The translations under genes were made by a program, and so were the position numbers. From NCBI GenBank assembly GCA_019509785.1, contig JAEKLQ010000032.1:75229-139228 (forward strand): 64,000 nucleotides of DNA, in the 5' to 3' direction. Below, in pieces: positions 1 to 64,000 of the stretch. Below the pieces are notes generated by a model. That model saw only the letters and a program-made list of their open reading frames with translations, searched no databases and was not told the DNA's origin. The stretch's first letter is position 1. The number at the start of each line of letters is the position of its first letter. Origin of the DNA: Fibrobacterota bacterium (lineage in GTDB: Bacteria > Fibrobacterota > Fibrobacteria > UBA11236).

Positions 1-337
1 GCGAGATCCCGAAGGCACGCTCCGAACCCCGATTGAACTTGAGGATGCGGTGCTCGACGTCGGTGGTGAAAATGATGTTCCCCGAATTGGTGATGACGGA
101 CTCGAAATACCAGGCCTTGGCCTCCAGCCGTTTTTGCTTGAGCGAATGGATCTGCAGTTCGACCAGGAAATCGCCGCCCTTACGGTGCAGCCATATCGCC
201 AAGGCGGCCAGGGCGGCTCCGATGGGGAAGGCCGCCCATGGGGCGTAATGCACGGAAAGATAAAGGCCGCCTAAGGCGAGCGCGATGAGGAACGAATATG
301 CAGCGGTGGCTTGCCAGCCCCGATTCCCGAATAGCAT
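1..337 (-). CDS. PAS-domain membrane sensor protein, N-terminal part (cut by window edge)
   Basis: The frame starts with ATG at 337 and runs off the left edge, leaving 112 residues. Two hydrophobic segments (about residues 12-29 and 33-50) are followed by a basic turn (HRKGG), a short charged helix and the opening of a PAS fold from about residue 77 (WYFESVITNSGNIIF, then TTDVEHRILKFNRGSERAFG). That order, two membrane helices then a cytosolic PAS domain, is usual for sensor histidine kinases, diguanylate cyclases or PAS-type regulators; the output domain lies outside the window, so the class is open. It follows the glycosyltransferase gene on the same strand after 66 bases and may be co-transcribed with it. 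No good Shine-Dalgarno sequence precedes the ATG. Confidence 0.75.
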   Translation of the reverse strand, partial: MLFGNRGWQATAAYSFLIALALGGLYLSVHYAPWAAFPIGAALAALAIWLHRKGGDFLVELQIHSLKQKRLEAKAWYFESVITNSGNIIFTTDVEHRILKFNRGSERAFGIS

Positions 338-403
338 CAGATTAGGGTGATTTTACCTCTCCGGTGACGGTTCTGCAATGCCGGCCCCTCGGAAGGCGTC
401 CGG

Positions 404-1912
404 TTACTGGCCGGAGCGAACCGCTTCTTCGCGCAGGGCGAGGCGGAAGCGTTCCCGGCGAGCGCGGAGATGGGCGGGGAAATCGCGCGCGGCCAAGCCG
501 TTCGTAGCGATGCGGTAGGCTTCCCAGACCAAGCTGACGGGCGTTTCCTCCCGCAGGGCGTCCTCCGCCGATCGTAATCGGGCGAGGTAACCCGGGTCCG
601 GGATCCACCCTCCCGGCCTATTGGCCCCATCGTTCAGGATGTGATCCAAATCGGCACGGGCTCCTTCCGGAGCGGGAGCGGCGGGCAAGGTCCCTTCCGG
701 CCGTTCGGCGGATGCGTCCAGCGCGCGGGCCAGGGCCTTGCCGCGAGCGCAGGCGGGATGCGGCCAGCGGTGGCGATCGACCAGGATTTGCCGATCGGCT
801 TCGCCGTCGCGGACGGTCTCCCAAACGGGGAAGCCCGCGGGCAATTCCCCTTCCAGGACCCAAGCCGCCACTTCCCCGGGTTCCAGGCGCGACAGGCCCG
901 CATGCGGCCGGTCCAGGGCGAGATCGGGCGCGGGCGCCGCATCGGTTTGGATCACCAGATGCCCCCGGCCATACGGGCCCGTCTCCACGGGATTGGAAGG
1001 GCCGAACAAGGCCAGGACGGGGGTACCGGCGGCGGCGGCCAAATGCATGGCTACGGTGTCGCCGGTAATCGATAGGCGGGCATGCGCGTGCACCCAGGCC
1101 GATCCCAAAAGCGAGGTCGAGCCGCACAAATCGACGGCGCAAGCGCGGGCTTCGGGCGGGCCGGCCGCGAGGATCCGTTCCGCCAAGGGACGCTCCTCGG
1201 GAGCGCCCGTCAGGGCCACCTTCATCCCGGCGCGGGCGCAGCGCGTCAGCAAACCGGTCCAATGGGACTCCGGCCAGCATTTGCCGGGCCAAGCCGAACC
1301 CGGGTGGAAAGCCAGGTATTCCCCGGGAACCAAATCCCGGGCGGCTTCCGGCCGGATCAAGGGCGGAAGCACGTTGGCGGAAAGGACGGCCTGCATGGGC
1401 GGGGGCGGGGTGGCGTTCCCGGCCAAGGCGCGCAGCATGGCCCGGGCGTAGAGATCGACCGCATGGAAAGGGTTGCCCGCGCGATCCACCGGTACGGCGA
1501 ACAGATGCTCCATCCAACGGGAGCCGACCTGGAATCGTTCGTCATCCCGGAACTCCAGGCCGATCTTCCTTTCCGCGTCCACTTGGCTATGCAGCAAGCC
1601 GCCGGCGCGTTCCTGGTACAAGTTGGCGGATAGAACGTAACGTGTTGCGCGTAACGCCGCGATAAACTCTTCCAATGCGGATCGAAGTCCCGCATCATCG
1701 CCGGCGTCCCAATGCGCCCGCATGGCCCGGCGCGGGATGACGAACGCTTGCCGCAGCAGCGGATTTCCTTCGACCAGGCTGCGGCATTCTTCGGAGGCTA
1801 CGTAGTCGACCGGCAGGCCGGGATAGGAAGCCTTCACGCGGCGGATGGCCTGCAGGGCCATGACCACGTCGCCCGGATTGTGGGGCAGTAGGACCAGCAT
1901 TCCACCGCTCAT
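404..1912 (-). CDS. Glycosyltransferase family 9 (heptosyltransferase-like) protein with C-terminal extension
   Basis: 502 residues. The N-terminal [13 protein letters not shown] matches the glycine-rich opening of family 9 glycosyltransferases (ADP-heptose:LPS heptosyltransferases). The C-terminal Rossmann half carries the nucleotide-sugar signature [18 protein letters not shown], and a later segment has [20 protein letters not shown], both typical of the family. Typical members are about 350 residues; here about 150 extra residues follow the transferase core, mostly Ala/Arg/Glu-rich helices with no domain I recognise. Expected role is transfer of a sugar to a lipopolysaccharide core or another glycan at the cytoplasmic face of the inner membrane; donor and acceptor cannot be read from sequence. 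The start overlaps the stop of the short upstream gene by four bases (ATGA), so translation is probably coupled. Confidence 0.85.
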
Positions 1913-2073
1913 GGGCCCGCGTACCTCCGTTCCTTCCGGGTTTCTTGCTTGGCCAGGAGGCGCGCGAGCAGGGCGAGCTGTTCTTCACGGGACAGGGGGA
2001 GGGTCTTGGCCAACTTCTCTTCGGCCGCCTGGGCCAGACGCGCCGCTTGGGGAGGTTCCATCACCGCAAGCAT
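1909..2073 (-). CDS. Short hypothetical protein upstream of the glycosyltransferase
   Basis: 54 residues if translation starts at 2073. Its stop overlaps the glycosyltransferase start in an ATGA arrangement, the best argument that it is real. The product is a single charged helical protein rich in Ala, Gln, Leu and Arg with no recognised family. A GGGAG lies about 12 bases before the chosen ATG. A longer reading from 2175 is possible but would overlap the divergent gene at 2141 and looks unlike protein. It may be a small partner or only a translational coupler for the downstream gene. Confidence 0.45.
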
Positions 2074-2124
2074 GGCATACCGAGCGCTCCCGGAGCAAGC
2101 CGCCCAAGCCGCGGGCCGGGGTTT

Positions 2125-2133
2125 TGCTAGCTT
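2125..2133 (+). promoter_or_regulatory. Extended -10 promoter element for the 68-residue protein
   Basis: TGCTAGCTT fits an extended -10 box (TGn-TAnnnT). The TAGCTT hexamer ends seven bases before the ATG at 2141, so transcription would start at or beside the start codon, giving a leaderless message. No convincing -35 is visible in the GC-rich sequence upstream. Confidence 0.4.
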
Positions 2134-2140
2134 TCCCGCC

Positions 2141-2347
2141 ATGCCAAGATACGCCATCGCCTTTATCAGCCCCAAGCCATCTTTGATCCATCAGTTGGTG
2201 GAAATGGATTCCCGCGAATCGGCGCTGCGCTTCTTCTTCAATCAATTCGTAAGCCAAGGCTACTCCAAGGACAACGAGGGCTACAGCTATTTCAAGGAGG
2301 ATTTCCAAGACGCGGAAAATCCCCTGGGCAACATCCTGGAAATCTGA
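2141..2347 (+). CDS. Small conserved-looking hypothetical protein, 68 residues
   Basis: I do not recognise the family. The sequence is compact and well composed for a real protein: a hydrophobic start (RYAIAFIS), an amphipathic helix (LIHQLVEMDSRESALRFFFNQFV), then an aromatic, acidic second half (YSKDNEGYSYFKEDF). It has no signal peptide or membrane segment, so it is probably cytosolic. The ATG at 2141 is chosen because upstream in-frame codons run through the divergent gene and are low-quality sequence. There is no Shine-Dalgarno sequence; a -10-like box sits seven bases upstream. The ddl gene follows after 25 bases in the same direction, so this may be the first gene of the 2.1-4.6 kb operon. 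Confidence 0.6.
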   Translation: MPRYAIAFISPKPSLIHQLVEMDSRESALRFFFNQFVSQGYSKDNEGYSYFKEDFQDAENPLGNILEI

Positions 2348-2372
2348 CGACGCGATAGGTTAAGGATCCTTC

Positions 2373-3443
2373 ATGGCCTCGAAGCAAACAGTCGGCGTTT
2401 TGATGGGCGGCATTTCGCCCGAGCATCCCGTCTCCCTGGTATCGGGAACCGGGATGCTCAAGAATCTGGACGGCGCCCGCTACGCCGGTTTCCCCATCCT
2501 CATCTCCCGGGACAACGAGTGGATCTGGCCCGAGCCCAAGGACGGGGCCGGGAATTACGGCATCGATTCGCCCGAGAAGGCCGCCGCCTGCCTGGCCGCG
2601 CCGCCCGCGGGGTGGCATCGCGTGCGGTTCCCGCGGTTCGAATCCTATCCTCGCTGCGACGTCATGTTGATCGGCTTGCACGGCGTGGGCGGCGAAGACG
2701 GCCGCTTGCAGGCGTTTTTCGAATTGTCGGGCCAAGCCTATACCGGAAGCGGCAGCCTAGGTTCGGCCCTGGCGATGGACAAAATCACCGCCAAGCGGCT
2801 TTATCAGGCCGCGGGCATCCCCACCGCGCGATATCGCGTACTGGAGAAATCCGATTTGGCCGGGAAGCTTCCCTCCGTGCGGGCGTCGCTCGAGAAGGAA
2901 TTCGGATATCCCCTCGTGATCAAGCATCCCCTGGGCGGTTCGAGCATCGGCATGGGCATCGCCCGCGACGCGGCCGGATTGGAAAAACTGCTGGAAAGCC
3001 TGGGCGCCGATGCCGAACGCCTTTTGGCGGAGGAGTTCATCGCGGGCCGCGAAGGCACCTGCGGGGTGCTCGCCAATTTCCAGCCCTTGGCCCCCACGGA
3101 AATCCGCCCGGTCAAGGATGGCTATTTCAATTTCGAAGCCAAATACCAACCCGGCCGCACGGAGGAGATTACGCCGGCGCAGTTCCCGGCCGAAATCATC
3201 GCACGCATGCAGTCCATCGCCCGCAAGGCCCATGAGATCCTGCAACTCTCCGTCTATAGCCGAACGGATTTCATCTACGCGGAAAACCGCCCGGGCCCGG
3301 ACAACCTCTTCGTGCTGGAAACCAATAACCTGCCCGGGTTCACCCCCACTTCGCTATTGCCCCAGGCCGCCGCCCATGCCGGCTTGAGTTACTCCGGCTT
3401 GTTGACCAAGGTCATCGAAGAGAGCTTGGCGCGGAAGCGTTAG
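2373..3443 (+). CDS. ddl: D-alanine--D-alanine ligase
   Basis: 356 residues with ATP-grasp architecture. The N-terminus has VGVLMGGISPEHPVSLVSG, the substrate-binding glycine-rich loop of Ddl enzymes, then IGLHGVGGEDGRLQAFFEL and YTGSGSLGSALAMDK. The central ATP-binding part has PLVIKHPLGGSSIGMG, and the C-terminal Mg/ATP site has VLETNNLPGFTPTSLLPQ, where the Glu-x-Asn pair of the family is kept. It joins two D-alanines with ATP for the peptidoglycan stem peptide in the cytoplasm. Small departures from the classic motifs (EHPVS for EHxVS, ETNN for EVNT) leave open a related D-Ala-D-X ligase, but nothing indicates a van-type specificity. It is followed after seven bases by tsaB. Confidence 0.87.
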   Translation: MASKQTVGVLMGGISPEHPVSLVSGTGMLKNLDGARYAGFPILISRDNEWIWPEPKDGAGNYGIDSPEKAAACLAAPPAGWHRVRFPRFESYPRCDVMLIGLHGVGGEDGRLQAFFELSGQAYTGSGSLGSALAMDKITAKRLYQAAGIPTARYRVLEKSDLAGKLPSVRASLEKEFGYPLVIKHPLGGSSIGMGIARDAAGLEKLLESLGADAERLLAEEFIAGREGTCGVLANFQPLAPTEIRPVKDGYFNFEAKYQPGRTEEITPAQFPAEIIARMQSIARKAHEILQLSVYSRTDFIYAENRPGPDNLFVLETNNLPGFTPTSLLPQAAAHAGLSYSGLLTKVIEESLARKR

Positions 3444-3450
3444 AGCTCCC

Positions 3451-4140
3451 ATGCCGGCGCCACTGCTCATCCTCGATCTTTCCTCTGCCTTATACGTGGG
3501 GCTGTGGGACGGATCGCGCGTTGCCGCCTCCCGCATCCGTCCCCAAGGGACCCGCGGCGAGAATGCCCATGCCCTCATCGATGAATGCCTGGGGGAAGCG
3601 GGAATGGCGCCCGGCGATTTGGCCGCCTTGGGAGTGGGCGTCGGGCCCGGAAGCTTCACGGGCATCCGCGTATGCGGCGCATTGGCCCAGGGCCTGGCTT
3701 TCCCGCGACGGCTGCCCTTGTATCCCTTCTCCTCCTTGGCCGCCGTGGAAACCTGCCTGCCTCCGGATCGGCCGGGCGCATCCGCCATCGCGGCCAATGC
3801 GGGCAAATGGTACGTCCGGATCCGGGGCGGGGAAGAGGCTTTGCTCTCCACGGACGAATTATTGGGCCTGGGAAGCCCGGACGCAGCCCTGGCGATCTCC
3901 GGATCGATACCGGAGCGCGAGCGCCTGGAAGCCGCGTTCGGCCTGGTGCTGGCGGCCGAAGAACGCTTGGACTTCGGGCGCCTGGCGGCATTGGCGTTGG
4001 CCGCCGCGCCGGCTCCCGCGGGGACCCTGCGCCCCAATTATCTGGCCGCTTCGGCAGCCGAGGACAAGCTGAAGGCGGGGCTGTTGGGCGTGAAGGCCGG
4101 AAAAAGGGGACCGGGCCCCGGAGGGGAAACGTCCCCGTGA
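3451..4140 (+). CDS. tsaB: tRNA threonylcarbamoyladenosine biosynthesis protein TsaB
   Basis: 229 residues, the usual TsaB length. The ASKHA-type N-terminus has LLILDLSSALYVGLWDG; the diagnostic stretch GVGVGPGSFTGIRVCGALAQGL is present, followed by PLYPFSSLAAVE. TsaB is the partner that works with TsaD, TsaE and TsaC to make t6A37 in ANN-decoding tRNAs; it has lost its own catalytic residues. The gene overlaps rimI by four bases (GTGA), the common tsaB-rimI arrangement. The N-terminal DLSSA differs slightly from the usual DTSxxxxS. Confidence 0.88.
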   Translation: MPAPLLILDLSSALYVGLWDGSRVAASRIRPQGTRGENAHALIDECLGEAGMAPGDLAALGVGVGPGSFTGIRVCGALAQGLAFPRRLPLYPFSSLAAVETCLPPDRPGASAIAANAGKWYVRIRGGEEALLSTDELLGLGSPDAALAISGSIPERERLEAAFGLVLAAEERLDFGRLAALALAAAPAPAGTLRPNYLAASAAEDKLKAGLLGVKAGKRGPGPGGETSP

Positions 4141-4586
4141 CGGTAACCCGCGTGCGACCTATGACGCGCGCCGATCTCCCGGCCGTCCTCGATATCGAAG
4201 CGGCCGCCAATCCCGTGCCCTGGGGCGCGCCCGAATTCGAGGTCTACCTGGACGCCAATGCCGGCTCCGGGACGCGGGCCTGGGTCTGGGCCGATCCCGT
4301 CGTGCAGGGTTTCCTCTGCGCTTCGTCCGCCGCCGATGAGGCCGAGCTGCAATCCATCGCCGTGGAAGAGTCCCATCGCGGAACGGGCGTAGGATCGGAA
4401 CTGATGCGGGCATTCCTGGCCTGGGCGGTCGCATCGGGGGCGCGCACGGTACATCTGGAAGTGCGGGAAGGCAATGCGCGCGCGCGCGCCTTTTACGCCC
4501 GCTGGGGCTTCGCCGAGATGGGTCGGCGGCCCCGATATTACCGCGACAACGGGGAGACGGCGCTCCTGTTGTCGTTGGCCGTGTAA
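4137..4586 (+). CDS. rimI: GNAT N-acetyltransferase, RimI-like
   Basis: 149 residues starting at a GTG that overlaps the tsaB stop. The start is placed here because the beta-1 strand TRVRPMTRADLPAVLDIE of RimI proteins would be lost from the later ATG at 4161. The acetyl-CoA loop reads SIAVEESHRGTGVGSELM (Q/RxxGxG/A type) and the C-terminal half has LEVREGNARARAFYARWGF, the classic GNAT motif B. RimI acetylates the N-terminal Ala of ribosomal protein bS18; outside enterobacteria the substrate range is broader. Position directly after tsaB supports the RimI assignment over a generic GNAT. Confidence 0.83.
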   Translation: MTVTRVRPMTRADLPAVLDIEAAANPVPWGAPEFEVYLDANAGSGTRAWVWADPVVQGFLCASSAADEAELQSIAVEESHRGTGVGSELMRAFLAWAVASGARTVHLEVREGNARARAFYARWGFAEMGRRPRYYRDNGETALLLSLAV

Positions 4587-4651
4587 GCACCCGAAAATGC
4601 TAGATTGTCGGCTCCGCCGGAGGGCGGATGCACATCCGATTTGGAGCACTC

Positions 4652-5131
4652 ATGACCAAGGCCATCATTACCACCCGCCACGGCGATATCACCCTCGAAT
4701 TCCTTCCCGAAGTGGCGCCTAACCACGTCAAGAATTTCGTCGAGCTCGCGAAGCAGGGCTTCTACGATGGAACGCTGTTCCACCGCGTGATCCCGGACTT
4801 CATGATCCAAGGCGGCGATCCCAACAGCAAGAACCCGGACAAGCAGTTGCATGGCACCGGCGGTTCGGGAAAGAACGTGAAAGCGGAGTTCTCCAAGACT
4901 CCCCACGCGCGCGGCGTCGTATCCATGGCCCGTTCGGCCAGCCCGAATTCCGCATCCTCGCAATTCTTCATCGTGGTGGCCGATTCCTCCCATCTCGACA
5001 ACCAGTATTCCGCCTTCGGCAAGGTGGTAGACGGCCTGGACGTGGTGGATAAGATCGTGGCCGAAGAGACCGATCATCGCGACAACCCCCTGGAACCGGT
5101 CGCTATAACCGTCAAGGTCGTCGAGGAGTGA
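4652..5131 (+). CDS. Cyclophilin-type peptidyl-prolyl cis-trans isomerase, cytosolic
   Basis: 159 residues forming one cyclophilin domain. FHRVIPDFMIQGGDP contains the catalytic Arg of the FHRV motif, followed by GTGGSGKNVKAEF, GVVSMARSASPNSASSQFFI and YSAFGKVVDGLDVVDKI. No signal peptide, so it acts in the cytoplasm (PpiB-like). The ATG at 4652 is preferred to the one at 4628 because GGAG sits seven bases before it and cyclophilins begin at this point. An extended -10 element (TGCTAGATT, 4598-4606) lies upstream. Confidence 0.9.
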   Translation: MTKAIITTRHGDITLEFLPEVAPNHVKNFVELAKQGFYDGTLFHRVIPDFMIQGGDPNSKNPDKQLHGTGGSGKNVKAEFSKTPHARGVVSMARSASPNSASSQFFIVVADSSHLDNQYSAFGKVVDGLDVVDKIVAEETDHRDNPLEPVAITVKVVEE

Positions 5132-5138
5132 GAACGCC

Positions 5139-6311
5139 TTGCCCATAAGGCCACGTACCCCGCCCAGAGCCCGTTCCGAACTGTTGCGGCACTGGACCCT
5201 ATGGGTCTGGTTCGCCGGAGCCGTGTTCTTGAGCGTGGGCGGGGTTTGCCTCTGGCGTTCGGGCCGTTGGCTGGTCCACGAGGACGCCTTCGACCACGTC
5301 AAATGGGCCCTGGTTCTGGCAGGAGAATCCCGGGATTGCGAACGGACCGATGCCGCCATCCGGCTTTTCCAGGAAGGCAAGGTGGACACCCTTATCCTTT
5401 CCGGCTGCCGCATTTTCAAGAACCGCTACCAAAGCGAATTCATGTCCGAGTACGCGGTGCAACAGGGCGTTCCCCGCGAACGCGTTTTCGAATTCCGCCA
5501 GGATACCTATTCCACCCAGCAGGAAGCCCGCCAGTTGGTGCGCCAGTTCCGCTTGCAGAATCTGGATACCGTACTCGTGGTCACCTCCAGCTTCCACACC
5601 GCCCGCACCCGCCGGATCTTCCGCAAGCTGGCCCAAGGCTATCCGGTGGTGCTGTTGGCTTCCGCCGACTACCACCTTTATGACCCCAATGCGTGGTGGT
5701 CGAACCGCGAAAGCCGGAAGCTCTGGTTCAACGAATGGATCAAGACATTCTTCACGGCCTACGAGCTATGGAGCGAGAAGCCGGAATTGGGAAAAGCGGA
5801 ATACCAGGGCCTGACTCCGGATCCGTCGGCCACCTCGGCGGGTTTCGCGATGCCCGCGGCCGCCGTCGAAAAAGCGTCCCACGCGACTGCGGATAGCGCT
5901 GCCCGCGCTGCCGCGGAAAAACCGACTGGTAAGGATGCCCCCAAAGAAGGGGCGGGGGATAGCCTGAAGGCGGAGCGTCGCGGGATCGAAGGTACCGATT
6001 CCACCCGGGTCCGCAAGGATTCGGCGCAAGGGGCCTCCAAAGATACCTTAGGCGCCGAAGGGACGCGGACCGGCGAAGCCGTCAGGACCGGGATGGAAAC
6101 CCAGCGGACGGAAAACCAGCGGACGGAAAGCAAAGCGACCCCTGCGGCCACGGCGACTCCCGCTTCAACGGTATCGGCCCGCGAAGCCGCCAAGGAAACG
6201 GAGGCTAAAAAGGCGCCGGCCCATGCCGCCAAAAAACCCACGGCTTCCGGATCGAAAACCCAGCCTAAGCACGAAGAGAAAAAGCCGGAAAAATCCAAGA
6301 AGAAGAGCTGA
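5139..6311 (+). CDS. DUF218 (ElyC/SanA/YdcF-like) membrane protein with long Ala/Lys/Thr-rich tail
   Basis: 390 residues from a TTG start with GAGGAGTGAG just upstream. One membrane helix (about residues 19-41) is followed by a DUF218 domain to about residue 210: ALVLAGESRDCERTDAAIRLF, KVDTLILSGC, a conserved Tyr-Ser-Thr segment (QDTYSTQQEAR) and VVTSSFHTARTRRIF, all family landmarks. Characterised relatives act in envelope or peptidoglycan-precursor homeostasis at the inner membrane, but no reaction is established. The remaining 170 residues are low-complexity, Ala/Lys/Thr/Glu-rich and end in KKPEKSKKKS, probably disordered. The TTG start and eight-base gap after the cyclophilin gene suggest co-transcription. 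Confidence 0.78.
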   Translation: MPIRPRTPPRARSELLRHWTLWVWFAGAVFLSVGGVCLWRSGRWLVHEDAFDHVKWALVLAGESRDCERTDAAIRLFQEGKVDTLILSGCRIFKNRYQSEFMSEYAVQQGVPRERVFEFRQDTYSTQQEARQLVRQFRLQNLDTVLVVTSSFHTARTRRIFRKLAQGYPVVLLASADYHLYDPNAWWSNRESRKLWFNEWIKTFFTAYELWSEKPELGKAEYQGLTPDPSATSAGFAMPAAAVEKASHATADSAARAAAEKPTGKDAPKEGAGDSLKAERRGIEGTDSTRVRKDSAQGASKDTLGAEGTRTGEAVRTGMETQRTENQRTESKATPAATATPASTVSAREAAKETEAKKAPAHAAKKPTASGSKTQPKHEEKKPEKSKKKS

Positions 6312-6317
6312 AGCGGC

Positions 6318-6351
6318 GCGGCTCCCGCCCGGTTTCCCGGGTAGGAGCCGC
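6318..6351. terminator. Hairpin between convergent genes
   Basis: GCGGCTCC (6318-6325) pairs with GGAGCCGC (6344-6351), with an inner CCCGG/CCGGG stem. It lies between the stops of the convergent DUF218 and GH2-like genes, so it can serve both strands. No U-run follows, so it is a strong stem rather than a canonical intrinsic terminator. Confidence 0.5.
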
Positions 6352-6366
6352 TACGTAACGCGGATG

Positions 6367-9018
6367 TTACTTGGCCGCGGCCGTGATCAGATTGGCGAAC
6401 AGGGCGTCCGCCAGCGCGTTCTTGCCCAGCTTCCCGAAGATATCGAACTGGCAGAAGATCGCCTTACCCTTGCCTAGCGGGACGGTGAGCAGATCCGCCC
6501 CCCAGCGCAGGCGGGACTTGCCGCTTTCGGGAACCAGGCTGATGCTGCCCGCGCCCACGGTCGAGTTCGGCAAAGCCTCCAGGCTCCAATACGGCATCAC
6601 GTCGGCGTAGGTCTGATCGAGGATGCAATTCGAGGGCAGGTCCTTGAACTCGGGCCCGCTTAGCGCGTAATGGAAGCTGCCGAACTGGCTCCCCGAACTG
6701 CGGAATACCGTCAACTCGAAAGGCAGAACCTTCATGCCATTGAGAAGGCGCGCGTCCTCTTCGGATACGTTGCCCAGGATGATGGTGCCTCCCGCCAAGG
6801 CGCGCTCGAAGCGCTTGCGGATGGAGCCTTCCACCAAGGTGGAAAGGTCGGAAACCACCGAGATGGCGGCATCGGGCGTGGTGAAGCTGGCCACCGTATC
6901 GGGGAAGTTACCCAAGACGCTCACCTGCTTCAGCGGGATCTCCAACTTGGTTTCCGGGGGCACCAGGAATACTTCTTCGGTGCGCGCCATTTCCTTGTTG
7001 TTCTTGGAAAGGTTCAGATCGAAGGTGAAGCGGCCCTTCTCGAAGCCGACCGGGAACTTGAAGCGGCCCACCAGGTTCACGCCGGCCTTGGCTTTGCCGG
7101 GCAGGCTTTCCTGATGCCAGATGCGCCCGTTGGGGCCTTTTACGCGCAGCAGCAGGCCGTAGTCGCCGAGATGACCGTCGTTGACCATATGGATCTTGAT
7201 GGCCGCCGAAGTGCCGATGTAAGGCGTGCGATCCTCGGCTTCCGCGATGACGTGGATGGGCCGATTGACCTTCCGCACGGTATCGAAGATGGCCTTGGGC
7301 TTGCGCTGCCAATCGACCAGGCCATCCATATGGATGCCGTAATCGCCCCAGGCATCCAGGATGAATCCGGAAACCTGCGGGTTGATGAGGAGCGCCTCGA
7401 TTTGCTTGGACAAGCCCTGGCGGGCCACCGCCGAAGCCTCTTTCCAGAAGGTCTCCGCGTCCTTGAACAGGCCGAGCAGCTGTTTTTCCTTGAGCAGGTG
7501 GGCCAGCTCCTGGTTCAGCTTCTGGACGTCCTTGTATTCGGGATGGGAGGAGAACTTCTTGGACGCATCCAATTGCTCCTGCAAGCCTTCGGGAGATGAC
7601 ACTCCCAAGCCGTCCACCAGCACCTTGCCGTCGAGATCGTCCTTCAGGTAGTTGTACCGTTCCCAGAACGACTTGCTGCCGTGGATGCCATCGGTCACCG
7701 ATTTGCCGTCCTTGGACGAGCAATAGCTGGCCAGCATGGAATAGGTCCGCAGGGAGACCGGGAAGCCGATCTTCAGGCGATGCGATTCGAACGGGCTGAT
7801 GGCCGCCGCGATGGGCTCGTACACCTTGCCCAAATCGATTTTGCCCCCGCCCATGCTATCCATGTTCACCGAGCAAAGGTTGCTGAATACGGGACGGGTG
7901 GGATCCAGCTCCGCCGCGTAGCGCAGCAGCTTGTTGCCGTTCTCCAGCACCATGGAACCGTTCTCGGAACCAATCACCCAACCGAAAATGCTGGGATGGT
8001 ATCCTTCTTGGTCGATCAAGGTCTGGATCTGCGACTTGAGGTTTTCCAACCCTTCTTTGCTGGACTTCTGGTTGAAACAGGTGGTCTCTTGCAGAACCAG
8101 CATCCCGATCTCATCGCAGATGTCCAACGCTTCCTTCGGCAAGGGCGCGCCGCCGGAGCGCAGGAGGTTGAAGCCACTCTCCTTGATGGAGGTGAGCTCC
8201 TTACGGAGATCGAAGTCGGGCGGAGGGGCGCCGTGCAAGAAAGGGAAGAACCAGGGATAGGTCACGCCCTTGATCTTGACCGGATGATGGTTGCGCTTGA
8301 AGGAGCCTTTTTCAACCTTGCCGCCCTCCAACTGCAGGGTAAGGCTGAAAATGCCGTTCTCTTTTTCGAGCTTCAGGCTTTTCTGGACGATGCCGGCTTC
8401 CCCGTCCGGGCTGGTGATCTCGAAGGTGAGATCGGCCTGGAAATTCTTGGGGTTCCAGAACTTGGCCTCGACGGTGACGCGGTCGGCTTCGAAGTCGGGG
8501 AAACAGTTGAGCGAGCGGATGCCGGCTTTGCCGACCATGTAGAGATTGACATCGCCCGTGATGCCGGCGAACGGGCCGCGATGGTACGGGCCGCCCAGGG
8601 CCAATTCCGATCCGGTGTATTCCCCGATCTTGCCCTGGCGATCGAGGACCTGCACGCGGATGACCAGGAAGTTGTTTTCCCCGATCTTCACCGCTTTGGA
8701 GCCATCCATCTCGAAAGGGTAATGCCCGCCCAGATGGGTCCCCAAATCCTCCCCGTTCAGCCAAACTTGCGCCTGATGCTGGATCGATCCGAAACGGATG
8801 AAGAAGCGCTTGGGCGACTCCTTCTTATCGACCTGGAATTCCTTGAAATAATACGCGATGTGGGCGTCTTCGTCGTTCGCCTCCAAGCCCCAGACATGGG
8901 GGAGGGCGACCTTCTTAACGCTGGCGGGTTTCTTCCGGTACCATTGATCGATGAGCCCCGCATCCACGGGGTCAAAGCTGAATTCCCAGGTCCCGTCCAG
9001 TTTAACGATGGTAGCCAT
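6367..9018 (-). CDS. Glycoside hydrolase family 2-like protein, probably intracellular, catalytic residues doubtful
   Basis: 883 residues from the ATG at 9018, chosen because GGGAGGGTT stands immediately upstream and the GH2 N-terminal sandwich (LDGTWEFSFDP) starts at residue 7. The jelly-roll domain has LPHVWG, AYYFKEFQV and VWLNGEDLGTHLGGHYPF; an immunoglobulin-like domain (about 165-250) and a TIM barrel (about 255-610) follow. The barrel has HPSIFGWVIGSEN, where the acid/base Glu (E352) is kept but the Asn usually before it is Ser. In the later strand where the nucleophile Glu normally sits I read GFPVSLRTYSML (about 418-429), without an obvious Glu. GH2 enzymes act on beta-galactosides, glucuronides, mannosides or glucosaminides. 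No signal peptide is present. The last 250 residues carry an extra beta domain and an alpha/beta region of unclear role. Confidence 0.75.
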   Translation of the reverse strand: MATIVKLDGTWEFSFDPVDAGLIDQWYRKKPASVKKVALPHVWGLEANDEDAHIAYYFKEFQVDKKESPKRFFIRFGSIQHQAQVWLNGEDLGTHLGGHYPFEMDGSKAVKIGENNFLVIRVQVLDRQGKIGEYTGSELALGGPYHRGPFAGITGDVNLYMVGKAGIRSLNCFPDFEADRVTVEAKFWNPKNFQADLTFEITSPDGEAGIVQKSLKLEKENGIFSLTLQLEGGKVEKGSFKRNHHPVKIKGVTYPWFFPFLHGAPPPDFDLRKELTSIKESGFNLLRSGGAPLPKEALDICDEIGMLVLQETTCFNQKSSKEGLENLKSQIQTLIDQEGYHPSIFGWVIGSENGSMVLENGNKLLRYAAELDPTRPVFSNLCSVNMDSMGGGKIDLGKVYEPIAAAISPFESHRLKIGFPVSLRTYSMLASYCSSKDGKSVTDGIHGSKSFWERYNYLKDDLDGKVLVDGLGVSSPEGLQEQLDASKKFSSHPEYKDVQKLNQELAHLLKEKQLLGLFKDAETFWKEASAVARQGLSKQIEALLINPQVSGFILDAWGDYGIHMDGLVDWQRKPKAIFDTVRKVNRPIHVIAEAEDRTPYIGTSAAIKIHMVNDGHLGDYGLLLRVKGPNGRIWHQESLPGKAKAGVNLVGRFKFPVGFEKGRFTFDLNLSKNNKEMARTEEVFLVPPETKLEIPLKQVSVLGNFPDTVASFTTPDAAISVVSDLSTLVEGSIRKRFERALAGGTIILGNVSEEDARLLNGMKVLPFELTVFRSSGSQFGSFHYALSGPEFKDLPSNCILDQTYADVMPYWSLEALPNSTVGAGSISLVPESGKSRLRWGADLLTVPLGKGKAIFCQFDIFGKLGKNALADALFANLITAAAK

Positions 9019-9199
9019 AACCCTCCCGGCAAGGCGATTCCGAGCGCGTCCATCCCGAAAAGGCGGACGCGAACCAGGAATAAGGGTGAGGAAGATAGTA
9101 AAATCCCCCGGAATTGGCGCTATTAGGGCCTTCGCGGCCAAGCGCTTCGCGGTGGGCTCGGGGGGAATAACGCCGGGGTTACCTGCGCGCGATCGGCAG

Positions 9200-10018
9200 C
9201 TAGCGCGGCATAACCAGATTCAAATACCAAGCGAGGACGGGAGCGGCGAAGAAGGCCGCCAGGGCCGTCCCCACGCAGATGTACGGGCCGAAAGGGATAT
9301 GCCGGCTTTCGTTGAGACGGCGCAGCCAAAGCATGGGAACGCCGACCAGGCATCCCAAAACCGAAGCGAAGATGAGCCCGAACAAGGCGGTTTTGATCCC
9401 GAACAGCGCCCCCGTCATAGCCACCAACTTAACGTCCCCCAATCCCATGGCTTCTTTTTTCAGGACGAGCGAGGCCGCGAATCCGATGAACCAAAGGAGG
9501 CCGCCGGCGCCGGCCGCCCCGATCAGGCTTTGCATCAGGCCGATGCCGCCGGGGAGAAAGCTTATTCCAAGGCCCAGAACGATGCCGGGATAGGTCAGCA
9601 TGTCGGGGATGAGGAAGTGGCGGAAATCGATCACGAAGATGGGGATGGAGGCGAGCACCAGGTATGAGAATCCGATCCGGAAATCCAGGTCGGAGTCGGG
9701 AAGCGCATAGACGAAGAAGCCGGCCAGGGCGGCGGCCACCAGGCCCGTGAGGGCCTCGATGAGCGGGTACTGGGCGCTGATAGGGGCTCGACAGGATTTG
9801 CATTTGCCGCCCAGGAATATCCATGCGAACACCGGGATGTTCAGATAGGAGGGGATGCGGTATCCGCAACTTTGGCACTTGGAGGGCGGCCAAACCACCG
9901 ATTCGCCGCGAGGCATGCGGTAAATGACGACGTTGAAGAATGAGCCGGCCATGAGACCGAAAATGCCCGCGAGGAGGATGAGGATGGGAGGGGGGAGAGG
10001 GACCAGCAGGTTTTCCAT
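9200..10018 (-). CDS. Prepilin peptidase (type IV pilin / type II secretion leader peptidase)
   Basis: 272 residues with about eight membrane helices. The cytosolic N-terminal loop carries two CxxC pairs (CQSC and CKSC) that bind zinc in PilD-type enzymes. The two catalytic aspartates of this aspartic protease family are visible: one in FVIDFRHFLIPD and the second in the GxGD-type motif MGLGDVKL. The enzyme cleaves and N-methylates prepilin-like proteins at the inner membrane, implying type IV pili or type II secretion elsewhere in the genome; no pilus genes are in the window. The start at 10018 lies 14 bases from the heptanucleotide array, so the array falls in its 5' untranslated or promoter region. 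Confidence 0.93.
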   Translation of the reverse strand: MENLLVPLPPPILILLAGIFGLMAGSFFNVVIYRMPRGESVVWPPSKCQSCGYRIPSYLNIPVFAWIFLGGKCKSCRAPISAQYPLIEALTGLVAAALAGFFVYALPDSDLDFRIGFSYLVLASIPIFVIDFRHFLIPDMLTYPGIVLGLGISFLPGGIGLMQSLIGAAGAGGLLWFIGFAASLVLKKEAMGLGDVKLVAMTGALFGIKTALFGLIFASVLGCLVGVPMLWLRRLNESRHIPFGPYICVGTALAAFFAAPVLAWYLNLVMPR

Positions 10019-10032
10019 TCTTCGTCTGATTA

Positions 10033-10071
10033 GGGTTAAGGGTTAAGGGTTAAGGGTTAAGGGTTAAGGGT
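10033..10071 (+). repeat. (GGGTTAA)5 heptanucleotide array
   Basis: Five perfect GGGTTAA units followed by GGGT, preceded by GATTA so that the array opens GATTAGGGT. Runs of three G every seven bases can form a G-quadruplex on this strand. It lies between the CysA-like gene and the prepilin peptidase start. It resembles but is not identical to telomere repeats, and is flanked by ordinary bacterial genes. Confidence 0.97.
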
Positions 10072-10105
10072 ACGGAATGAGTTGAGTCGAACCTTATACC
10101 TTAAA

Positions 10106-10150
10106 CCCTTTACCCTTTACCCTTTACCCTTTACCCTTTACCCTTTACCC
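10106..10150 (+). repeat. (CCCTTTA)6 heptanucleotide array
   Basis: Six perfect CCCTTTA units followed by CCC. Its reverse complement is (GGGTAAA)n, which differs from the neighbouring GGGTTAA array at one base per unit, so the two arms can fold into a long hairpin with one mismatch per seven bases. The unit matches exactly the inverted repeat at 16133-16211. Confidence 0.97.
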
Positions 10151-10178
10151 TCGATTGTCCCACATCGAATGGCGCTGG

Positions 10179-11231
10179 TCAAATCGTATAGTCATCGTTG
10201 AACACCTTGGCCCCCTTCGGCACGGCGAAAGCGGTGTCCCCTTTACGTAGTCCCAGGGTTTGGAACTCGGCCTGGGGAAGTTCGACCTGGATTTCGGGAC
10301 CGGTTACGGTGGCCAGGCTGACGCGCACGGAAAGGCCGATGGTGCGCACGTGGATCACCCGGCCCTCGATGGGGTTGGACCCTTCGCGTTCGCGATGCAA
10401 GGTGAGTTCATGCGGGCGGACGTATACGGAAGTGGCGCCGCTATCCGCCGGGGCTTGTCCCGGCCGAACCAGATCCAATTGGCCCATTCCGCCCCCATGT
10501 TCGATGCGGCTATGGAAGATGTTCACGTTCCCGAGGAAGTTCATCACGAAGCCGTTGGCGGGATGGTGGAAGATTTCCTCGGGGGAACCGATCTGCTCCA
10601 CCCGTCCACGGTTCATGATCACCACGCGGTCGGCCACTTCGAAAGCCTCGTCCTGATCATGGGTCACGAACACGCTGGTCATCTTCAGCTCATCGTGAAG
10701 GTTGCGCAACCAGCGGCGCAGATCCTGACGCACCTGCGCATCCAAAGCGCCGAAGGGCTCGTCCAGCAGCATCACCCGCGGGCGCGCGGCCAACGCGCGG
10801 GCCAGCGCCACGCGCTGCTTTTGCCCGCCCGAAAGCTGAGAGGGAAAGCGCTTGCCGATCCCGCGCAATTGGATCAGGTCGAGCAATTCGTCCACGCGCC
10901 GCTCGATCTCCGCCTTGGGCCGCTTCTGGATCATGAGCGGGAACGCGATGTTCTCCGTCACCGTCATGTGCTTGAAAAGGGCGTAATGCTGGAAGACGAA
11001 TCCCACCCCGCGATCGCGCACGTTGAGGCTGGCCGAATCGGTCTCGCCGAACAATACTTCGCCCTCGTCCGGCGTCTCCAGTCCCGCGATGATCCGGAGC
11101 AAGGTGGTTTTACCGCAGCCCGAGGGGCCCAGAAGAGCCACCAACTCGCCGTCCGGTACTTCCAAGGAAACCGAGTTCAGGGCCTGGGTGCCCTCGAACC
11201 GTTTGACCACGTTGCGGATGGAAATCTGCAT
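10179..11231 (-). CDS. cysA: ABC transporter ATP-binding protein, sulfate/thiosulfate (CysA) type, without permease neighbours
   Basis: 350 residues. Walker A is GPSGCGKTT, the ABC signature [15 protein letters not shown], Walker [12 protein letters not shown], and the switch His lies in [21 protein letters not shown]-type C-terminal domain follows, with VRPHELTL, the mark of the CysA/PotA subfamily. Similarity to CysA (start [35 protein letters not shown]) supports sulfate or thiosulfate import. CysA needs CysT, CysW and a binding protein; none is here, so it either serves a transporter encoded elsewhere or has another substrate. The ATG at 11231 is chosen from the family N-terminus; an upstream extension would not align. 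Confidence 0.85.
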
Positions 11232-11347
11232 AAATGGGGTTATCCTATCAAACCTACCGGAATAATAGGCAAGGCGCTTCCGACCGTCAATAGGGCTAGG
11301 CAAAGGCTCGGAAACAAAGCCCGGGGCGTAAGGGGAAGCGGGGTGGA

Positions 11348-12121
11348 TTAACGGGTGCGGCGGCGATCCAACCAAGCCAAGGCTTCGGCTTCCAGATGCG
11401 CCCGCGGAAAATCCAAGGTGAGCACGTGGTTCCCATTATTGAACGCCACCAAGGCCTTGTCCTCGCTGCCCAGCTTTTCGATCAGCAATTGGCTGCCGCG
11501 GAAATCGCTCGTGCGGTCCCGGACGGAGTGGAACACCAGGGCGGGCGCTTTTATCAAAGGCAACGATTCCGGCAATGCCCGCGCGGCCACGACCACGCTC
11601 ACCATCGAGGCCGAAGGCATGCCGCCGTAAGCGATATGCCCGGACCGTCCTTCGGGATCGAGGATGGGGCCGTCCTTGCCTTTGGCTAAGGTCGCGGGCA
11701 GGGGAACGCGGCCGATGAGCCATCGGTTGGGGAGTCCCAAGGTTTTCCCGGCGGGCAACAGGAAGGGCGCGATCAGCAACATGCCGGCGACCGGGAACTT
11801 GCGCGCCAGGTGGAGGGACAACAGGCCGCCCATGGAAAGCCCGCAGACGAAAACGCGCGCATGGCGCGATGCGAGGGCGGAATAGGCGGCTTCGCTGTCG
11901 GACAGGTATTCGGCGAAGCGCGTCGGGGCCAGGTCCGCGAGGTTGGTCCCGTGTCCCTTGAGCAGGGGCCCTTCGCACCGGAAACCCAGGGGGGCGATCC
12001 GTTCCGCCAGGAAACGCAATTCCCGCGGGGAAGAGGTCCATCCGTGCAAGAACAGGATCCCGTCCGGGCCTTCCCCGAACGCGAAGGGCTCGGCCCCCCG
12101 TATCACCCCGGTTACCGGCAA
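11348..12121 (-). CDS. Alpha/beta hydrolase (carboxylesterase / lysophospholipase-like)
   Basis: 257 residues of alpha/beta hydrolase fold. The oxyanion region reads [16 protein letters not shown], the nucleophile elbow is [15 protein letters not shown] (Ser of GLSMGG), the acid is in SVRDRTSDF and the His in [10 protein letters not shown]. The arrangement is that of Est30-type carboxylesterases and monoacylglycerol lipases that hydrolyse short acyl or glycerol esters in the cytoplasm. It begins three bases after the stop of the LOG gene, so the two form an operon. Substrate cannot be told from sequence. Confidence 0.85.
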
Positions 12122-12124
12122 GGC

Positions 12125-13012
12125 CTAGCCTTTCCCGCTCGTCTTTTTCTTCCGCGGCGCCGCGCTCTTTTTCGCCGCGGCCCGCTTCGCCTTAGGGGAC
12201 GCCCCGTTCGACTTCGCCGGGTTCGCGCTGGTATCGAGATGCCCGGTCACGTAGGCATAGGCCTCTTCCACGGTGGAGCAAATCTTGAACAGGCCCAGGT
12301 CCTGGGGGCTGACCATTCCCGTCTCGACCAGGGTGTCGAAATTGATCACCTTGGACCAGAAATCCGAACCGTAGAGCACGATCACCATCTTCTTGGTGAT
12401 GCGCTCGGTTTGCACTAGGGTCAATACTTCCATCATTTCGTCCAAAGTGCCGAAGCCGCCGGGGAACATGATGATGGCCTTGGCCATGTACACGAACCAG
12501 AATTTGCGGACGAAGAAGTAATGGAATTCGAAATTGAGATGCGAGGAGATATACGGATTGGCGTGTTGCTCGAAAGGAAGATGGATGTTGAGGCCGATGG
12601 ACGGGGCATGCGCCAGGTGGGCCCCCTTGTTGGCGGCCTCCATGATGCCCGGGCCGCCTCCCGAACAGATGGCGTAGGCGATCTCCTGGCTCTTGTTCCA
12701 TTCTGACAGGCGCCGGGAAAGCTCGACCGCGTCTTCATAGTAGCGGGACATCTCCAGGTCCCGGCCGGCCTTGGCCAACTCTTCCGGCTTGGCCTTGGGA
12801 TCTTGCTTCAGGCGGCGGAGCTTGGTCTGGGCGGCCCGGCGCGAGAGGATGCGGGCCGATCCGAAGAATACGATGGTGTCGTCGATCCCGAATTGCCGGA
12901 ACCGGTATTCCGGCTCCAGGAATTCCGCCAGGATGCGGATGGCCCGGCCATCCTTGTTATGCAGGAATTCCTTATTCATGAAGGAAAAAGGGCTCAAGCC
13001 GTTCTTGCCCAT
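12125..13012 (-). CDS. LOG family (TIGR00730-type) nucleotide-binding protein with Lys-rich tail
   Basis: 295 residues. The Rossmann-like core has FFGSARILS, ICSGGGPGIMEAANKGA and the family hallmark FPGGFGTLDEMMEVLTLVQT (PGGxGTxxE). LOG proteins release cytokinin bases from nucleoside monophosphates or, in other bacteria, hydrolyse nucleotide ribosyl bonds; many were once misnamed lysine decarboxylases. The last 35 residues are Lys/Ala/Ser-rich (KKSAAPRKKKTSGKG), histone-tail-like, perhaps nucleic-acid binding. The ATG at 13012 gives the natural N-terminus, though the Shine-Dalgarno is weak; the Met at 12979 is an alternative. Confidence 0.82.
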   Translation of the reverse strand: MGKNGLSPFSFMNKEFLHNKDGRAIRILAEFLEPEYRFRQFGIDDTIVFFGSARILSRRAAQTKLRRLKQDPKAKPEELAKAGRDLEMSRYYEDAVELSRRLSEWNKSQEIAYAICSGGGPGIMEAANKGAHLAHAPSIGLNIHLPFEQHANPYISSHLNFEFHYFFVRKFWFVYMAKAIIMFPGGFGTLDEMMEVLTLVQTERITKKMVIVLYGSDFWSKVINFDTLVETGMVSPQDLGLFKICSTVEEAYAYVTGHLDTSANPAKSNGASPKAKRAAAKKSAAPRKKKTSGKG

Positions 13013-13157
13013 AATGCGCGCGCCCGCCTTTTCGAATGTTGAGGTTGCTCCCCCTAGTTTCCAATTTTCCGCCTGTTTTTGCAACCCGGATCCGGAATCC
13101 ATGCGCGCCGGCGGCCGACCGTGGTGGGGGAATGGACGCCTATGGTATCCTTTGCGC

Positions 13158-14246
13158 GTGCCGGCCCAATCCCCTGCGCGCGCCAGCGCGCGCTTCTTCG
13201 ATCCCCTGTCGCGAAAGACGATGGAAGTCCTGCGCTGGCGCCTGCGCGGATTGCTTTCGGTCTGGCCCGCCCGGGCTCCGGCCGCGGCCGCGCCGGAGCT
13301 GCCGAAGGGCGCGCGCATCGCGTACCTTTTCGCGGGTACCTATGGCGATTTCGTCCAGGCCTTGCGGCCGTTGGCGCGCTTGGCCTCGGCCTATCCGCGC
13401 GCCGAAATCATCCTGTGCGGCGCCGATCGGTACGCGCGCGAGTTCGCTTCGGAATTGCCTCCCTCCCTGCGCATCTCCCGGGGAGGCGAGCCCTGGACCT
13501 GGGCCTTCGGCCGAGTCGATCTGCTCTTGACCAATTGCGTCGGGGTTTACCGGGTCGGCTTCGATTGGGCCGCGCGCTTATGCGCCCGGCGCGCATTCGG
13601 TTTCCGGCATGCCCATGAGGCCGGCCGCGGCGGTTACGCGGCCACCGTACCGTTGCTCCCCGACTTGCGGAGCTTCGCGGAGGAAAACCTGAAGGCCTTG
13701 GACATCGCCGGCGTCCCCGCCTCGCTGGAACCGCCGGGGGCTTTCGCGGGCGGGACGGACTCCAGGGCGAATCCGGGAGCGCGGAAGGAAGCCTGGGGCC
13801 GGGGCAAAATCCTTTTCCATATCGGCAGCGCCGGGCTGAAAAGCGATTTCGGCTTGCGCGATTATTCGCGATTGGTCCTGGCGATCCTGAACGCGTTGGA
13901 AGGCCGGCCCGTGGAAGTCATCATGGGACCGGGGGACGAGGACATCGCCCTCGAGGTCCGCAGCGGCACGGGGCATGTCCCGCAAATGTATCCTCTCGTC
14001 CGGCTCACGCGCATCCTGCGCACCTTCGAGGGTACCGTGCTCTGCTTCAACAGTTTCCCCGCCCACCTCTGCCATTACCTGGACAAGCCCGCGGTGGTCA
14101 TCCACCGCGAAAGCGTGCCTTACGGATATGACTGCGCCCCGCTGCATCGGCAGGTGGCCCTGAAGCGCGCCAAGGATTGGGACTTGGGCGAAGTTTGGGC
14201 GGCTTTGGGCATCCCCTCCGCGGGCCCGCGTTCCGCGGCCGGTTGA
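13158..14246 (+). CDS. Glycosyltransferase family 9-like protein
   Basis: 362 residues from a GTG at 13158 (an ATG at 13221 is the alternative). The opening RIAYLFAGTYGDFVQALRPLARLASAYPRAEIILC mirrors the GT9 N-terminal fold (GxxGD type), and the C-terminal half has ILFHIGSAGLKSDFGLRDYSRLVLAIL, where GT9 enzymes carry the nucleotide-sugar motif, then VLCFNSFPAHLCHYLDKPAVVIHRESVPYGY in place of the usual GPTxPxxxxPxG. Divergence in both motifs makes the activity uncertain. It stands alone, divergent from the LOG gene. A TATCCT box lies six bases before the GTG and no Shine-Dalgarno is visible, so it may be leaderless. Confidence 0.62.
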   Translation: MPAQSPARASARFFDPLSRKTMEVLRWRLRGLLSVWPARAPAAAAPELPKGARIAYLFAGTYGDFVQALRPLARLASAYPRAEIILCGADRYAREFASELPPSLRISRGGEPWTWAFGRVDLLLTNCVGVYRVGFDWAARLCARRAFGFRHAHEAGRGGYAATVPLLPDLRSFAEENLKALDIAGVPASLEPPGAFAGGTDSRANPGARKEAWGRGKILFHIGSAGLKSDFGLRDYSRLVLAILNALEGRPVEVIMGPGDEDIALEVRSGTGHVPQMYPLVRLTRILRTFEGTVLCFNSFPAHLCHYLDKPAVVIHRESVPYGYDCAPLHRQVALKRAKDWDLGEVWAALGIPSAGPRSAAG

Positions 14247-14395
14247 TCCTTCCGGCAGCTTTTTCCCGTCCCCGGAATTTATTTCCCAGGCAAATCCTTC
14301 CGCGGCCGCGCCCGTAATTGCCGTAACCCGGCGGTTTCCCCTGGCGCGTATGCCGCATCCGGAGCGGTTTGGCGGCCACGAACCTTTCCCGACGG

Positions 14396-14411
14396 TGGCA
14401 CGCGCGTTGCT
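14396..14411 (+). promoter_or_regulatory. Sigma-54 (RpoN) promoter of the flagellar operon
   Basis: TGGCACG-CGCG-TTGCT matches the -24/-12 consensus TGGCACGnnnnTTGCW at every defined base, with correct spacing. It lies 28 bases upstream of the flgB start, leaving a leader of about 17-18 bases containing GGAAGGA. RpoN needs an enhancer-binding activator; none is encoded in the window. Confidence 0.85.
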
Positions 14412-14439
14412 TCTTTCGCAACCGGAAGGAAAACCTCGC

Positions 14440-14862
14440 ATGTTCCTCAAGGAAACCTTGTTCTCAAGGACCTCCATAGCGGCGGTGGCGAAATCGTTGG
14501 ATGCCTGCGCCATGCGCGGCCGCGCCATCGCGGCCAACCTGGCCAACGTCACCACGCCGGGTTACCAACGTATCGAGGTCTCTTTCGAGGATCGTTTGAA
14601 GAAGGCCCTGGACGGTGCCGGCCTGCAAGGGACGGCCGATCAGACGGGGCACATGCCCATAGGCAAGCCCGATCTGGATCAGGTCCGGCCGATCGCGTAT
14701 CGATCCCAGGATCCCACCCTGCCGGGCGAGATCAACAACGTGGACGTGGATGAGGAAGCCGCCAAGATGGCCGAAAACCAGATCCTGTTCAGCTACGGGG
14801 TGAAATTCATCCAGGAACGCAAGGGCGACATCTCGAGCGCCATTTCCGGGCAGCCGGGATAG
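14440..14862 (+). CDS. flgB: Flagellar basal-body rod protein FlgB
   Basis: 140 residues. The N-terminal rod-protein signature AIAANLANVTTPGYQRIEVSFED is clear, and the C-terminal helix (EEAAKMAENQILFSYGVKFI) is that of FlgB/FlgC. FlgB is the proximal rod component that docks on the MS ring and is exported by the flagellar type III apparatus. The ATG at 14440 is preceded by GGAAGGA. It is the first gene of the block under the sigma-54 promoter, with flgC 16 bases downstream. Confidence 0.94.
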   Translation: MFLKETLFSRTSIAAVAKSLDACAMRGRAIAANLANVTTPGYQRIEVSFEDRLKKALDGAGLQGTADQTGHMPIGKPDLDQVRPIAYRSQDPTLPGEINNVDVDEEAAKMAENQILFSYGVKFIQERKGDISSAISGQPG

Positions 14863-14878
14863 CGGAGGGTAAAAGCGT

Positions 14879-15385
14879 ATGGGAATGATCGATCTATTCT
14901 CGGGCCTCTCCATCAGCGCCAGCGCGCTGCGGGCGCAGCGGGTGCGGCAAAACGTCATCTCCAGCAATCTGGCCAACGCGGAAACCACGCGCACCAAGGA
15001 AGGCGGGCCTTACAAGCGGCAATTCGTCATCCTGCGCGAGAACAAGACGGAAACGGATCAACGATTCGTGTTCGGGTCGGACAAGATGCAAGGCTTCACC
15101 ACCCATGACAACCATATCCCCATTCCCGCGCCGGGCATGCCCATCGACAAGGATCACGTGGGGAGCGGGGTGGAGGTGGCGTCCATCGAGCAGGATCAGA
15201 CGCCTGCCAAGCTCGTGTATGATCCCAGCCACCCCGACGCCAACGCGCAGGGATACGTGGCCATGCCCAACGTGAACGTGGTGCAAGAGATGACGGACAT
15301 GATTACGGCGACGCGATCCTATGAGGCGAGCGTGACGGCCATGAATTCGACCAAGTCCATGCTCATGAAGGCCCTGGAGATCTAA
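14879..15385 (+). CDS. flgC: Flagellar basal-body rod protein FlgC
   Basis: 168 residues. N-terminus GLSISASALRAQRVRQNVISSNLANAETTRT carries the rod-protein NLANAxTT motif; the C-terminus MPNVNVVQEMTDMITATRSYEASVTAMNSTKSM is the standard axial-protein helix that packs in the rod. At 168 residues it is longer than the usual 130-140, with the extra length in the middle (about residues 45-85). An upstream GGAGGG serves as ribosome-binding site. The stop overlaps the next start by one base (TAATG). Confidence 0.95.
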   Translation: MGMIDLFSGLSISASALRAQRVRQNVISSNLANAETTRTKEGGPYKRQFVILRENKTETDQRFVFGSDKMQGFTTHDNHIPIPAPGMPIDKDHVGSGVEVASIEQDQTPAKLVYDPSHPDANAQGYVAMPNVNVVQEMTDMITATRSYEASVTAMNSTKSMLMKALEI

Positions 15386-15777
15386 TGGGCATCGCTGGCG
15401 TAGGCGGGAACGGGACCGGAGGCGGATCGCCTCTGGATCGGTTCCAACAGCTGCGCGATTCGGCGCAGAAGAAAATGGAAAGCGCGGATCGCCAATCCGG
15501 TTTGGCCGGGCTGATCCAGCGCAAGCAACAGCAATTGGGCACGGGCGCTTCGGCGCCCGAAGCGGCCCGGTCCCCGGCGGAGCGCATCCTGCCGGGCCCG
15601 GCCGCGCCGGGCATCGCAGGTGCCGCAGGTCAGGCCGCGAACGGGCCCGCCGCCGCGGATGCGGCCGCAAGGGCCGGATTGGCGGCCCCGCCTTCGGCGG
15701 CTTACGGACGATCGGGATCGGCGCGCCAACAGGACGCGGCGCCCCGGCTCGGGCAGTACGTGGACTTCAGGGCATAA
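15385..15777 (+). CDS. Ala/Gly-rich hypothetical protein inside the flagellar operon, C-terminal GQYVDFRA
   Basis: 130 residues, no family recognised. Residues 17-52 form a charged amphipathic helix (LDRFQQLRDSAQKKMESADR, then LAGLIQRKQQQ), followed by about 65 residues of Ala/Pro/Gly-rich, probably disordered chain, and a distinct C-terminus RLGQYVDFRA. It starts on the last base of the flgC stop and ends nine bases before fliE, so it is translated as part of the operon. Its C-terminal pattern Gly-x-x-Asp-x-x-Ala recurs in the YjfB-like protein at 33308-33577, which hints at a shared tail motif. A structural accessory or export-linked role is inference. Confidence 0.7.
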   Translation: MGIAGVGGNGTGGGSPLDRFQQLRDSAQKKMESADRQSGLAGLIQRKQQQLGTGASAPEAARSPAERILPGPAAPGIAGAAGQAANGPAAADAAARAGLAAPPSAAYGRSGSARQQDAAPRLGQYVDFRA

Positions 15778-15786
15778 GGGGGGGAT

Positions 15787-16101
15787 ATGGCTGACATGAA
15801 TCCCATCTTCAACGTAGGGCCGAACAACGTCGAGCTCAATCCCGGCGGGCAGCAGCCCGTCATTAAGCCGAAGGAAGGCGGCGCCGATTTCGGCGCCATG
15901 TTCAAGGGCTTCCTGAAGGACGTCAACGAGATGCAGCAGAAGGCCGACCAGTCCATCCAGAAGATGGTAACGGGCGAGGTCAAGGACGTGCATCAGGTGA
16001 TGCTGGCCGTGGGCGAAGCCAAGGTGGCCTTCAACCTGTTGCTGGAAATCCGCAACAAGACCATGGACGCCTACCAGGAAGTCATGAGGATGCGGGGATA
16101 A
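15787..16101 (+). CDS. fliE: Flagellar hook-basal body complex protein FliE
   Basis: 104 residues, the normal FliE length. The conserved C-terminal two-thirds reads FKGFLKDVNEMQQKADQSIQKM, then DVHQVMLAVGEAKVAFNLLLEIRNKTMDAYQEVMRM, the diagnostic FliE helix pair. FliE joins the MS ring to the rod and is an early export substrate. GGGGGATATG provides the start context. A 209-base gap with an inverted repeat follows before fliF. Confidence 0.95.
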   Translation: MADMNPIFNVGPNNVELNPGGQQPVIKPKEGGADFGAMFKGFLKDVNEMQQKADQSIQKMVTGEVKDVHQVMLAVGEAKVAFNLLLEIRNKTMDAYQEVMRMRG

Positions 16102-16132
16102 GACACGAGACAGGGGTCGGGCCTTAGAGATT

Positions 16133-16211
16133 AGGGTAAAGGGTAAAGGGTTCAGGAAAGCCAAGCATGCGCATAGACCTCCATCAATCTCCACCCTTTA
16201 CCCTTTACCCT
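16133..16211 (+). repeat. 19-bp inverted repeat of GGGTAAA units between fliE and fliF
   Basis: The left arm AGGGTAAAGGGTAAAGGGT (16133-16151) is perfectly complementary to 16193-16211, with a 41-base spacer. The right arm runs directly into TTTTTT (16211-16216), so on the plus strand the element is a hairpin followed by a U-run and could attenuate fliF expression. The left arm opens with GATTAGGGT (16129-16137), as does the array at 10028. No gene fits in the 16102-16310 gap. Confidence 0.9.
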
Positions 16212-16310
16212 TTTTTCTTCGCTATCGACTCAATTACGCAACCCGTCCCTTTTCGTTCATCGGCAAGCAAACTGAAGACTTGAATTTTTTCTCCCGCATG
16301 AGGACATGAA

Positions 16311-17894
16311 ATGTCAGAATACCTGAAGCAACTGATCATCCAGCTCCGCGCCATCTGGGACAAGCTGAGCGGGACCCAGAAGGTCATCCTGGTTTCCACG
16401 TCGGCGGTGGTCCTGGCGGGAATGATCACGGTGATCGCCTGGTCGGCGAACGGGAGTTCGGGAAGCGGCGGGAGCGACTCGGGCTATTCCACCCTCTTCA
16501 TCAACCTGGAACCCGAGGACGCGGCCAAGGTAACCGATGCCTTGAAGGACATGAAGGTCCAATACAAGCTCGAGAACAACGGCCGGCAGGTGACGGTCCC
16601 CAAGGAGATGCTCTACGAGGCGCGCATGCAGATGGCGCGCTTAGGTCTGCCGCAAACCGGCGGCCAAGGCTACGAGATCTTCGACAAGATGCAGTTGGGC
16701 ATGACCGACTTCGTGCAGAACCTGAATTACCGGCGCGCCTTGGAAGGCGAGTTGCAGCGGACCATCGAAAGCCTGCACGAGGTTGAGAAGGCCCGGGTGC
16801 ACGTGACCATCCCGAAACCCTCCCTTTTCACCGAGAAAAAAGAGGAAGCGACGGCTTCGGTCATCCTCAAGTTGCGCCCCGGCGAAGAGATCGACGATCG
16901 CCAGGTCCGCGGCATCACCCATCTTATCGCCAGTTCGGTGGAGGGGCTCAAGGCCCGCCAGGTGACCGTGCTCGACATCCACGGCAATATGCTCACCAAA
17001 GGTTTCGCCGATAATAGCCTGGCCGAGCAAACCGACCATAACATGACGCTCCAGAACGCGGTGGAACGGGACCTTGAGCACAAGGTGGACGACATTTTCC
17101 AGGGCTTGCTGGGGCCGAACAAGACGCGCGTGAAGGTTTCCGCCGAACTGGATTTCGATCAGGTCAACAAGACGGTGGAATCGTACGACCCCAACACCAA
17201 GGTCATCCGTTCCCAGCAGCGGGACGAGGACGCCTCCAAAGGCTCGCCCCAGGCCGGCGCCGCCGATCAGAAGGAAGGCTCCATCACCAATTACGAATTC
17301 GACAAGACGGTCGCGCAGATCGTCGGCAGCCCGGGCGCGCGCAAGCGCATCACCGTATCGGTGGCGGTGGACGGGACCTATAAGCCGCCCGCGAAGGATG
17401 GCAACCGCGAATACGTTCCGCGCAGCCAGGAGGAGTTGGACAAGTTCACGGCCCTGGTCAAGAACGCCGTCGGCTACCAGCCCGGGAGCAAGGACGAAGT
17501 GTTCGTAACCAACCTCCGCTTCGATAACCAGTACATGCTCGAGGAGCAGGAGGAAATGAAGAAGGTCGAGAAGAAGGAATGGATGGAGATGGGCAAGAAA
17601 TACGGCGTCCTGCTCCTCATCGTATTGTTCGCCCTATGGTTCTTCCGCGGGTTGGTGCAGAACCTCGCCGCAGCGATGAACCCGCCCATGCCCAAGTACG
17701 CCGGGCTGAACCTCGAGCCGGAGGATGAAAAGATCCCCCAAAACGTCCAAAAACAGAAGGACATATTGGAACGCGTGGAGTTCATGACGCGAACCGAACC
17801 CATCAACATCGCCAACCTCATCAAAACGTGGCTCCACGAGGAGAAAATACGGGACAATGGGGATAAGAAAAAGGCCGCGGCGGAGAAGGGCTAA
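16311..17894 (+). CDS. fliF: Flagellar MS-ring protein FliF
   Basis: 527 residues. A first membrane helix (about 25-45) precedes the periplasmic ring-building region (GYSTLFINLEPEDAAKVTDALKDM, VTVPKEMLYEARMQMARLGLPQ, and EVEKARVHVTIPKPSLF, LIASSVEGLKARQVTVLDIHG), and a second helix (about 427-445) precedes the C-terminal FliG-binding tail. The layout and motifs are those of FliF throughout. It forms the inner-membrane ring on which rod, switch and export gate assemble. ATG at 16311 follows GAGGACATGAA. fliG starts five bases after the stop. Confidence 0.95.
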   Translation: MSEYLKQLIIQLRAIWDKLSGTQKVILVSTSAVVLAGMITVIAWSANGSSGSGGSDSGYSTLFINLEPEDAAKVTDALKDMKVQYKLENNGRQVTVPKEMLYEARMQMARLGLPQTGGQGYEIFDKMQLGMTDFVQNLNYRRALEGELQRTIESLHEVEKARVHVTIPKPSLFTEKKEEATASVILKLRPGEEIDDRQVRGITHLIASSVEGLKARQVTVLDIHGNMLTKGFADNSLAEQTDHNMTLQNAVERDLEHKVDDIFQGLLGPNKTRVKVSAELDFDQVNKTVESYDPNTKVIRSQQRDEDASKGSPQAGAADQKEGSITNYEFDKTVAQIVGSPGARKRITVSVAVDGTYKPPAKDGNREYVPRSQEELDKFTALVKNAVGYQPGSKDEVFVTNLRFDNQYMLEEQEEMKKVEKKEWMEMGKKYGVLLLIVLFALWFFRGLVQNLAAAMNPPMPKYAGLNLEPEDEKIPQNVQKQKDILERVEFMTRTEPINIANLIKTWLHEEKIRDNGDKKKAAAEKG

Positions 17895-17899
17895 GGGGC

Positions 17900-18964
17900 A
17901 TGGCGGAAGCGAAAACCAAGTCGAAAGACGCGAAAGACGAGGCGCCCGCTAACGGGGGCCTGGCCACCATCGGAGGGCCCACCAAGGCGGCCGTCATGAT
18001 GGTGACCCTGGGCGCGGAGGCGTGCGCGCAGATCTTCAAGAGCCTCGATGAAGAGGACGTGGAGATCCTGACCGCGGAGATCGCCCGCCTGGAGGGCATC
18101 ACCCCGGAGACGCGCGAGAAGGTTCTGGAGGAATTCCACCAGATGGCCGTCGCGCAGAAGTACATCCTGCAGGGCGGCGTGGATTACGCGCGGCAGGCCC
18201 TGGAGGCGGCCATGGGCGCGCGTCGCGCCAAGGAGATCCTGGAAAAGGTGCAGAGCTCCATCCGCACCACGGGATTCAGCCTGCTACAGGACGTGGATCC
18301 GGCCCAATTGGTGAACTTCATCCAGAAGGAGCATCCGCAAACCATCGCGCTGCTCTTGGCCCATATGGACGCCTCCATGTCGGCGCCCATCCTTTCGGCC
18401 CTGCCGCAGGAGTTGCAGGTCGACGTGACCACGCGCCTGGCTACCATGCAATCGGTTTCGCCCGACGTGCTTTCCCAGGTCGAAGAGGTCCTGGCCACGC
18501 AGATGAAGAGCCTGTTCGGAGGCAACGTTTCGGAAGTGGGCGGCGTGAAGTTCGTCGCCGAGATGCTGAACCAGGTCGACCGCGGCGCGGAGAAGAACAT
18601 CCTGGGCAACCTGGAGCGGGAGAACCCCGAATTGGCCACCGAGATCAAGAACCTGATGTTCGTGTTCGAGGACATCATGCTGCTAGACGACAAGGGCATC
18701 CAGCGCATGCTGAAGGAAGTGGACACCAAGGAATTGGCTTTGGCGCTCAAGGGCGCCAGCGATACCGTGGGCGACAAGTTCTTCAAGAACATGTCCAGCC
18801 GCGCCTCCGAGATGATGAAGGAAGACATGTCGTTCATGGGCCCCGTGCGCGTGAAGGACGTGGAAGCCGCGCAGCAGCGCATCGTGGACATCGTGCGGCG
18901 CCTGGAAGACGACGGGGAGATCATCATCTCCGGCCGCGGCGGCGACGACGAGATCGTGGTGTAA
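17900..18964 (+). CDS. fliG: Flagellar motor switch protein FliG
   Basis: 354 residues. N-terminal domain binds FliF (AAVMMVTLGAEACAQIFKSL), the middle domain carries EHPQTIALLLAHMD (the EHPQT motif that contacts FliM), and the C-terminal torque domain has the charged helix region DDKGIQRMLKEVDTKELALALKGA with the conserved Arg/Asp/Glu, then MSSRASEMMKEDMSFMGPVRVKDVEAAQQRIV. The first 25 residues are a Lys/Asp-rich extension. FliG transmits stator force to the rotor. Confidence 0.96.
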   Translation: MAEAKTKSKDAKDEAPANGGLATIGGPTKAAVMMVTLGAEACAQIFKSLDEEDVEILTAEIARLEGITPETREKVLEEFHQMAVAQKYILQGGVDYARQALEAAMGARRAKEILEKVQSSIRTTGFSLLQDVDPAQLVNFIQKEHPQTIALLLAHMDASMSAPILSALPQELQVDVTTRLATMQSVSPDVLSQVEEVLATQMKSLFGGNVSEVGGVKFVAEMLNQVDRGAEKNILGNLERENPELATEIKNLMFVFEDIMLLDDKGIQRMLKEVDTKELALALKGASDTVGDKFFKNMSSRASEMMKEDMSFMGPVRVKDVEAAQQRIVDIVRRLEDDGEIIISGRGGDDEIVV

Positions 18965-18967
18965 GGC

Positions 18968-19831
18968 ATGGCAGTAATACCAAAGCAAGACGGCCCGGCC
19001 GACGGGCCCGCGCGCGTGATGAAGGGGTCGGACTGGGGAGCTGTTGCCGATTCCGGCATGCGCGGCTTCCAGATGGAAGCCCTGGCGATGCCCGGCCGGA
19101 CCGCTCCCAAGCCTACGCCGGAACAATCCCGTTCTTCCCAGTTGGAAAAGGATCTGCGCAAAGCCGAAGAGGCCCATAAGGCCGCGCTCGCCAAGGCCAA
19201 GGCCGAATCCGAAGCCGCGTCGAAAGCCGCCCAGGCGCGCGGCCGCGAAGAAGGCCTACGGGAGGGCGAGAAAAAGGCGCTGGACCACTACCAGAAATCC
19301 CTCGATGAACTGCGCCGCAACGCCTCGGTGGCCTTGGACGTACTCTCCCAGGAGAAGGCTTCCCTGTTCCTGGAATTCGAGGGACAGGCCCTGGAAATGA
19401 TTTCCGCGACCATCCATCGCGTGTTCGAAGGCTTCGCGAAGAACGAGGCCGAGGCGGTACTTCCGCTCGTCAGGCAGGCGATGGCCGCCCTGGGCCACGC
19501 CAATGCCATAACCCTCAAGGTAAACCCCTCCGATTTCAAGACCGCCTCCGACAACCGGGACTTCTGGCTGCCGGTCGAAGCCGGCCAGAAGGACGTACGC
19601 GTCGTCGCGGATGAGCGTATCGCCCCGGGAAGCTGCCTGGTGGAATCCGATTCCACTTCCGTGGGCATGCGCGCGGACGAGATCGCCGATCGTATCGACG
19701 AAGAGCTCAAGCGCGTGTTCGCCGCCAAGGCCCAGGCCCTGAAGTTCGAAAGCGCGCCATCCCCCGATGCCGCGGGCGCGGAAAACGCGGGTCCGGAAGA
19801 GATCGACGCCATGCCCGACGCGGGAGGCTGA
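18968..19831 (+). CDS. fliH: Flagellar export ATPase regulator FliH
   Basis: 287 residues. A variable N-terminus is followed by a long Ala/Lys/Glu-rich coiled coil (about 55-125) with GREEGLREGEKKAL, then the FliH/HrpE C-terminal domain: ALEMISATIHRVFEGF, ITLKVNPSDFK, VRVVADERIAPGSCLVESD (the last being the family signature), ending in an acidic tail. FliH dimers hold the ATPase FliI and link it to the C-ring. Its place between fliG and fliI agrees. Start three bases after the fliG stop. Confidence 0.9.
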   Translation: MAVIPKQDGPADGPARVMKGSDWGAVADSGMRGFQMEALAMPGRTAPKPTPEQSRSSQLEKDLRKAEEAHKAALAKAKAESEAASKAAQARGREEGLREGEKKALDHYQKSLDELRRNASVALDVLSQEKASLFLEFEGQALEMISATIHRVFEGFAKNEAEAVLPLVRQAMAALGHANAITLKVNPSDFKTASDNRDFWLPVEAGQKDVRVVADERIAPGSCLVESDSTSVGMRADEIADRIDEELKRVFAAKAQALKFESAPSPDAAGAENAGPEEIDAMPDAGG

Positions 19832-19836
19832 ACTCC

Positions 19837-21159
19837 TTGGCGCAAGAGCAGGTTTTTTCCCAGTACTCCCGCGCCCTGGCTTCCATGTGCCTCGCTCCCG
19901 TGCGGGCCAAGATCGTGCAGGTCATCGGCCTGGTTATGGAAAGCACCGGCCTTTCCGCCAGCCTCGGGGAGATCTGCGCCGTCTTCGACGGGCAGCGCCA
20001 GATAGGCCAAGCCGAAGTGGTGGGTTTCCGCAGGCAGTCCACGCTCCTCATGACCCTGGGCCATCTCGACGGATTGCGGCCCGGCATGGAGGTGATGGCT
20101 ACCGGTAAGGTCTTCACGGTCAAGGTGGGAACGCCTTTACTGGGACGCGTGCTCAACGGTTTGGGCGAGCCCATCGACGGGCACGGCCAGATGTTGCTAT
20201 CGGAAGAAGGCCGGGTCAACGCCGATCCGCCCAACCCCTTGGAGCGGCGCCGCATCTCCGAGGCCATGCCGACCGGCATCCGCGCCTTGGACGGATTCAA
20301 GACCATCGGCAAGGGCCAACGCGTGGGATTGTTCGCCGGTTCCGGGGTGGGGAAGTCCGTGCTCCTGGGCATGATCGCCCGCAATTGCAAATCGCAGGTG
20401 AACGTCATCGCCCTCATCGGCGAGCGGGGCCGCGAGGTGAAGGAATTCCTGGAAAAGGATCTGGGGCCGGAAGGGTTGGCCCGTTCGGTGGTCGTGGTCG
20501 CCACTTCCGATCAGCCCGCGTTGATCCGCATCAAGGCCGCCATGGTGGCTACCGCCATAGCCGAATACTTCCGTGATCTAGGTAACGACGTAATGTTGAT
20601 GATGGACTCTTCCACCCGGCTGGCCATGGCCCAACGCGAGATCGGCCTTGCCGTCGGCGAGCCCCCTTCCACGCGCGGGTATACGCCTTCGGTCTTCGCC
20701 TTCCTGCCCCGCCTGATGGAGCGCGCGGGCATGGCCGGCAACGGTTCCATCACCGCATTGTATACCGTGCTGGTGGAGGGCGACGATATGGACGAACCCG
20801 TGGCCGATGCGGTGCGCTCCATCCTCGACGGCCACATCGTGCTTTCCCGCTCCTTGGCGCATCGCAACCACTATCCCGCCATCGACGTCCTCAAAAGCGT
20901 GAGCCGCTGCATGACCGACGTAACCTCCAAGGAACATCGGGCCGCGGCGGGCAAGCTCCTCAATGCCATGGCGGTCTACGCCGATGCCGAGGACATGGTC
21001 AACCTGGGGGCGTACGTGCGCGGCACCAATGCCCAACTCGATCAGGCCATCGCCCTCCATGCCGAAGTCGACAAGTTCCTGATCCAGGCCGTGGAAGACA
21101 AGAGCGACATGAAATCCATCCTCGATCGGGTCTACGCCCTGGCCGGCGCCCTGAAATGA
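19837..21159 (+). CDS. fliI: Flagellum-specific ATP synthase FliI
   Basis: 440 residues from a TTG start preceded by GGGAGG. Walker A is GSGVGKS (about 168-174), preceded by LDGFKTIGKGQRVGLFA; the glutamate-bearing IGERGREVKEFLE and Walker B MLMMDSSTRLAMAQREIGLAVGEPP follow. These are exact family landmarks of flagellar and type III secretion ATPases. FliI hexamers unfold and deliver export substrates at the base of the flagellum. The TTG may lower expression; no in-frame ATG fits the family N-terminus. It overlaps fliJ by four bases. Confidence 0.96.
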   Translation: MAQEQVFSQYSRALASMCLAPVRAKIVQVIGLVMESTGLSASLGEICAVFDGQRQIGQAEVVGFRRQSTLLMTLGHLDGLRPGMEVMATGKVFTVKVGTPLLGRVLNGLGEPIDGHGQMLLSEEGRVNADPPNPLERRRISEAMPTGIRALDGFKTIGKGQRVGLFAGSGVGKSVLLGMIARNCKSQVNVIALIGERGREVKEFLEKDLGPEGLARSVVVVATSDQPALIRIKAAMVATAIAEYFRDLGNDVMLMMDSSTRLAMAQREIGLAVGEPPSTRGYTPSVFAFLPRLMERAGMAGNGSITALYTVLVEGDDMDEPVADAVRSILDGHIVLSRSLAHRNHYPAIDVLKSVSRCMTDVTSKEHRAAAGKLLNAMAVYADAEDMVNLGAYVRGTNAQLDQAIALHAEVDKFLIQAVEDKSDMKSILDRVYALAGALK

Positions 21160-21641
21160 AGAATTTCCGGTTCGATCTGGAGCAGCTCCTGCGCCTGAAG
21201 CGCTGGCGCGAAGAGGAAGCGAAGAAAGCCCTGGCCGCCGAAGTGGCGGCTTTGGAAACCCTCAAGGCCAAGCTACTGGAGTTGCAAGGGGATCTGGACG
21301 GAGCCTGGAGGAATGCGCCGGGTAACGTGGGTGATACCGTGGACGCGCCGGGGCGTTTGCAACTGCTCGGATACGCGCGCCACATGGGAGGGCTCATTTC
21401 CGGGCAGGAAGGCGAAATCGCGGAGCAGTCCCGCCGCCTCCGGGAGAAATCCGATCTGTTGATGAAGGCGATGCAAGAGAGAAAAGTCCTGGAAAAGCTC
21501 AAGGAGCGCCGCCACTCGGAGTGGCGCAAACAGAGGAACAAGCTGGAATACGCCAATATGGACGAGGCGTCGGCGGCTTTGCTGCGCCGGGCCTCGGAAA
21601 CGCATCCCGTCCCCGCTTCCGGTTCCGCCGCCCCGGAATGA
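21156..21641 (+). CDS. fliJ: Flagellar export chaperone FliJ
   Basis: 161 residues, almost wholly coiled coil. The opening FRFDLEQLLRLKRWREEEAKKALA matches FliJ, which begins FxFxLExLLxLRxxxE. FliJ sits in the FliI hexamer and promotes interaction with the FlhA gate. Identity is weak in this family, so position right after fliI (ATGA overlap) is an important support. The last 15 residues are Pro/Ser/Ala-rich. It overlaps the next gene by four bases. Confidence 0.85.
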   Translation: MKNFRFDLEQLLRLKRWREEEAKKALAAEVAALETLKAKLLELQGDLDGAWRNAPGNVGDTVDAPGRLQLLGYARHMGGLISGQEGEIAEQSRRLREKSDLLMKAMQERKVLEKLKERRHSEWRKQRNKLEYANMDEASAALLRRASETHPVPASGSAAPE

Positions 21642-24600
21642 ATCGCCGCATGGCTCCATCCCTGTCCCATCCGGCGCCGCCCCGTTCCGGTCCCCGTTCC
21701 GCGGCGGCCTTCGTCCTCGCCGCCGCGGTTTCCGTTTCCGCCTTGAATCATACCGTCACCGATTTCCGGTTGGACTGGAACGGCGCGGCTTCCGATACGT
21801 TTTTCCTCGATGCGGGATGGAAGGATTCCCTACTGCTGAAGGCCAAGCGCAACGCATTTAAGACGATGCTGGTAGCAAGGCTGAACGAGGATGCGCAGGG
21901 CCACATCCTGAATTCGCCCGGGGGCGGCGCGGCAGCCGCCGTAACGGGCGACTACGGATTCAAGGTGGCCTACCTGCAATGGAATTCGCCCCATACCGCG
22001 GCCAACGCCAACAGTCCCGGCCCCGCGGACATCATGGTGAAAAACATCGCCCTAAGCCCCGATACGGCGGCCATAGACGTGGCCGGTACCATCATCGCCG
22101 GTCAAGAGGTGCCGGGCAAGCCCCCGCCCGTTTTCCTCAACTTCGCGGCCGACGGCCCCAAGTACGCGGCCTATTGGGGATCGAATACCGCTCCGGGGCC
22201 CATCCGGCGTACGACCCATCTCAATGCCGCGTCCGGCGCCCCAACGGCGTCGTGGGGTCAGGACGTCACTCCGACGGCGCCCGTCGCGGCCGCGGGTTAC
22301 GGCAAGGTGGGAATGGGCCAGCGACCCGGATCGGGCGGCGAGGATTACGCCTTGGCTTACGAAACCAAGCTCTTCCCGGGCCAATTCGAAATCCGTTGGG
22401 AATCCATCGGGGCCGGCACCTCGGTCGCTTCGGCGCTTTATAATACCGCCCAGTGGCCCCAGGATTTCGCGGTGGCATTGGACTCCTCCGGAAACACCAT
22501 GGTGCTGTGGCGCGAGCAACAGGCGGTGAACCAAGGTTCCAAAAGCGATATGTGGATGGTCGGATTCGATCCTTCGCATACCGAGATTTATCCGCCTACC
22601 AAGATCGAGACGGATATTTTCGCCGATGATACGGTCTCCACGACGACTACCGCCTTTACGCATTACTATCGTCCCTTCGCCATCACCAGCCAGGCCAATA
22701 AACGTTTCCTGATCCTGTTCGGCAGCCCCGGCAGCCTTCCCGCGGGCGCAGGCCAATCCCGCATCTACGCCCGATCCCTGACCCTCGATTCCCTCGGGCC
22801 CGGCGTACATGATCTTTCCGCTCGGACCGATCTTACGCCTCCGGGAGACGTCGCGCCCTTCCGCTACATGTATCCGGACGTGCGCTCATCGCGCGATCGC
22901 GTAGCGGTCGCCTGGTTCAAGCGCGGGCCCACCAACTTCACGCAGCGCCTGATGGGTAGCATCTTCAACAAGAACGGCCCGGTATATACCACCCAGGGGC
23001 GGGTGGACATGGATTTCACGAACGATTTCATCTCCTTCGGACCCCCCACCAACGGTCTTTGGTATCAATACCACTATTTCAAATGCGCGAATCTCGCCTT
23101 GGATGAAAAAGGCGACATGGTGGTGGCCTACGATAGCGGGACCGCGGCCAAGGTCGCCCTGGTGAGGAATACGCCTATCTACAACGATTCAGGCGCATTC
23201 ATCAGCAAAATCCTGGAAGTGAAAAACCCGGCTATCCCCTCCTTCGTTTTCGATCCCGCATCCGACTCGGTCGCTTTCCAGGTTCCGCTCGTGAGCGCGC
23301 TCGACTCCGGTTACAGCCGGGTCAAGGTAGCCCTCTCCGCGGACTCCGCTTTCGGGGCGCCGGATGCCGGCTTCCAAACCCTCGCGGGCCCCAGCGCGGG
23401 CACGCGGCGGTATTTCCGGTACAAAGTGGAATTGTCGACCAATATCACCGGAGATACGGCCACGTCCAATCTCAAGACCGCCAAGGTCAAATCGGTGCGG
23501 ATCGATTACGATATCAAGCCCTGGAAACCGCAGGTCGATTCGCTCAAGATCGGAGCCGCCGCTTTCGCGGCATACGATCCGTTTTCGTCCTATAGCCTGC
23601 TTCCGCGCAAGGATTCCCTGAAGCTCATCGTATCCGGCTTCGATGCCGACGATGACGGCATGGCCTTCCGCGTTCAGCTGGGCGGCCGCGTTTATCCGGA
23701 CGTTAACGGCTCGCGCACGGCTCCGGGAAGGTTTCGCGCCGTGATCAGCGTAATGCCTCCCGATACCCTTCTCGACCCGCTGCCGCTGAAACTCACTGCC
23801 GTCGATCCGCAAGCATGGGCCAGCGCGCCCGCCAATGCGCTTTTCGGCTACAACAATATCCCGCCAACGCAGACGGTCACGATCTACCGCGGGAGAGGGC
23901 GCGATTCGGCGTCGGTTTTCCGGCCCTCGGGGGGCGGGACGGATACCCTGCATCCCGCATCGGGCGATTTGATCGTTTTGCAGACCGGGGATTCGCTCGC
24001 GGTGAAGGCGAAGTACACGGATGGCAACGACGATAACATCACCGCTCAATGGTTCCGCAATTCGACTCGCATGGGCACGCGACCGCTGCCGGTCACGGAT
24101 TCCCTGACCTTCAAGTTCACGCCCGATCATCTGAATCCCTGGATCGACACCTTGGTCCTATCCGTTTCCGATCCCAACGTCACGCTTTCGCAACGTTTCC
24201 CGGTGCGCATCAACCGGAATCCGGAAATCGATACGGTATGGCACGCGGCCTACCAAGGCAAGGACTCGGTCTGGAAATCCGGGCCCTTCGATCGGGTCAG
24301 CGACTTCGCCTCCGATACCGGATTGATCATCCCGGCGGGGCTTCCGACCAGGGTGCAGGCGGTCGTCTCGGATTCGGATATGGCCTATGGCGACAGCGTG
24401 GGCGTTCGCTGGAAGGTATGGCGGAAAGGGACCAGCGCTTGCCCCACGGGGAACATGGCCTGCTACCAGATCGTCGATTCGGCGGATGGGGAAACCCTGA
24501 CGCGGGTTTTTTCGACTCCCGAACAATACCTGACCGTAAGGGTGACCGACAAGTCGGGCGCTTTCCGGGAACGCCGGCTTTGGCTGGAGTATCCGGTGCT

Positions 24601-26362
24601 CGACACGGCGGGGACCACCGACTTCGCCGCTTCCGTGAAATCCCTCACCTCCGGAATCGACTTCATCATCGGCGCGGAACAGCATGATACCGTGCTGCAT
24701 GCGGAGATCCGGAGCCAAGGAAGTTCGCCCCTGCGGATCGTTTCGGTGGCCACGCAACGGAACGATCGCAAGTGGCTGAACGTCAATCTGGAATGGCTCA
24801 CCGGCTCGCCGCCCCGGCCCGATAGCGCCAAGTTCGCCGGTCCCACCACGGCCAACGCCTTAGCCGGCGGGAAAACGATTTCCTTGCCCCCCGGGGCCAC
24901 CCTCGGCTTCGACTTCCGCTTCCTGAGCGATTCCCTGCGCGGCGACAGCGTGCTGATCGATACCCTTCTGGTGCAAACCAACGACTTCGCCAACCCCGTG
25001 CTCAAGATCCCGTTCCGCATGGTCTACAACGATCTTCCCTTGGTCACCTTGGGCGTGCCGGGGCTCCCGGGAGCCGGCCCTCCGGGCGGCTACAACGCCG
25101 CGGGCCTTCCCCGGTTCCTGCCGGCGCGCTCCACGCTATCCCTCGCCTTCTCGGAAACGGTCCGCATCGCCGATCCCTCCAAGGTCATCCGCGTGTATTC
25201 CTTGCTCGACTCCCTCAAGTATCCGCGCGGATTCCATGACATCCACGGGAACTTCGAGTATGTACGGAAGCGCGCCCCCAAACGGGCCGCGGGCGGTTCA
25301 GGCGCGGGGACCAGCCTCGCCCTCGCCAAAGCCGCGGCGGGCAATTTCGGCCTGGCCAAGGGAGCGGTCGCGGACTCCCTCGCCGACCAATTGATTTTCA
25401 CGCCGGCTTACGATCGCCCCTCCGATTCCCTGAAGGTGACGCCCCTCCCGGGCTTCTTCGTCTACCGCGACATCCTGCGCATTCGCCTCAGCAACGGGAT
25501 CGTCGATCGCGCGGGCAACGGTTTGGATTTGCGCCTGGACAAGAAAGCCGCCGCTCCCGGCAGCCTGGACACCGTGTTCCAGGCCAGGGTGGATACCAGC
25601 GTCTTCAGGGTAACCGGTACCGTTCCCGATGCCGGGGGAAAAGGATGGGGTCCCGAGGATCCCATCCGTATCCGCTTCAATCGGAAGCTGGCGCTGCCTC
25701 CTCCCGCCGGGAGGGACACCTTGACCTTGCTCGCGCTGGGTTCCTTGAAGGCCGCCGATAGCCGCGCCATCCGGGTCACCTCGGTTTACCGTCCCGGACG
25801 CCCCTATGATTTCCAATCGATATCCCTGGAAGAAGGGGATTCGGCATTGCTCCTGCACGTCCGGCCGCGCCTGCCGGCGGAGGACACCGTCACCGTGGAA
25901 TTGTCCGGCGGCATCCTCGACAGCTCCGGCCTGCCTCTCGACGGCAACGGCGACGGCATCCCCCAATGGCTTTATGATCGCCGCGATACCGTGGACCAGT
26001 TCTCTTTCTCCTTCGGGACCAGCCAGGCCGAATTCTACGTATTCCCCAACCCATTCCGCTTCGGCGACCCCCGCCATCGCGAGAAGGGGACCATTACCTT
26101 CAAGAACCTGAATTCGTTGCATGGATTTACCGCGGGAGACGAACTGACCTTGCGGGTGCATACCCTCAATGGCGACCTCGTATACGATTCGGGCTTGCGT
26201 AACGGCGATCCGCTCGGTCCGACGCGCAGGCAATCCACCAGCCTGGACTGGGACCTCAAGAACGACGGGGGCTCGACGGTGGGGACCGGCGTTTACATCT
26301 ACAGCCTGAGCACGGGAGGCAGAACCCTGCTGCATAAGGGCAAGGTGGCCGTGGTGCGATAG
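21638..26362 (+). CDS. Very large secreted protein with FlgD-Ig/T9SS-like C-terminal domain, coupled to fliJ
   Basis: 1574 residues starting at an ATG that overlaps the fliJ stop. A long N-terminal basic stretch leads to a hydrophobic segment (AAAFVLAAAVSVSA, about residues 24-37), a probable signal peptide. The body is beta-rich, Asp/Ser/Thr-rich and Lys-poor. Several segments look like Ig-like or beta-propeller modules, for example RYMYPDVRSSRDRVAVAWFK with repeated LVVAYD/AVAWF-type strands, and late SDSLKVTPLPGFFVYRD, RIRLSNGIVDRAGNGL. The last 110 residues carry EFYVFPNPFRFGD, LTLRVHTLNGDLVYDS and VGTGVYIYSLSTGGRTLLHKGKVAVVR, a FlgD-Ig-like domain of the kind that serves as type IX sorting signal in the FCB group. 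It is probably exported to the surface. Coupling to a flagellar gene is unusual. Confidence 0.8.
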   Translation: MNRRMAPSLSHPAPPRSGPRSAAAFVLAAAVSVSALNHTVTDFRLDWNGAASDTFFLDAGWKDSLLLKAKRNAFKTMLVARLNEDAQGHILNSPGGGAAAAVTGDYGFKVAYLQWNSPHTAANANSPGPADIMVKNIALSPDTAAIDVAGTIIAGQEVPGKPPPVFLNFAADGPKYAAYWGSNTAPGPIRRTTHLNAASGAPTASWGQDVTPTAPVAAAGYGKVGMGQRPGSGGEDYALAYETKLFPGQFEIRWESIGAGTSVASALYNTAQWPQDFAVALDSSGNTMVLWREQQAVNQGSKSDMWMVGFDPSHTEIYPPTKIETDIFADDTVSTTTTAFTHYYRPFAITSQANKRFLILFGSPGSLPAGAGQSRIYARSLTLDSLGPGVHDLSARTDLTPPGDVAPFRYMYPDVRSSRDRVAVAWFKRGPTNFTQRLMGSIFNKNGPVYTTQGRVDMDFTNDFISFGPPTNGLWYQYHYFKCANLALDEKGDMVVAYDSGTAAKVALVRNTPIYNDSGAFISKILEVKNPAIPSFVFDPASDSVAFQVPLVSALDSGYSRVKVALSADSAFGAPDAGFQTLAGPSAGTRRYFRYKVELSTNITGDTATSNLKTAKVKSVRIDYDIKPWKPQVDSLKIGAAAFAAYDPFSSYSLLPRKDSLKLIVSGFDADDDGMAFRVQLGGRVYPDVNGSRTAPGRFRAVISVMPPDTLLDPLPLKLTAVDPQAWASAPANALFGYNNIPPTQTVTIYRGRGRDSASVFRPSGGGTDTLHPASGDLIVLQTGDSLAVKAKYTDGNDDNITAQWFRNSTRMGTRPLPVTDSLTFKFTPDHLNPWIDTLVLSVSDPNVTLSQRFPVRINRNPEIDTVWHAAYQGKDSVWKSGPFDRVSDFASDTGLIIPAGLPTRVQAVVSDSDMAYGDSVGVRWKVWRKGTSACPTGNMACYQIVDSADGETLTRVFSTPEQYLTVRVTDKSGAFRERRLWLEYPVLDTAGTTDFAASVKSLTSGIDFIIGAEQHDTVLHAEIRSQGSSPLRIVSVATQRNDRKWLNVNLEWLTGSPPRPDSAKFAGPTTANALAGGKTISLPPGATLGFDFRFLSDSLRGDSVLIDTLLVQTNDFANPVLKIPFRMVYNDLPLVTLGVPGLPGAGPPGGYNAAGLPRFLPARSTLSLAFSETVRIADPSKVIRVYSLLDSLKYPRGFHDIHGNFEYVRKRAPKRAAGGSGAGTSLALAKAAAGNFGLAKGAVADSLADQLIFTPAYDRPSDSLKVTPLPGFFVYRDILRIRLSNGIVDRAGNGLDLRLDKKAAAPGSLDTVFQARVDTSVFRVTGTVPDAGGKGWGPEDPIRIRFNRKLALPPPAGRDTLTLLALGSLKAADSRAIRVTSVYRPGRPYDFQSISLEEGDSALLLHVRPRLPAEDTVTVELSGGILDSSGLPLDGNGDGIPQWLYDRRDTVDQFSFSFGTSQAEFYVFPNPFRFGDPRHREKGTITFKNLNSLHGFTAGDELTLRVHTLNGDLVYDSGLRNGDPLGPTRRQSTSLDWDLKNDGGSTVGTGVYIYSLSTGGRTLLHKGKVAVVR

Positions 26363-26464
26363 CCGAATGGAAACCGGGGAATCGGGCTAAAAAGGAAGCG
26401 CCGATCCTCCCCGGAAACCCCGCGACCGGCCCCGACTACCCCCATTTTTCTACCTTACTCCCGC

Positions 26465-29407
26465 ATGATTCTCAATGCCGTACTCGCCAAAGTATTCGGG
26501 ACCAGCCACGAGCGCGAAGTAAAGCGTCTCGGGCCCAAAGTGGAGGCCATCAACGCCTTGAGTCCCGCCGTGGAGGCCTTGGACGACGAGGCCCTGGCCG
26601 CCAAGACCGTCGAGCTGCGCCAGCGCCTCGCCGAGGGGAAAACCCTGGACGATATCCTTCCCGAGGCCTTCGCCGTCTGCCGCGAAGCCGCCGATCGCCG
26701 CCTGGGCATGTTGAACATCCTCAATCCGGATTACGCGTTCGACTTCGCCAAGCTTTCGCCCGCCTCGCGGGCCCTAGCCGAAGACGCCCGCCGCAAGCTC
26801 CAGATCGGCGTCCCCGAACCTGCCGAAGGCGAGCCGCCCCTGCCTCCCGCCGTCCCGCACCACACCTTAATGTTCCCGGCTTCCTTCTACGGGGAGATCC
26901 GCACGCTCCATTCCGAAAGCCGCTACCCGTTCCGCTACCGTCCCTTCGACGTGCAGCTGATAGGCGGCATGGTCCTGCACGAAGGCAAGATCGCCGAAAT
27001 GAAAACCGGCGAAGGCAAGACCGTGGTCGCGACCCTGCCTTGCTACCTCAACGGCTTGGAGGGCAAGGGCGTGCACGTGGTGACGGTGAACGATTACCTC
27101 GCCAAACGCGACGCCCTCACCATGGGCAAGGTCTACCAGTTCCTCGGCCTCTCCGTGGGCATCATCGTGCACGGCCAGGACGAAGAGGAGAAGCGCGCGA
27201 ACTACGCGTGCGACATCTCTTACGGCACCAACAACGAATTCGGCTTCGATTACCTGCGCGACAACATGGCGCATAACATCGAAGAGTGCGTCCAGCGCGA
27301 GCTGAACTTCGCCATCGTCGACGAAGTGGACTCCATCCTCGTGGACGAAGCGCGTACGCCCCTCATCATCTCGGGCCCGGCCGAGCAGTCCACCGAGAAG
27401 TACAAGCAGGCCAACGAGGTGGTGCGCTACCTGGTGAAGGATACGCATTTCACCTTGGACGAGAAGGAGAAGCACGTTTCGCTCACCGAAGAGGGCGTGA
27501 ACGTCTGCGAGGATAAGTTGAAGCTGGAGAACCTCTACGGCGATACCAACGTCGAGTGGGTCCACCATATCCAGCAGGCCCTGCGCGCCCACATCATCTT
27601 CAAGCGCGACGTCGATTACATGGTGCGCAACCGCCAGGTCGTCATCGTGGACGAGTTCACGGGCCGCCTCATGGAAGGGCGCCGCTACTCCGAGGGCCTC
27701 CACCAGGCCATCGAAGCCAAGGAAAACGTCCCCATCATGCGGGAAAACCAGACCTTGGCCACCATCACCTTCCAGAACCTTTTCCGCCTGTACAAGAAGC
27801 TGGGCGGCATGACCGGCACGGCCGACACCGAGGCCACCGAGTTCCACCAGATCTATAAGCTGAAGGTGGTGGTCATCCCCACCAACCGGCCCATGGTCCG
27901 TCAGGATCAGGACGACTTGATCTACAAGACACGGCGCGAGAAGGTCCAGGCCATCGTGGCCGATCTCAAGGAGCGCCATGCCAAGGGCCAGCCCGTGCTG
28001 GTCGGCACCGTGTCCATCGAGAAGTCCGAAGAGTTGAGCGGATTCCTCCTGCGCGAAGGCATTCCCCACGAGGTCTTGAACGCCAAGCACCATCAGAAGG
28101 AGGCCGGCATCATCGAAGGCGCCGGCCAGGTGGGCAAGGTCACCATCGCCACCAACATGGCCGGCCGCGGCACCGACATCCAGCTCGGGCCCGGCGTGAC
28201 CGAACGGGGCGGACTCTACGTGCTCGGCACCGAGCGCCATGAGAGCCGCCGCATCGATAACCAGTTGCGCGGCCGTTCGGGCCGCCAGGGGGATCCGGGC
28301 GAATCCCGCTTCTACCTGTCCCTGGAAGACGATCTGATGCGCATCTTCGGATCGGATCGCATTTCGCGCATCATGGACCGGCTCGGCGTGGAGGAAGGCG
28401 AGGTGATTTCGCATTCCCTCGTCAACCGCGCCATCGCCACGGCGCAGAAGCGCGTGGAAGGCCAGAACTTCGAGATCCGCAAGCATTTGCTGGAATACGA
28501 CGACGTCATGAACAAGCAGCGCACCGTCATCTACGGCCTGCGCCGCCGCATCCTGCAAGGCGAGGAGATCAAGGACGAAATCGAATCCCGCGTGGAAGAC
28601 GCCGCCGACCAGGTCGTGTCCCAGTATGCCTTGGCGGGGAACTATCCCGAGAATTGGGAATTGGACAACCTCTACGCCGAACTGAAGCGCGCCTTCGACA
28701 TCGATTACGCCATCGTCGATGACGTGCTGCATTACCAGACCGCCGAGCAGACGGTGGAGCAGGTGATCGCCAAGTGCAAGGAGAAGTACGCCGCCATCGA
28801 GGCCGGGCTGGGATCGGAACAGCTCCGCGAAATCGAACGCCAGGTCTTATTGGGGGTGATCGACCATCTGTGGCGCGAGCATCTCTACGCCATGGACCAT
28901 CTGCGCGACGCCACCCGTTTCCGCGGTTACGCCCAGAAGGATCCTCTCCAGGAATACAAGAAGGAAGGCTTCGCGATGTTCGCCACCACCTTGGAGCGCA
29001 TCGCCATGGACGTCACCCAGCGCATCCTGCACATCGATCCCGATTTCCTGAAACGGCAACAGGAGGCGATGGTACACGCCCGGGAACTGGAACAGGCCCG
29101 CATGCGCCAAATGCAATTCAGCTCGCCCGACGTCGCCTTGCCCCAGGGTTTCGCGCCCCCGAATCCCACGGTGGAAGGCCCCGAACGGGACGGGCCCGCC
29201 ATCCGCGTGGTCCCCGCGCAGTCTCCCCGGCCCGCCCAGCCGCAGCCCGGCCCGCGGCCGGCCGCAGGCCCGGGTCCCCGTCCGGGCCCGCAGATGCGAA
29301 CCATGCCCGCCGGCCCCGCCATCGACGTGAAGAACATCGGCCGTAACGATCCTTGCCCGTGCGGCAGCGGCAAGAAGTTCAAGAAATGCCACGGAGAGAA
29401 TCTCTGA
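26465..29407 (+). CDS. secA: Preprotein translocase ATPase SecA
   Basis: 980 residues. Start MILNAVLAKVFGTSHEREVKRL; nucleotide-binding motif EMKTGEGKTVVA at about 179-190; VHVVTVNDYLAKRD, DEVDSILVDEARTPLIISG, GMTGTADTE, ATNMAGRGTDI and RRIDNQLRGRSGRQGDPGES all match. The C-terminus is Pro/Arg-rich followed by the zinc-binding NDPCPCGSGKKFKKCHG that contacts SecB and ribosomes. Compared with E. coli SecA there is an insertion of about 75 residues (about 83-158) between RRLGM and FDVQLIGG. SecA drives Sec-dependent export at the inner membrane. No Shine-Dalgarno precedes the ATG; TACCTT stands eight bases upstream (26451-26456). Confidence 0.97.
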   Translation: MILNAVLAKVFGTSHEREVKRLGPKVEAINALSPAVEALDDEALAAKTVELRQRLAEGKTLDDILPEAFAVCREAADRRLGMLNILNPDYAFDFAKLSPASRALAEDARRKLQIGVPEPAEGEPPLPPAVPHHTLMFPASFYGEIRTLHSESRYPFRYRPFDVQLIGGMVLHEGKIAEMKTGEGKTVVATLPCYLNGLEGKGVHVVTVNDYLAKRDALTMGKVYQFLGLSVGIIVHGQDEEEKRANYACDISYGTNNEFGFDYLRDNMAHNIEECVQRELNFAIVDEVDSILVDEARTPLIISGPAEQSTEKYKQANEVVRYLVKDTHFTLDEKEKHVSLTEEGVNVCEDKLKLENLYGDTNVEWVHHIQQALRAHIIFKRDVDYMVRNRQVVIVDEFTGRLMEGRRYSEGLHQAIEAKENVPIMRENQTLATITFQNLFRLYKKLGGMTGTADTEATEFHQIYKLKVVVIPTNRPMVRQDQDDLIYKTRREKVQAIVADLKERHAKGQPVLVGTVSIEKSEELSGFLLREGIPHEVLNAKHHQKEAGIIEGAGQVGKVTIATNMAGRGTDIQLGPGVTERGGLYVLGTERHESRRIDNQLRGRSGRQGDPGESRFYLSLEDDLMRIFGSDRISRIMDRLGVEEGEVISHSLVNRAIATAQKRVEGQNFEIRKHLLEYDDVMNKQRTVIYGLRRRILQGEEIKDEIESRVEDAADQVVSQYALAGNYPENWELDNLYAELKRAFDIDYAIVDDVLHYQTAEQTVEQVIAKCKEKYAAIEAGLGSEQLREIERQVLLGVIDHLWREHLYAMDHLRDATRFRGYAQKDPLQEYKKEGFAMFATTLERIAMDVTQRILHIDPDFLKRQQEAMVHARELEQARMRQMQFSSPDVALPQGFAPPNPTVEGPERDGPAIRVVPAQSPRPAQPQPGPRPAAGPGPRPGPQMRTMPAGPAIDVKNIGRNDPCPCGSGKKFKKCHGENL

Positions 29408-30069
29408 CGTCCGTTCCGGGCGCCTTTTCCCAAGGCTCCCTTCCCGGCGGCTCTCCGCGTTTCTTTTCCCTGGAAGGGATCGATGGCAGCGGCAAGTCCA
29501 CGCAATTGGCCCTGCTCGCCGACCGCCTGCGCGCGAAAGGGCGCGAAACCGTCACCGTGCGCGAGCCCGGAGGCACGCCGGTATCCGACGCCATCCGACA
29601 AATCCTCCTCTCTCCCGGCAATCGCGTCGCTCCCTCGGCGGAGCTTTTGCTCTTCTCGGCGGCCCGGGCCCAGTTGGCCGAAGAAGTCATCGCCCCGGCC
29701 CTTTCCGCCGGGAAAATCGTCCTTGCCGATCGCTTCGGCTGGTCGACCCTGGCTTACCAAGGCTATGGCCGCGGCCTCGACCAAGAGTCCATCTTCGAAT
29801 TGTTCCGCATCGCCTGCGGCCCGGTTTGGCCCCTGCATAGCTTTCTCCTGGATCTGCCGGCATCCGAACTCGCCGGACGCTTGCGCTCCGGGGGCAGGGC
29901 GGCGGATCGGATGGAAAGCGCGGGCGAGGAATTCTTCGCCCGGGTGCGCGAGGGATACCGTTCCATCGCGAAGTCCTATCCGGATCGCTTCACCGTCCTG
30001 GACGCGTCGCTCCCGCCCGCAACCTTGCACGAGGCGATCGCCGGCAAGCTTGATCGCATGCTTGCTTAA
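29386..30069 (+). CDS. tmk: Thymidylate kinase
   Basis: 227 residues. The P-loop is RFFSLEGIDGSGKSTQ, followed by VREPGGTPVSDAIRQILL (the DR/EPGGT motif), ELLLFSAARAQLAEEVI, and VLADRFGWSTLAYQGYGRG (DRYxxSTxAYQG type). It phosphorylates dTMP to dTDP. Start is taken at 29386, which overlaps the end of secA by 22 bases; an earlier ATG at 29353 would overlap more. The lid region LRSGGRAADRME has few of the usual Arg residues but still fits. Likely co-transcribed with secA. Confidence 0.9.
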   Translation: MPRRESLTSVPGAFSQGSLPGGSPRFFSLEGIDGSGKSTQLALLADRLRAKGRETVTVREPGGTPVSDAIRQILLSPGNRVAPSAELLLFSAARAQLAEEVIAPALSAGKIVLADRFGWSTLAYQGYGRGLDQESIFELFRIACGPVWPLHSFLLDLPASELAGRLRSGGRAADRMESAGEEFFARVREGYRSIAKSYPDRFTVLDASLPPATLHEAIAGKLDRMLA

Positions 30070-30185
30070 GACCCCGCCACGATTCCCTGGTTAGCGAAAT
30101 TTGTACATTCCTGGGAACTTCGCTTCCGATCGCCCGGCCGCGTCCGGAAGCGTCGATCCCGCGGGTCGCATATTTCCCCGGGGCA

Positions 30186-30194
30186 TGCTAAAAT
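30186..30194 (+). promoter_or_regulatory. Extended -10 element upstream of the S41 peptidase
   Basis: TGCTAAAAT is an extended -10 (TGn-TAAAAT), about 38 bases before the start codon. TCGCAT at the -35 distance is a poor match. The same TGCTAnnnT pattern occurs before genes at 2141 and 4652. Confidence 0.5.
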
Positions 30195-30231
30195 CGTCGG
30201 AGGGGGCGTCCTTCCGCCGCCAGGGAACAAG

Positions 30232-31935
30232 ATGAAAAAGAGCAAGTTCTACTACGCCACCGTCGCCATCCTCATCTCCGGATTCGCCCTCATCAGCAAT
30301 CGCGTGCAAGCCGGAGGGGAAAAGTTCTACTCCGATCTCATCCGCCTGGACAAGGTCGTCACCAAGATCAACGAGAACTACGTGGAGGACGTTTCCTCCG
30401 AGGAACTCGTCGACGCGGCCATCGGCGGCATCCGTTCCATCCTCGATCCCCATACGGCCTATTTCACCCCCAAGGATTACGAGGACCTGAAGGTCAACAC
30501 CGAAGGCGAATTCGGGGGCCTGGGGATCCAGATCGGGATCCGCGACGGGATCCTCACCGTGGTCTCGCCCCTGGCCGGGACGCCCGCGCACCGCATGGGG
30601 TTGCAGGCGGGCGACAAGATCATCCGCATCGATACCCTCAGCACCCAAGGCATTTCCATCGACGACGCCGTGGAGAAGCTACGCGGAAAGCCCGGTTCCC
30701 CGGTGAAGATCCAGATCCTGCGCGAGGGCATGCCCGAACCCATGGAATTCAATATCGTGCGCGAGGTGATCAAGATCGAGAGCGTGCCTTACGCGGCCAT
30801 GATCAACGATTCCACCGGATACGTGAAGATTACCCAGTTCGCCAAGCGCACCGGCGAGGATCTCGAAGAGCGCATCAACGATCTCAAGAAGAAAGACATG
30901 AAATCCCTCATCCTCGACTTGCGCGTGAACCCGGGCGGCCTTTTGAACCAGGCCATTTCGGTCTCCGAGCTGTTCCTGGATAAGAACCAGATGGTGGTGT
31001 ACACCAAGGGCCGCGTGAAATCCCAGAACCAGGAGTACCACAGCCGGCGCAATCCCATCTGGACCAAGAAGTTGGTGGTGCTGGTGAACGAAAACTCGGC
31101 TTCGGCCTCGGAAATCGTGGCGGGCGCGATGCAGGATTGGGACCGCGCCATCGTGCTGGGCGAACCCTCCTTCGGCAAAGGTTCGGTGCAAACGATTTTG
31201 CCTCTCGACGGGCAGCAGAATACCCTCAAGCTGACCACGGCCTATTACTACACCCCCGCGGGCCGCTGCATCAATAAGCCCGAGAACGCGGTGCGCTTCA
31301 AGAAGGCGCAAACAGATTCCGCCCGGAAGGACACCACCTGGTTCTATACCAAGGCGGGCCGCAAGGTACTGGCCGGCGGCGGTATCACCCCGGACGTGAT
31401 CCTGGCGGGACGCAAATACACCCGTTACGATCAGGAGCTGCTCCGCAAGACGATGTTCTTCAATTACGTGATCAAGAAGCGTAACGACATCGCCAAGCGC
31501 CAGAAAATCACCCCGGACTTCACCGTCTCCAAGGACGTCCTGGACGACTTCCGGAAATTCGTCTATACCGATACCACCTTCACGCGCTTCAAGAGCGCCT
31601 CCATGATCGCCCTGGACAATTTCCGCGACGTGGTGAAGAAGGAAAGGGCCGATCGCGATAGCTCGGTCGCGGCCGACCCCGACAAGACCCAGGTGGATCA
31701 GGCGACCAACACCTTGGACGGGATCCTTAGGGCCGAAGCCGATAAGGAATTCGAACGCAACCTGGACTTCATCGCCTACCAGCTCAAGTGCGAGCTCCTG
31801 GGAGCCGCCCTCGGCGAAGACGCCCGCACCGCCTTCGAATTGAAGAACGACAATCAGGTCATCGAGGCCAGCCGCTATCTCGCCGACCAGAAAATGTTCG
31901 CCAAGGCCTTCAAGAAGGGTAAGGACAAAGGCTAA
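30232..31935 (+). CDS. S41 family C-terminal processing peptidase (Ctp/Prc-like)
   Basis: 567 residues. A hydrophobic N-terminus (YYATVAILISGFALI, about 7-21) exports or anchors it in the periplasm. A PDZ domain follows (EFGGLGIQIGIRDGILTVVSPLAGTPAHRMGLQAGDKI), then the peptidase core with SLILDLRVNPGG, the catalytic Ser in VNENSASASEIVAGAMQD and the catalytic Lys in SFGKGSVQ (Ser/Lys dyad). The C-terminal 170 residues are helical and charged, longer than in CtpA, as common in Bacteroidota-type S41 peptidases. It trims or degrades periplasmic proteins. A duplicated 3' end lies just after the stop. Confidence 0.92.
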   Translation: MKKSKFYYATVAILISGFALISNRVQAGGEKFYSDLIRLDKVVTKINENYVEDVSSEELVDAAIGGIRSILDPHTAYFTPKDYEDLKVNTEGEFGGLGIQIGIRDGILTVVSPLAGTPAHRMGLQAGDKIIRIDTLSTQGISIDDAVEKLRGKPGSPVKIQILREGMPEPMEFNIVREVIKIESVPYAAMINDSTGYVKITQFAKRTGEDLEERINDLKKKDMKSLILDLRVNPGGLLNQAISVSELFLDKNQMVVYTKGRVKSQNQEYHSRRNPIWTKKLVVLVNENSASASEIVAGAMQDWDRAIVLGEPSFGKGSVQTILPLDGQQNTLKLTTAYYYTPAGRCINKPENAVRFKKAQTDSARKDTTWFYTKAGRKVLAGGGITPDVILAGRKYTRYDQELLRKTMFFNYVIKKRNDIAKRQKITPDFTVSKDVLDDFRKFVYTDTTFTRFKSASMIALDNFRDVVKKERADRDSSVAADPDKTQVDQATNTLDGILRAEADKEFERNLDFIAYQLKCELLGAALGEDARTAFELKNDNQVIEASRYLADQKMFAKAFKKGKDKG

Positions 31936-31980
31936 CCTTCTTGAAGGCCCGCGTTCAAAAAAGGTAAGGACAAGGGTTAA
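31909..31980 (+). repeat. Imperfect duplication of the 3' end of the S41 peptidase gene
   Basis: 31909-31935 and 31954-31980 both read Phe-Lys-Lys-Gly-Lys-Asp-Lys-Gly-stop, 45 bases apart and in the same frame. They differ only at synonymous positions (AAG/AAA, GGC/GGT) and TAA ends both copies. The second is outside the gene because the first stop is intact. Confidence 0.85.
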
Positions 31981-32007
31981 GGTTCCGGGCCGCCGGGAAA
32001 ATGAAGA

Positions 32008-32040
32008 AGGCCCCGCTTTTGGCGGGGCCTTTCCGTTTCT
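32008..32040 (+). terminator. Intrinsic terminator after the S41 peptidase
   Basis: AGGCCCCGC (32008-32016), loop TTTTG, GCGGGGCCT (32022-32030), then TTCCGTTT. A strong GC stem with a T-rich tail, 72 bases after the stop. It also sits just downstream of the minus-strand lipoprotein gene and could serve it. Confidence 0.85.
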
Positions 32041-32070
32041 ACCATCGGCTAATACCATCAACGCAATCGT

Positions 32071-32940
32071 CTATTTCGCGCTAGCCTGCTTGAAGGGGAT
32101 GACCACGACCGGTCGGCGCGAAACCTCTTCGTAGCCGGCGCCCACCTTCGCCGCCGCTTGCGCTCCATCGATTCCCGAACCCTGCGCGGCAACTTTCCCC
32201 GCCGCCGAGCGCTTGGGCAGGCCGCGATGTTCCACCACCTTGCCCTCGCCGCTGATGTGGTAGTCGAGATGCGCCGGCGATCCCCACCATTCCACCCGGC
32301 CCGAACCGGTCAAGGCCAAGTCCAAGGTCGACTGGTAATCCATGTCCAGGAACACGTAGCCCGATCCGCTCAGGTCCACGTTGGCGTCTTCGGCCAACAG
32401 GTTCTCGGCATGGATGGCGCCTTCTCCCGCCAGGGTGGCCGTTAACGAAGCCGCGAAGCCCTCCAGATCGATGACGCCGGCGCCGTTCACGGTGGCCCTG
32501 AGATTGGTGGCCGTGCCCGAAAACAGGATTTCCCCAGAGCCGTTCAAGGTGAGATCGAGGTCGGGGAAATCGCCGCCTTCCTGGATTTCCACCGTGCCGC
32601 TTCCGTTGTGGACCAGGGAGCGTAGCCCGGGCACGACCACGGTGATTTGCGGTTCGACGGTGGGCGCGATGGTATAGGGGAGGCCGATGGTGAGGGTCCC
32701 GTTCCAGGAATCCGTCGTCAGGTACCCGGTCAGGTTCCCGTCGGTGGTGACATAAGCCGCGTAGGCGTCGCCCGACTTCACGGTCACGTGGACGGGAGCA
32801 TCCAAGCGTACGCGATCGAAGGCCGGGAGGCTGCGGGTTTCGGTAACCGCCATGCCGTTGCCTTGGGCATCCTGCACGTCCATGACCATGCATCCGGAAA
32901 GCAGAAGGGGGAGGGTCGCGAGGATCAACCAGGTTTTCAT
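32071..32940 (-). CDS. Head-GIN domain (DUF2807) lipoprotein
   Basis: 289 residues. Signal peptide with lipobox LLLSGC (Cys at about 17). The body is a right-handed beta-helix-like head-GIN domain: FDRVRLDAPVHVTVKSGDAYAAYV, GTLTIGL, and repeated turns with LVHNGSGTVEI, LTLNGSGEILFSG, ATVNGAGVIDL and LDLALTGSGRVEWWG, where the GSG/GAG steps mark the rungs. Such lipoproteins are common and mostly uncharacterised in FCB bacteria, expected at the cell envelope. The last 45 residues are an unrelated Ala/Lys tail. Start is the ATG with a good hydrophobic signal; GAGCG lies upstream. Confidence 0.85.
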   Translation of the reverse strand: MKTWLILATLPLLLSGCMVMDVQDAQGNGMAVTETRSLPAFDRVRLDAPVHVTVKSGDAYAAYVTTDGNLTGYLTTDSWNGTLTIGLPYTIAPTVEPQITVVVPGLRSLVHNGSGTVEIQEGGDFPDLDLTLNGSGEILFSGTATNLRATVNGAGVIDLEGFAASLTATLAGEGAIHAENLLAEDANVDLSGSGYVFLDMDYQSTLDLALTGSGRVEWWGSPAHLDYHISGEGKVVEHRGLPKRSAAGKVAAQGSGIDGAQAAAKVGAGYEEVSRRPVVVIPFKQASAK

Positions 32941-33092
32941 GTTTCGCTCCTTCGCCGACCCATTCGCCCGGGCCGGGTTCGCCGGACCTGATTAAATCAA
33001 AAGCCGGGCCAGATCTTTTCCGCCAGGGTGGGCCCTGGAAACGCCGAATTCCCGCCATAAGCCTGCCGCTTCCGCCTTCGCCGTCTACGCTA

Positions 33093-33108
33093 TGGACAGG
33101 CCTGTCCA
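33093..33108. promoter_or_regulatory. 16-bp palindrome, possible operator
   Basis: TGGACAGGCCTGTCCA is perfectly self-complementary and lies about 150 bases before the start of the head-GIN lipoprotein gene. It has the size of a dimeric regulator site but no known consensus is matched. Confidence 0.35.
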
Positions 33109-33251
33109 GCAATCGGATGATTAGCGTGTTCCCTGCGTGAAACGGAATCAGGGCCCTCCGCTCCCCGGCCTCCCCGCTCCCCGAGGCGCATAGAACTGCG
33201 CTGGGCTCCGGAAGGGAACGCGGAAGCCGTGCCGGGGCCGGCATAGGGATG

Positions 33252-33267
33252 AAATCGGATCCGATTT
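33252..33267. promoter_or_regulatory. 16-bp palindrome, possible operator or short hairpin
   Basis: AAATCGGATCCGATTT is perfectly self-complementary, 41 bases beyond the end of the YjfB-like gene on the minus strand. As RNA it could be a small hairpin, but no T-run follows on either strand. Confidence 0.3.
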
Positions 33268-33307
33268 GGAGGAGCGCCGGTCCGCTCCGGGATGAACCCA
33301 GGCCCGA

Positions 33308-33577
33308 TCAGGCCATGAGGTCGATCTTACCGCCCGTGCCCGGCGGGCTTGGGGACCGCGGAGGCGGGAGCGATTCGAGCAAGCGGGAAGCGGTGTCCTT
33401 GGCCAGGTCATGGGACTTTTTGAGCAATGTCAGATTCTTGGTCGAATCCGCATTGTTGGCGGACTGCGCGCTGGCGGCTGGCTGCGCGCCGTCACCGGAA
33501 TCCGAGTTGTCGCCGGAACCCGTGCTAATGGTGGGTTGCGGGGGAGGTGTCGATCCGAGGCTTGATAGGGCGTCCAT
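33308..33577 (-). CDS. YjfB-like putative motility protein, C-terminal GGKIDLMA
   Basis: 89 residues from ATG at 33577. Start MDALSSLGS, a Ser/Gly/Ala-rich middle, then a helix LTLLKKSHDLAKDTASRLLESL, a Pro-rich turn and GTGGKIDLMA. The order (MDI/MDA start, VLKKALD-type helix, LL..L, Pro, then G-x-x-hydrophobic-D at the end) fits the small YjfB family described as putative motility proteins; similarity is modest. A sigma-70-like promoter stands exactly in front with its -10 seven bases from the ATG and no Shine-Dalgarno, so the message may be leaderless. An in-frame ATG at 33613 would lie inside that promoter, so 33577 is preferred. Confidence 0.6.
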   Translation of the reverse strand: MDALSSLGSTPPPQPTISTGSGDNSDSGDGAQPAASAQSANNADSTKNLTLLKKSHDLAKDTASRLLESLPPPRSPSPPGTGGKIDLMA

Positions 33578-33584
33578 GGGGAAG

Positions 33585-33613
33585 AGGTTATCGCCGGCGC
33601 GGCGCGCCGTCAA
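33585..33613 (-). promoter_or_regulatory. Sigma-70-like promoter of the YjfB-like gene
   Basis: On the minus strand, TTGACG (33613-33608), a 17-base spacer, then TAACCT (33590-33585). Seven bases separate the -10 from the ATG at 33577. Confidence 0.5.
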
Positions 33614-33650
33614 GGGCCGGCGGATTCGGACCGGTTTCTACATTTGAGGT

Positions 33651-34964
33651 ATGGCCAAAAAGTTCATCATCGAGGGCGGACGCTACCTGAAAGGGGAGAT
33701 CCGCGTCAGGGGCGCCAAGAACGCGGTGACCAAGCAGATGGTGGCTTCCCTCCTGGCCCCCGGCAAATCCGTCCTCCAGAACGTGCCTGAAATCGGGGAC
33801 GTGGAAATTACCAAGCAAATCCTGGCTTCCATCGGCTGCGTCGTGGCCCATGACCCGGAAGCAGGCGTGATGTCCTTGGATGCCACGCACCTTTCCACCC
33901 ATCGCGTGCCGGAAGAATACTCCGGCTTGAACCGCATTCCCATCCTGATGGCCGGCGTCCTGCTTCATCGCTTCGGCGCGGCGGAAATACCCATGATGGG
34001 CGGATGCGATATCGGTCCGCGGCCGGTGGATTTCCATCTCGAGGGCTTGCGTTCCCTGGGCGCGGACATCCAATATGAAAAGGGCGTGTACCGGTTCGCC
34101 GCCAAACGGCTCACTGGAGCGCGCATCACCTTGCCTTTCCCCAGCGTTGGCGCGACGGAAAACATCATGATGGCGGCGGCCACCGCCAAGGGCACGACCG
34201 AGATCAAGAATGCGGCCATCGAGCCGGAGATAGTGGACCTGGCCCTGTTCCTCCAGTCCATGGGAGCCATCATCACCCAAGAGACCGATCGCACCTGGGT
34301 CATCCAGGGGGTGGGCGAATTGCATCCGGCCCAGCACCGGGTCATCAATGATCGTATCGAAGCCGCTTCCTTCGCGGTCTCCGCCATCGCCACCGGCGGC
34401 GATGTCACCATCAAGGGCGCGGATCAGCTGCATATGCTCACCTTCCTCAACTGGTTGCGGAAGGCCGGAGGCGAGTTCGAGACGGTGGAAGGGGGCATCC
34501 GCTTCGCCGGCGTGCATAGCAAGCTGAAGCCCATCGCGGTGGAAACCGGCGTCCACCCCGGCCTCATGACCGATTGGCAACAGCCGCTCGTCATCCTGCT
34601 AACCCAGGCCCACGGGATGTCGGTGATCCACGAGACGGTATACGAGAACCGATTCGGGTATACCGAAACCCTCAACCGCATGGGCGCCAAGATCCAACTC
34701 TATAACGAATGCCTGGGCGGCCGCGATTGCCGCTTCCGCAACCTGGGGCATCGCCATTCCGCCGTCATCATGGGGCCGACGCCATTGCAAGGCGCCTCCA
34801 TCGAGATCCCCGACCTGCGCGCCGGTTTCTCGTACCTGGTGGCCGCGGCCCTCGCGAAAGGCAAAACCGTCCTTTCCGGGGTGAACTACATCGAGCGCGG
34901 GTACGATCGCGTGGTCGAGAAATTCCGGACGTTGGGCCTACCCATTTCCGTGGTCGAGGAATAA
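33651..34964 (+). CDS. murA: UDP-N-acetylglucosamine 1-carboxyvinyltransferase MurA
   Basis: 437 residues with the two-fold beta-prism fold of EPSP-synthase relatives. RVRGAKNAV holds the substrate-binding Lys-Asn pair (about 23-24), MMGGCDIGPRPVDFHLEGLRSLGA holds the active-site Cys (about residue 119, the fosfomycin target), and PFPSVGATENIMMAAATAKGTTEIKNAAIEPEI and GVHPGLMTDWQQPLVILLTQAHG follow as in the family. It transfers enolpyruvate from PEP to UDP-GlcNAc, the first committed step of peptidoglycan synthesis. The conserved Cys predicts fosfomycin sensitivity. TACATT lies six bases before the ATG; GAGG is too close to act as a good Shine-Dalgarno. Confidence 0.93.
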   Translation: MAKKFIIEGGRYLKGEIRVRGAKNAVTKQMVASLLAPGKSVLQNVPEIGDVEITKQILASIGCVVAHDPEAGVMSLDATHLSTHRVPEEYSGLNRIPILMAGVLLHRFGAAEIPMMGGCDIGPRPVDFHLEGLRSLGADIQYEKGVYRFAAKRLTGARITLPFPSVGATENIMMAAATAKGTTEIKNAAIEPEIVDLALFLQSMGAIITQETDRTWVIQGVGELHPAQHRVINDRIEAASFAVSAIATGGDVTIKGADQLHMLTFLNWLRKAGGEFETVEGGIRFAGVHSKLKPIAVETGVHPGLMTDWQQPLVILLTQAHGMSVIHETVYENRFGYTETLNRMGAKIQLYNECLGGRDCRFRNLGHRHSAVIMGPTPLQGASIEIPDLRAGFSYLVAAALAKGKTVLSGVNYIERGYDRVVEKFRTLGLPISVVEE

Positions 34965-35006
34965 GCGGTTGCCGAAGCGTATCCGGATGAGGGGATTGCA
35001 GACGTT

Positions 35007-35912
35007 ATGACCCGGTCCTTCGCGTTCCTCAGCAAAAAGGGCGGCGTGGGTAAAACCACCTTCTGCCTCAACTGCGCCCATGCCTTGGCCTTTTCCGGCT
35101 TCCGCACCTTGCTGGTGGACATGGACGGCCAGGCCAATCTCACCCGGCACCTCTTGCGCGGATCCCCCGGGCCCGGCCTGCCGGATATTTCCAAGGCGTT
35201 GTTGCGCCGAAGCCCGCCGGATGAATCCATCCTCACCACCGGTTACGAAAACCTGGAATTGCTCGCGGGCAGCGCCAGCCTCGACGATCTCCCCATCCTC
35301 GATCCGCGCCTCTTGCGGGAGCCCACCCGTTTGAAAATGATCCTGGAAGAACTATCCGGCGATTACGATTTCATCCTGGCGGACTGCCCTCCAAGCGTCA
35401 ACTGGCTCACGCGCATGGGGCTTTTCGCCGTGCAAGGGGTGATCGTACCCATCCAGGCCGAGCCCTACGCCCTGCAGGGCCTGCAGGATCTGATCCCGAT
35501 GCTGGACAAGATGACGGCCACGGCGCAGTTGCACAAAATCGTGGTCAACATGTACCGGGCCAATACCCAGCTGCACCAATCCATCCTACGGGAGATCGCC
35601 GAGGCCTTTCCCGGTCGCATCGCCAAGCAGGCGGTGCGCCAGACCATCCACCTGGCCGAAGCCGCCCGGGCCGGGCTCTCCATCTTCGAATACGCGCCCG
35701 CCTCCAGCGGCGCCTTGGATTTATACGCCCTCTGCTTCGAGTTGTTCGACCTCTCGCCCGAGAAGGTGAAGGAGCGGGTGCTGGCCCGCACGGCCCCAGT
35801 TACCGGGCATGTAGGTGACGTTAGCGGATCCGCGGGCGATGGGGTACCGCAGCGCGAGCCTTCCGAAGGCGTAACGACCTTCCCCGAGTCCGGCAATTCC
35901 GATCGCGCCTAG
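35007..35912 (+). CDS. ParA/Soj-family ATPase without ParB neighbour
   Basis: 301 residues. Deviant Walker A SKKGGVGKTTFCLN with the signature Lys, DMDGQANLT after it, and Walker B-like FILADCPPSVNWLTRMGL; VIVPIQAEPYALQGLQDL is typical of Soj/ParA. These ATPases position chromosomes, plasmids or protein complexes by dimerising on DNA. No parB or parS-like site is near, so it may belong to an orphan group that positions flagella, chemoreceptors or other cargo. The last 40 residues are a Gly/Ser/Glu-rich tail. The stop abuts the stop of the convergent next gene without a spare base. Confidence 0.8.
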   Translation: MTRSFAFLSKKGGVGKTTFCLNCAHALAFSGFRTLLVDMDGQANLTRHLLRGSPGPGLPDISKALLRRSPPDESILTTGYENLELLAGSASLDDLPILDPRLLREPTRLKMILEELSGDYDFILADCPPSVNWLTRMGLFAVQGVIVPIQAEPYALQGLQDLIPMLDKMTATAQLHKIVVNMYRANTQLHQSILREIAEAFPGRIAKQAVRQTIHLAEAARAGLSIFEYAPASSGALDLYALCFELFDLSPEKVKERVLARTAPVTGHVGDVSGSAGDGVPQREPSEGVTTFPESGNSDRA

Positions 35913-36839
35913 CTAATCCCCGACGCCGAAATCCAGGCCCAAGCGCTTTCGCAGCCCTGCGTTGGCGTTATGGTTGTGCTCCCAATAGGTGTCGCGCAAA
36001 GAAGCGATCAGCACGCCTTTTTCGCCCCGGCTGTTTTCCCAGCCCAGCAAGGTATGCGGCGATGCTTCTTCTACGTGCCACGTGGTCGTGACCCCTTGCG
36101 CCTCCAAGGTCCATCGCATGGCCGGGACCGTTTCGCCCTGGGCCAGAAAGGGTTCCGGCCCGGACTTGGCCAAGACCGCTTCCGCGATGGCCAACGGGAC
36201 ATGCCGTTTGCGCCGTTCCCAAAGGCCCGGCACTAGGTGGATCTTCCGCGAGGTTCCGTTCGCCTGTACGGGGCCGTCGAGCTCCCTGACTAGGATGGGC
36301 ATCTCGTCCTCATAATAAAGGGCGGAATCGCCTCCGGGAGGATAGGCCAAGGTCGCGATGGAGTCGCCTTCGGCCTCGAAATAGGAATGGATCTCGGAGC
36401 GCAATCCGCGCGGTCCGGGTATGAGTTGATGGAAGACGTTGCCGCACCATTCTTGCGACGTGAAGGATACTTTCCGCGGTTGCAGGAAGCGGTTGACCCC
36501 CGGCCCCGAAAGCCCCGCGAAGACCGAAGTCAGGATGGAGTAATCGTATATCCCGGTGTTGAATTTAAGGACGTGATTGAGCTTGAGGACGGGAACGCGC
36601 AACTCGCGAGGGATGCGATCGCTTTCCGCCTTGATGCGGGTGCGCGCGTCCATCTCTTCGTACACGTACACCAATACGGCTTGGCCCTTCCGCATTTCAC
36701 CGTAGCGCTCCACGTCCACGGTATAACTCGCGATTTCGGCCAGGCCGGATTTCCAATACCGCAGGAAGCCGGCGCTCGGACCGGTTCGTCCCGCCGCCGC
36801 GCCGATCGAAAGCGCGGCCAGCATTGATAATACGGTCAT
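35913..36839 (-). CDS. Exported conserved hypothetical protein (often misnamed Maf-like)
   Basis: 308 residues. Start TVLSMLAALSIGAAAG is a signal peptide. The body has YTVDVERYGEMRKGQAVLVYVYEEMDARTRIKA, VPVLKLNHVLKFNTGIYDYSILTSVFAGL, FTSQEWCGNVFHQL and WHVEEASPHTLLGWEN. Similar proteins occur in Gemmatimonadota and related phyla and are sometimes annotated septum formation inhibitor Maf, but I see no Maf motif. The function is unknown; a periplasmic or outer-membrane beta-rich fold is likely. The start lies only 34 bases from the divergent gene at 36874. Confidence 0.7.
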   Translation of the reverse strand: MTVLSMLAALSIGAAAGRTGPSAGFLRYWKSGLAEIASYTVDVERYGEMRKGQAVLVYVYEEMDARTRIKAESDRIPRELRVPVLKLNHVLKFNTGIYDYSILTSVFAGLSGPGVNRFLQPRKVSFTSQEWCGNVFHQLIPGPRGLRSEIHSYFEAEGDSIATLAYPPGGDSALYYEDEMPILVRELDGPVQANGTSRKIHLVPGLWERRKRHVPLAIAEAVLAKSGPEPFLAQGETVPAMRWTLEAQGVTTTWHVEEASPHTLLGWENSRGEKGVLIASLRDTYWEHNHNANAGLRKRLGLDFGVGD

Positions 36840-36873
36840 GTGGAGTTACCTATTCTGGGATGAAGGAATGCCG

Positions 36874-38049
36874 ATGGGTAAGATAAACCCTTTCCGCCGC
36901 ATGCGCCTCTTCGCCCTTTTCTCCCTGCTTTCCATGTTCCTCGCCGCTCCCCGCGCCCAAGTGGTCAACCGCGCCGCGGTGGAGAGTTTCCTCTTGGAAG
37001 GCGAAGTGGGGAAGGCCCAGAAGATCCTGGAAAGTTATCTGGGTTCGTCGGACCTCGCCTACCAGGACAGCGTTTATATCCTGAAGAACCTGGGCGTGCT
37101 TTATAGCTCGAGCCCCAAGCGCAAGGAGCTTGGGGACCGATACTTCTACAGGCTGCTGGATCTGGATCCCTTCGCATCCATCCATGATACCTACGCCAGC
37201 AACACCATCCTGGCCCGCTTCAAGAAGATCCGCAAGACTTATCAGTCCCAAAAGGGAGGGAAAGCCTTGGTACCGGCCGTGGCGGTTTTCGACTTCACCG
37301 GCGAGGGCCTCAAGGAGGGGGACGGGGTCGCCATGGCGCAGCAATTCATCGCGGAGATGCAACGATTGGACGTGTTCCACACCCTCGATCGCAGCAGCGT
37401 GGCGGAGACCTTCGAAAAGATGCGCATGGCCCCGGAGAAATGCGTCAGCAAAGAATGCCGCTTGGACATCGCCCGCCGTCTGACCGCCGACGATATGGTG
37501 ACGATCCATGCTTCTCGCCTGGACACCGTCTTCACCTTCACGCTGGCCTATATCAACGTGGAAACCGGCGAAGCCACGACGACCTTGACCGAAATCTACG
37601 CCAAGCGGCCCGAGAAAATCCTCGCCGAAGGATTCAGCGATCTCGCCAATGAGCTCCAGAACCATGAGGCTGCCTTCTTGAACCTGAGCATGGAACCCAC
37701 CAACACCCAATTGACCATCGATCACTCGCCCATGGCCGCCATCGCTTCGCGGGTCCCGCTGAATCCCGGCAAACATCGCATTTGCGGGAGCAGCCCGGGA
37801 TACGAGACCCTTTGCAAGGAATTCGAGGTCAAGCGCGCGGATGCGCTCACCTATTCCCTGGTTCTACTGCCCAAGGCCGGTTCGCAGATCCAGTCCCCGA
37901 AGCCTAAGGATGAGGATGAGGACGACCCCGAAGAGACTCCCTCCGCGCCCGGCGAACCGAAGGGCTCGCATGCATTCGTCTGGTGGGTATTGGGTGGCAT
38001 GACCGCCTTGGCGGTGGGCCTGGCCGTCCTCTTCGCCGCTAAGGGCTGA
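36874..38049 (+). CDS. Exported CsgG/FlgO-like protein with PEGA-like domain and C-terminal membrane helix
   Basis: 391 residues. ATG at 36874 has AAGGA six bases upstream; an earlier ATG at 36838 has no site. A signal peptide (LFALFSLLSMFLAAPRA) is followed by a helical TPR-like part (about 30-115), a CsgG/FlgO-type domain (ALVPAVAVFDFTGEGL, MAQQFIAEMQRLDVFHTLDRSSV, MVTIHASRLDTVFTFTLAYINVETGEA), a short beta PEGA-like domain (LTIDHSPMAAIASRVPLNPGKHRI), an acidic linker and a C-terminal helix (WWVLGGMTALAVGLAVLFAA). The layout fits an envelope-anchored periplasmic protein. Exact role unknown. Confidence 0.7.
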   Translation: MGKINPFRRMRLFALFSLLSMFLAAPRAQVVNRAAVESFLLEGEVGKAQKILESYLGSSDLAYQDSVYILKNLGVLYSSSPKRKELGDRYFYRLLDLDPFASIHDTYASNTILARFKKIRKTYQSQKGGKALVPAVAVFDFTGEGLKEGDGVAMAQQFIAEMQRLDVFHTLDRSSVAETFEKMRMAPEKCVSKECRLDIARRLTADDMVTIHASRLDTVFTFTLAYINVETGEATTTLTEIYAKRPEKILAEGFSDLANELQNHEAAFLNLSMEPTNTQLTIDHSPMAAIASRVPLNPGKHRICGSSPGYETLCKEFEVKRADALTYSLVLLPKAGSQIQSPKPKDEDEDDPEETPSAPGEPKGSHAFVWWVLGGMTALAVGLAVLFAAKG

Positions 38050-38056
38050 AACGAAA

Positions 38057-38084
38057 AAGCCGGGCGGCGATACCGACCCGGCTT
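38057..38084 (+). terminator. Hairpin after the CsgG-like gene
   Basis: AAGCCGGG (38057-38064) pairs with CCCGGCTT (38077-38084), flanked by AAAA on the left, so it could also act for the convergent minus-strand gene. The T-run after it is weak. Confidence 0.55.
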
Positions 38085-38139
38085 CCATGAAGTTTTCCCG
38101 ACTCCGGCCCCTAGAGCCTCGGCCGGATGCGCTCCGGAA

Positions 38140-38895
38140 CTAGTCCGCGCTCGGTAACAGCAGGGTTACGCCCGTCAGTTTCCCGTCTTGCAGGGTAAGC
38201 GCTTCGCGGTTCTTCTGATCGATCTGGGCCAGGCGATGCTTGGACGATTCCTTCAACCGGCCCTTATCGTCCAGTAGGAGCTTGCGCTCGTTCTCGTTTA
38301 TCATGGCCAGGGCGCCGGACCAGTTTTTCCGGTTTACCGCCGAGAAGAACTTGTTCACGGCGGACTTGAGCTGCGGGTCGTTCGGGTTTCCCGCGGAGGC
38401 GGCCATGGAAGCGGCCATATCGTCCTCCTGGGAGGGAGCGACGGCGGCCTCCGAAGCCATGGGGCCCTGGGGAGCGGCGGCGGCGCTCGGGGAAGAAGAA
38501 TCCGGCACGCCGCTGCTTTCATTGGAAGCCATGTTCGCGGTGGCTTCGCCTTGTTTCAGGTTGGGCAGCAAGCCGTAGATGCCAGCGATATGGCCGTTCT
38601 CAACCCGCACGGCAGGGCTGCGGATCAATCGTTGCAGAGGGAGGGCCATCAGCATTTTCTGCTTTTCGGGAGGCACGACGCCTCCCTCGAGCATGAGGGC
38701 CTTTTCCTCGGGCACCATGTAATCGACGGCCTTGGTGAAGTTGCGCTTGGAAAGGGATTCCCCGAAACCGGTCAACAGTTCCAGCAAATCGTCCGACCGC
38801 GGTGCTTGGGAGACCTCTTTGTTCGAGGTGGCGCAAGCCACGAGCAATCCCATGGCGGCCGCCAATCCAATCCGAGATCTGGCGAATGTTTTCAT
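38140..38895 (-). CDS. Lipoprotein with two internal repeats
   Basis: 251 residues. Signal peptide with lipobox LLVAC (Cys at about 21). Two related units occur at about 36-111 (SLSKRNFTKAVDYMVPEEKALML, ending NGHIAGIYGLLP) and 174-248 (AVNRKNWSGALAMINENERKLLL, ending DGKLTGVTLLLP), joined by a Ser/Ala/Pro-rich linker. The units recall NTF2-like or DUF4878-type folds with a final strand, but I recognise no named family. Probably an outer-membrane or periplasmic lipoprotein. The ATG at 38895 is preceded by GGAAGGGG. An in-frame upstream extension to 39291 overlaps the next gene and lacks a signal, so it is rejected. Confidence 0.72.
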   Translation of the reverse strand: MKTFARSRIGLAAAMGLLVACATSNKEVSQAPRSDDLLELLTGFGESLSKRNFTKAVDYMVPEEKALMLEGGVVPPEKQKMLMALPLQRLIRSPAVRVENGHIAGIYGLLPNLKQGEATANMASNESSGVPDSSSPSAAAAPQGPMASEAAVAPSQEDDMAASMAASAGNPNDPQLKSAVNKFFSAVNRKNWSGALAMINENERKLLLDDKGRLKESSKHRLAQIDQKNREALTLQDGKLTGVTLLLPSAD

Positions 38896-39180
38896 AAAAT
38901 CGGAACCCCTTCCAATTCGGCCATCGCGGTAAAACGGCCGCATTTTCAGCCCATAATATAGCCTCATAACCCCGGAAGCGGGCCGCATTTTAGCCGCGGC
39001 CCTCGCTTGTGGCAAGCGTTCGATTTCGATCGAAATTGGGTACTTCGGGTTCCCTCCCAAGTTCCGGCAATGCCGCAAGAGGTTAAAACCCTTAACCTCT
39101 CCCAATGGTCCAACTTCGCCCGATTTGCGATATTCGGATGGGGCCTTTTCCGCGGCCCCGGGATATACTTTTCCAACGGG

Positions 39181-41559
39181 ATGGGGATTCTGGTGTCGGT
39201 ACGTATCGCCGGGCTTTGGGCAGCCGGTATGGGAATGGCTTGGGCCGGAACGGCTTCGCGTATTCCTTGGGTTCCTAAGATTTCCCATCAACCGATTCCG
39301 GCCGTTTCCGCGCCTTTCCTTTGGGGCTCCTTCGGTATCGATGGGCCCCGTCTGGCCGCCTTCAAGGCCTTAACCGCGCATATGCATATGGACTCGACCC
39401 GGCACTGGGAGGTCCGGAACGGCCGCTTGTGCATCTCATACGACTTGATGCAGGACCTGGCCGGCGGGAAATTGTCGCCCGGCGAGGGCCATCTGGGCGA
39501 AAAGCTGGCCGAGGCGTTGGCCGGTAAAGGCTTGGCATTGGAAGCCCCCGCTTCCGCGCATGCCCAGTACCTACCCGGGGACGAGCAAGTGCTCGCCGCC
39601 CCGCAATGGGCCATCCATAACACCGGGGTCACCGTACAGGGGCTGGCGGCGCAGGCGGGAATCGATGTTAACATCGAAAAGGTATGGGACAAGTTCTCGG
39701 GCAGCGATTCGCTGGTCATGGCGGACGTGGATGCGGGATTCGATTTCAATCATCCCGATTTGAAAGGCCGCAATTGGATCAACGCTGCCGAGGCCCATGG
39801 GAAGCCCGGCGTCGATGACGATGGCAACGGCTACGTGGACGATTCGATCGGCTGGGACTTCGTCGATAACGACAATTATCCCCTGGACGTGCATGGGCAC
39901 GGGACCATCACCAGTTCGGTGATGGCCGCCGGATTCGACAACCAGATCGGCATCGCGGGGGCCTTGGCCCACGCGCGTATCATGCCCATCCGGGTTTTGG
40001 ACGCCAGCGGTCATGGGGACGAGGCCGTGATCGCCAAGGGCATCCAATACGCGGTGCGCAATGGGGCCAAGGCCATCAATTTCAGCATCGGCGGCAGCGC
40101 CGACAACGCGGCGATGAAGGCCGCCTTCCAGGCCGCGCAAACCGCGGGCGTCCCGATCATAGTCGCGGCCGGCAACGACAGCATCGATCTGAACCTCCAT
40201 CCTACGTATCCTGCGAGTTACCCTTTCAATAACATCATCGTCGTGGCCTCCCACGGCCCCGGGGGGCTTCTCAGCCACTTTTCCAATTGGGGGCATACCA
40301 CGGTCCATTTGGCCGCGCCCGGTGAGTTCATTACCACTTGTTCCATGCCCGATCCCCTTTATCCTTGGGGTTCGTATTTCGAGACCGATACCATCGGATG
40401 GGATACCGTGGGCTCGTGGAGGCTCACCAAGGTCGCGCCTTTAGAGCGGGCCCAATCCCTCGAATGGGTCGGCGGGGCCAACGCCTCCATCACGACCCTG
40501 GATACCCTGGATCTGCGGGGCATCAAGGGCGGCGTCCTCATGTTCCGCGAGGACTTCAAGGCCGCGAACAAGTATGATGCCTTGATTCTCGAGTACAACA
40601 AGGTCGATAGCAGCAATTGGAGTACGCTTGCCGTCTACGGGGGCCAGGTATCCGGGAGCAGCTACCAATCCTTCGCCTTGGGCGATGTGGACGGTTCCCG
40701 TTTCCGCTTGCGTTTCCGCACCTCCCTATCCAACCTGTTCTCGCCTACCGGACGCTCGTTGAAGGTGGATGAAATCCTGCTAAAGATCCCCAATCAGGAT
40801 CCGGCGGCGGAACATGGCTATCATCATTACGATGGTACTTCGGTGGCGGCCCCTTATGTTACCGCCTACGTTGGGCTCTTGCGCCTGGCTTGCGATCGGA
40901 TGGGAGTTCCCTTTTCCAGGGACCGCGTCCTGGCCGGAGTGGATACCATGGCTTCCCTGGCAGGCAAGGTCGCTACGGGCGGCCGCTTGGATATGTATAA
41001 GGGCTTGCAATTCTACCTGGAGAACCTGCCGAGCCTCCGCGTAACCGACTCCACTACTTTGGCCTGGAAGGCGGGGAACCAGGTGGAATATTCCCTTTCC
41101 GTCGATCCGCTGGGACAGGCCCCCTACACTTACTCGGTGCTCGGCCTTCCTTCCGGCGTGGGGATCGATGGCGCGGGCAAACTCATCTGGACCCCCACTG
41201 ACGCCCAAGCGGGATCCTACGTGATGCGATTCGTCGCCGAGGGGCCGACCACCCTGCGAAGCCTTCTCACCATAAAAGTCGATCCCGCCGATCCCAACCC
41301 GGTCCCGATCGCCCGCTTCCCGGCCGTCGCGCGCGAATGGATGCTGGGAGGGCGGGCTTTCCGCTTTCCGCCCGGTATGGAGTCCGGCCGGCACCTGATC
41401 GAAATCTCCGCCGTTGATGCGGCAGGGCGCGTTACCCTCCTTACCAGGAAATGGATGGAAGCCCCGGCCTTGGGCGCGGCGCCGTCCCTGGCCTCCCTCA
41501 CCGCCGGTTTCCATGGATGGCGGGTGCGCGCGGACGGAATCTTCCTGACCGCCCGTTGA
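39181..41559 (+). CDS. Secreted subtilase (S8 peptidase) with domain inserted before the catalytic Ser
   Basis: 792 residues. Signal peptide (GLWAAGMGMAWAGTA). Catalytic Asp in VMADVDAGFDFNHPDL (about D184), His in DVHGHGTITSSVMAA (about H240), oxyanion Asn in IIVAAGNDS, and Ser in YDGTSVAAPYVTAYVGLL (about S554). About 160 residues between the oxyanion part and Ser form an inserted beta-sandwich (WDTVGSWRLTKVAPL to SLKVDEILLKIP) like the adhesion domains of immune-inhibitor-A proteins. A putative Ig domain follows (LIWTPTDAQAGSYVMRF). Secreted protease, substrate unknown. ATG at 39181 opens the signal peptide; there is no good Shine-Dalgarno. Confidence 0.87.
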   Translation: MGILVSVRIAGLWAAGMGMAWAGTASRIPWVPKISHQPIPAVSAPFLWGSFGIDGPRLAAFKALTAHMHMDSTRHWEVRNGRLCISYDLMQDLAGGKLSPGEGHLGEKLAEALAGKGLALEAPASAHAQYLPGDEQVLAAPQWAIHNTGVTVQGLAAQAGIDVNIEKVWDKFSGSDSLVMADVDAGFDFNHPDLKGRNWINAAEAHGKPGVDDDGNGYVDDSIGWDFVDNDNYPLDVHGHGTITSSVMAAGFDNQIGIAGALAHARIMPIRVLDASGHGDEAVIAKGIQYAVRNGAKAINFSIGGSADNAAMKAAFQAAQTAGVPIIVAAGNDSIDLNLHPTYPASYPFNNIIVVASHGPGGLLSHFSNWGHTTVHLAAPGEFITTCSMPDPLYPWGSYFETDTIGWDTVGSWRLTKVAPLERAQSLEWVGGANASITTLDTLDLRGIKGGVLMFREDFKAANKYDALILEYNKVDSSNWSTLAVYGGQVSGSSYQSFALGDVDGSRFRLRFRTSLSNLFSPTGRSLKVDEILLKIPNQDPAAEHGYHHYDGTSVAAPYVTAYVGLLRLACDRMGVPFSRDRVLAGVDTMASLAGKVATGGRLDMYKGLQFYLENLPSLRVTDSTTLAWKAGNQVEYSLSVDPLGQAPYTYSVLGLPSGVGIDGAGKLIWTPTDAQAGSYVMRFVAEGPTTLRSLLTIKVDPADPNPVPIARFPAVAREWMLGGRAFRFPPGMESGRHLIEISAVDAAGRVTLLTRKWMEAPALGAAPSLASLTAGFHGWRVRADGIFLTAR

Positions 41560-41712
41560 CCGGGAGACGGTTTCCGGGCGGTTGCCATGGAAAGCGTTTA
41601 TTTTACAAAGGAACAGACCCGGATTTAGTTTTCCGTATTTCGGGAGCGACTACTGTATTCCACGACAGGTCCTGCTTTTCTACTGACCAAAAAAGACGGA
41701 GAGTTCCTGCGG

Positions 41713-42954
41713 GTGCTCGCCAGCATCCTGGTCGTGGTAGCTCACTGCGTGCACGTATGGGTCGAAGGCTTCGCCGTCCATCGCGAATTCCTCTCGCTCT
41801 CCTTCCTTTCCGCGGTGCTCGATCAGCTCACCCGTTTCACCGTTCCGCTTTTCTTCTTCCTGTCCGGTTTCGGGCTAACGCTCCAGCTTCGTGACGGACC
41901 TTTACGGCTGCGGGAGTACTACCGATACCGGCTGTCCAAGATCCTGGCGCCTTTTCTGATCTGGTCGCTTCTCACCGCTTTCCGCCACCAGGAATTCATC
42001 CTGGGCATGCCTTGGGCATCCGATCCGCGCGCCGCCGGCCTCCTCTTCCTGCGTTTCCTGCTTCTGGACGGTTTCGATTACCAATATTATTTCGTCATCG
42101 TCATTTTCCAGTTTTACCTGGTTTATCCCCTGCTGTATAAGCTCGGGCGATCCCGATTATTCATGGCCCTTTTCCTGGTGCTCCATCTGGCCCTCATGTC
42201 CCCGGTCGAAACCTACCTGCAACTCGCGGGGATACAGCTGCCCAATATCCACCCCAATCTCCTGGCATTCCATTGGCTCTATTGCTTCGCCGGCATGCAT
42301 GCGGCGTGGAACAAGGATTTCCTCATCGGGTCGGTGGGCCGCTGGAGCGGGCGGAAAATCGTGGGATTCTGGTTGGCGACCTTGGCCCTGATGATCGGGG
42401 AATTCCTGGGCAATATCTGGAACGAGAAGGGGCTTTCCGATACCGATCATTTCAATCGCTGGTCCGTGGTGCTCTATTGCCTTTCCTCCCTGATCCTTTT
42501 CATGAAGTACAAGTCCATCCTGGCGGCTCGCGTGTACGATTCCCCGTTCGGGCGCTTCTTGTTTTCCCACGTAGCGCCTTTCACGTTTTTCGTATACCTG
42601 GCGCATACCCACGTTTTGCGTTTGGTGGACTACCTGCTCTGGGAGGTCACCATCTTCGACTACCTGAACCGCATTCTGCTGGTGGTCGCCGGATCGTATC
42701 TGTTGGCCTGGACCACCCAATGGCTGTTGGAGGATTTCCCCCGCTTACGGTTCTACTTGGGTCTTCCCAAGAAACCGATCGTGGACTGGTCCAGGGTCCC
42801 GGGCGCCCGGCTTTTCCGCCTGCGCGTGGCGCAGACAGGAAGGGATTCCGGTCGCGCCGCTTCCATGCAAGCCGGTCCCATGGCGGGGCATCCCGCGCAA
42901 TCGGGCCAGGCCGCCTTGAGCCGAAGGCTCTCTTCCGATCATCCCGCGGTTTAA
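41713..42954 (+). CDS. Acyltransferase 3 family membrane protein (OafA/WecH-like)
   Basis: 413 residues, about ten membrane helices. The opening VLASILVVVAHCVHVWVEG holds the catalytic-type His of acyltransferase 3 proteins (normally in xxVxxxH), followed by TVPLFFFLSGFGLTLQL and a conserved Arg-rich loop YYRYRLSKILAPFLIWSL. Such proteins O- or N-acylate surface polysaccharides or lipids using acyl-CoA at the inner membrane. Start is a GTG with GGAGAG nine bases upstream; the usual family N-terminus would start a few residues earlier, and an upstream CTG (41653) cannot be excluded. The last 65 residues are a cytosolic tail. Confidence 0.82.
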   Translation: MLASILVVVAHCVHVWVEGFAVHREFLSLSFLSAVLDQLTRFTVPLFFFLSGFGLTLQLRDGPLRLREYYRYRLSKILAPFLIWSLLTAFRHQEFILGMPWASDPRAAGLLFLRFLLLDGFDYQYYFVIVIFQFYLVYPLLYKLGRSRLFMALFLVLHLALMSPVETYLQLAGIQLPNIHPNLLAFHWLYCFAGMHAAWNKDFLIGSVGRWSGRKIVGFWLATLALMIGEFLGNIWNEKGLSDTDHFNRWSVVLYCLSSLILFMKYKSILAARVYDSPFGRFLFSHVAPFTFFVYLAHTHVLRLVDYLLWEVTIFDYLNRILLVVAGSYLLAWTTQWLLEDFPRLRFYLGLPKKPIVDWSRVPGARLFRLRVAQTGRDSGRAASMQAGPMAGHPAQSGQAALSRRLSSDHPAV

Positions 42955-43003
42955 TCGGGACCTTCAGGAACTTTAGGCCCTTTAAAATGGGGCCCATAAA
43001 ATA

Positions 43004-43031
43004 AGAACGGCGGCCGGGTGGCCGCCGTTCT
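43004..43031. terminator. Bidirectional terminator between acyltransferase and CHIPPGNP lipoprotein
   Basis: AGAACGGCGGCC (43004-43015), loop GGGT, GGCCGCCGTTCT (43020-43031). T-rich tails follow in both directions (TTACTT on plus, TTATTTTA on minus), so it serves the two convergent genes. Confidence 0.85.
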
Positions 43032-43053
43032 TTACTTCAATCCGAGAGTGGAA

Positions 43054-43689
43054 TCAGAAGTGGAGTCCGCCGCCGGTAGTCGAGGTATCGGTCGGGGGAG
43101 TGCCGCCGGTTCCGCCGTCATGGGACGTATCGTGGCCGGAGTTACCGCCAGAGTGGCCGTTCCCGCTGCCGCAATCCACCGACATGGCGGGAGTGGTCTC
43201 GGCCTTGCAGGTGCCGAGATAATCGCCATGGGCGAGATGGGCCTTCACCGCCGCCGCGCCCACCACGATGGTATGCGCATTGGCCGGGTTTCCCGGGGGG
43301 ATGTGGCAAATTGCGACCTTACCGCCGGAGCGGTCAAGGGCAAGCCCATCATGGGACGCGCTTGTGCCGGGATTGTCCGAGCAGGGTTTGGCTGCGGGAG
43401 GCATATCCTTGCAAGCGCCTAGCTTGTCGCCATGGGCGAGATGGGCCTTCACGGCGGGATTGCCGACCGTGATGGTATGGGCATTGGCAGGATTTCCGGG
43501 CGGGATGTGGCAGATGGTGGTCTTACCGACCCCACCCCCATGATCGGAGGAGTCCGCCGAACCGCTTTGGCTCATGGCCAGGGTTGCATTGCTTTGCGAG
43601 GAGTCCGTGGGGTTCATACAGCCCAGCATCCAGACGGTGCCTACCGCTCCGGTGAGGGTCAATAGGGATTGCGCGCGTCCCTTAATCAT
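43054..43689 (-). CDS. Lipoprotein with two CHIPPGNP/His-Cys modules
   Basis: 211 residues. Signal with lipobox WMLGC (Cys at about 24). Two 34-residue modules at about 60-93 and 128-161 read ICHIPPGNPANAHTI, then VG..AVKAHLAHGD.LG.CK. Each holds one Cys-His, three further His and a final Cys in fixed positions, suggesting metal or haem binding. The rest is Gly/Ser/Asp/Thr-rich and ends GGGLHF. CHIPPGNP-type sequences occur in several exported bacterial proteins, but I know of no proven function. It is divergent from the VWA protein gene. Confidence 0.72.
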   Translation of the reverse strand: MIKGRAQSLLTLTGAVGTVWMLGCMNPTDSSQSNATLAMSQSGSADSSDHGGGVGKTTICHIPPGNPANAHTITVGNPAVKAHLAHGDKLGACKDMPPAAKPCSDNPGTSASHDGLALDRSGGKVAICHIPPGNPANAHTIVVGAAAVKAHLAHGDYLGTCKAETTPAMSVDCGSGNGHSGGNSGHDTSHDGGTGGTPPTDTSTTGGGLHF

Positions 43690-43770
43690 TGAGTGAAGAC
43701 CTTCCTGCCAAGGAATGGACATAATGTAACCCCGAAGGGAATCTTATGCGAGAATATTCCCGTTGCAATG

Positions 43771-43791
43771 CCGAATAGATTCGGGTTTTTT
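43771..43791 (+). terminator. Possible short hairpin with T-run, 5' of the VWA gene
   Basis: CCGAAT-AG-ATTCGG followed by GTTTTTT. It is on the plus strand with no plus gene for 800 bases upstream, so it would end only a short transcript from the 43690-43770 region, or act as an attenuator for the gene at 43926. GGGAAT/ATTCCC (43737-43742 / 43756-43761) forms a second small stem just before it. The stem is short, so this is tentative. Confidence 0.35.
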
Positions 43792-43925
43792 CATCCCGTA
43801 ATAGGCAATTTGAGGACCGATGGTACAACTGGCGCATTGGAACGCGCAGTTCCGCTTCCCGGGAATACGTCGCGAAAAGCTGCGTTCCTGACGCGTATAA
43901 GTTATGCCGTATCCTTAGGAGCATC

Positions 43926-46673
43926 ATGCCCGCATTCGCGCTTTCCCGCCTTCGCTTCCCGATTGCATCCGCTTTCATTACCCTGGCGCTATCCTCGGGG
44001 TTGGCCGGACGGGCCGCGGCCCAGAGCGAAACCGGTCGCATTTGCGAGGTGAAACCCGTGTTGCGATGCCTGGATAAATCGAAGATCGAAGGCGATACCC
44101 TTTACGTTCCGCTGGATGCGGCCGCCATCCGCAGCGACGGATTCCTCATCTGCGACAGTTCGTACAATTACACCACCGCTCCCGACATCGTTCTCATCAT
44201 GGACAATACCGCGTCCATGGACAGCATCCAAACGGTGGATGGCGTCCCGCGCTACTGCGAATTCCCGGCTTCGGAAACCGAGGATCCCGGTTGCATCAGC
44301 GGCGATCCCCACAAGCTGCGCGGCCCCGCCCTGCGGACCTTCCTGGATAGCGCGTTGGTAAAGGGCGGTAAGGGCATCAACGTAGGCATCGTCCTATTCT
44401 CTTCGCAAGCCGATTCGGTTTCGGACAAGTTGACGCCCCTGACTTCCGCCAGTGTCGACTCCATCAAGTCCTCCATCGTAATGAAAGCGCATCTGGGAGG
44501 AACCAACTATCATGTCGCCTTCACCGAGGCGCGCCGCCTGCTGGCCCAATCGCGCAAGCCCAAGGACGAGCAATTCATCATCTTCGTCTCGGACGGGCGG
44601 CCCAACCTTCCCGTGAGCAATCCGTACCTGTACAAGCAGTATTGGGACAGCCTTCCGGTGGTGCACAGCATTTACCTCGGGGACAATGAAGCCAACTTCA
44701 AGGACATGCAGGACATTTCCGATCATACCCATGGGACGTTCTTCCATATCCGCGATGTCGGCGCCTTGGCCAGCTACCTGACCAACGATCTCGCCAAGCA
44801 ACTGTTCCGCCGCGCCACGCCTACCCTAACGACGGTTCGTAATCTGACGGATTCGGTCGTGTTCCAGGTGGATGCGGCGCACCATGCGGCCCTGCCGGAC
44901 TCGGGGGCGTACACCCTGCAGATGCCCGGCCCCTTGGAGTTGGTTAAAGGGGTGAACGACATCCTCGTCAAGACCGAGTACGGATACGGGGGTACTACCC
45001 AGGACGTGCATTTCTCCATCGTCCGCGCCGTCGCCCGGCCCGATGACCTCACTCTGCAGCAGTCCTGCCGCGCCCTGCCCGAGCTCCTGGTCTACAACAA
45101 CAAGGGCGATACGCTCAACCTGTCCGGGAAGCCATACACCATCAACGATACCGCGGTGCGCTATAGCCTGACCACCAACGTCTCCCTGGACTCGTTCAAC
45201 GTGCTGATCCAGACGCAGAGCGCCGCCACCTCCCAGAAGGATCTCGAAGCGGTGCTGAATACCGCCGCCAACAAAAAAGATTCCACCTGGACCGGCTCAC
45301 GGCCATTCGAGCATCAGACCGTCGATAAGCATCCCGGGGACGGCAAGCTGCAGGTCGATCATGGCGAGACGATTATCCTTTCCTACCACAATCCGTATAT
45401 CCGGGAAGACAGCGCCAGCGCGCGCGTGCGCGTGAAGTACGGGCCCGATTTCGACAAGGCCGCCTACCGGGATCTGAACGGCGACGGGCGCATCGAAACG
45501 GTGACCATCCGCTTCCTGGACGCCCTGCCTGTCCTGCCCGCCAAACTGGGATTCAAGATCGTGGATGCGACCGGGGCAAGCGCCGAACGCACGGCCACAG
45601 GCGGGGAAATCAAGTTCGCCCCTGCCGCGGGCGGAGGCGACGATCATAACTCCCTCATCGTTACCCTCTCGAACCCGTTCCCCTTCGGGATGACCTCGGT
45701 GGCCAACGCCGATTCCTCCGGGCATACCTACCGCCAAGCGGACATTCCCATGGTCGACGCGACGTTCAGGGTGGACGATTCGGTGCCGCCGGTGATCGTA
45801 TCCGCCGAGGTGACAACGGACAAAGCCACCAACCAGCCGAAGGTGGTTGTGACCTATTCGGAGCCGATCAATCTGGCTGAACCTTCCATTGAGCCGTTGG
45901 TCTTCAAACGGGACACTTTGGAATTCACCGGCAAGGATCTGCCCATCGCGAAAATGGAGAAGACCGATGCCCGCCATTGGACCTTCTGGATCCAATCCGG
46001 CACGGATTACAAACCCGTGGGCGGCGATTCGGTGGCGATCAACAACAACGGGGAGACCCGGGATGCGAACGGCATCGCGCCCAAGCGCAAACTGTTCGAA
46101 CCCTTGTTCGGACCGGCTCCAGGCCAGAAAATCTCGGACTTCTACGTAACCTTCGCCAATGGTTCCCGGGGCAGTGGGGCCGCGGGTTCGGCCACCGTCA
46201 ATAACGATGCCGTGTTCATCCCCGTCGACTCCAAAGGATATCCGGTTCCCGGCGATGCCAGCGCCGGAAAATGCCCGAGTTGCGCGGCCCAGGACAACGG
46301 CAACTTCGCGGGTTCGGTGATCCACATCCTCACCAAGCAGCCGGTGCATTACGACTTCACCATCTTCTCCAACCTGGGCCAGGTGGTGGTCCATGGCTCG
46401 GGAGACATCGGGGATGCGGACTTAAGCTTGCTCGATAAGATCGAAAGCGACTCGCATGATCCCAGCCAGACGCAATACGTGCAGCGCATCGTCTGGACCG
46501 GCCGCACCGACAATGGGGTAATGGCGGGCACCGGGGCCTACGTGCTCAAGGCCGTCTTCCATTATGAACGCAACCTCAAGACCGGAGCGCATGCTTCGGC
46601 GGAAACCAAGATCACCCGATTCGGTTTCATGCGCGCCTGCTGCCAGGCGTACAACGACAAGTGGTATTACTGA
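43926..46673 (+). CDS. Secreted von Willebrand factor A surface protein with FlgD-Ig-like C-terminus
   Basis: 915 residues. Signal peptide (SAFITLALSSGLAGRAAAQS) follows AGGAG at the start. A VWA domain spans about 80-290: PDIVLIMDNTASMDSIQ gives the MIDAS as D-x-T-x-S (DNTAS), and IFVSDGRPNLPV holds the second metal ligand. The middle is beta-rich with Asp-rich loops (DLNGDGRIETVTIRFLDALP resembles a calcium/dockerin-type strand), then segments VDDSVPPVIVSAEVT and SEPINLAEPSIEPLVF. The last 130 residues (FTIFSNLGQVVVHGSGD, RIVWTGRTDNGVMAGTGAYVLKAVF) are FlgD-Ig-like, as in type IX cargo. Expected to be displayed at the surface. Confidence 0.82.
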   Translation: MPAFALSRLRFPIASAFITLALSSGLAGRAAAQSETGRICEVKPVLRCLDKSKIEGDTLYVPLDAAAIRSDGFLICDSSYNYTTAPDIVLIMDNTASMDSIQTVDGVPRYCEFPASETEDPGCISGDPHKLRGPALRTFLDSALVKGGKGINVGIVLFSSQADSVSDKLTPLTSASVDSIKSSIVMKAHLGGTNYHVAFTEARRLLAQSRKPKDEQFIIFVSDGRPNLPVSNPYLYKQYWDSLPVVHSIYLGDNEANFKDMQDISDHTHGTFFHIRDVGALASYLTNDLAKQLFRRATPTLTTVRNLTDSVVFQVDAAHHAALPDSGAYTLQMPGPLELVKGVNDILVKTEYGYGGTTQDVHFSIVRAVARPDDLTLQQSCRALPELLVYNNKGDTLNLSGKPYTINDTAVRYSLTTNVSLDSFNVLIQTQSAATSQKDLEAVLNTAANKKDSTWTGSRPFEHQTVDKHPGDGKLQVDHGETIILSYHNPYIREDSASARVRVKYGPDFDKAAYRDLNGDGRIETVTIRFLDALPVLPAKLGFKIVDATGASAERTATGGEIKFAPAAGGGDDHNSLIVTLSNPFPFGMTSVANADSSGHTYRQADIPMVDATFRVDDSVPPVIVSAEVTTDKATNQPKVVVTYSEPINLAEPSIEPLVFKRDTLEFTGKDLPIAKMEKTDARHWTFWIQSGTDYKPVGGDSVAINNNGETRDANGIAPKRKLFEPLFGPAPGQKISDFYVTFANGSRGSGAAGSATVNNDAVFIPVDSKGYPVPGDASAGKCPSCAAQDNGNFAGSVIHILTKQPVHYDFTIFSNLGQVVVHGSGDIGDADLSLLDKIESDSHDPSQTQYVQRIVWTGRTDNGVMAGTGAYVLKAVFHYERNLKTGAHASAETKITRFGFMRACCQAYNDKWYY

Positions 46674-46748
46674 GCGGGAGAGCCTGAAAGACTAACGGCG
46701 CCCTGGAAAGGACGCCTAGTCGCCGGAGGCGCCTAGCGAAGGGGGGAA

Positions 46749-46835
46749 CGGAGATGGAGGGAGTCGAACCCCCGGACCGTTTTCACGGACTTCTGATTTC
46801 GAATCAGACGCAATAGACCACTCTGCCACATCTCC
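46749..46835 (-). tRNA. tRNA-Ser (anticodon CGA)
   Basis: 87 bases on the minus strand. Acceptor GGAGATG (46835-46829) pairs with 46756-46750. The anticodon loop is TTCGAAA in the stem TCTGA/TCAGA, giving CGA (decodes UCG). The long variable arm (AAGTCCGTGAAAACGGTCC) is the class II form of tRNA-Ser. T arm GGGGGTTCGACTCCC. CCA is not encoded. Confidence 0.95.
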
Positions 46836-46897
46836 GGGGGGGAATTTAAAAAAAAATCCGCGGTTCTTGGAGCCGAGGGCCCGCAGGCGTATTTTCT

Positions 46898-46949
46898 GGC
46901 TTAGAAGCGTTGCATGGTCCTGAACGGGACTCCGCTTCTCAACGAGCCA
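46898..46949 (+). other. Structured leader candidate upstream of glgX
   Basis: AGAAGCG (46903-46909) pairs with CGCTTCT (46933-46939); inside, GTCC/GGAC (46917-46920 / 46927-46930) form an inner stem, and outside GGCT/AGCC can extend it. A second GC-rich stem (GGGGCCC...GGCCC) lies at about 46951-46974, before AAGGA and the glgX start. A structured 5' UTR or small RNA is possible; no known family is recognised. Confidence 0.35.
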
Positions 46950-46990
46950 AGGGGCCCGTAGGCCCGGCAGCCCCCTGAAAAAGGACCCGC

Positions 46991-49342
46991 ATGACCTCCA
47001 AGAAAGCTTACCGCGTGCGGCCCAAAGGCCGTGACGGGGAGTATGCCACCGTTGAAGCCTTCGAGCGCAAGGGTAGGGCCCATCGTAAAGTCTTACGCTT
47101 CCGCCAGCCCCAGGAACGGACCGTCCCCAGTACGGCCCGCGCCTTGCGGGAGGGCTACCCCACGCGGCTCGGGGCCACCCTCCATGAGGATGGGATCAAT
47201 TTCGCCGTCCATGCCCCCCAGGCCCGCGAGGTTTTCTTGGTGCTTTTCGATTCGGTCGAATCGGAGGCGCAGGAGGTTATCCGCTTGCCGGGCCGGACCC
47301 GGTTCATCCATCATGGCTTCGTGGAGGGCTTGAAAGAAGGCCAGCTCTACGCCTTCCGGGCCCGCGGGGAATGGAATCCCGCCCGGGGCTTGCGTTACAA
47401 CGAGAACAAGCTGCTTATCGATCCGTATGCCCGCGCCTTCGCGGGCAGGTTCCGCTTCGACGGCAATCTGCTGCTCCCTTACGATCCGCTATCGCCCGAT
47501 AAGGATTTTTCCCTGGACGAGCGGGACAGCGCCGCGGCCGTCCCCAAGTGCATCGCTTACGCCCGGGCCTTCGAATGGGAAGGGGACCGGCCGCCGCGCA
47601 TCCCCATGGGCGAGCTGATCATTTACGAGACCCATCTGAAAGGGTTCACCGCCAATCCCAATAGCGGCGTCAAGGCTCCCGGAACCTATCTGGGGTTCAT
47701 CGAAAAGATCCCCTGGCTGGCTTCGCTCGGGATCAACGCGGTGGAACTGCTCCCGATCCATGCCAAGTTCCCGGCGGAAAACGAAGGGCGGGACGGCCGC
47801 GGCAATTATTGGGGATACAACACTTACGGCTTCTTCGCGCCGGAGCCCGGTTACGGCAGCCGCAAGGAGGCGGGATGCGAGGTGGAGGAATTCAAGACCC
47901 TGGTCAAGGCCCTGCACCAGGCGGGCATCGAGGTGATCCTCGACGTGGTCTACAACCATACGGCGGAGGGCAACGAACTGGGCCCCTTGATCGGTTTCAA
48001 GGGCCTGGACAACGGGGGTTATTACTCCCTCTCCGGAACGGGGCCGGAACCGCGGCGCTATTACATGAACCATAGCGGTTGCGGCAACACGGTCGATTTC
48101 GGGAACCCGGTGGTGGTGCGCCTGGCGCTCGATAGCCTGCGCTATTGGGTGGAGGAATTCCATGTGGACGGATTCCGCTTCGATCTCGCCACCGTGTGCG
48201 GGCGCGGCTTCTGGAACGGTTTCGATTCGCGCGGCCCCTTCTTCCAGGCCCTGGCCCAGGACCCGGTCCTCAACCAGGCCAAGGTCATCGCCGAACCCTG
48301 GGATTGCGGGACTTTCGAGCAAGGCAACTTCCCGGTGGGCTGGTCGGAATGGAACGCGAAGTTCAGGGACTGCGCCCGCAAGTTCGTCAAAGGCGACGCG
48401 GGCCAGCTCAATGAATTGGGTTGGCGCCTCACGGGCTCGGCCGATCTCTTCGCCGACGACGGGCGTAGCAGCGACGCCAGCATCAATTTCGTCACCTGCC
48501 ACGATGGCTATACCCTGAACGATCTGGTGAGCTACAACGAAAAGCACAATGATGCCAACGGGGAGGAAAACCGCGACGGGTATAACGACAACCTGTCCTG
48601 GAATTGCGGGGCCGAAGGGGAGAGCGAGGACCAAGCCGTGCAAGGCTTGCGCCGCCGCCAGGCCCGGAACTTCTTCTGCATGCTCCTCTTCTCGCAAGGC
48701 GTTCCCATGATCGGTCACGGTGACGAAATGCTGCGCACGCAAGGGGGCAATAACAACGCCTATTGCCAGGATAATCCCCTGGCCTGGATGGATTGGAGCC
48801 TCGCCGATCGCAACGCGGCCATGGTCGAGTTCGTGAAACGCGCCATCGCCCTGCGTAAGCGCATTCCCCTGCTCAACGGCCGCCGCTTCTTCCTCGGCAA
48901 GGGCGGACCGGGGGGCATTCCCGACATTACCTGGTATGGGCAGGACGGGAAGGATCTGCAATGGAACGATACCGAATGCCGGCGGCTCGCCTACCGTCTC
49001 GACGGATCGGAATGGACCTGGGAGGCGGACGAGACGCAGGAGACCCCTCCTGGCGCTCCCGACGCTCCGCCCGAGGGCCGCGCAGGGATGGCGCAGGGAA
49101 GCGTCAATGGCCATCATCAGGGGCCGGGGCGGGCCCGTAGGTACTACTTCATCTTCAATATGGATCCCGAGGAAGGCGATTTCGTCCTGCCCCTCGTTCC
49201 CGAGGGCCGCGCCTGGCGTCGGGTGGCCGATACGAGCTTGCCCGACGGCGAGGATTTCCTGGCGCGCGGGCGGGAAGCCCGCTTGGAGAATCCCGGCGCC
49301 TACCGGGTCCCGGGCCGCGCTACGGTGATCCTCATGGATTGA
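46991..49342 (+). CDS. glgX: Glycogen debranching enzyme (isoamylase/GlgX-type)
   Basis: 783 residues. CBM48 (about 55-155, RLGATLHEDGINFAVHAPQAREVFLVLF) precedes a GH13 barrel with VYNHTAEGNELG, nucleophile Asp in VDGFRFDLATV, acid Glu in VIAEPWDCG, and transition-state Asp in VTCHDGYTLNDLVSYNEKHNDANGE. WGYNTYGFFAPEPGYG is a GlgX/TreX signature. It cleaves alpha-1,6 branches of glycogen or limit dextrin in the cytoplasm. The first 50 residues are a basic extension. A C-terminal beta domain has an Ala/Pro/Gly-rich loop. AAGGA precedes the start. It stands apart from any glg operon. Confidence 0.92.
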   Translation: MTSKKAYRVRPKGRDGEYATVEAFERKGRAHRKVLRFRQPQERTVPSTARALREGYPTRLGATLHEDGINFAVHAPQAREVFLVLFDSVESEAQEVIRLPGRTRFIHHGFVEGLKEGQLYAFRARGEWNPARGLRYNENKLLIDPYARAFAGRFRFDGNLLLPYDPLSPDKDFSLDERDSAAAVPKCIAYARAFEWEGDRPPRIPMGELIIYETHLKGFTANPNSGVKAPGTYLGFIEKIPWLASLGINAVELLPIHAKFPAENEGRDGRGNYWGYNTYGFFAPEPGYGSRKEAGCEVEEFKTLVKALHQAGIEVILDVVYNHTAEGNELGPLIGFKGLDNGGYYSLSGTGPEPRRYYMNHSGCGNTVDFGNPVVVRLALDSLRYWVEEFHVDGFRFDLATVCGRGFWNGFDSRGPFFQALAQDPVLNQAKVIAEPWDCGTFEQGNFPVGWSEWNAKFRDCARKFVKGDAGQLNELGWRLTGSADLFADDGRSSDASINFVTCHDGYTLNDLVSYNEKHNDANGEENRDGYNDNLSWNCGAEGESEDQAVQGLRRRQARNFFCMLLFSQGVPMIGHGDEMLRTQGGNNNAYCQDNPLAWMDWSLADRNAAMVEFVKRAIALRKRIPLLNGRRFFLGKGGPGGIPDITWYGQDGKDLQWNDTECRRLAYRLDGSEWTWEADETQETPPGAPDAPPEGRAGMAQGSVNGHHQGPGRARRYYFIFNMDPEEGDFVLPLVPEGRAWRRVADTSLPDGEDFLARGREARLENPGAYRVPGRATVILMD

Positions 49343-49433
49343 ACCGTACTGAAGGCGGCTATCTTCGGCGCTGTTGCTATATTTGCCCCCCGGACCGAAG
49401 GGGGATGGCGGAGAATTGGTCTTCCTGACTCGC

Positions 49434-50423
49434 ATGCCGGATATCCCCGAAAACAAGCCGACCCGAAGTGGCCGCGCCGCGCGGCAAGCCAGGCCTTTCC
49501 TGAAATGGGCCGGCGGCAAAGGGCAACTCCTCAAAGCGCTTTCGGCCTTTTTCCCCAAGGCCCTTTCCGACGGAAGCGTTACCGATTACTACGAACCTTT
49601 CCTGGGCGGCGGGGCCATGTTCTTCCACATGATGCAAGCCTATCCCATGCGCCGGGCCTTCCTGATGGACGCCAACGAGGAGATCGTGCTCCTCTATAAG
49701 GTGGTGCAGAACGACGTGGAGCCCTTGCTCTCATGCCTTGGGCAAATGGAACGCGAATACCGGAAACTTTCCCCGTTAAAGCGGCAGGATCGGTACTTGA
49801 AGGTCCGCGCCGCCCTCAACCGCGCCCGGCCTGACATGAACTACAAGAAATACGCGAAAGAACCCTGGGTCGAGCGGGCGGCCCAACTGCTCTTCCTCAA
49901 CAAGACGTGCTATAACGGGCTGTTCCGGGTGAACCGGAGCGGCGGCTTCAATACCCCGTTCGGACGGTACGCCAATCCGACCATCGCCGATGGTGATAAT
50001 CTGCGCGCGGCTTCGGCGTTGCTGGCCAAGGCGCAAATCCGCCTCGGCGACTTCGGCGAACTCGGCGCGCTGGACGCCCGCCCCCGCGGCCTCTTGAAGC
50101 CGGGCTCCTTCATTTATTACGATCCGCCCTATCGCCCCTTGTCGCGTACCTCCAACTTCACGGCCTACAGCCGCTTCGCCTTCGGCGATGCGGAGCAGGA
50201 AAGGCTGGCAGGCCTCTTCCGCGCCCTGGATCGCAAAGGCATCTACCAGATGCTCTCCAACTCCGATCCGCGCAATGCCGATCCCGCCGACGATTTCTTC
50301 GAACGGACCTACTCCGATTACGGGAAGACCTTCTGGAGGGTACCGGCCACGCGCGCGATCAACTCGGTCGCCAAGGGCCGCGGGCGCATCAACGAGATCG
50401 TGATCACGAACTACAGCCCATGA
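49434..50423 (+). CDS. Dam-family DNA adenine-N6 methyltransferase (type II modification enzyme)
   Basis: 329 residues. FLKWAGGKG (about 22-30) and EPFLGGGAMFF (about 54-64) are the SAM-binding motifs of D12-class adenine methylases; FLNKTCYNGLFRVNRSGGFN (about 154-173) is the Dam-family recognition hallmark, and DPPY (about 230-233) is the catalytic motif. It methylates N6 of adenine; Dam/DpnM relatives act on GATC, so that is the likely but unproven target. Start at ATG 49434; a TTG at 49374 is an alternative. It overlaps the next gene by four bases, and the pair is a restriction-modification unit. Confidence 0.87.
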   Translation: MPDIPENKPTRSGRAARQARPFLKWAGGKGQLLKALSAFFPKALSDGSVTDYYEPFLGGGAMFFHMMQAYPMRRAFLMDANEEIVLLYKVVQNDVEPLLSCLGQMEREYRKLSPLKRQDRYLKVRAALNRARPDMNYKKYAKEPWVERAAQLLFLNKTCYNGLFRVNRSGGFNTPFGRYANPTIADGDNLRAASALLAKAQIRLGDFGELGALDARPRGLLKPGSFIYYDPPYRPLSRTSNFTAYSRFAFGDAEQERLAGLFRALDRKGIYQMLSNSDPRNADPADDFFERTYSDYGKTFWRVPATRAINSVAKGRGRINEIVITNYSP

Positions 50424-51700
50424 TGGAGCGCGATGCGGCTTGGAAGCGCGTTTGCGACGCCTTGCCGGTGGCGGAAACATTGGAGCGCGAAGGCCTATTC
50501 GCGATCACCGCGGATGAACTGAAGCGGCACGGGGGCCGTGAACCCCGGCTGATGGCCAAGATCGATACCTTGGCCGAACGTCCAGCCGCCCTGGCGGATC
50601 TGGGCGCGGCCCTGTTCCCGGTCCGCAACGGCAAATACGTCCTCTTCCCGGATCCGGACCGGAAAAGCTTCTTCCGCTTCGAGGGCGAGCCCCTGCCTCC
50701 CCGCGCCTTCGCCGCAAAGATGGACCTGGGCCGGTTCGATACCTTCCCCCGCGGGCAAGAGGCCAGCGAGAGCCAAGCCTTGGATTCCGCTTTCCTGTCG
50801 GGCTTGTTGGCCGCCTTCTGCGGGGAGCCCGGCCTGTGCCTTACCCTGCGGGGCCGGATTTTCTCCGGTGATTTCTCCTTCCGCACTCCGCAGCGCGGCC
50901 TTCCCATCGGGGTTTCCCGGGTGCAAATGGAGGTCGACGCGGGCTACGAAGGCGAGGACGGCGTCTACCTGATCGAAGCCAAGCGCGGCCGTCGCGAGGA
51001 TTTCCATATCCGCCAACTGTGGTATCCCTACCTGCATTGGAGCCAGCGTACGCGCAAACGCGTGGTGCCGATTTTCTTCACCTACAGCAACGGGCAATTC
51101 GAATTGTCCGAGTTCGCCTTCGGGCAGGAATTCGGGGAAGCGGCGTTGGTGCGCCGGAAAGCCTATTGCTTGGAAGAACCGCGGGCGGCGGCGGATTTCA
51201 AGACCCTTTTCGCGCGCGTGTCCATCGGCGCAGAGCCCATTGGCGCTTTCCCCCAGGCCAATGATTTGGATAAGGTGGTTGATTTGGTAGGCTTGGCGGC
51301 GGATGCTCCCAAGTCCAAGGCCGATATCGCCGAGGCCTTCGGCTTCGAAGAGCGGCAAGGCGACTACTACGGCAACGCCGGCTGCTATCTGGGCCTGCTG
51401 CGGCGGAGCGACGAAGGCTTCGCCCTCACGGAGGAAGGGGAAGCTTTCCAGCGGCTGCGCTCGCGGCCGGCGCGTACCTTGGCCCTGCTCGAGGCCATGG
51501 CCCGCATACCCAGCCTCAGGGAGGCCTTGCGCCTATTGGCCGAACGCCGATTCCGAGCGGAGAAGATCGCCGCCGGCGAATTGGCCGCGGTGGTGCGCGA
51601 GGCGACGGGCCTGGGCGCGTCGACGCCGGAGCGACGGGCCTCGACGGTACGGGCCTGGCTGGCTTGGGTGATGAAGAACGTGAAAGTGGAAGATGCGTAA
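50420..51700 (+). CDS. Predicted type II restriction endonuclease with PD-(D/E)xK core
   Basis: 426 residues. The presumed nuclease core is MEVDAGYEGEDGVYLIEAKRGR (about 170-191), giving Glu-x-Asp ... Glu-Ala-Lys, followed by RREDFHIRQLWYPYLHW. That is the PD-(D/E)xK pattern, with a short loop. The N-terminal 60 residues look like a helical DNA-binding part, and the C-terminal 150 residues have winged-helix-like segments (SKADIAEAFGFEERQGDYYGNAGCYLGLLRRSDEGFALTEEG). I cannot name a family with certainty. The ATGA overlap with a Dam-type methylase makes it the cognate restriction enzyme, probably for the same site. It overlaps the next gene by eight bases. Confidence 0.75.
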   Translation: MMERDAAWKRVCDALPVAETLEREGLFAITADELKRHGGREPRLMAKIDTLAERPAALADLGAALFPVRNGKYVLFPDPDRKSFFRFEGEPLPPRAFAAKMDLGRFDTFPRGQEASESQALDSAFLSGLLAAFCGEPGLCLTLRGRIFSGDFSFRTPQRGLPIGVSRVQMEVDAGYEGEDGVYLIEAKRGRREDFHIRQLWYPYLHWSQRTRKRVVPIFFTYSNGQFELSEFAFGQEFGEAALVRRKAYCLEEPRAAADFKTLFARVSIGAEPIGAFPQANDLDKVVDLVGLAADAPKSKADIAEAFGFEERQGDYYGNAGCYLGLLRRSDEGFALTEEGEAFQRLRSRPARTLALLEAMARIPSLREALRLLAERRFRAEKIAAGELAAVVREATGLGASTPERRASTVRAWLAWVMKNVKVEDA

Positions 51701-52328
51701 CGATCACGATCCGCCCTTGCCTACCCTCGCCTTCACGGATTGGCTGCGGGCCATGGATGCGTCCGCGCGTTCCGGCGAAGGGATGGCCGTCGATTGCGGC
51801 GAGTGCCGCGGTTGCTGCACTTCCTCGTATTTCATCCCTATCGAATCCGATGAGAAGGAAACCTTGGCGCACATCCCCAAGCGCCTGCTTTTCCCCGCGC
51901 CGGGCAAATCGAAGGGTCGCTGGCTTATCGGCTTCGATGAAAAGGGCCATTGCGCCTTCTTCAAGGACAATGCCTGTTCCATTTACGCCCATCGGCCCCG
52001 CGTTTGCCGCGCCTATGACTGCCGCGTCTTCCCGGCCACGGGCCTTTCCGAAGACGATAAGCCGGCCATAGCGAACCAGGCCAAGCGCTGGCGTTTCGGT
52101 TTTCCTTCCGCGGAAGACGAGCGGCAATTCGAAGCGGCGCGGGCGGCGGCCCGTTTCCTGCGCGGGCACGCGGCGGATTTCCCGGAAGCATTCCTGCCCT
52201 CCCAAGCAACCCAACTGGCCGCCCTCGCGCTCCGCATCCGCTCGGTATTCCTAGGCAAGCGGTCCACCAGCGCCGCGAAGATCGCCGAAATCCTCGCCTT
52301 GGCGGCGCATGGCGCAGGATCCGGTTGA
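51693..52328 (+). CDS. YkgJ family cysteine-cluster protein
   Basis: 211 residues. The metal-binding cluster reads VDCGECRGCCTSS (CxxCxxCC) near residue 35, followed by CAFFKDNACSIYAHRPRVCRAYDC, the second Cys group of the YkgJ/CxxCxxCC family. These proteins probably hold zinc or an iron-sulfur cluster; function unknown. The C-terminus is helical and Ala-rich. It overlaps the end of the restriction enzyme gene by eight bases, so it shares its transcript, but no functional link is known. TTGACC of the next promoter overlaps its stop codon. Confidence 0.82.
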   Translation: MRNDHDPPLPTLAFTDWLRAMDASARSGEGMAVDCGECRGCCTSSYFIPIESDEKETLAHIPKRLLFPAPGKSKGRWLIGFDEKGHCAFFKDNACSIYAHRPRVCRAYDCRVFPATGLSEDDKPAIANQAKRWRFGFPSAEDERQFEAARAAARFLRGHAADFPEAFLPSQATQLAALALRIRSVFLGKRSTSAAKIAEILALAAHGAGSG

Positions 52329-52353
52329 CCGGGATGCCCGGGCGGGGTATCTT
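52325..52353 (+). promoter_or_regulatory. Sigma-70-like promoter of the aromatic attenuator transcript
   Basis: TTGACC (52325-52330), a 17-base spacer, TATCTT (52348-52353). It overlaps the stop of the YkgJ gene. The spacer holds CCGGG-ATG-CCCGG, a perfect inverted repeat. Seven bases separate the -10 from the leader ATG, so transcription would begin at about that codon. Confidence 0.65.
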
Positions 52354-52360
52354 TGACCTC

Positions 52361-52426
52361 ATGCACAAGCTTATCGCTGCCGCGTATTTTCCCTACTTCT
52401 TCTGGCGGGAGACCCCCGGGGGTTAG
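52361..52426 (+). CDS. Aromatic leader peptide, 21 residues
   Basis: ATG at 52361, stop TAG at 52424-52426. Residues 9-15 read YFPYFFW: Tyr, Phe, Tyr, Phe, Phe and Trp with one Pro, six aromatic codons in seven. The rest is MHKLIAAA before it and RETPGG after it. This is the design of leader peptides in front of aromatic amino-acid operons. No Shine-Dalgarno is seen, and the promoter -10 is only seven bases upstream, so it may be translated from a leaderless message. The last codons lie in the RNA segment that can form the antiterminator. Confidence 0.8.
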   Translation: MHKLIAAAYFPYFFWRETPGG

Positions 52427-52483
52427 GGAATTCGTTCGCTGGCGACGGAAACTCGACCCCCGGGGATGCCCCGGGGGTTTTTT
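52414..52483 (+). promoter_or_regulatory. Translation-controlled attenuator for DAHP synthase
   Basis: Segment 2 is CCCCGGGGGT at 52414-52423, the end of the leader reading frame. Segment 3 is ACCCCCGGGG at 52456-52465, its exact complement. Segment 4 is CCCCGGGGGT at 52469-52478, identical to segment 2 and followed by T-run 52478-52483. Segments 2-3 and 3-4 are mutually exclusive. A ribosome at the stop codon would cover segment 2 and allow the 3-4 terminator; a ribosome stalled on scarce Tyr/Phe/Trp codons would free segment 2, forming 2-3 and letting transcription proceed. Confidence 0.8.
52457..52483 (+). terminator. Attenuator terminator before DAHP synthase
   Basis: CCCCCGGGG (52457-52465), loop ATG, CCCCGGGGG (52469-52477), then TTTTTT. 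A nine-bp all-GC stem with a U-run, 32 bases before the DAHP synthase start. Confidence 0.9.
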
Positions 52484-52514
52484 CGTTTGGTACGGAAAGT
52501 CGGGAAAGGAAAAC

Positions 52515-53558
52515 ATGCAAGCCACCGAGAATCTCAACATCCGGGAGATCGTTCCCCTGATCCCGCCCGGCGAACTCAAACGCATGCTGCCGATGGACGA
52601 GGCCGCCAACGCGACGGTCTTGGCCGGCCGTAAGGCGGTCCAGGAAATCCTTTCGGGGACGGACAAACGCATCCTGGCCATCGTCGGACCGTGTTCCATC
52701 CATGACACGGACGGGGCCCTGGAATACGCGCGCCGCTTCAAAGGCTTGCGCGATCAGGTCGCCGATCGGATTTGCCTGCTCATGCGCGTGTACTTCGAGA
52801 AGCCTCGCACCACGGTGGGATGGAAGGGCTTCATCAATGATCCCTTCCTGGACGAATCCGGCGACATCTCGACGGGCGTGCGCGAAGCGCGGCGTCTGCT
52901 CCTGCAAATCAACGGGATGGGCATCCCCGCCGCCAGCGAATTCCTCGATCCCATCGTACCGCAGTACATCGCCGACCTGGTCGCCTGGGCCGCCATCGGC
53001 GCGCGCACGACCGAGTCGCAAACGCACCGCCAGATGGCGAGCGGGCTTTCCATGCCGGTGGGCTTCAAGAACGGCACCGACGGCAACATCCAGGTGGCCG
53101 TGGACGCCTTGATCTCGGCGCGCTTCCCCCATAACTTCCTGGGGTTGGATTCCGAAGGGCGCACCGCCATCGTGAAGACAAAGGGAAATCCTTACGGGCA
53201 TATCGTCCTGCGCGGCGGGAAGTCCAAAACCAATTACGACGCCGAAAGCATCGCCGAAGCCGTGGCCCAATTACGCAAAGCCTCCCTGGAGACCCGCGTG
53301 GTGGTGGATTGCAGCCACGGCAATACCCAGAAGCGGCATGAGCTTCAGGAAGAAGTCTGGAAAAGCGTGGTGGCCCAGAAGGCGGCGGGCAATGCCGCCG
53401 TGGTGGGAGCCATGGTCGAGAGTAATTTGTTCGGCGGAAGCCAGAAGATCCCGGGCGACCGTTCGCAATTGAAGTACGGCGTTTCGATCACCGACGAATG
53501 CATTGGTTGGGAAACCACCGAACGGATGATTCTGGAAGCCTATCAGGGACTGGCATAA
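52515..53558 (+). CDS. aroF: 3-deoxy-7-phosphoheptulonate (DAHP) synthase, class I AroF/G/H type
   Basis: 347 residues, close to the 350 of E. coli AroG. Motifs include LAIVGPCSIHDTDGALEYA, MRVYFEKPRTTVGWKGFINDPFLDES, SEFLDPIVPQYIADLVAWAAIGARTTESQTHRQMASGLSMPVGFKNGTDG and VVVDCSHGNTQKRHELQ, all of class I alpha DAHP synthase. It condenses PEP and erythrose 4-phosphate at the start of the shikimate pathway in the cytoplasm. Feedback isoform (Phe, Tyr or Trp) cannot be read from sequence; the attenuator contains codons for all three. GGAAAGGA stands before the ATG. No other aro gene is adjacent. The symbol aroF is used as a generic label. Confidence 0.93.
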   Translation: MQATENLNIREIVPLIPPGELKRMLPMDEAANATVLAGRKAVQEILSGTDKRILAIVGPCSIHDTDGALEYARRFKGLRDQVADRICLLMRVYFEKPRTTVGWKGFINDPFLDESGDISTGVREARRLLLQINGMGIPAASEFLDPIVPQYIADLVAWAAIGARTTESQTHRQMASGLSMPVGFKNGTDGNIQVAVDALISARFPHNFLGLDSEGRTAIVKTKGNPYGHIVLRGGKSKTNYDAESIAEAVAQLRKASLETRVVVDCSHGNTQKRHELQEEVWKSVVAQKAAGNAAVVGAMVESNLFGGSQKIPGDRSQLKYGVSITDECIGWETTERMILEAYQGLA

Positions 53559-53581
53559 GGTCCCCGATATATTCAGGGTCT

Positions 53582-53893
53582 CTAGCGCTTTTCCGGAGCC
53601 GGTTCTTCGCCGGCTTCGGCTTCCGGGGGCCCGGGCTTCAGGAAAAAGATCCCCACGACGGCGAAGCTGGCGAACGCCAAAACGGCCTTGAGCAACAAAT
53701 CCGTATAGATCCCGAAATGCCAATGCTCGAAAAGGTTCTTCTCGCCGACCAATAAGGCCGTCAGGACCACGAAGACCCCGAAGACGACCTTGCCTCGCTG
53801 GGTTTCCAGGTTCATCCCGCGGGCGCGGGCGCGTAACCAGAAGAATCCCCCGAAGAGGATGAGCGCCATTACGATCTTTTCCGTTAATGCCAT
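53582..53893 (-). CDS. Small membrane protein, hypothetical
   Basis: 103 residues with three probable membrane helices: VMALILFGGFFWLRA, KVVFGVFVVLTALLVG and KAVLAFASFAVVGIFFL, then a charged Glu/Pro-rich tail (PGPPEAEAGEEPAPEKR). No family is recognised. The gene is convergent with DAHP synthase. There is no Shine-Dalgarno, but TACTTT lies seven bases before the ATG on the minus strand. Confidence 0.6.
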   Translation of the reverse strand: MALTEKIVMALILFGGFFWLRARARGMNLETQRGKVVFGVFVVLTALLVGEKNLFEHWHFGIYTDLLLKAVLAFASFAVVGIFFLKPGPPEAEAGEEPAPEKR

Positions 53894-54057
53894 GCAAGGG
53901 AAAGTAGGAAGATCGGCCCGGGGCTGCGAGCGGCGGGGTTAAATGCCCCTGAGCCTCCTAATTCCGAAGTAATTTCCCGCAGGCCTCCGCATTAATTAAA
54001 TTCGACTCGAAGAGCCCTTTAGGAAATGGGGGCGTAGTACACTTCGGAGGTTCCCGG

Positions 54058-54516
54058 ATGAAAAGTTTTCGACTGCTCTTGATCGCCGCGGCATGCGCCG
54101 CCTTCGTAGGTACGGCCCAAGCCCGCATGGGCGGCAACTTCGGCCTGGGCTTCATCGCCGGCTTGCCTTCCGGCTTGTCGGGCAAGCTTTGGCTGAACAA
54201 CACCAACGCGGTCGACATGATCCTGGGCTTCAACCCTTCCGACGACTGGCTCCAAGTGCGCGCCGATTACGTATGGCATGAATTCAACCTGTTCCCGGTC
54301 AGCTCCGGCCAATTGCCGCTTTACTACGGGATGGGCGCCGGCACCGAGATCTCGGGCGGGGGCCTGGGGTTGCTGGCGCGCGGCGTGGTGGGGATCGAGT
54401 ACCTTTTCCCGCGCGCCCCGCTCGACGCGTTCTTCGAAATCGGCCCGGGCATCCGAGTATTCCCCCGCACGGATTTCGACATGAGCGCGGGCCTGGGGAT
54501 GCGCTACTACTTCTGA
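54058..54516 (+). CDS. Outer-membrane beta-barrel-like protein
   Basis: 152 residues. A signal peptide (LLLIAAACAAFVGTAQA) precedes a Gly- and aromatic-rich chain of alternating strands (NFGLGFIAGLPSGLSGKLWL, WLQVRADYVWHEFNLF, LPLYYGMGAGTEISGG, LLARGVVGIEYLF) ending MRYYF, the terminal Phe of Bam-assembled barrels. It is like small DUF3996-type outer-membrane proteins. GGAGG precedes the ATG. Function unknown; a small 8-strand barrel is probable. Confidence 0.78.
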   Translation: MKSFRLLLIAAACAAFVGTAQARMGGNFGLGFIAGLPSGLSGKLWLNNTNAVDMILGFNPSDDWLQVRADYVWHEFNLFPVSSGQLPLYYGMGAGTEISGGGLGLLARGVVGIEYLFPRAPLDAFFEIGPGIRVFPRTDFDMSAGLGMRYYF

Positions 54517-54608
54517 CCTCTTCCGGATCCGTCTATTTCTGGGTCCCCGAAGCCTAAAATCATATCTTCCCCAAGTGGGCGCGGCTGGCCGGGCCGCGAA
54601 GGAGGCCT

Positions 54609-56912
54609 ATGTTCTTCAAGTGGCTGCCTTGGAAATACATGGTCCGGCGGGTGGCGCAGCATAACGGCTTCCTCGATCCCATCCTGATCCTGTCGCGCCT
54701 GGGGCGCTTCGCCCAGCCTTCCGAGGTGGGCGAACCCGTCGAGCTCCTGCGCGCCGGCCTGGTTTTCCACGCCCGCGGCCTCATGAATACGAGGGCCATC
54801 CAGAACAATCTCGACTGGATCTGGCCTTATTGGGTCGAGCGCCAATTCAATCCCCGCGATCTTTCCTTCATGCCGCGGGCCTTTTCCATCAGCCACGTCA
54901 ACTTGACGCACCGCAATTGGACCGCGGTCGGCAATCCCGATTCGCCCTACCTCCCTATCGTCGATCCGAGCGGCCTGGTCACGCCTTTCTACGACGGTTG
55001 GTCCCTGGACGCGTGGATCCTGAAGGAAGATGGGACCGATCTCATCCCGTCCAAGGCCAAGGACATCGGACAAGCCTTGCAGATCGAGCCCAACGGCATC
55101 GCGGTAACCACCGACATCGTCGGTTCGGGCTTAAGCCTGCATTCGCGCGTCGAGGCCTTCCCGGAAGGACCGGCCGGGCTTTTGCGCCTACGCTTGCGCG
55201 CGCGCAGCGACGGTCCCGCCTGGCTGGCGCTTTCATTAAGGCCGTATAATCCCGAGGGCGTCAGCTTCGTCCACGATGTGCGCCTGGAAGCGGATCGCTC
55301 CCGCTGGACGGTGGACGGCGTGCCCGCGATCCGCTTCTCCGAGCCGGCCGCCAGGCACTTCGCGTCGGAGTATCATGAAGGGGACGTATTCCACATGTTA
55401 CGGTCCCCCGGCGCCCCCGAGCGGGTTTCCGTACATTGCAAGGTGGGGATGGCCACCGCCGCCGCCCTCTTCCCGCTGCCGGCCGGTGCGGAGAAGATCC
55501 TGGACGTTACCGTGGACCTGGCGGGGGATAAGGAAACCCCGCGGCAGTTCCCCAAGCGCAGCGCTCCCGCCGCGTGGGCCCCTTCCTTGGAAGGCCTGGC
55601 GCGCCTGGAGATCCCCGATCCGCATTTCGATTTCCTGTACCGCGCCGCCCTGCGGACCTTGCTGCTGCATTCCCCCGGCGAGGTTTTCCCGGGCCCGTAT
55701 ACCTACAAGCGTTTCTGGTTCCGGGACGCGGCCTTCATCCTGGACGCCATGCTAGGAGCGGGGATGGCCGATCGGGTGGAACGCACCTTGGACCTCTTCC
55801 CCTCGCGCCAGAACCTGAGCGGGTACTTCCTTTCCCAGGAAGGCGAATGGGATTCGAACGGGGAAGCCCTTTGGATCTTGCGGCGCTGGTGCGAGGCCAC
55901 CGGGCGCCCTCCGAAAACAGAGTGGATGCTTCCCATCGCCAAGGCGACCGAGTGGATCAAGCGTAAGCGTATCCGCCGCCATGCAGACCCCCGCCTCGCC
56001 GGGTTGTTCCCGGCCGGGTTCAGCGCCGAGCATTTGGGGCCGAACGATTACTACTACTGGGACGACTTCTGGGGCGCGGCCGGGCTCCGATCGGCCGCCT
56101 GGTTGCTGGAGGCGGCGGGACGCGGGGAGGAATCCAAATCCGCGCGGGCGGAGGCTTCCGATTTCCTCTCCGCCATCGACAAGAGCCTGGCGGCCGCGCA
56201 GAAGGACGGCCGGATCGGCAAGGCCTTGCCGGCTTCCCCCTTGCGCCGCATGGATTCCGGGTCCATCGGTTCGCTGGCGGTGAGCTATCCCTTGCGCCTG
56301 TGGCCCGGGGATGATCCCCGCATCCTGGCCACCCTCGAGTATCTGCTTTCCAAGTGCATGTTCCGCGGCGCCTTTTTCCAGGACATGATCCATTCGGGCA
56401 TGAACGCCTACCTCACCTTGCATATGGCCCAGGCCCTTCTGCGAGCGGGGGACGCCCGGGCCATCCAACTCATCCGGGACACGGCGGCGGTGGCATCGCC
56501 CACCGGGCAATGGCCCGAAGCCATCCATCCGCATACCCTGGGCGGATGCATGGGCGATGGGCAGCACGTCTGGGCCGCGGCGGAATGGGTGCTCATGATG
56601 CGCAGCCTTTTCGTGATGGAAGAGGATCGGGTCCTGGTGCTGGCCTCCGGCATCCCGGAGGAATGGCTGCGGGAGGGCGGATCGCTTTCGTTCGGGCCCA
56701 CCCCGACCGTCTTCGGAGCCCTGACGGTTACCTTAAAGCCCGGCCCAGAAGGCGTGCGCGTGGCTTGGGCAGGGGAGTGGCGGACCAAACCCGCCTGCAT
56801 CGTGGTACGCATTCCGGGACGCAAATCCATTACCGTTTCCGAGCCGGCGGACGGCGCCGTGGACGTACCGAACGCGTTACCGGGCCCGCTCGCGCCCGCG
56901 AATTCCCGTTGA
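54609..56912 (+). CDS. Six-hairpin glycosidase-like protein, intracellular
   Basis: 767 residues, GGAGG before the ATG, no signal peptide. The N-terminal half is a beta-sandwich (residues about 95-330, with IVDPSGLVTPFYDGWSLDAWIL, LRLRLRARSDGPAWLALSLRPYNPEGVSF). The second half is (alpha/alpha)6: FRDAAFILDAMLGAGMADRVERTLDLF, GEWDSNGEALWILRRWCEATG, YYYWDDFWGAAGLRSAAWLLEA, MIHSGMNAYLTLHMAQAL and GQWPEAIHPHTLGGCMGDGQHVWAAAEW. Such folds occur in GH15, GH63, GH78 and GH37 enzymes; candidate acids include the Asp/Glu of WFRDAAF, WDSNGEAL and QWPEAI. Close to glucoamylase-type enzymes, but no family is certain. May act on glycogen or a surface glycan precursor. Confidence 0.68.
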   Translation: MFFKWLPWKYMVRRVAQHNGFLDPILILSRLGRFAQPSEVGEPVELLRAGLVFHARGLMNTRAIQNNLDWIWPYWVERQFNPRDLSFMPRAFSISHVNLTHRNWTAVGNPDSPYLPIVDPSGLVTPFYDGWSLDAWILKEDGTDLIPSKAKDIGQALQIEPNGIAVTTDIVGSGLSLHSRVEAFPEGPAGLLRLRLRARSDGPAWLALSLRPYNPEGVSFVHDVRLEADRSRWTVDGVPAIRFSEPAARHFASEYHEGDVFHMLRSPGAPERVSVHCKVGMATAAALFPLPAGAEKILDVTVDLAGDKETPRQFPKRSAPAAWAPSLEGLARLEIPDPHFDFLYRAALRTLLLHSPGEVFPGPYTYKRFWFRDAAFILDAMLGAGMADRVERTLDLFPSRQNLSGYFLSQEGEWDSNGEALWILRRWCEATGRPPKTEWMLPIAKATEWIKRKRIRRHADPRLAGLFPAGFSAEHLGPNDYYYWDDFWGAAGLRSAAWLLEAAGRGEESKSARAEASDFLSAIDKSLAAAQKDGRIGKALPASPLRRMDSGSIGSLAVSYPLRLWPGDDPRILATLEYLLSKCMFRGAFFQDMIHSGMNAYLTLHMAQALLRAGDARAIQLIRDTAAVASPTGQWPEAIHPHTLGGCMGDGQHVWAAAEWVLMMRSLFVMEEDRVLVLASGIPEEWLREGGSLSFGPTPTVFGALTVTLKPGPEGVRVAWAGEWRTKPACIVVRIPGRKSITVSEPADGAVDVPNALPGPLAPANSR

Positions 56913-56922
56913 CCTCATGAAA

Positions 56923-56949
56923 ACCGGCTCGCCTTGGGGACGAGCCGGT
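56923..56949 (+). terminator. Hairpin after the glycosidase-like gene
   Basis: ACCGGCTCG (56923-56931) pairs with CGAGCCGGT (56941-56949), 9-base loop. It follows the stop within 11 bases. No T-run. Confidence 0.55.
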
Positions 56950-57104
56950 CGATTGCGCGCCCTTAGCGCGCGGAGACGGACGAAGATGCGGGTTTTGGGG
57001 ACCCTGTCTCCTGCATAAAGTTTACGATTTCAAGGATCCGGAAACAATTATTTTCCGTGGCGGCAGGCGGTTCGAATGGGGTTTTCGGGGCGGGGGAGGG
57101 TTGG

Positions 57105-57177
57105 CGTTCCCAACCGGATTTGAACCGGTGTCGTCGCCGTGAAAGGGCGATGTCCTAGGCCTCTAGACGATGGGAAC
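57105..57177 (-). tRNA. tRNA-Glu (anticodon TTC)
   Basis: 73 bases on the minus strand. Acceptor GTTCCCA (57177-57171) pairs with 57112-57106. The anticodon loop CTTTCAC gives TTC in stem CGCC/GGCG; T arm CCGGTTCAAATCCGG. No encoded CCA. The rest of the 56950-57235 gap shows no other gene. Confidence 0.95.
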
Positions 57178-57235
57178 GTGACCCGAGGGCGGTAAAGGTA
57201 ATACTTCCTGGCCTGAATGGGAAGGCCGCCCCCCG

Positions 57236-59221
57236 TCAGCCAGGCGGTAAATAAACCTTGGCCTCCACGAAAACACGGAACAAATCGGCATCCAGCTTGC
57301 CGGCCTTCGCTTCCTTCGCGAGAATCTCCAGGGACTTTTCGGGGGGCATCGCCTTCTTGTAGGGCCGGTCCGCGGCCGCAAGGGCATCGTAGATATCGCA
57401 GATGGCCATGATCCGGGCCGGCACCGGGATGTCCGATCCCACCAAGCGCCGGGGATAGCCGGAACCATCCAGCTTCTCATGATGGGAGTAGGCGATGACG
57501 GGGACCCGGAGGAGCTCCTGGGTCCAGGGAATGGCCGAAAGGAACTTCCAGGTATGCGATACGTGGGAATTGATTTCCTCCCGCTCCTTTTCGCTCAAGG
57601 TCCCGGCGGGGATGAGGAGGCGGGACATTTCATCGGGCTTGAGGAAGCCTTTGGACTCGCCCACCGGGCCGGGGAAGGTCCGGATGCCGGTGGCGCGCAG
57701 GTACTCGGCCGTGGCCGCTTCCAAGGCGGACGGTTCGTTGGCCTTGGCCACCGTCTCGAAAAATGCGTCCACTCCCGCGAGATCGTCCCGCTCCTTCGCC
57801 TCGATGCGGAGGAACGCGTCCTCCGTTCCCGCGCTGGGCCCGGCCTTCAAGAGCGCGACCTTGGATCGTTCGGCTTCCCACTGCAAGGTGCGCTTGATGT
57901 ACTCGGTCCGCAGCCGGATGTTCTCCATCTCTTCGGGAAAGAGCTTCTTGGCCTTGGTCAGGATATGTTCCCGGACGCCGATCTTCCCGAAGTCGTGCAG
58001 CAGGGCCGCATAGCGGAGTTCCCGCAGTTGGGCTTCCGTGAAGGTGAGAGCGCGCAGCCGGGACGATGGTTCCCGGACCAGGCATTCGGCCAGGCGGATG
58101 CAGTAATCGGCCACGCGATGGCTGTGGCCCGAAGTGGTCGGGTCGCGCGATTCGATGGCGGTCACGCTGGCGTTGATGAAGCCTTCGAACAGCATTTGGA
58201 TGTCGCGTTCGTACTGCGCGTTGGCGATGGCCACCGAAGCTTGCGAAGCCAGGGACAAGGACAGGTTCAGATCCTCTTGCGAGTAGGCCACCACCTGGCG
58301 GTCGGCCGCTTCCAACGAAGTGATCGGGCCGGTCCGGTTACGGCATTTGTTGATGAGCTGGATGGCCCCCACCACGCGGCGCTGGTTGTCTTTCATGGGC
58401 AGGGTGAGCATGGACCGGGTCCGGTATCCCGAGGAGGTATCGAAGCCGTGGTTATGGCGGAAGGCGGCCGTTTCCGGGATGGCGTACACGTCGGATATGT
58501 TGAGGGGCTTGCCTTCCAGCATCACGTAGCCGCTGATGGAAGACCGGCTGGGGGGGATGGCGATCTCCGCGAAGTCGAATTTAACCGAACCATTGCGCGT
58601 CAGTTTGAACCGGATCCGTTTATTGGACCAGTAGTCCCCGGCTTCCTCCTCCCGGGCGGCATCGGTTTCCACGAGGTACAGGCAGCCGGCGTCGCTGCCG
58701 GTGAGCTCCATGGCCTTCTCGAGGATCAGGTTGAGGAGGGTGTCCAGGTTGCGCTCCGACATGAGCGCGATTCCCACCTGGTTCAACTGGCGGTTGCGGG
58801 CCTCGGTAATGGCATTGGCGTTGTGGAGGTCGAGGCATTGGGCTTTGAGCTCCAGCAGGCGCAGCATATGCGCGCAGGCCAAGGCCAATTCCTCGGGCCG
58901 GGGAGCGGGCGAAAGCTTGACATCGACCCAAGCCGGCTGGGATGCTCCGGGTAAGGACATGGCGCCGGCGGGATCCCACAGCATCACGCCGACGTGCTGG
59001 AACAGGAAATCGTAATCTTCACCCTTCTCCAAGGCCTCGGGGGAGACCACGAGGATGCTGAAGGGGTAGATATCCTTAAGTGTTCCGGCTTTTCGGCACT
59101 CTACCTCCCGCCCGCCCGGCAGCTGGGTCGGGAATTCCAAGGGGGTGAAATTATGGATGACCACGGCGGAAAAACCCGGGGTAAGGCCGGGTTCGGCGGG
59201 CTTGGATTGAGGCGCGGCCAC
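57236..59221 (-). CDS. GAF/HD-GYP-domain protein, c-di-GMP phosphodiesterase-like
   Basis: 661 residues from GTG at 59221. The N-terminal 130 residues look like a degenerate receiver-like fold; a coiled segment and a GAF domain follow (about 155-335, LNQVGIALMSERNLDTLLNLILEKAMELTGSDAGCLYL, MLTLPMKDNQRRVVGAIQLIN). The HD-GYP domain has GHSHRVADYCIRLAE, AALLHDFGKIGVREHILTKAKKL and SHHEKLDGSGYPRRL (GYP motif), then ARIMAICDIYDALAAADRPYKKA. A 100-residue Ala/Glu-rich insert splits it. It probably degrades cyclic di-GMP; input signal unknown. A perfect TATAAT lies five bases before the GTG. Confidence 0.88.
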   Translation of the reverse strand: MAAPQSKPAEPGLTPGFSAVVIHNFTPLEFPTQLPGGREVECRKAGTLKDIYPFSILVVSPEALEKGEDYDFLFQHVGVMLWDPAGAMSLPGASQPAWVDVKLSPAPRPEELALACAHMLRLLELKAQCLDLHNANAITEARNRQLNQVGIALMSERNLDTLLNLILEKAMELTGSDAGCLYLVETDAAREEEAGDYWSNKRIRFKLTRNGSVKFDFAEIAIPPSRSSISGYVMLEGKPLNISDVYAIPETAAFRHNHGFDTSSGYRTRSMLTLPMKDNQRRVVGAIQLINKCRNRTGPITSLEAADRQVVAYSQEDLNLSLSLASQASVAIANAQYERDIQMLFEGFINASVTAIESRDPTTSGHSHRVADYCIRLAECLVREPSSRLRALTFTEAQLRELRYAALLHDFGKIGVREHILTKAKKLFPEEMENIRLRTEYIKRTLQWEAERSKVALLKAGPSAGTEDAFLRIEAKERDDLAGVDAFFETVAKANEPSALEAATAEYLRATGIRTFPGPVGESKGFLKPDEMSRLLIPAGTLSEKEREEINSHVSHTWKFLSAIPWTQELLRVPVIAYSHHEKLDGSGYPRRLVGSDIPVPARIMAICDIYDALAAADRPYKKAMPPEKSLEILAKEAKAGKLDADLFRVFVEAKVYLPPG

Positions 59222-59344
59222 GCCCGATTATAACCTTCCCGTGATGGCGTTTTCACCTGGCGGCAAAGGGGCTTTATCTTTCGTGGAAACTATTTTAAAC
59301 TATACGCTCATGGGACACCGGCTTCCGCGCGGGGTAAACGCCAA

Positions 59345-60073
59345 GTGAAATACGGCATTTACTCGGATATCCATAGCAATCTGGAAGCCCTGGAAAAAGT
59401 CCTTGAATCCATGGAAACCCTCGGCGTTGAACGCCGCATCTGCCTGGGCGATGCGGTGGGATACGGCGCCAATCCCAACGAGTGCGTCAATCTCATCAAG
59501 AACGTGAGCTCGGTAACCCTGCTGGGGAACCACGATTCCGTGGCGCTGGGGCGCGAATCCTCGGAGAACTTCAACTTCTACGCGCGCAAGGCCATCGAAT
59601 GGACCAAAGAGAACCTCGATAAGCCTTCGGTGGATTTCCTGGACAAGCTGCCTTACGTGGTGGATGAGCCGCCGCTTACCTTCGTGCATGCCAGCCCGCG
59701 GTCCCCGGTGGATTGGTACTACATCACCAGCTTCGACGATGCCATCGACGCCTTTTCCTTTTTCAGCGAGAAGATCTGTTTCGTCGGCCATACCCATATC
59801 CCCTCGATCGTGGTGATGGAGAACGAGCAATCCTTCTGGGTATCCGAGACCCTTTCGCATAAGCTGTTGCCCAACCAGCGCATCCTCGTCAACGTGGGCA
59901 GCGTGGGCCAGCCGCGGGACCGCATCCCTTCGGCCTCGTGGTGCCTATGCGATACCAACGCAATGTCGGTGGAGATCGTCCGCGTGAACTACGACATCTC
60001 GAAAACCCAGGAGCGCATGCGCCGCCTGGGTTTCGCCGAGTTCCTGATTAATCGGTTGGCCGAAGGGCGCTAG
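59345..60073 (+). CDS. Metallophosphoesterase (YfcE/DR1281-like)
   Basis: 242 residues. Calcineurin-like motifs in order: GIYSDIHSNLEAL (DxH), RICLGDAVGYGANP (GD), TLLGNHDSVALG (GNHD), FVHASP (H) and FVGHTHIPSIVV (GHxH). It is a small cytosolic di-metal phosphoesterase or protein phosphatase of the YvnB/diadenosine-tetraphosphatase type, substrate unknown. A degenerate AAGTG precedes the ATG. Divergent from the HD-GYP gene. Confidence 0.88.
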   Translation: MKYGIYSDIHSNLEALEKVLESMETLGVERRICLGDAVGYGANPNECVNLIKNVSSVTLLGNHDSVALGRESSENFNFYARKAIEWTKENLDKPSVDFLDKLPYVVDEPPLTFVHASPRSPVDWYYITSFDDAIDAFSFFSEKICFVGHTHIPSIVVMENEQSFWVSETLSHKLLPNQRILVNVGSVGQPRDRIPSASWCLCDTNAMSVEIVRVNYDISKTQERMRRLGFAEFLINRLAEGR

Positions 60074-60140
60074 CCCTTATCCGCCGGGCCCTCCCGGGCT
60101 TCCTCTTCCGCTCCGCTCTTTCTTACATTCTCCCGCGCCG

Positions 60141-62204
60141 ATGAAGCCTTCCGCATCCCGCCCCAAAAAGCCCCGCGCTCTCCCCAAACCTCCCGATCGT
60201 ACCCGGCTCGCCGAAGCCGCCCGCAAGCTCATGGCCGGGCTCAATCCCGAACAGGCCGCCGCCGCGGCCGCTCCGGTTGGTCCCGTGCTGGTTCTCGCCG
60301 GCGCCGGATCGGGCAAGACCCGCGTGCTCATCACGCGCATCATCCACCTGCTGGCCGAAGGCGCCACGACGGACCAGATCGCGGCCCTCACCTTCAGCAA
60401 CCGGGCCGCGCGCGAAATGGAAGGCCGCCTGCGGGAATACGCCGACCGCGCCGCCGTAGGCGTTTCCATCAGCACCTTCCATTCCCTGGGCTTGCGCCTG
60501 GTGCGCGAGCATGCCGAAGCCCTGGGGCTGGCGAAGGATCCCGGCATCCTGGATATGCATTCCCGGCTTTCGCTGATCGTCGGGCAGGCCGCCAAGCACG
60601 GGGCGCGAAACAAGAAGTTCGATCCCGTGGAGCTGGCCGATCTGTTGTCCACCCTCAAGGATCAAGGCCGCACCCCGGAGGATTGCCCTGACGATACCGA
60701 CTACGGAACGCGCCTGGCCCGCATCTGGAAGGGTTACGAGAAGCAGAAGAGCGAGTCCAACCTGGTCGATTTCGAGGACCTGATCCGCATGCCGATCCGC
60801 ATGCTGACTTCCGACGCGGGCATCCGGGCGCGCGTGCGGGAGCGCTGGCGGCATTTCCTGGTGGATGAGTTCCAGGATACCAACGGGGCCCAGCTCGAGC
60901 TGTTGCGCCTGCTGGTGGGCGGGCGGAGCGAGAGCGGTCCGGGCAGCGTCTTCGTGGTCGGCGACGACGATCAGAGCATCTACGGTTGGCGCGGCGCGGA
61001 GATGCGCAACCTCCTCGATTTCGAATCCCATTTTCCCGGGGCGGCCCTGATCAAGCTGCAACGCAATTACCGCTCCAGCGGGAACATCATCGTGGCTTCC
61101 AATGCGGTGATACATAAGAACAGCTTGCGGCGGCCGAAGGAAGTCTTCACCGTGCGCGACTCGGGCGAGCCCCTTTACCATCACGTTGCCGACGACGAGA
61201 AAAGCGAGATGGATTGGCTGATCGCGAAGCTCAAGGAAGTGAACCAGTCCGAACGCCTCGACTGGAAGCAGATGGCGGTCCTGGTGCGGACCAACATCCA
61301 GTTACGCGAGTTCATGGACCAGTTCATCGTGACGGGGATCCCGTTCACGGTGAAAGGCGCCAATAACCTGTTGGAGCGCTCCGAGGTGCAGCACGTGCTC
61401 GCTTACGCGAAATTGTTGGCCAATCCCCAGGACGAGTTGTCGCTCTCCAAGGTGCTTGCCTTCCCCAAGCGGGGATGGCCCAAGGATTTGCTGGACATCA
61501 TGCCGCGCGGGGAGGAGCTTACCGCGCTGTACTGCCTCAAGCTCCACTGCGAGACCGTGGGGCAGCCTTGGACGGCGGGCGTGCTGGAATTGATCGCGCG
61601 CATAGAAGCCTGCGCCGCCGCGGCGCGCCAGGGGGCCTTCTACGCCCCCTTGTCCGATCTCCTCGCCTACGCCCAAGTGGTGGAAGCCTTCGAGCCGGAA
61701 AGCCCCAAGCGCGGCCGCGTGGAAGAATTCCTGCGGCTATTCAAGCGGCACGAAGAGAAGAATCCGGAAAGCCGGCTTTCCGAAGTCCTCAACGCCTTGG
61801 CCCTGGACACCTCTTCCAACGAGGACCCGGAAGAGAAACCGGGCGTGCGCCTGATGACCGTGCACGCGGCCAAAGGCCTGGAATTCCACACCGTATTCAT
61901 CCCCAACCTGGACGATGACGTCTTCCCGGCCAAGCCCAACCACACGGATACCGGCATCGAGGAGGAGCGGCGGCTCTTCTACGTGGCCATGACCCGCGCC
62001 AAGCAGCGCCTGTTCTTGTCCTGGCCCAAGACCAAGATCCATTACCGCGTGGTCCGGGACGTGGCGCCCTCGCGCTTCGTCTTCGAGATCCCCGAGGACC
62101 GCTTCGACGGGCCGCTGGGGAAGCGCGATGAAGCGGAAAAGACCGAGTTCTTGGATGATTTTTTCGCTTCCTTGAGGTCGAAGCTGGGCGATGGGGAAGG
62201 ATAA
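60141..62204 (+). CDS. UvrD/Rep-family superfamily 1 DNA helicase
   Basis: 687 residues. Motif I LAGAGSGKTRVLITRI, Q motif LNPEQAAA at the start, AALTFSNRAAREME (Ia), VDEFQDTNGAQLELLRLL (II), VFVVGDDDQSIYGWRGAEM (III), and the C-terminal LMTVHAAKGLEFHTVFI (V) and RRLFYVAMTRAKQRLFLSWP (VI). The length matches Rep/PcrA class helicases. It unwinds DNA 3' to 5' for repair or replication restart. The first 30 residues are a basic Pro/Lys-rich extension. TACATT lies 11 bases before the ATG and no Shine-Dalgarno is visible. Confidence 0.93.
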   Translation: MKPSASRPKKPRALPKPPDRTRLAEAARKLMAGLNPEQAAAAAAPVGPVLVLAGAGSGKTRVLITRIIHLLAEGATTDQIAALTFSNRAAREMEGRLREYADRAAVGVSISTFHSLGLRLVREHAEALGLAKDPGILDMHSRLSLIVGQAAKHGARNKKFDPVELADLLSTLKDQGRTPEDCPDDTDYGTRLARIWKGYEKQKSESNLVDFEDLIRMPIRMLTSDAGIRARVRERWRHFLVDEFQDTNGAQLELLRLLVGGRSESGPGSVFVVGDDDQSIYGWRGAEMRNLLDFESHFPGAALIKLQRNYRSSGNIIVASNAVIHKNSLRRPKEVFTVRDSGEPLYHHVADDEKSEMDWLIAKLKEVNQSERLDWKQMAVLVRTNIQLREFMDQFIVTGIPFTVKGANNLLERSEVQHVLAYAKLLANPQDELSLSKVLAFPKRGWPKDLLDIMPRGEELTALYCLKLHCETVGQPWTAGVLELIARIEACAAAARQGAFYAPLSDLLAYAQVVEAFEPESPKRGRVEEFLRLFKRHEEKNPESRLSEVLNALALDTSSNEDPEEKPGVRLMTVHAAKGLEFHTVFIPNLDDDVFPAKPNHTDTGIEEERRLFYVAMTRAKQRLFLSWPKTKIHYRVVRDVAPSRFVFEIPEDRFDGPLGKRDEAEKTEFLDDFFASLRSKLGDGEG

Positions 62205-62241
62205 GCGCCAGGGGTCGCGTTCCTTTTTACTATTCCATCCC

Positions 62242-62727
62242 ATGGATCCCGTCGCGCATAGGCAGCTTATCGAATCCTTCTACGCGGCCTTCGCCCGGAG
62301 GGACTGGGCGCGCATGGCGGCCTGCTATCATCCCGACGCCGCCTTCCGCGACGAGGTTTTCTCCCTCGAAGGCAAACGCATAGGCGCCATGTGGCGGATG
62401 CTGCTGGAAGCCGGCGCGGACCTGCGCGCCGAGGCGAAAGCGATTTCCGCCGCCGGCGAAGAAGGCAAAGCCCATTGGTCCGCCACTTATACCTTCTCCG
62501 CCACCGGACGCCGCGTGCGCAACGAAGTGGACGCCCGCTTCCGATTCAAGGATGGCCTCATCTTCCGGCATCTAGACGATTTCAGCTTTTGGACCTGGGC
62601 CCGCCAGGCGCTGGGCTTTCCGGGGCTCGTCCTCGGCTGGATGCCGCGCTTGCGGCAAACCGTGCAGGCCAAGGCCAAGGCCGGCCTCGACAAGTTCGTG
62701 CAGGCCCATCCGGAGTATGGGCCGTGA
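62242..62727 (+). CDS. NTF2-like / SnoaL-like protein
   Basis: 161 residues. Start MDPVAHRQLIESFYAAFARRDWARMAACYHPDAAFRDEVFSLEGKRIGAMWRML is the classic NTF2-like opening helix and strand. HWSATYTFSATGRRVRNEVDARFRFKDGLIFRHLDDFSFWTWARQALG completes the cone-shaped fold. Such proteins are small-molecule enzymes or binding proteins; the reaction is unknown. No Shine-Dalgarno; TACTAT lies eight bases before the ATG. It overlaps rlmH by four bases. Confidence 0.82.
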   Translation: MDPVAHRQLIESFYAAFARRDWARMAACYHPDAAFRDEVFSLEGKRIGAMWRMLLEAGADLRAEAKAISAAGEEGKAHWSATYTFSATGRRVRNEVDARFRFKDGLIFRHLDDFSFWTWARQALGFPGLVLGWMPRLRQTVQAKAKAGLDKFVQAHPEYGP

Positions 62728-63185
62728 GGATTCGTCTCGTCTGCGTCGGTAAGATGGCCAATCCCCATCTGAAAGCCCTGGCGGCCGATTACCTGGGCCG
62801 GCTGGAACGCCTATGCGACGTGGAAGTCGCGGAAGTGAAGGATGCCGGCGATAAGGATGGGGCGGGGCGACTGGCGAAGGAGGCGGAACGCTTGCGCGAG
62901 GCCGTAGGCCCGCTCTCCGAATGCGTATTGTGGGACGAGCGCGGCGACGATCTCGATTCGCCCGGTTTCGCGAAATGGCTGGCCGAGCGGGAAGATCGCG
63001 GCGCCAAGTCCTGCGCCTTCCTGATCGGTTCGTCCCATGGCGTGGCCGATGATCTCAAGGCGGCCATTCCCCGCAAATTGCGTTTGAGCCGCTTCACCCT
63101 GACGCATGAATGGGCGCGGGCCTTGGCGTTGGAACAGATCTACCGGGCGCGCTGCATCCAGAAAAACCTGCCTTACCATCACTAG
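62724..63185 (+). CDS. rlmH: 23S rRNA (pseudouridine1915-N3)-methyltransferase RlmH
   Basis: 153 residues, the standard length. SPOUT fold with RIRLVCVGKMANPHLKALAADYLGRL at the start, SCAFLIGSSHGVADDL in the cofactor knot, and LTHEWARALALEQIYRARCIQKNLPYHH at the end, an exact RlmH hallmark. It methylates pseudouridine 1915 in helix 69 of 23S rRNA. GTG start, overlapping the NTF2-like gene (GTGA). Confidence 0.95.
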   Translation: MRIRLVCVGKMANPHLKALAADYLGRLERLCDVEVAEVKDAGDKDGAGRLAKEAERLREAVGPLSECVLWDERGDDLDSPGFAKWLAEREDRGAKSCAFLIGSSHGVADDLKAAIPRKLRLSRFTLTHEWARALALEQIYRARCIQKNLPYHH

Positions 63186-63188
63186 CCC

Positions 63189-64000
63189 ATGGGGAACCTT
63201 CCGACGCATCCCACTCCCCCGCGGGAAGACAGCCCGCTTCGCGCCTACGTGCTGCGCGAGCTGGCTTTGTCCGCCAATCAAGGCGACGCGGATCTTCCTG
63301 CGGCCGTAGCCGGCTTCCTGCGTATCAAGCGATCCCGCATCGGCGCGATCCGCATCCTGCGCAAGTCCCTGGACTCGCGCAAACGCAACCAACCCGTGTG
63401 GCGCTATTCCGTGGAATTCGAATTCGACGGCGAGCTAAAGCATCCCCGCCTCTCGCCGGCCTCGTCCACCCGGACGGAAGCCGTTGCGGCCCCGGCCTAC
63501 CGGCCCGAAGGAGCGAAGGTCGCCGTGATCGGAAGCGGCCCCGCCGGCCTTGCCGCCGCATTGGGCTTGGCCCGCAAGGGTTATGCGGTCACCGTTTACG
63601 AGCAGGGCAGCGACGTGGGCAAGCGCTTCGGGGACATCCGCCGCTTCCTGAAGGGGAATGTCTTCAACGCCCGATCCAACATCCTCTTCGGCGAAGGCGG
63701 CGCGGGCACCTTCTCGGACGGCAAACTCACCTGCCGCACGCGCAACCGCTACACCGACGCCTTCCTGGAAGAACTGGTGGCCTGCGGGGCCCCGCCCGAG
63801 ATTACCTGGCTCTCGCATCCGCATATCGGGACCGACAAGCTCCAGTTCATAGTAAAGGCCTGGCGCGAACAGAGCATAGCGCTGGGCTGCGCCTTCCGGT
63901 TCAATACGACCGTGGATGGGATCCGCGCGGAGGCGGGACGTATCACCGCGGTTACGGTGGAAGGCAAGGAGGAGGCCTGCGACGCGCTGGTCCTGGCCGC
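63189..64000 (+). CDS. FAD-dependent dehydrogenase (COG2509-like), N-terminal part, cut by window edge
   Basis: 270 residues before the right edge. An N-terminal domain of about 100 residues (YVLRELALSANQGDADLPAAVAGFL, RIGAIRILRKSLDSRKRNQPVWRYSVEF) precedes the FAD-binding Rossmann fold KVAVIGSGPAGLAAALGLARKGYAVTVYEQ (GSGPAG at about 115-120). RRFLKGNVFNARSNILFGEGGAGTFSDGKLTCRTRN is typical of the uncharacterised FAD-dependent dehydrogenase family. Start at ATG 63189, three bases after the rlmH stop. Function unknown. Confidence 0.83.
   Translation, partial: MGNLPTHPTPPREDSPLRAYVLRELALSANQGDADLPAAVAGFLRIKRSRIGAIRILRKSLDSRKRNQPVWRYSVEFEFDGELKHPRLSPASSTRTEAVAAPAYRPEGAKVAVIGSGPAGLAAALGLARKGYAVTVYEQGSDVGKRFGDIRRFLKGNVFNARSNILFGEGGAGTFSDGKLTCRTRNRYTDAFLEELVACGAPPEITWLSHPHIGTDKLQFIVKAWREQSIALGCAFRFNTTVDGIRAEAGRITAVTVEGKEEACDALVLA

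What the first reader, a model, noticed from the sequence alone, without database searches (positions are those of the whole stretch)
52325..52515. Aromatic-responsive attenuator upstream of DAHP synthase, with identical competing RNA segments
Seen directly: a leader frame with YFPYFFW, then CCCCGGGGGT (52414-52423) and an identical copy at 52469-52478, both complementary to ACCCCCGGGG (52456-52465), the second followed by six T. Known: translation-coupled attenuation controls pheA, trp and his operons in this way. Inference: stalling on Tyr/Phe/Trp codons keeps segment 2 free, allowing antitermination of aroF-type DAHP synthase. A leader sensing all three aromatic amino acids, in front of a single DAHP synthase gene in a likely FCB bacterium, may not be described. 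The leader ATG lies only seven bases after the -10, so the leader may be translated without a 5' UTR.
Basis: partly seen in the sequence, partly recalled or inferred. Interest (0 to 1): 0.88.

Follow-up and report, generated by a model that had tools for sequence, protein, structure and literature searches.

The report
Aromatic-sensing attenuator before DAHP synthase
A short RNA switch read by the ribosome, whose tiny leader peptide is packed with tyrosine, phenylalanine and tryptophan codons, most probably turns on the first enzyme of aromatic amino acid synthesis when those amino acids run short; the mechanism is textbook, but here it sits at the pathway's entry point in bacteria where it does not seem to have been described.

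Summary
Window 52325-52483 carries a sigma-70-like promoter, a 21-codon leader (MHKLIAAAYFPYFFWRETPGG*), and segments that can fold as a protector (1:2), an antiterminator (2:3) or a terminator with U-run (3:4), directly before a class Ialpha (AroFGH-type) DAHP synthase gene. It is the only such site in 64 kb.

All six held genomes of the genus keep promoter, leader and segments (YFFYFWRETxGG* in most). In ribosome-position folding, segment 3 pairs with segment 2 while the ribosome is on the aromatic codons, and the pairing is lost just after them.

The same layout with unrelated sequences precedes DAHP synthase genes labelled Latescibacterota, Chloroflexota and Desulfobacterota. Four genera of another class of the window's phylum have two such attenuators in series. 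Of 108 upstream regions, 17 have leader plus terminator, against 0.2 in shuffles.

It is best read as ribosome-mediated transcription attenuation. It is a new member of a known kind; nothing was tested experimentally.

The parts
52325..52353 (+). sigma-70-like promoter, TTGACC - 17 nt - TATCTT
   Evidence: TTGACC-17-TATCTT kept in all six genus members
52361..52426 (+). leader ORF MHKLIAAAYFPYFFWRETPGG*, regulatory cluster Y F P Y F F W at 52385-52405
   Evidence: frame, stop position and aromatic cluster kept in the genus; start likely at or near the 5' end
52389..52409 (+). segment 1: aromatic codons that can pair with segment 2 (protector hairpin 1:2)
   Evidence: RNAfold in all six species; synonymous-codon shuffles, combined p 2.3e-5, species not independent
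52413..52430 (+). segment 2, core CCGGGGGTT at 52416-52424, overlapping the stop codon
   Evidence: CCGGGGGTTAGGGAATTCG conserved, found with at most 2 mismatches only at this gene in all six genomes; pairs with segment 1 or 3
52455..52465 (+). segment 3, GACCCCCGGGG, pairs with segment 2 (antiterminator) or 4 (terminator)
   Evidence: 95% and 100% of cells paired in the six species
52469..52483 (+). segment 4 and U-run, 3' arm of the intrinsic terminator
52515..53558 (+). regulated gene: class Ialpha (AroFGH-type) DAHP synthase, 347 aa
   Evidence: NF009395 2.5e-152, TIGR00034 2.8e-142, both above cut-off

Best explanation
A ribosome-mediated transcription attenuator for the entry enzyme of the shikimate pathway. 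RNA polymerase starts just before or at the leader ATG and a ribosome follows it. With charged tRNA-Tyr, tRNA-Phe and tRNA-Trp plentiful, the ribosome reaches the stop codon, covers segment 2 (or releases and lets 1:2 form), segment 3 pairs with 4 and transcription ends at about 52483. When any of the three is short, the ribosome stalls in YFPYFFW, masks segment 1 and leaves segment 2 free; segment 2 pairs with segment 3, the terminator cannot form, and DAHP synthase is made. Shown here: sequence anatomy, conservation, competing pairings and their dependence on ribosome position in folding calculations. Inferred: transcription start, translation, stalling, termination and the amino acid response.
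For: Anatomy. All six held genus members keep promoter, in-frame leader with aromatic cluster (window and G005 one codon longer), stop position, segment 2 and terminator, while the sequence upstream of the promoter differs in several of them. Synonymous changes (TAT/TAC, TTT/TTC) at aromatic codons. Folding by ribosome position: at equilibrium the window's antiterminator has P 0.92-0.98 for A-site codons 8-14 (A Y F P Y F F) and the terminator wins for earlier and later codons, Trp-15 being borderline. When segment 3 has just emerged, its pairing upstream averages 0.73 over aromatic codons and 0.10 at the stop codon in 22 leaders, 22 of 22 in the same direction, Wilcoxon p 2e-7. Segment 2 starts 7-9 nt after the last aromatic codon in five genus members and 8-16 nt in the other-class, Latescibacterota, Dehalococcoidia L060 and Desulfatitalea cases. 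Segment 2:3 complementarity beats shuffles, combined p 1.4e-8 without the genus. Leader plus terminator in 17 of 108 upstream regions versus 0.2 in shuffles.
Against: No RNA, translation or regulation data. Covariation within the genus is weak: one three-way change (C-G to U-A in G005) plus wobbles, not above column shuffles. At equilibrium the terminator wins in G002 and G001 whatever the ribosome position, so antitermination there needs segment 2:3 to form first. G001 has only YFF and no Trp. Mismatches in G003 and G002 shorten their antiterminators. Most Chloroflexota cases have weak 2:3 complementarity individually.
Confidence: 0.9

Rival explanations
1. Nascent-peptide arrest (TnaC-like): the conserved leader peptide itself arrests the ribosome in response to a free aromatic amino acid, rather than the ribosome stalling on uncharged tRNA.
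For: The C-terminal RETxGG is conserved in five of six species.
Against: In G001 the peptide end diverges to RRATLGG while the RNA core GGGGGTTAGGGAATTCG is kept, so RNA rather than peptide is conserved there; residues differ completely in other phyla while the codon class and spacing persist. An arrest at the last codons would cover segment 2 and favour termination.
Confidence: 0.04
2. Plain terminator of the upstream gene plus a chance ORF; DAHP synthase is transcribed from a promoter after the terminator.
For: The upstream gene ends at 52328, so a terminator downstream of it would be expected.
Against: A conserved promoter lies before the leader, no second sigma-70-like site was found in 51600-54100, and the unit persists in genus members with different upstream sequence. 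Leader plus terminator before DAHP synthase recurs far above chance.
Confidence: 0.03
3. A refinement of the main reading rather than its opposite: attenuation mainly senses one or two of the amino acids (Phe and Tyr), with the single Trp codon neutral.
For: Trp is the last aromatic codon and borderline in folding; G001 lacks it; in C. glutamicum aroF only Phe limitation had effect although Tyr is in the leader (PMC11802643).
Against: Trp is kept in five of six genus members and in all eight tandem leaders of the other class; with an 11-nt footprint a ribosome at Trp still leaves the antiterminator favoured.
Confidence: 0.35

Closest known systems
aroR-aroF attenuator of Corynebacterium glutamicum (PMC4046766; Neshat et al. 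2014 as cited in PMC11802643)
   Same: Leader peptide with aromatic codons before a DAHP synthase gene; ribosome-mediated attenuation
   Different: Phe-Tyr-Phe only, responds to Phe limitation and not Tyr; Actinobacteria. Here Y, F and W in one cluster, in another phylum
E. coli pheA (pheL) and trp (trpL) attenuators
   Same: Four-segment logic: 1:2 protector, 2:3 antiterminator, 3:4 terminator, leader rich in the pathway's product (established knowledge; PMC11802643)
   Different: Those control terminal branches with one amino acid; here the common entry step with three. No aromatic leader was found before trpE or pheA (PDT) in this genus
ilvGMEDA/ilvB leader attenuators (multivalent branched-chain sensing)
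   Same: One leader with codons for several end products of a shared pathway (established knowledge)
   Different: Branched-chain, not aromatic
Leader peptides translated without a 5' UTR or ribosome binding site: C. glutamicum ilvBNC (Morbach 2000, cited in PMC4046766), Streptomyces lividans trpL, ilvL, leuL (PMC8079986)
   Same: Leader ORF starts at or near the transcript's 5' end
   Different: Other phylum and pathway

Membership tests
Ribosome-mediated (leader peptide) transcription attenuator | Short leader ORF with a cluster of codons for the pathway's product | tested here: met
   YFPYFFW in 21 codons; kept in the genus
Ribosome-mediated (leader peptide) transcription attenuator | Intrinsic terminator between leader and first gene | tested here: met
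   52455-52483, -23.2 kcal/mol; in all six species
Ribosome-mediated (leader peptide) transcription attenuator | Mutually exclusive antiterminator whose formation depends on ribosome position | tested here: met
   (calculation only; equilibrium version not met in G002 and G001)
Ribosome-mediated (leader peptide) transcription attenuator | Protector hairpin 1:2 that sequesters segment 2 | tested here: met
   predicted in all six species; synonymous shuffles combined p 2.3e-5; a narrower first test was negative
Ribosome-mediated (leader peptide) transcription attenuator | Downstream gene makes the sensed amino acids | tested here: met
   DAHP synthase, first step to Phe, Tyr and Trp
Ribosome-mediated (leader peptide) transcription attenuator | Leader translated and readthrough rises on starvation | not testable with these tools
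   needs RNA and reporter experiments
T-box, riboswitch or other Rfam leader family | Match to a described RNA family | tested here: not met
   no Rfam match at gathering score at the element or in 19 related loci; only two tRNAs elsewhere in the window
C. glutamicum aroR-type leader | Homologous leader sequence | not tested
   the aroR sequence was not fetched; only its Phe-Tyr-Phe cluster is reported in the papers read

The most novel reading that the evidence does not exclude
Pan-aromatic attenuators at DAHP synthase are a recurrent regulatory solution in at least four phyla, many starting translation at or near the transcript's 5' end, and one class of the window's phylum uses two of them in series (two leaders, two terminators, one gene), a two-gate design that should sharpen the response to aromatic starvation.
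Probability: 0.5. Interest if true: 0.65.

Novelty: new member of a known kind. Interest (0 to 1): 0.52.

Why it matters
A 2010 survey stated that leader-peptide systems had been shown only in Proteobacteria and Actinobacteria, and added Firmicutes (PMC2965389). This element and its counterparts place the mechanism, by sequence evidence, in several further phyla and at the common entry step of aromatic synthesis, where one leader can read all three end products. It gives uncultured lineages a predictable amino acid response and offers a compact reporter design. The serial two-attenuator version is a natural test of how stacked attenuators shape dose response.

Tried and rejected
Rfam for the window and 19 related loci: no attenuator family. 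Class II DAHP synthase in the genus: none. Aromatic leaders before trpE and pheA (PDT) in the genus: none in the 600 nt examined; the moderately aromatic reading frames before pheA recur in several of the species and look like the end of the upstream gene. A first test of 1:2 using only the bases after GGGGG was negative (combined p 0.19); including segment 2 itself it was positive. Equilibrium folding alone separates aromatic from other codons in the window and three relatives but not in most other loci, so the order of folding has to be assumed there. Literature: no paper in the held library has leader peptide, attenuation and Fibrobacter together (the phylum guess is mine); tandem attenuators are known for Salmonella mgtCBR (title and abstract), which is not a DAHP synthase or amino acid biosynthesis system.

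Full report
What is there. The stretch 52325-52514 lies between a gene with a CxxCxxCC domain (51693-52328) and a 347-aa DAHP synthase (52515-53558; NF009395 and TIGR00034 above cut-off). It holds a sigma-70-like promoter TTGACC-17-TATCTT (52325-52353), a leader ORF MHKLIAAAYFPYFFWRETPGG* (52361-52426), and an intrinsic terminator (52455-52483). The next plausible gene downstream is on the other strand (53582-53893), so the DAHP synthase looks like a single-gene unit. In the whole window, on both strands, no other short aromatic-rich ORF is followed by a terminator and no other place has the X, X', X plus T-run order.

Conservation in the genus. A protein search found a close orthologue in all six held genomes of the genus and in none of the other genomes of the class that were searched. 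All six carry the same element: besides the window, MRNATYSTYSFYFFWRETSGG*, MCNVPSNAYFFYFWRETSGG*, MRNAFSSSYFFYFWRETAGG*, MRHVSSNSYFFYFWRETTGG* and MGNIQANAYFFSSRRATLGG*, with the promoter, the stop position and CCGGGGGTTAGGGAATTCG aligned. That segment occurs with at most two mismatches only at this gene, once per genome. The sequence upstream of the promoter differs between several species, so the element travels with the gene. Aromatic codons change synonymously (TAT/TAC, TTT/TTC). The G001 locus lies at a contig end, has lost Trp and half the cluster, and keeps the RNA core; this separates RNA-level from peptide-level conservation.

Competing structures. Three helices are available: 1:2 (52389-52409 with 52413-52430), 2:3 (52414-52424 with 52455-52465) and 3:4 (terminator). 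Energies in the window are -23.1, -32.0 and -23.2 kcal/mol. In the six species 100% of terminator cells and 95% of antiterminator cells are paired, falling to 76-78% and 70-72% when slid by one base. There is one three-way change, C-G-C to U-A-U at one position of segments 2, 3 and 4 in G005. Covariation as such is not above column shuffles, because the core hardly varies. The 1:2 hairpin is more stable than with synonymous recoding of the leader (combined p 2.3e-5, species not independent). In it the Phe-Phe-Trp codons pair with the GGGGG of segment 2, largely through G-U pairs.

Dependence on the ribosome. With RNA freed 12 nt downstream of the first base of the A-site codon, equilibrium folding favours the antiterminator (0.92-0.98) for A-site codons 8-14 (A, Y, F, P, Y, F, F) and the terminator for codons 1-7 and 16 onward; Trp-15 is borderline and depends on whether the footprint is 11 or 12 nt. 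When only segment 3 has emerged, its pairing with upstream RNA is high while the ribosome is on the aromatic codons and mostly collapses within a few codons after them; aromatic codons exceed the stop codon in 22 of 22 leaders examined (mean 0.73 against 0.10). At full equilibrium the effect is clear in the window and three relatives, and in few others, so elsewhere it relies on segment 2:3 forming first. These are calculations, not measurements.

Beyond the genus. Upstream regions of 108 DAHP synthase homologues were scanned. Seventeen have an aromatic leader plus terminator; dinucleotide shuffles give 0.2. Outside the genus they are four genera of another class of the same phylum (L012-L015) and contigs labelled Latescibacterota (L032), Chloroflexi or Dehalococcoidia (L060, L078, L079, L081, L097, L105) and Desulfatitalea (L084); L091 (Desulfobacteraceae) has a similar leader and hairpin but missed the T-run criterion. 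Sequences are unrelated but the plan is the same, with segment 2 starting 7-16 nt after the last aromatic codon in most, later in several Chloroflexota cases. Segment 2:3 complementarity beats shuffles (combined p 1.4e-8 without the genus), though most Chloroflexota cases are weak one by one. In L012-L015 two complete leader-terminator units stand in series. Record titles of metagenome bins can be wrong, so the phylum labels are leads.

Start of translation. The -10 to start-codon gap is 7 nt in the window, 7-22 nt in the genus and 3-9 nt in several Chloroflexota, without a Shine-Dalgarno-like stretch in nearly all. Translation from the 5' end of the RNA is therefore likely in many but not proven. 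Leader peptides of this type are documented in Corynebacterium and Streptomyces (PMC4046766, PMC8079986).

Setting in the pathway. The genus has no class II DAHP synthase. The window's genome has a second enzyme of class Ibeta type (351 aa, L124 1310-2365; best match NF006421, below its cut-off). Neither trpE nor pheA (PDT) has an aromatic leader in the 600 nt examined. The single leader at the entry step could thus inform the pathway of all three products.

Comparison. The closest described case is aroR-aroF of C. glutamicum, with a Phe-Tyr-Phe leader and a response to Phe limitation but not Tyr (PMC4046766; PMC11802643 citing Neshat 2014). The four-segment logic is that of E. coli trpL and pheL; sensing several products in one leader is known for branched-chain operons (established knowledge). 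A survey of premature terminators stated in 2010 that leader-peptide systems had been shown only in Proteobacteria and Actinobacteria, and added Firmicutes (PMC2965389). The window element is therefore a new member of a known kind; the serial arrangement in the sister class is the more unusual variant.

Limits. No genome-wide attenuator scan was possible. Subscription journals are mostly outside the library searched, so an unseen description cannot be excluded. No experiment was run, so sensing, stalling and termination remain inferred.

Noticed in passing
L012, L013, L014, L015, within about 350 nt upstream of the DAHP synthase gene: Two aromatic leader ORFs in series (e.g. MTNYFYNAAYFYFWFKT* then MITYNSNTDTSYNKDGYFCSFFYFWYFRLPIRGLC* in L015), each with its own terminator, before one DAHP synthase gene, in four genera of another class of the same phylum. 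The stretch between first terminator and second start codon looks too short for a promoter, so the second leader is probably reached only by readthrough.
   Followed up: partly
L032, L060, L078, L079, L081, L084, L091, L097, L105: Independent-looking aromatic leader attenuators before DAHP synthase in contigs labelled Latescibacterota, Chloroflexi/Dehalococcoidia and Desulfobacterales, several apparently starting without a 5' UTR.
   Followed up: partly
L124:1310-2365: Second, class Ibeta-type DAHP synthase (351 aa) in the window's genome, on another contig; a second PF00793 match of similar strength is present in the other five genus members.
   Followed up: partly
49422-51700: D12-class adenine DNA methyltransferase next to a 426-aa protein with DUF6996, DUF6997 and DUF7226 domains, possibly a restriction-modification pair.
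   Followed up: partly
L007, about 1350-1500 (G001): Leader with reduced cluster YFFSSRR and no Trp but intact RNA core; the changed codons (UCC UCC CGG) pair more strongly with segment 2 in the 1:2 hairpin. It lies near a contig end.
   Followed up: partly
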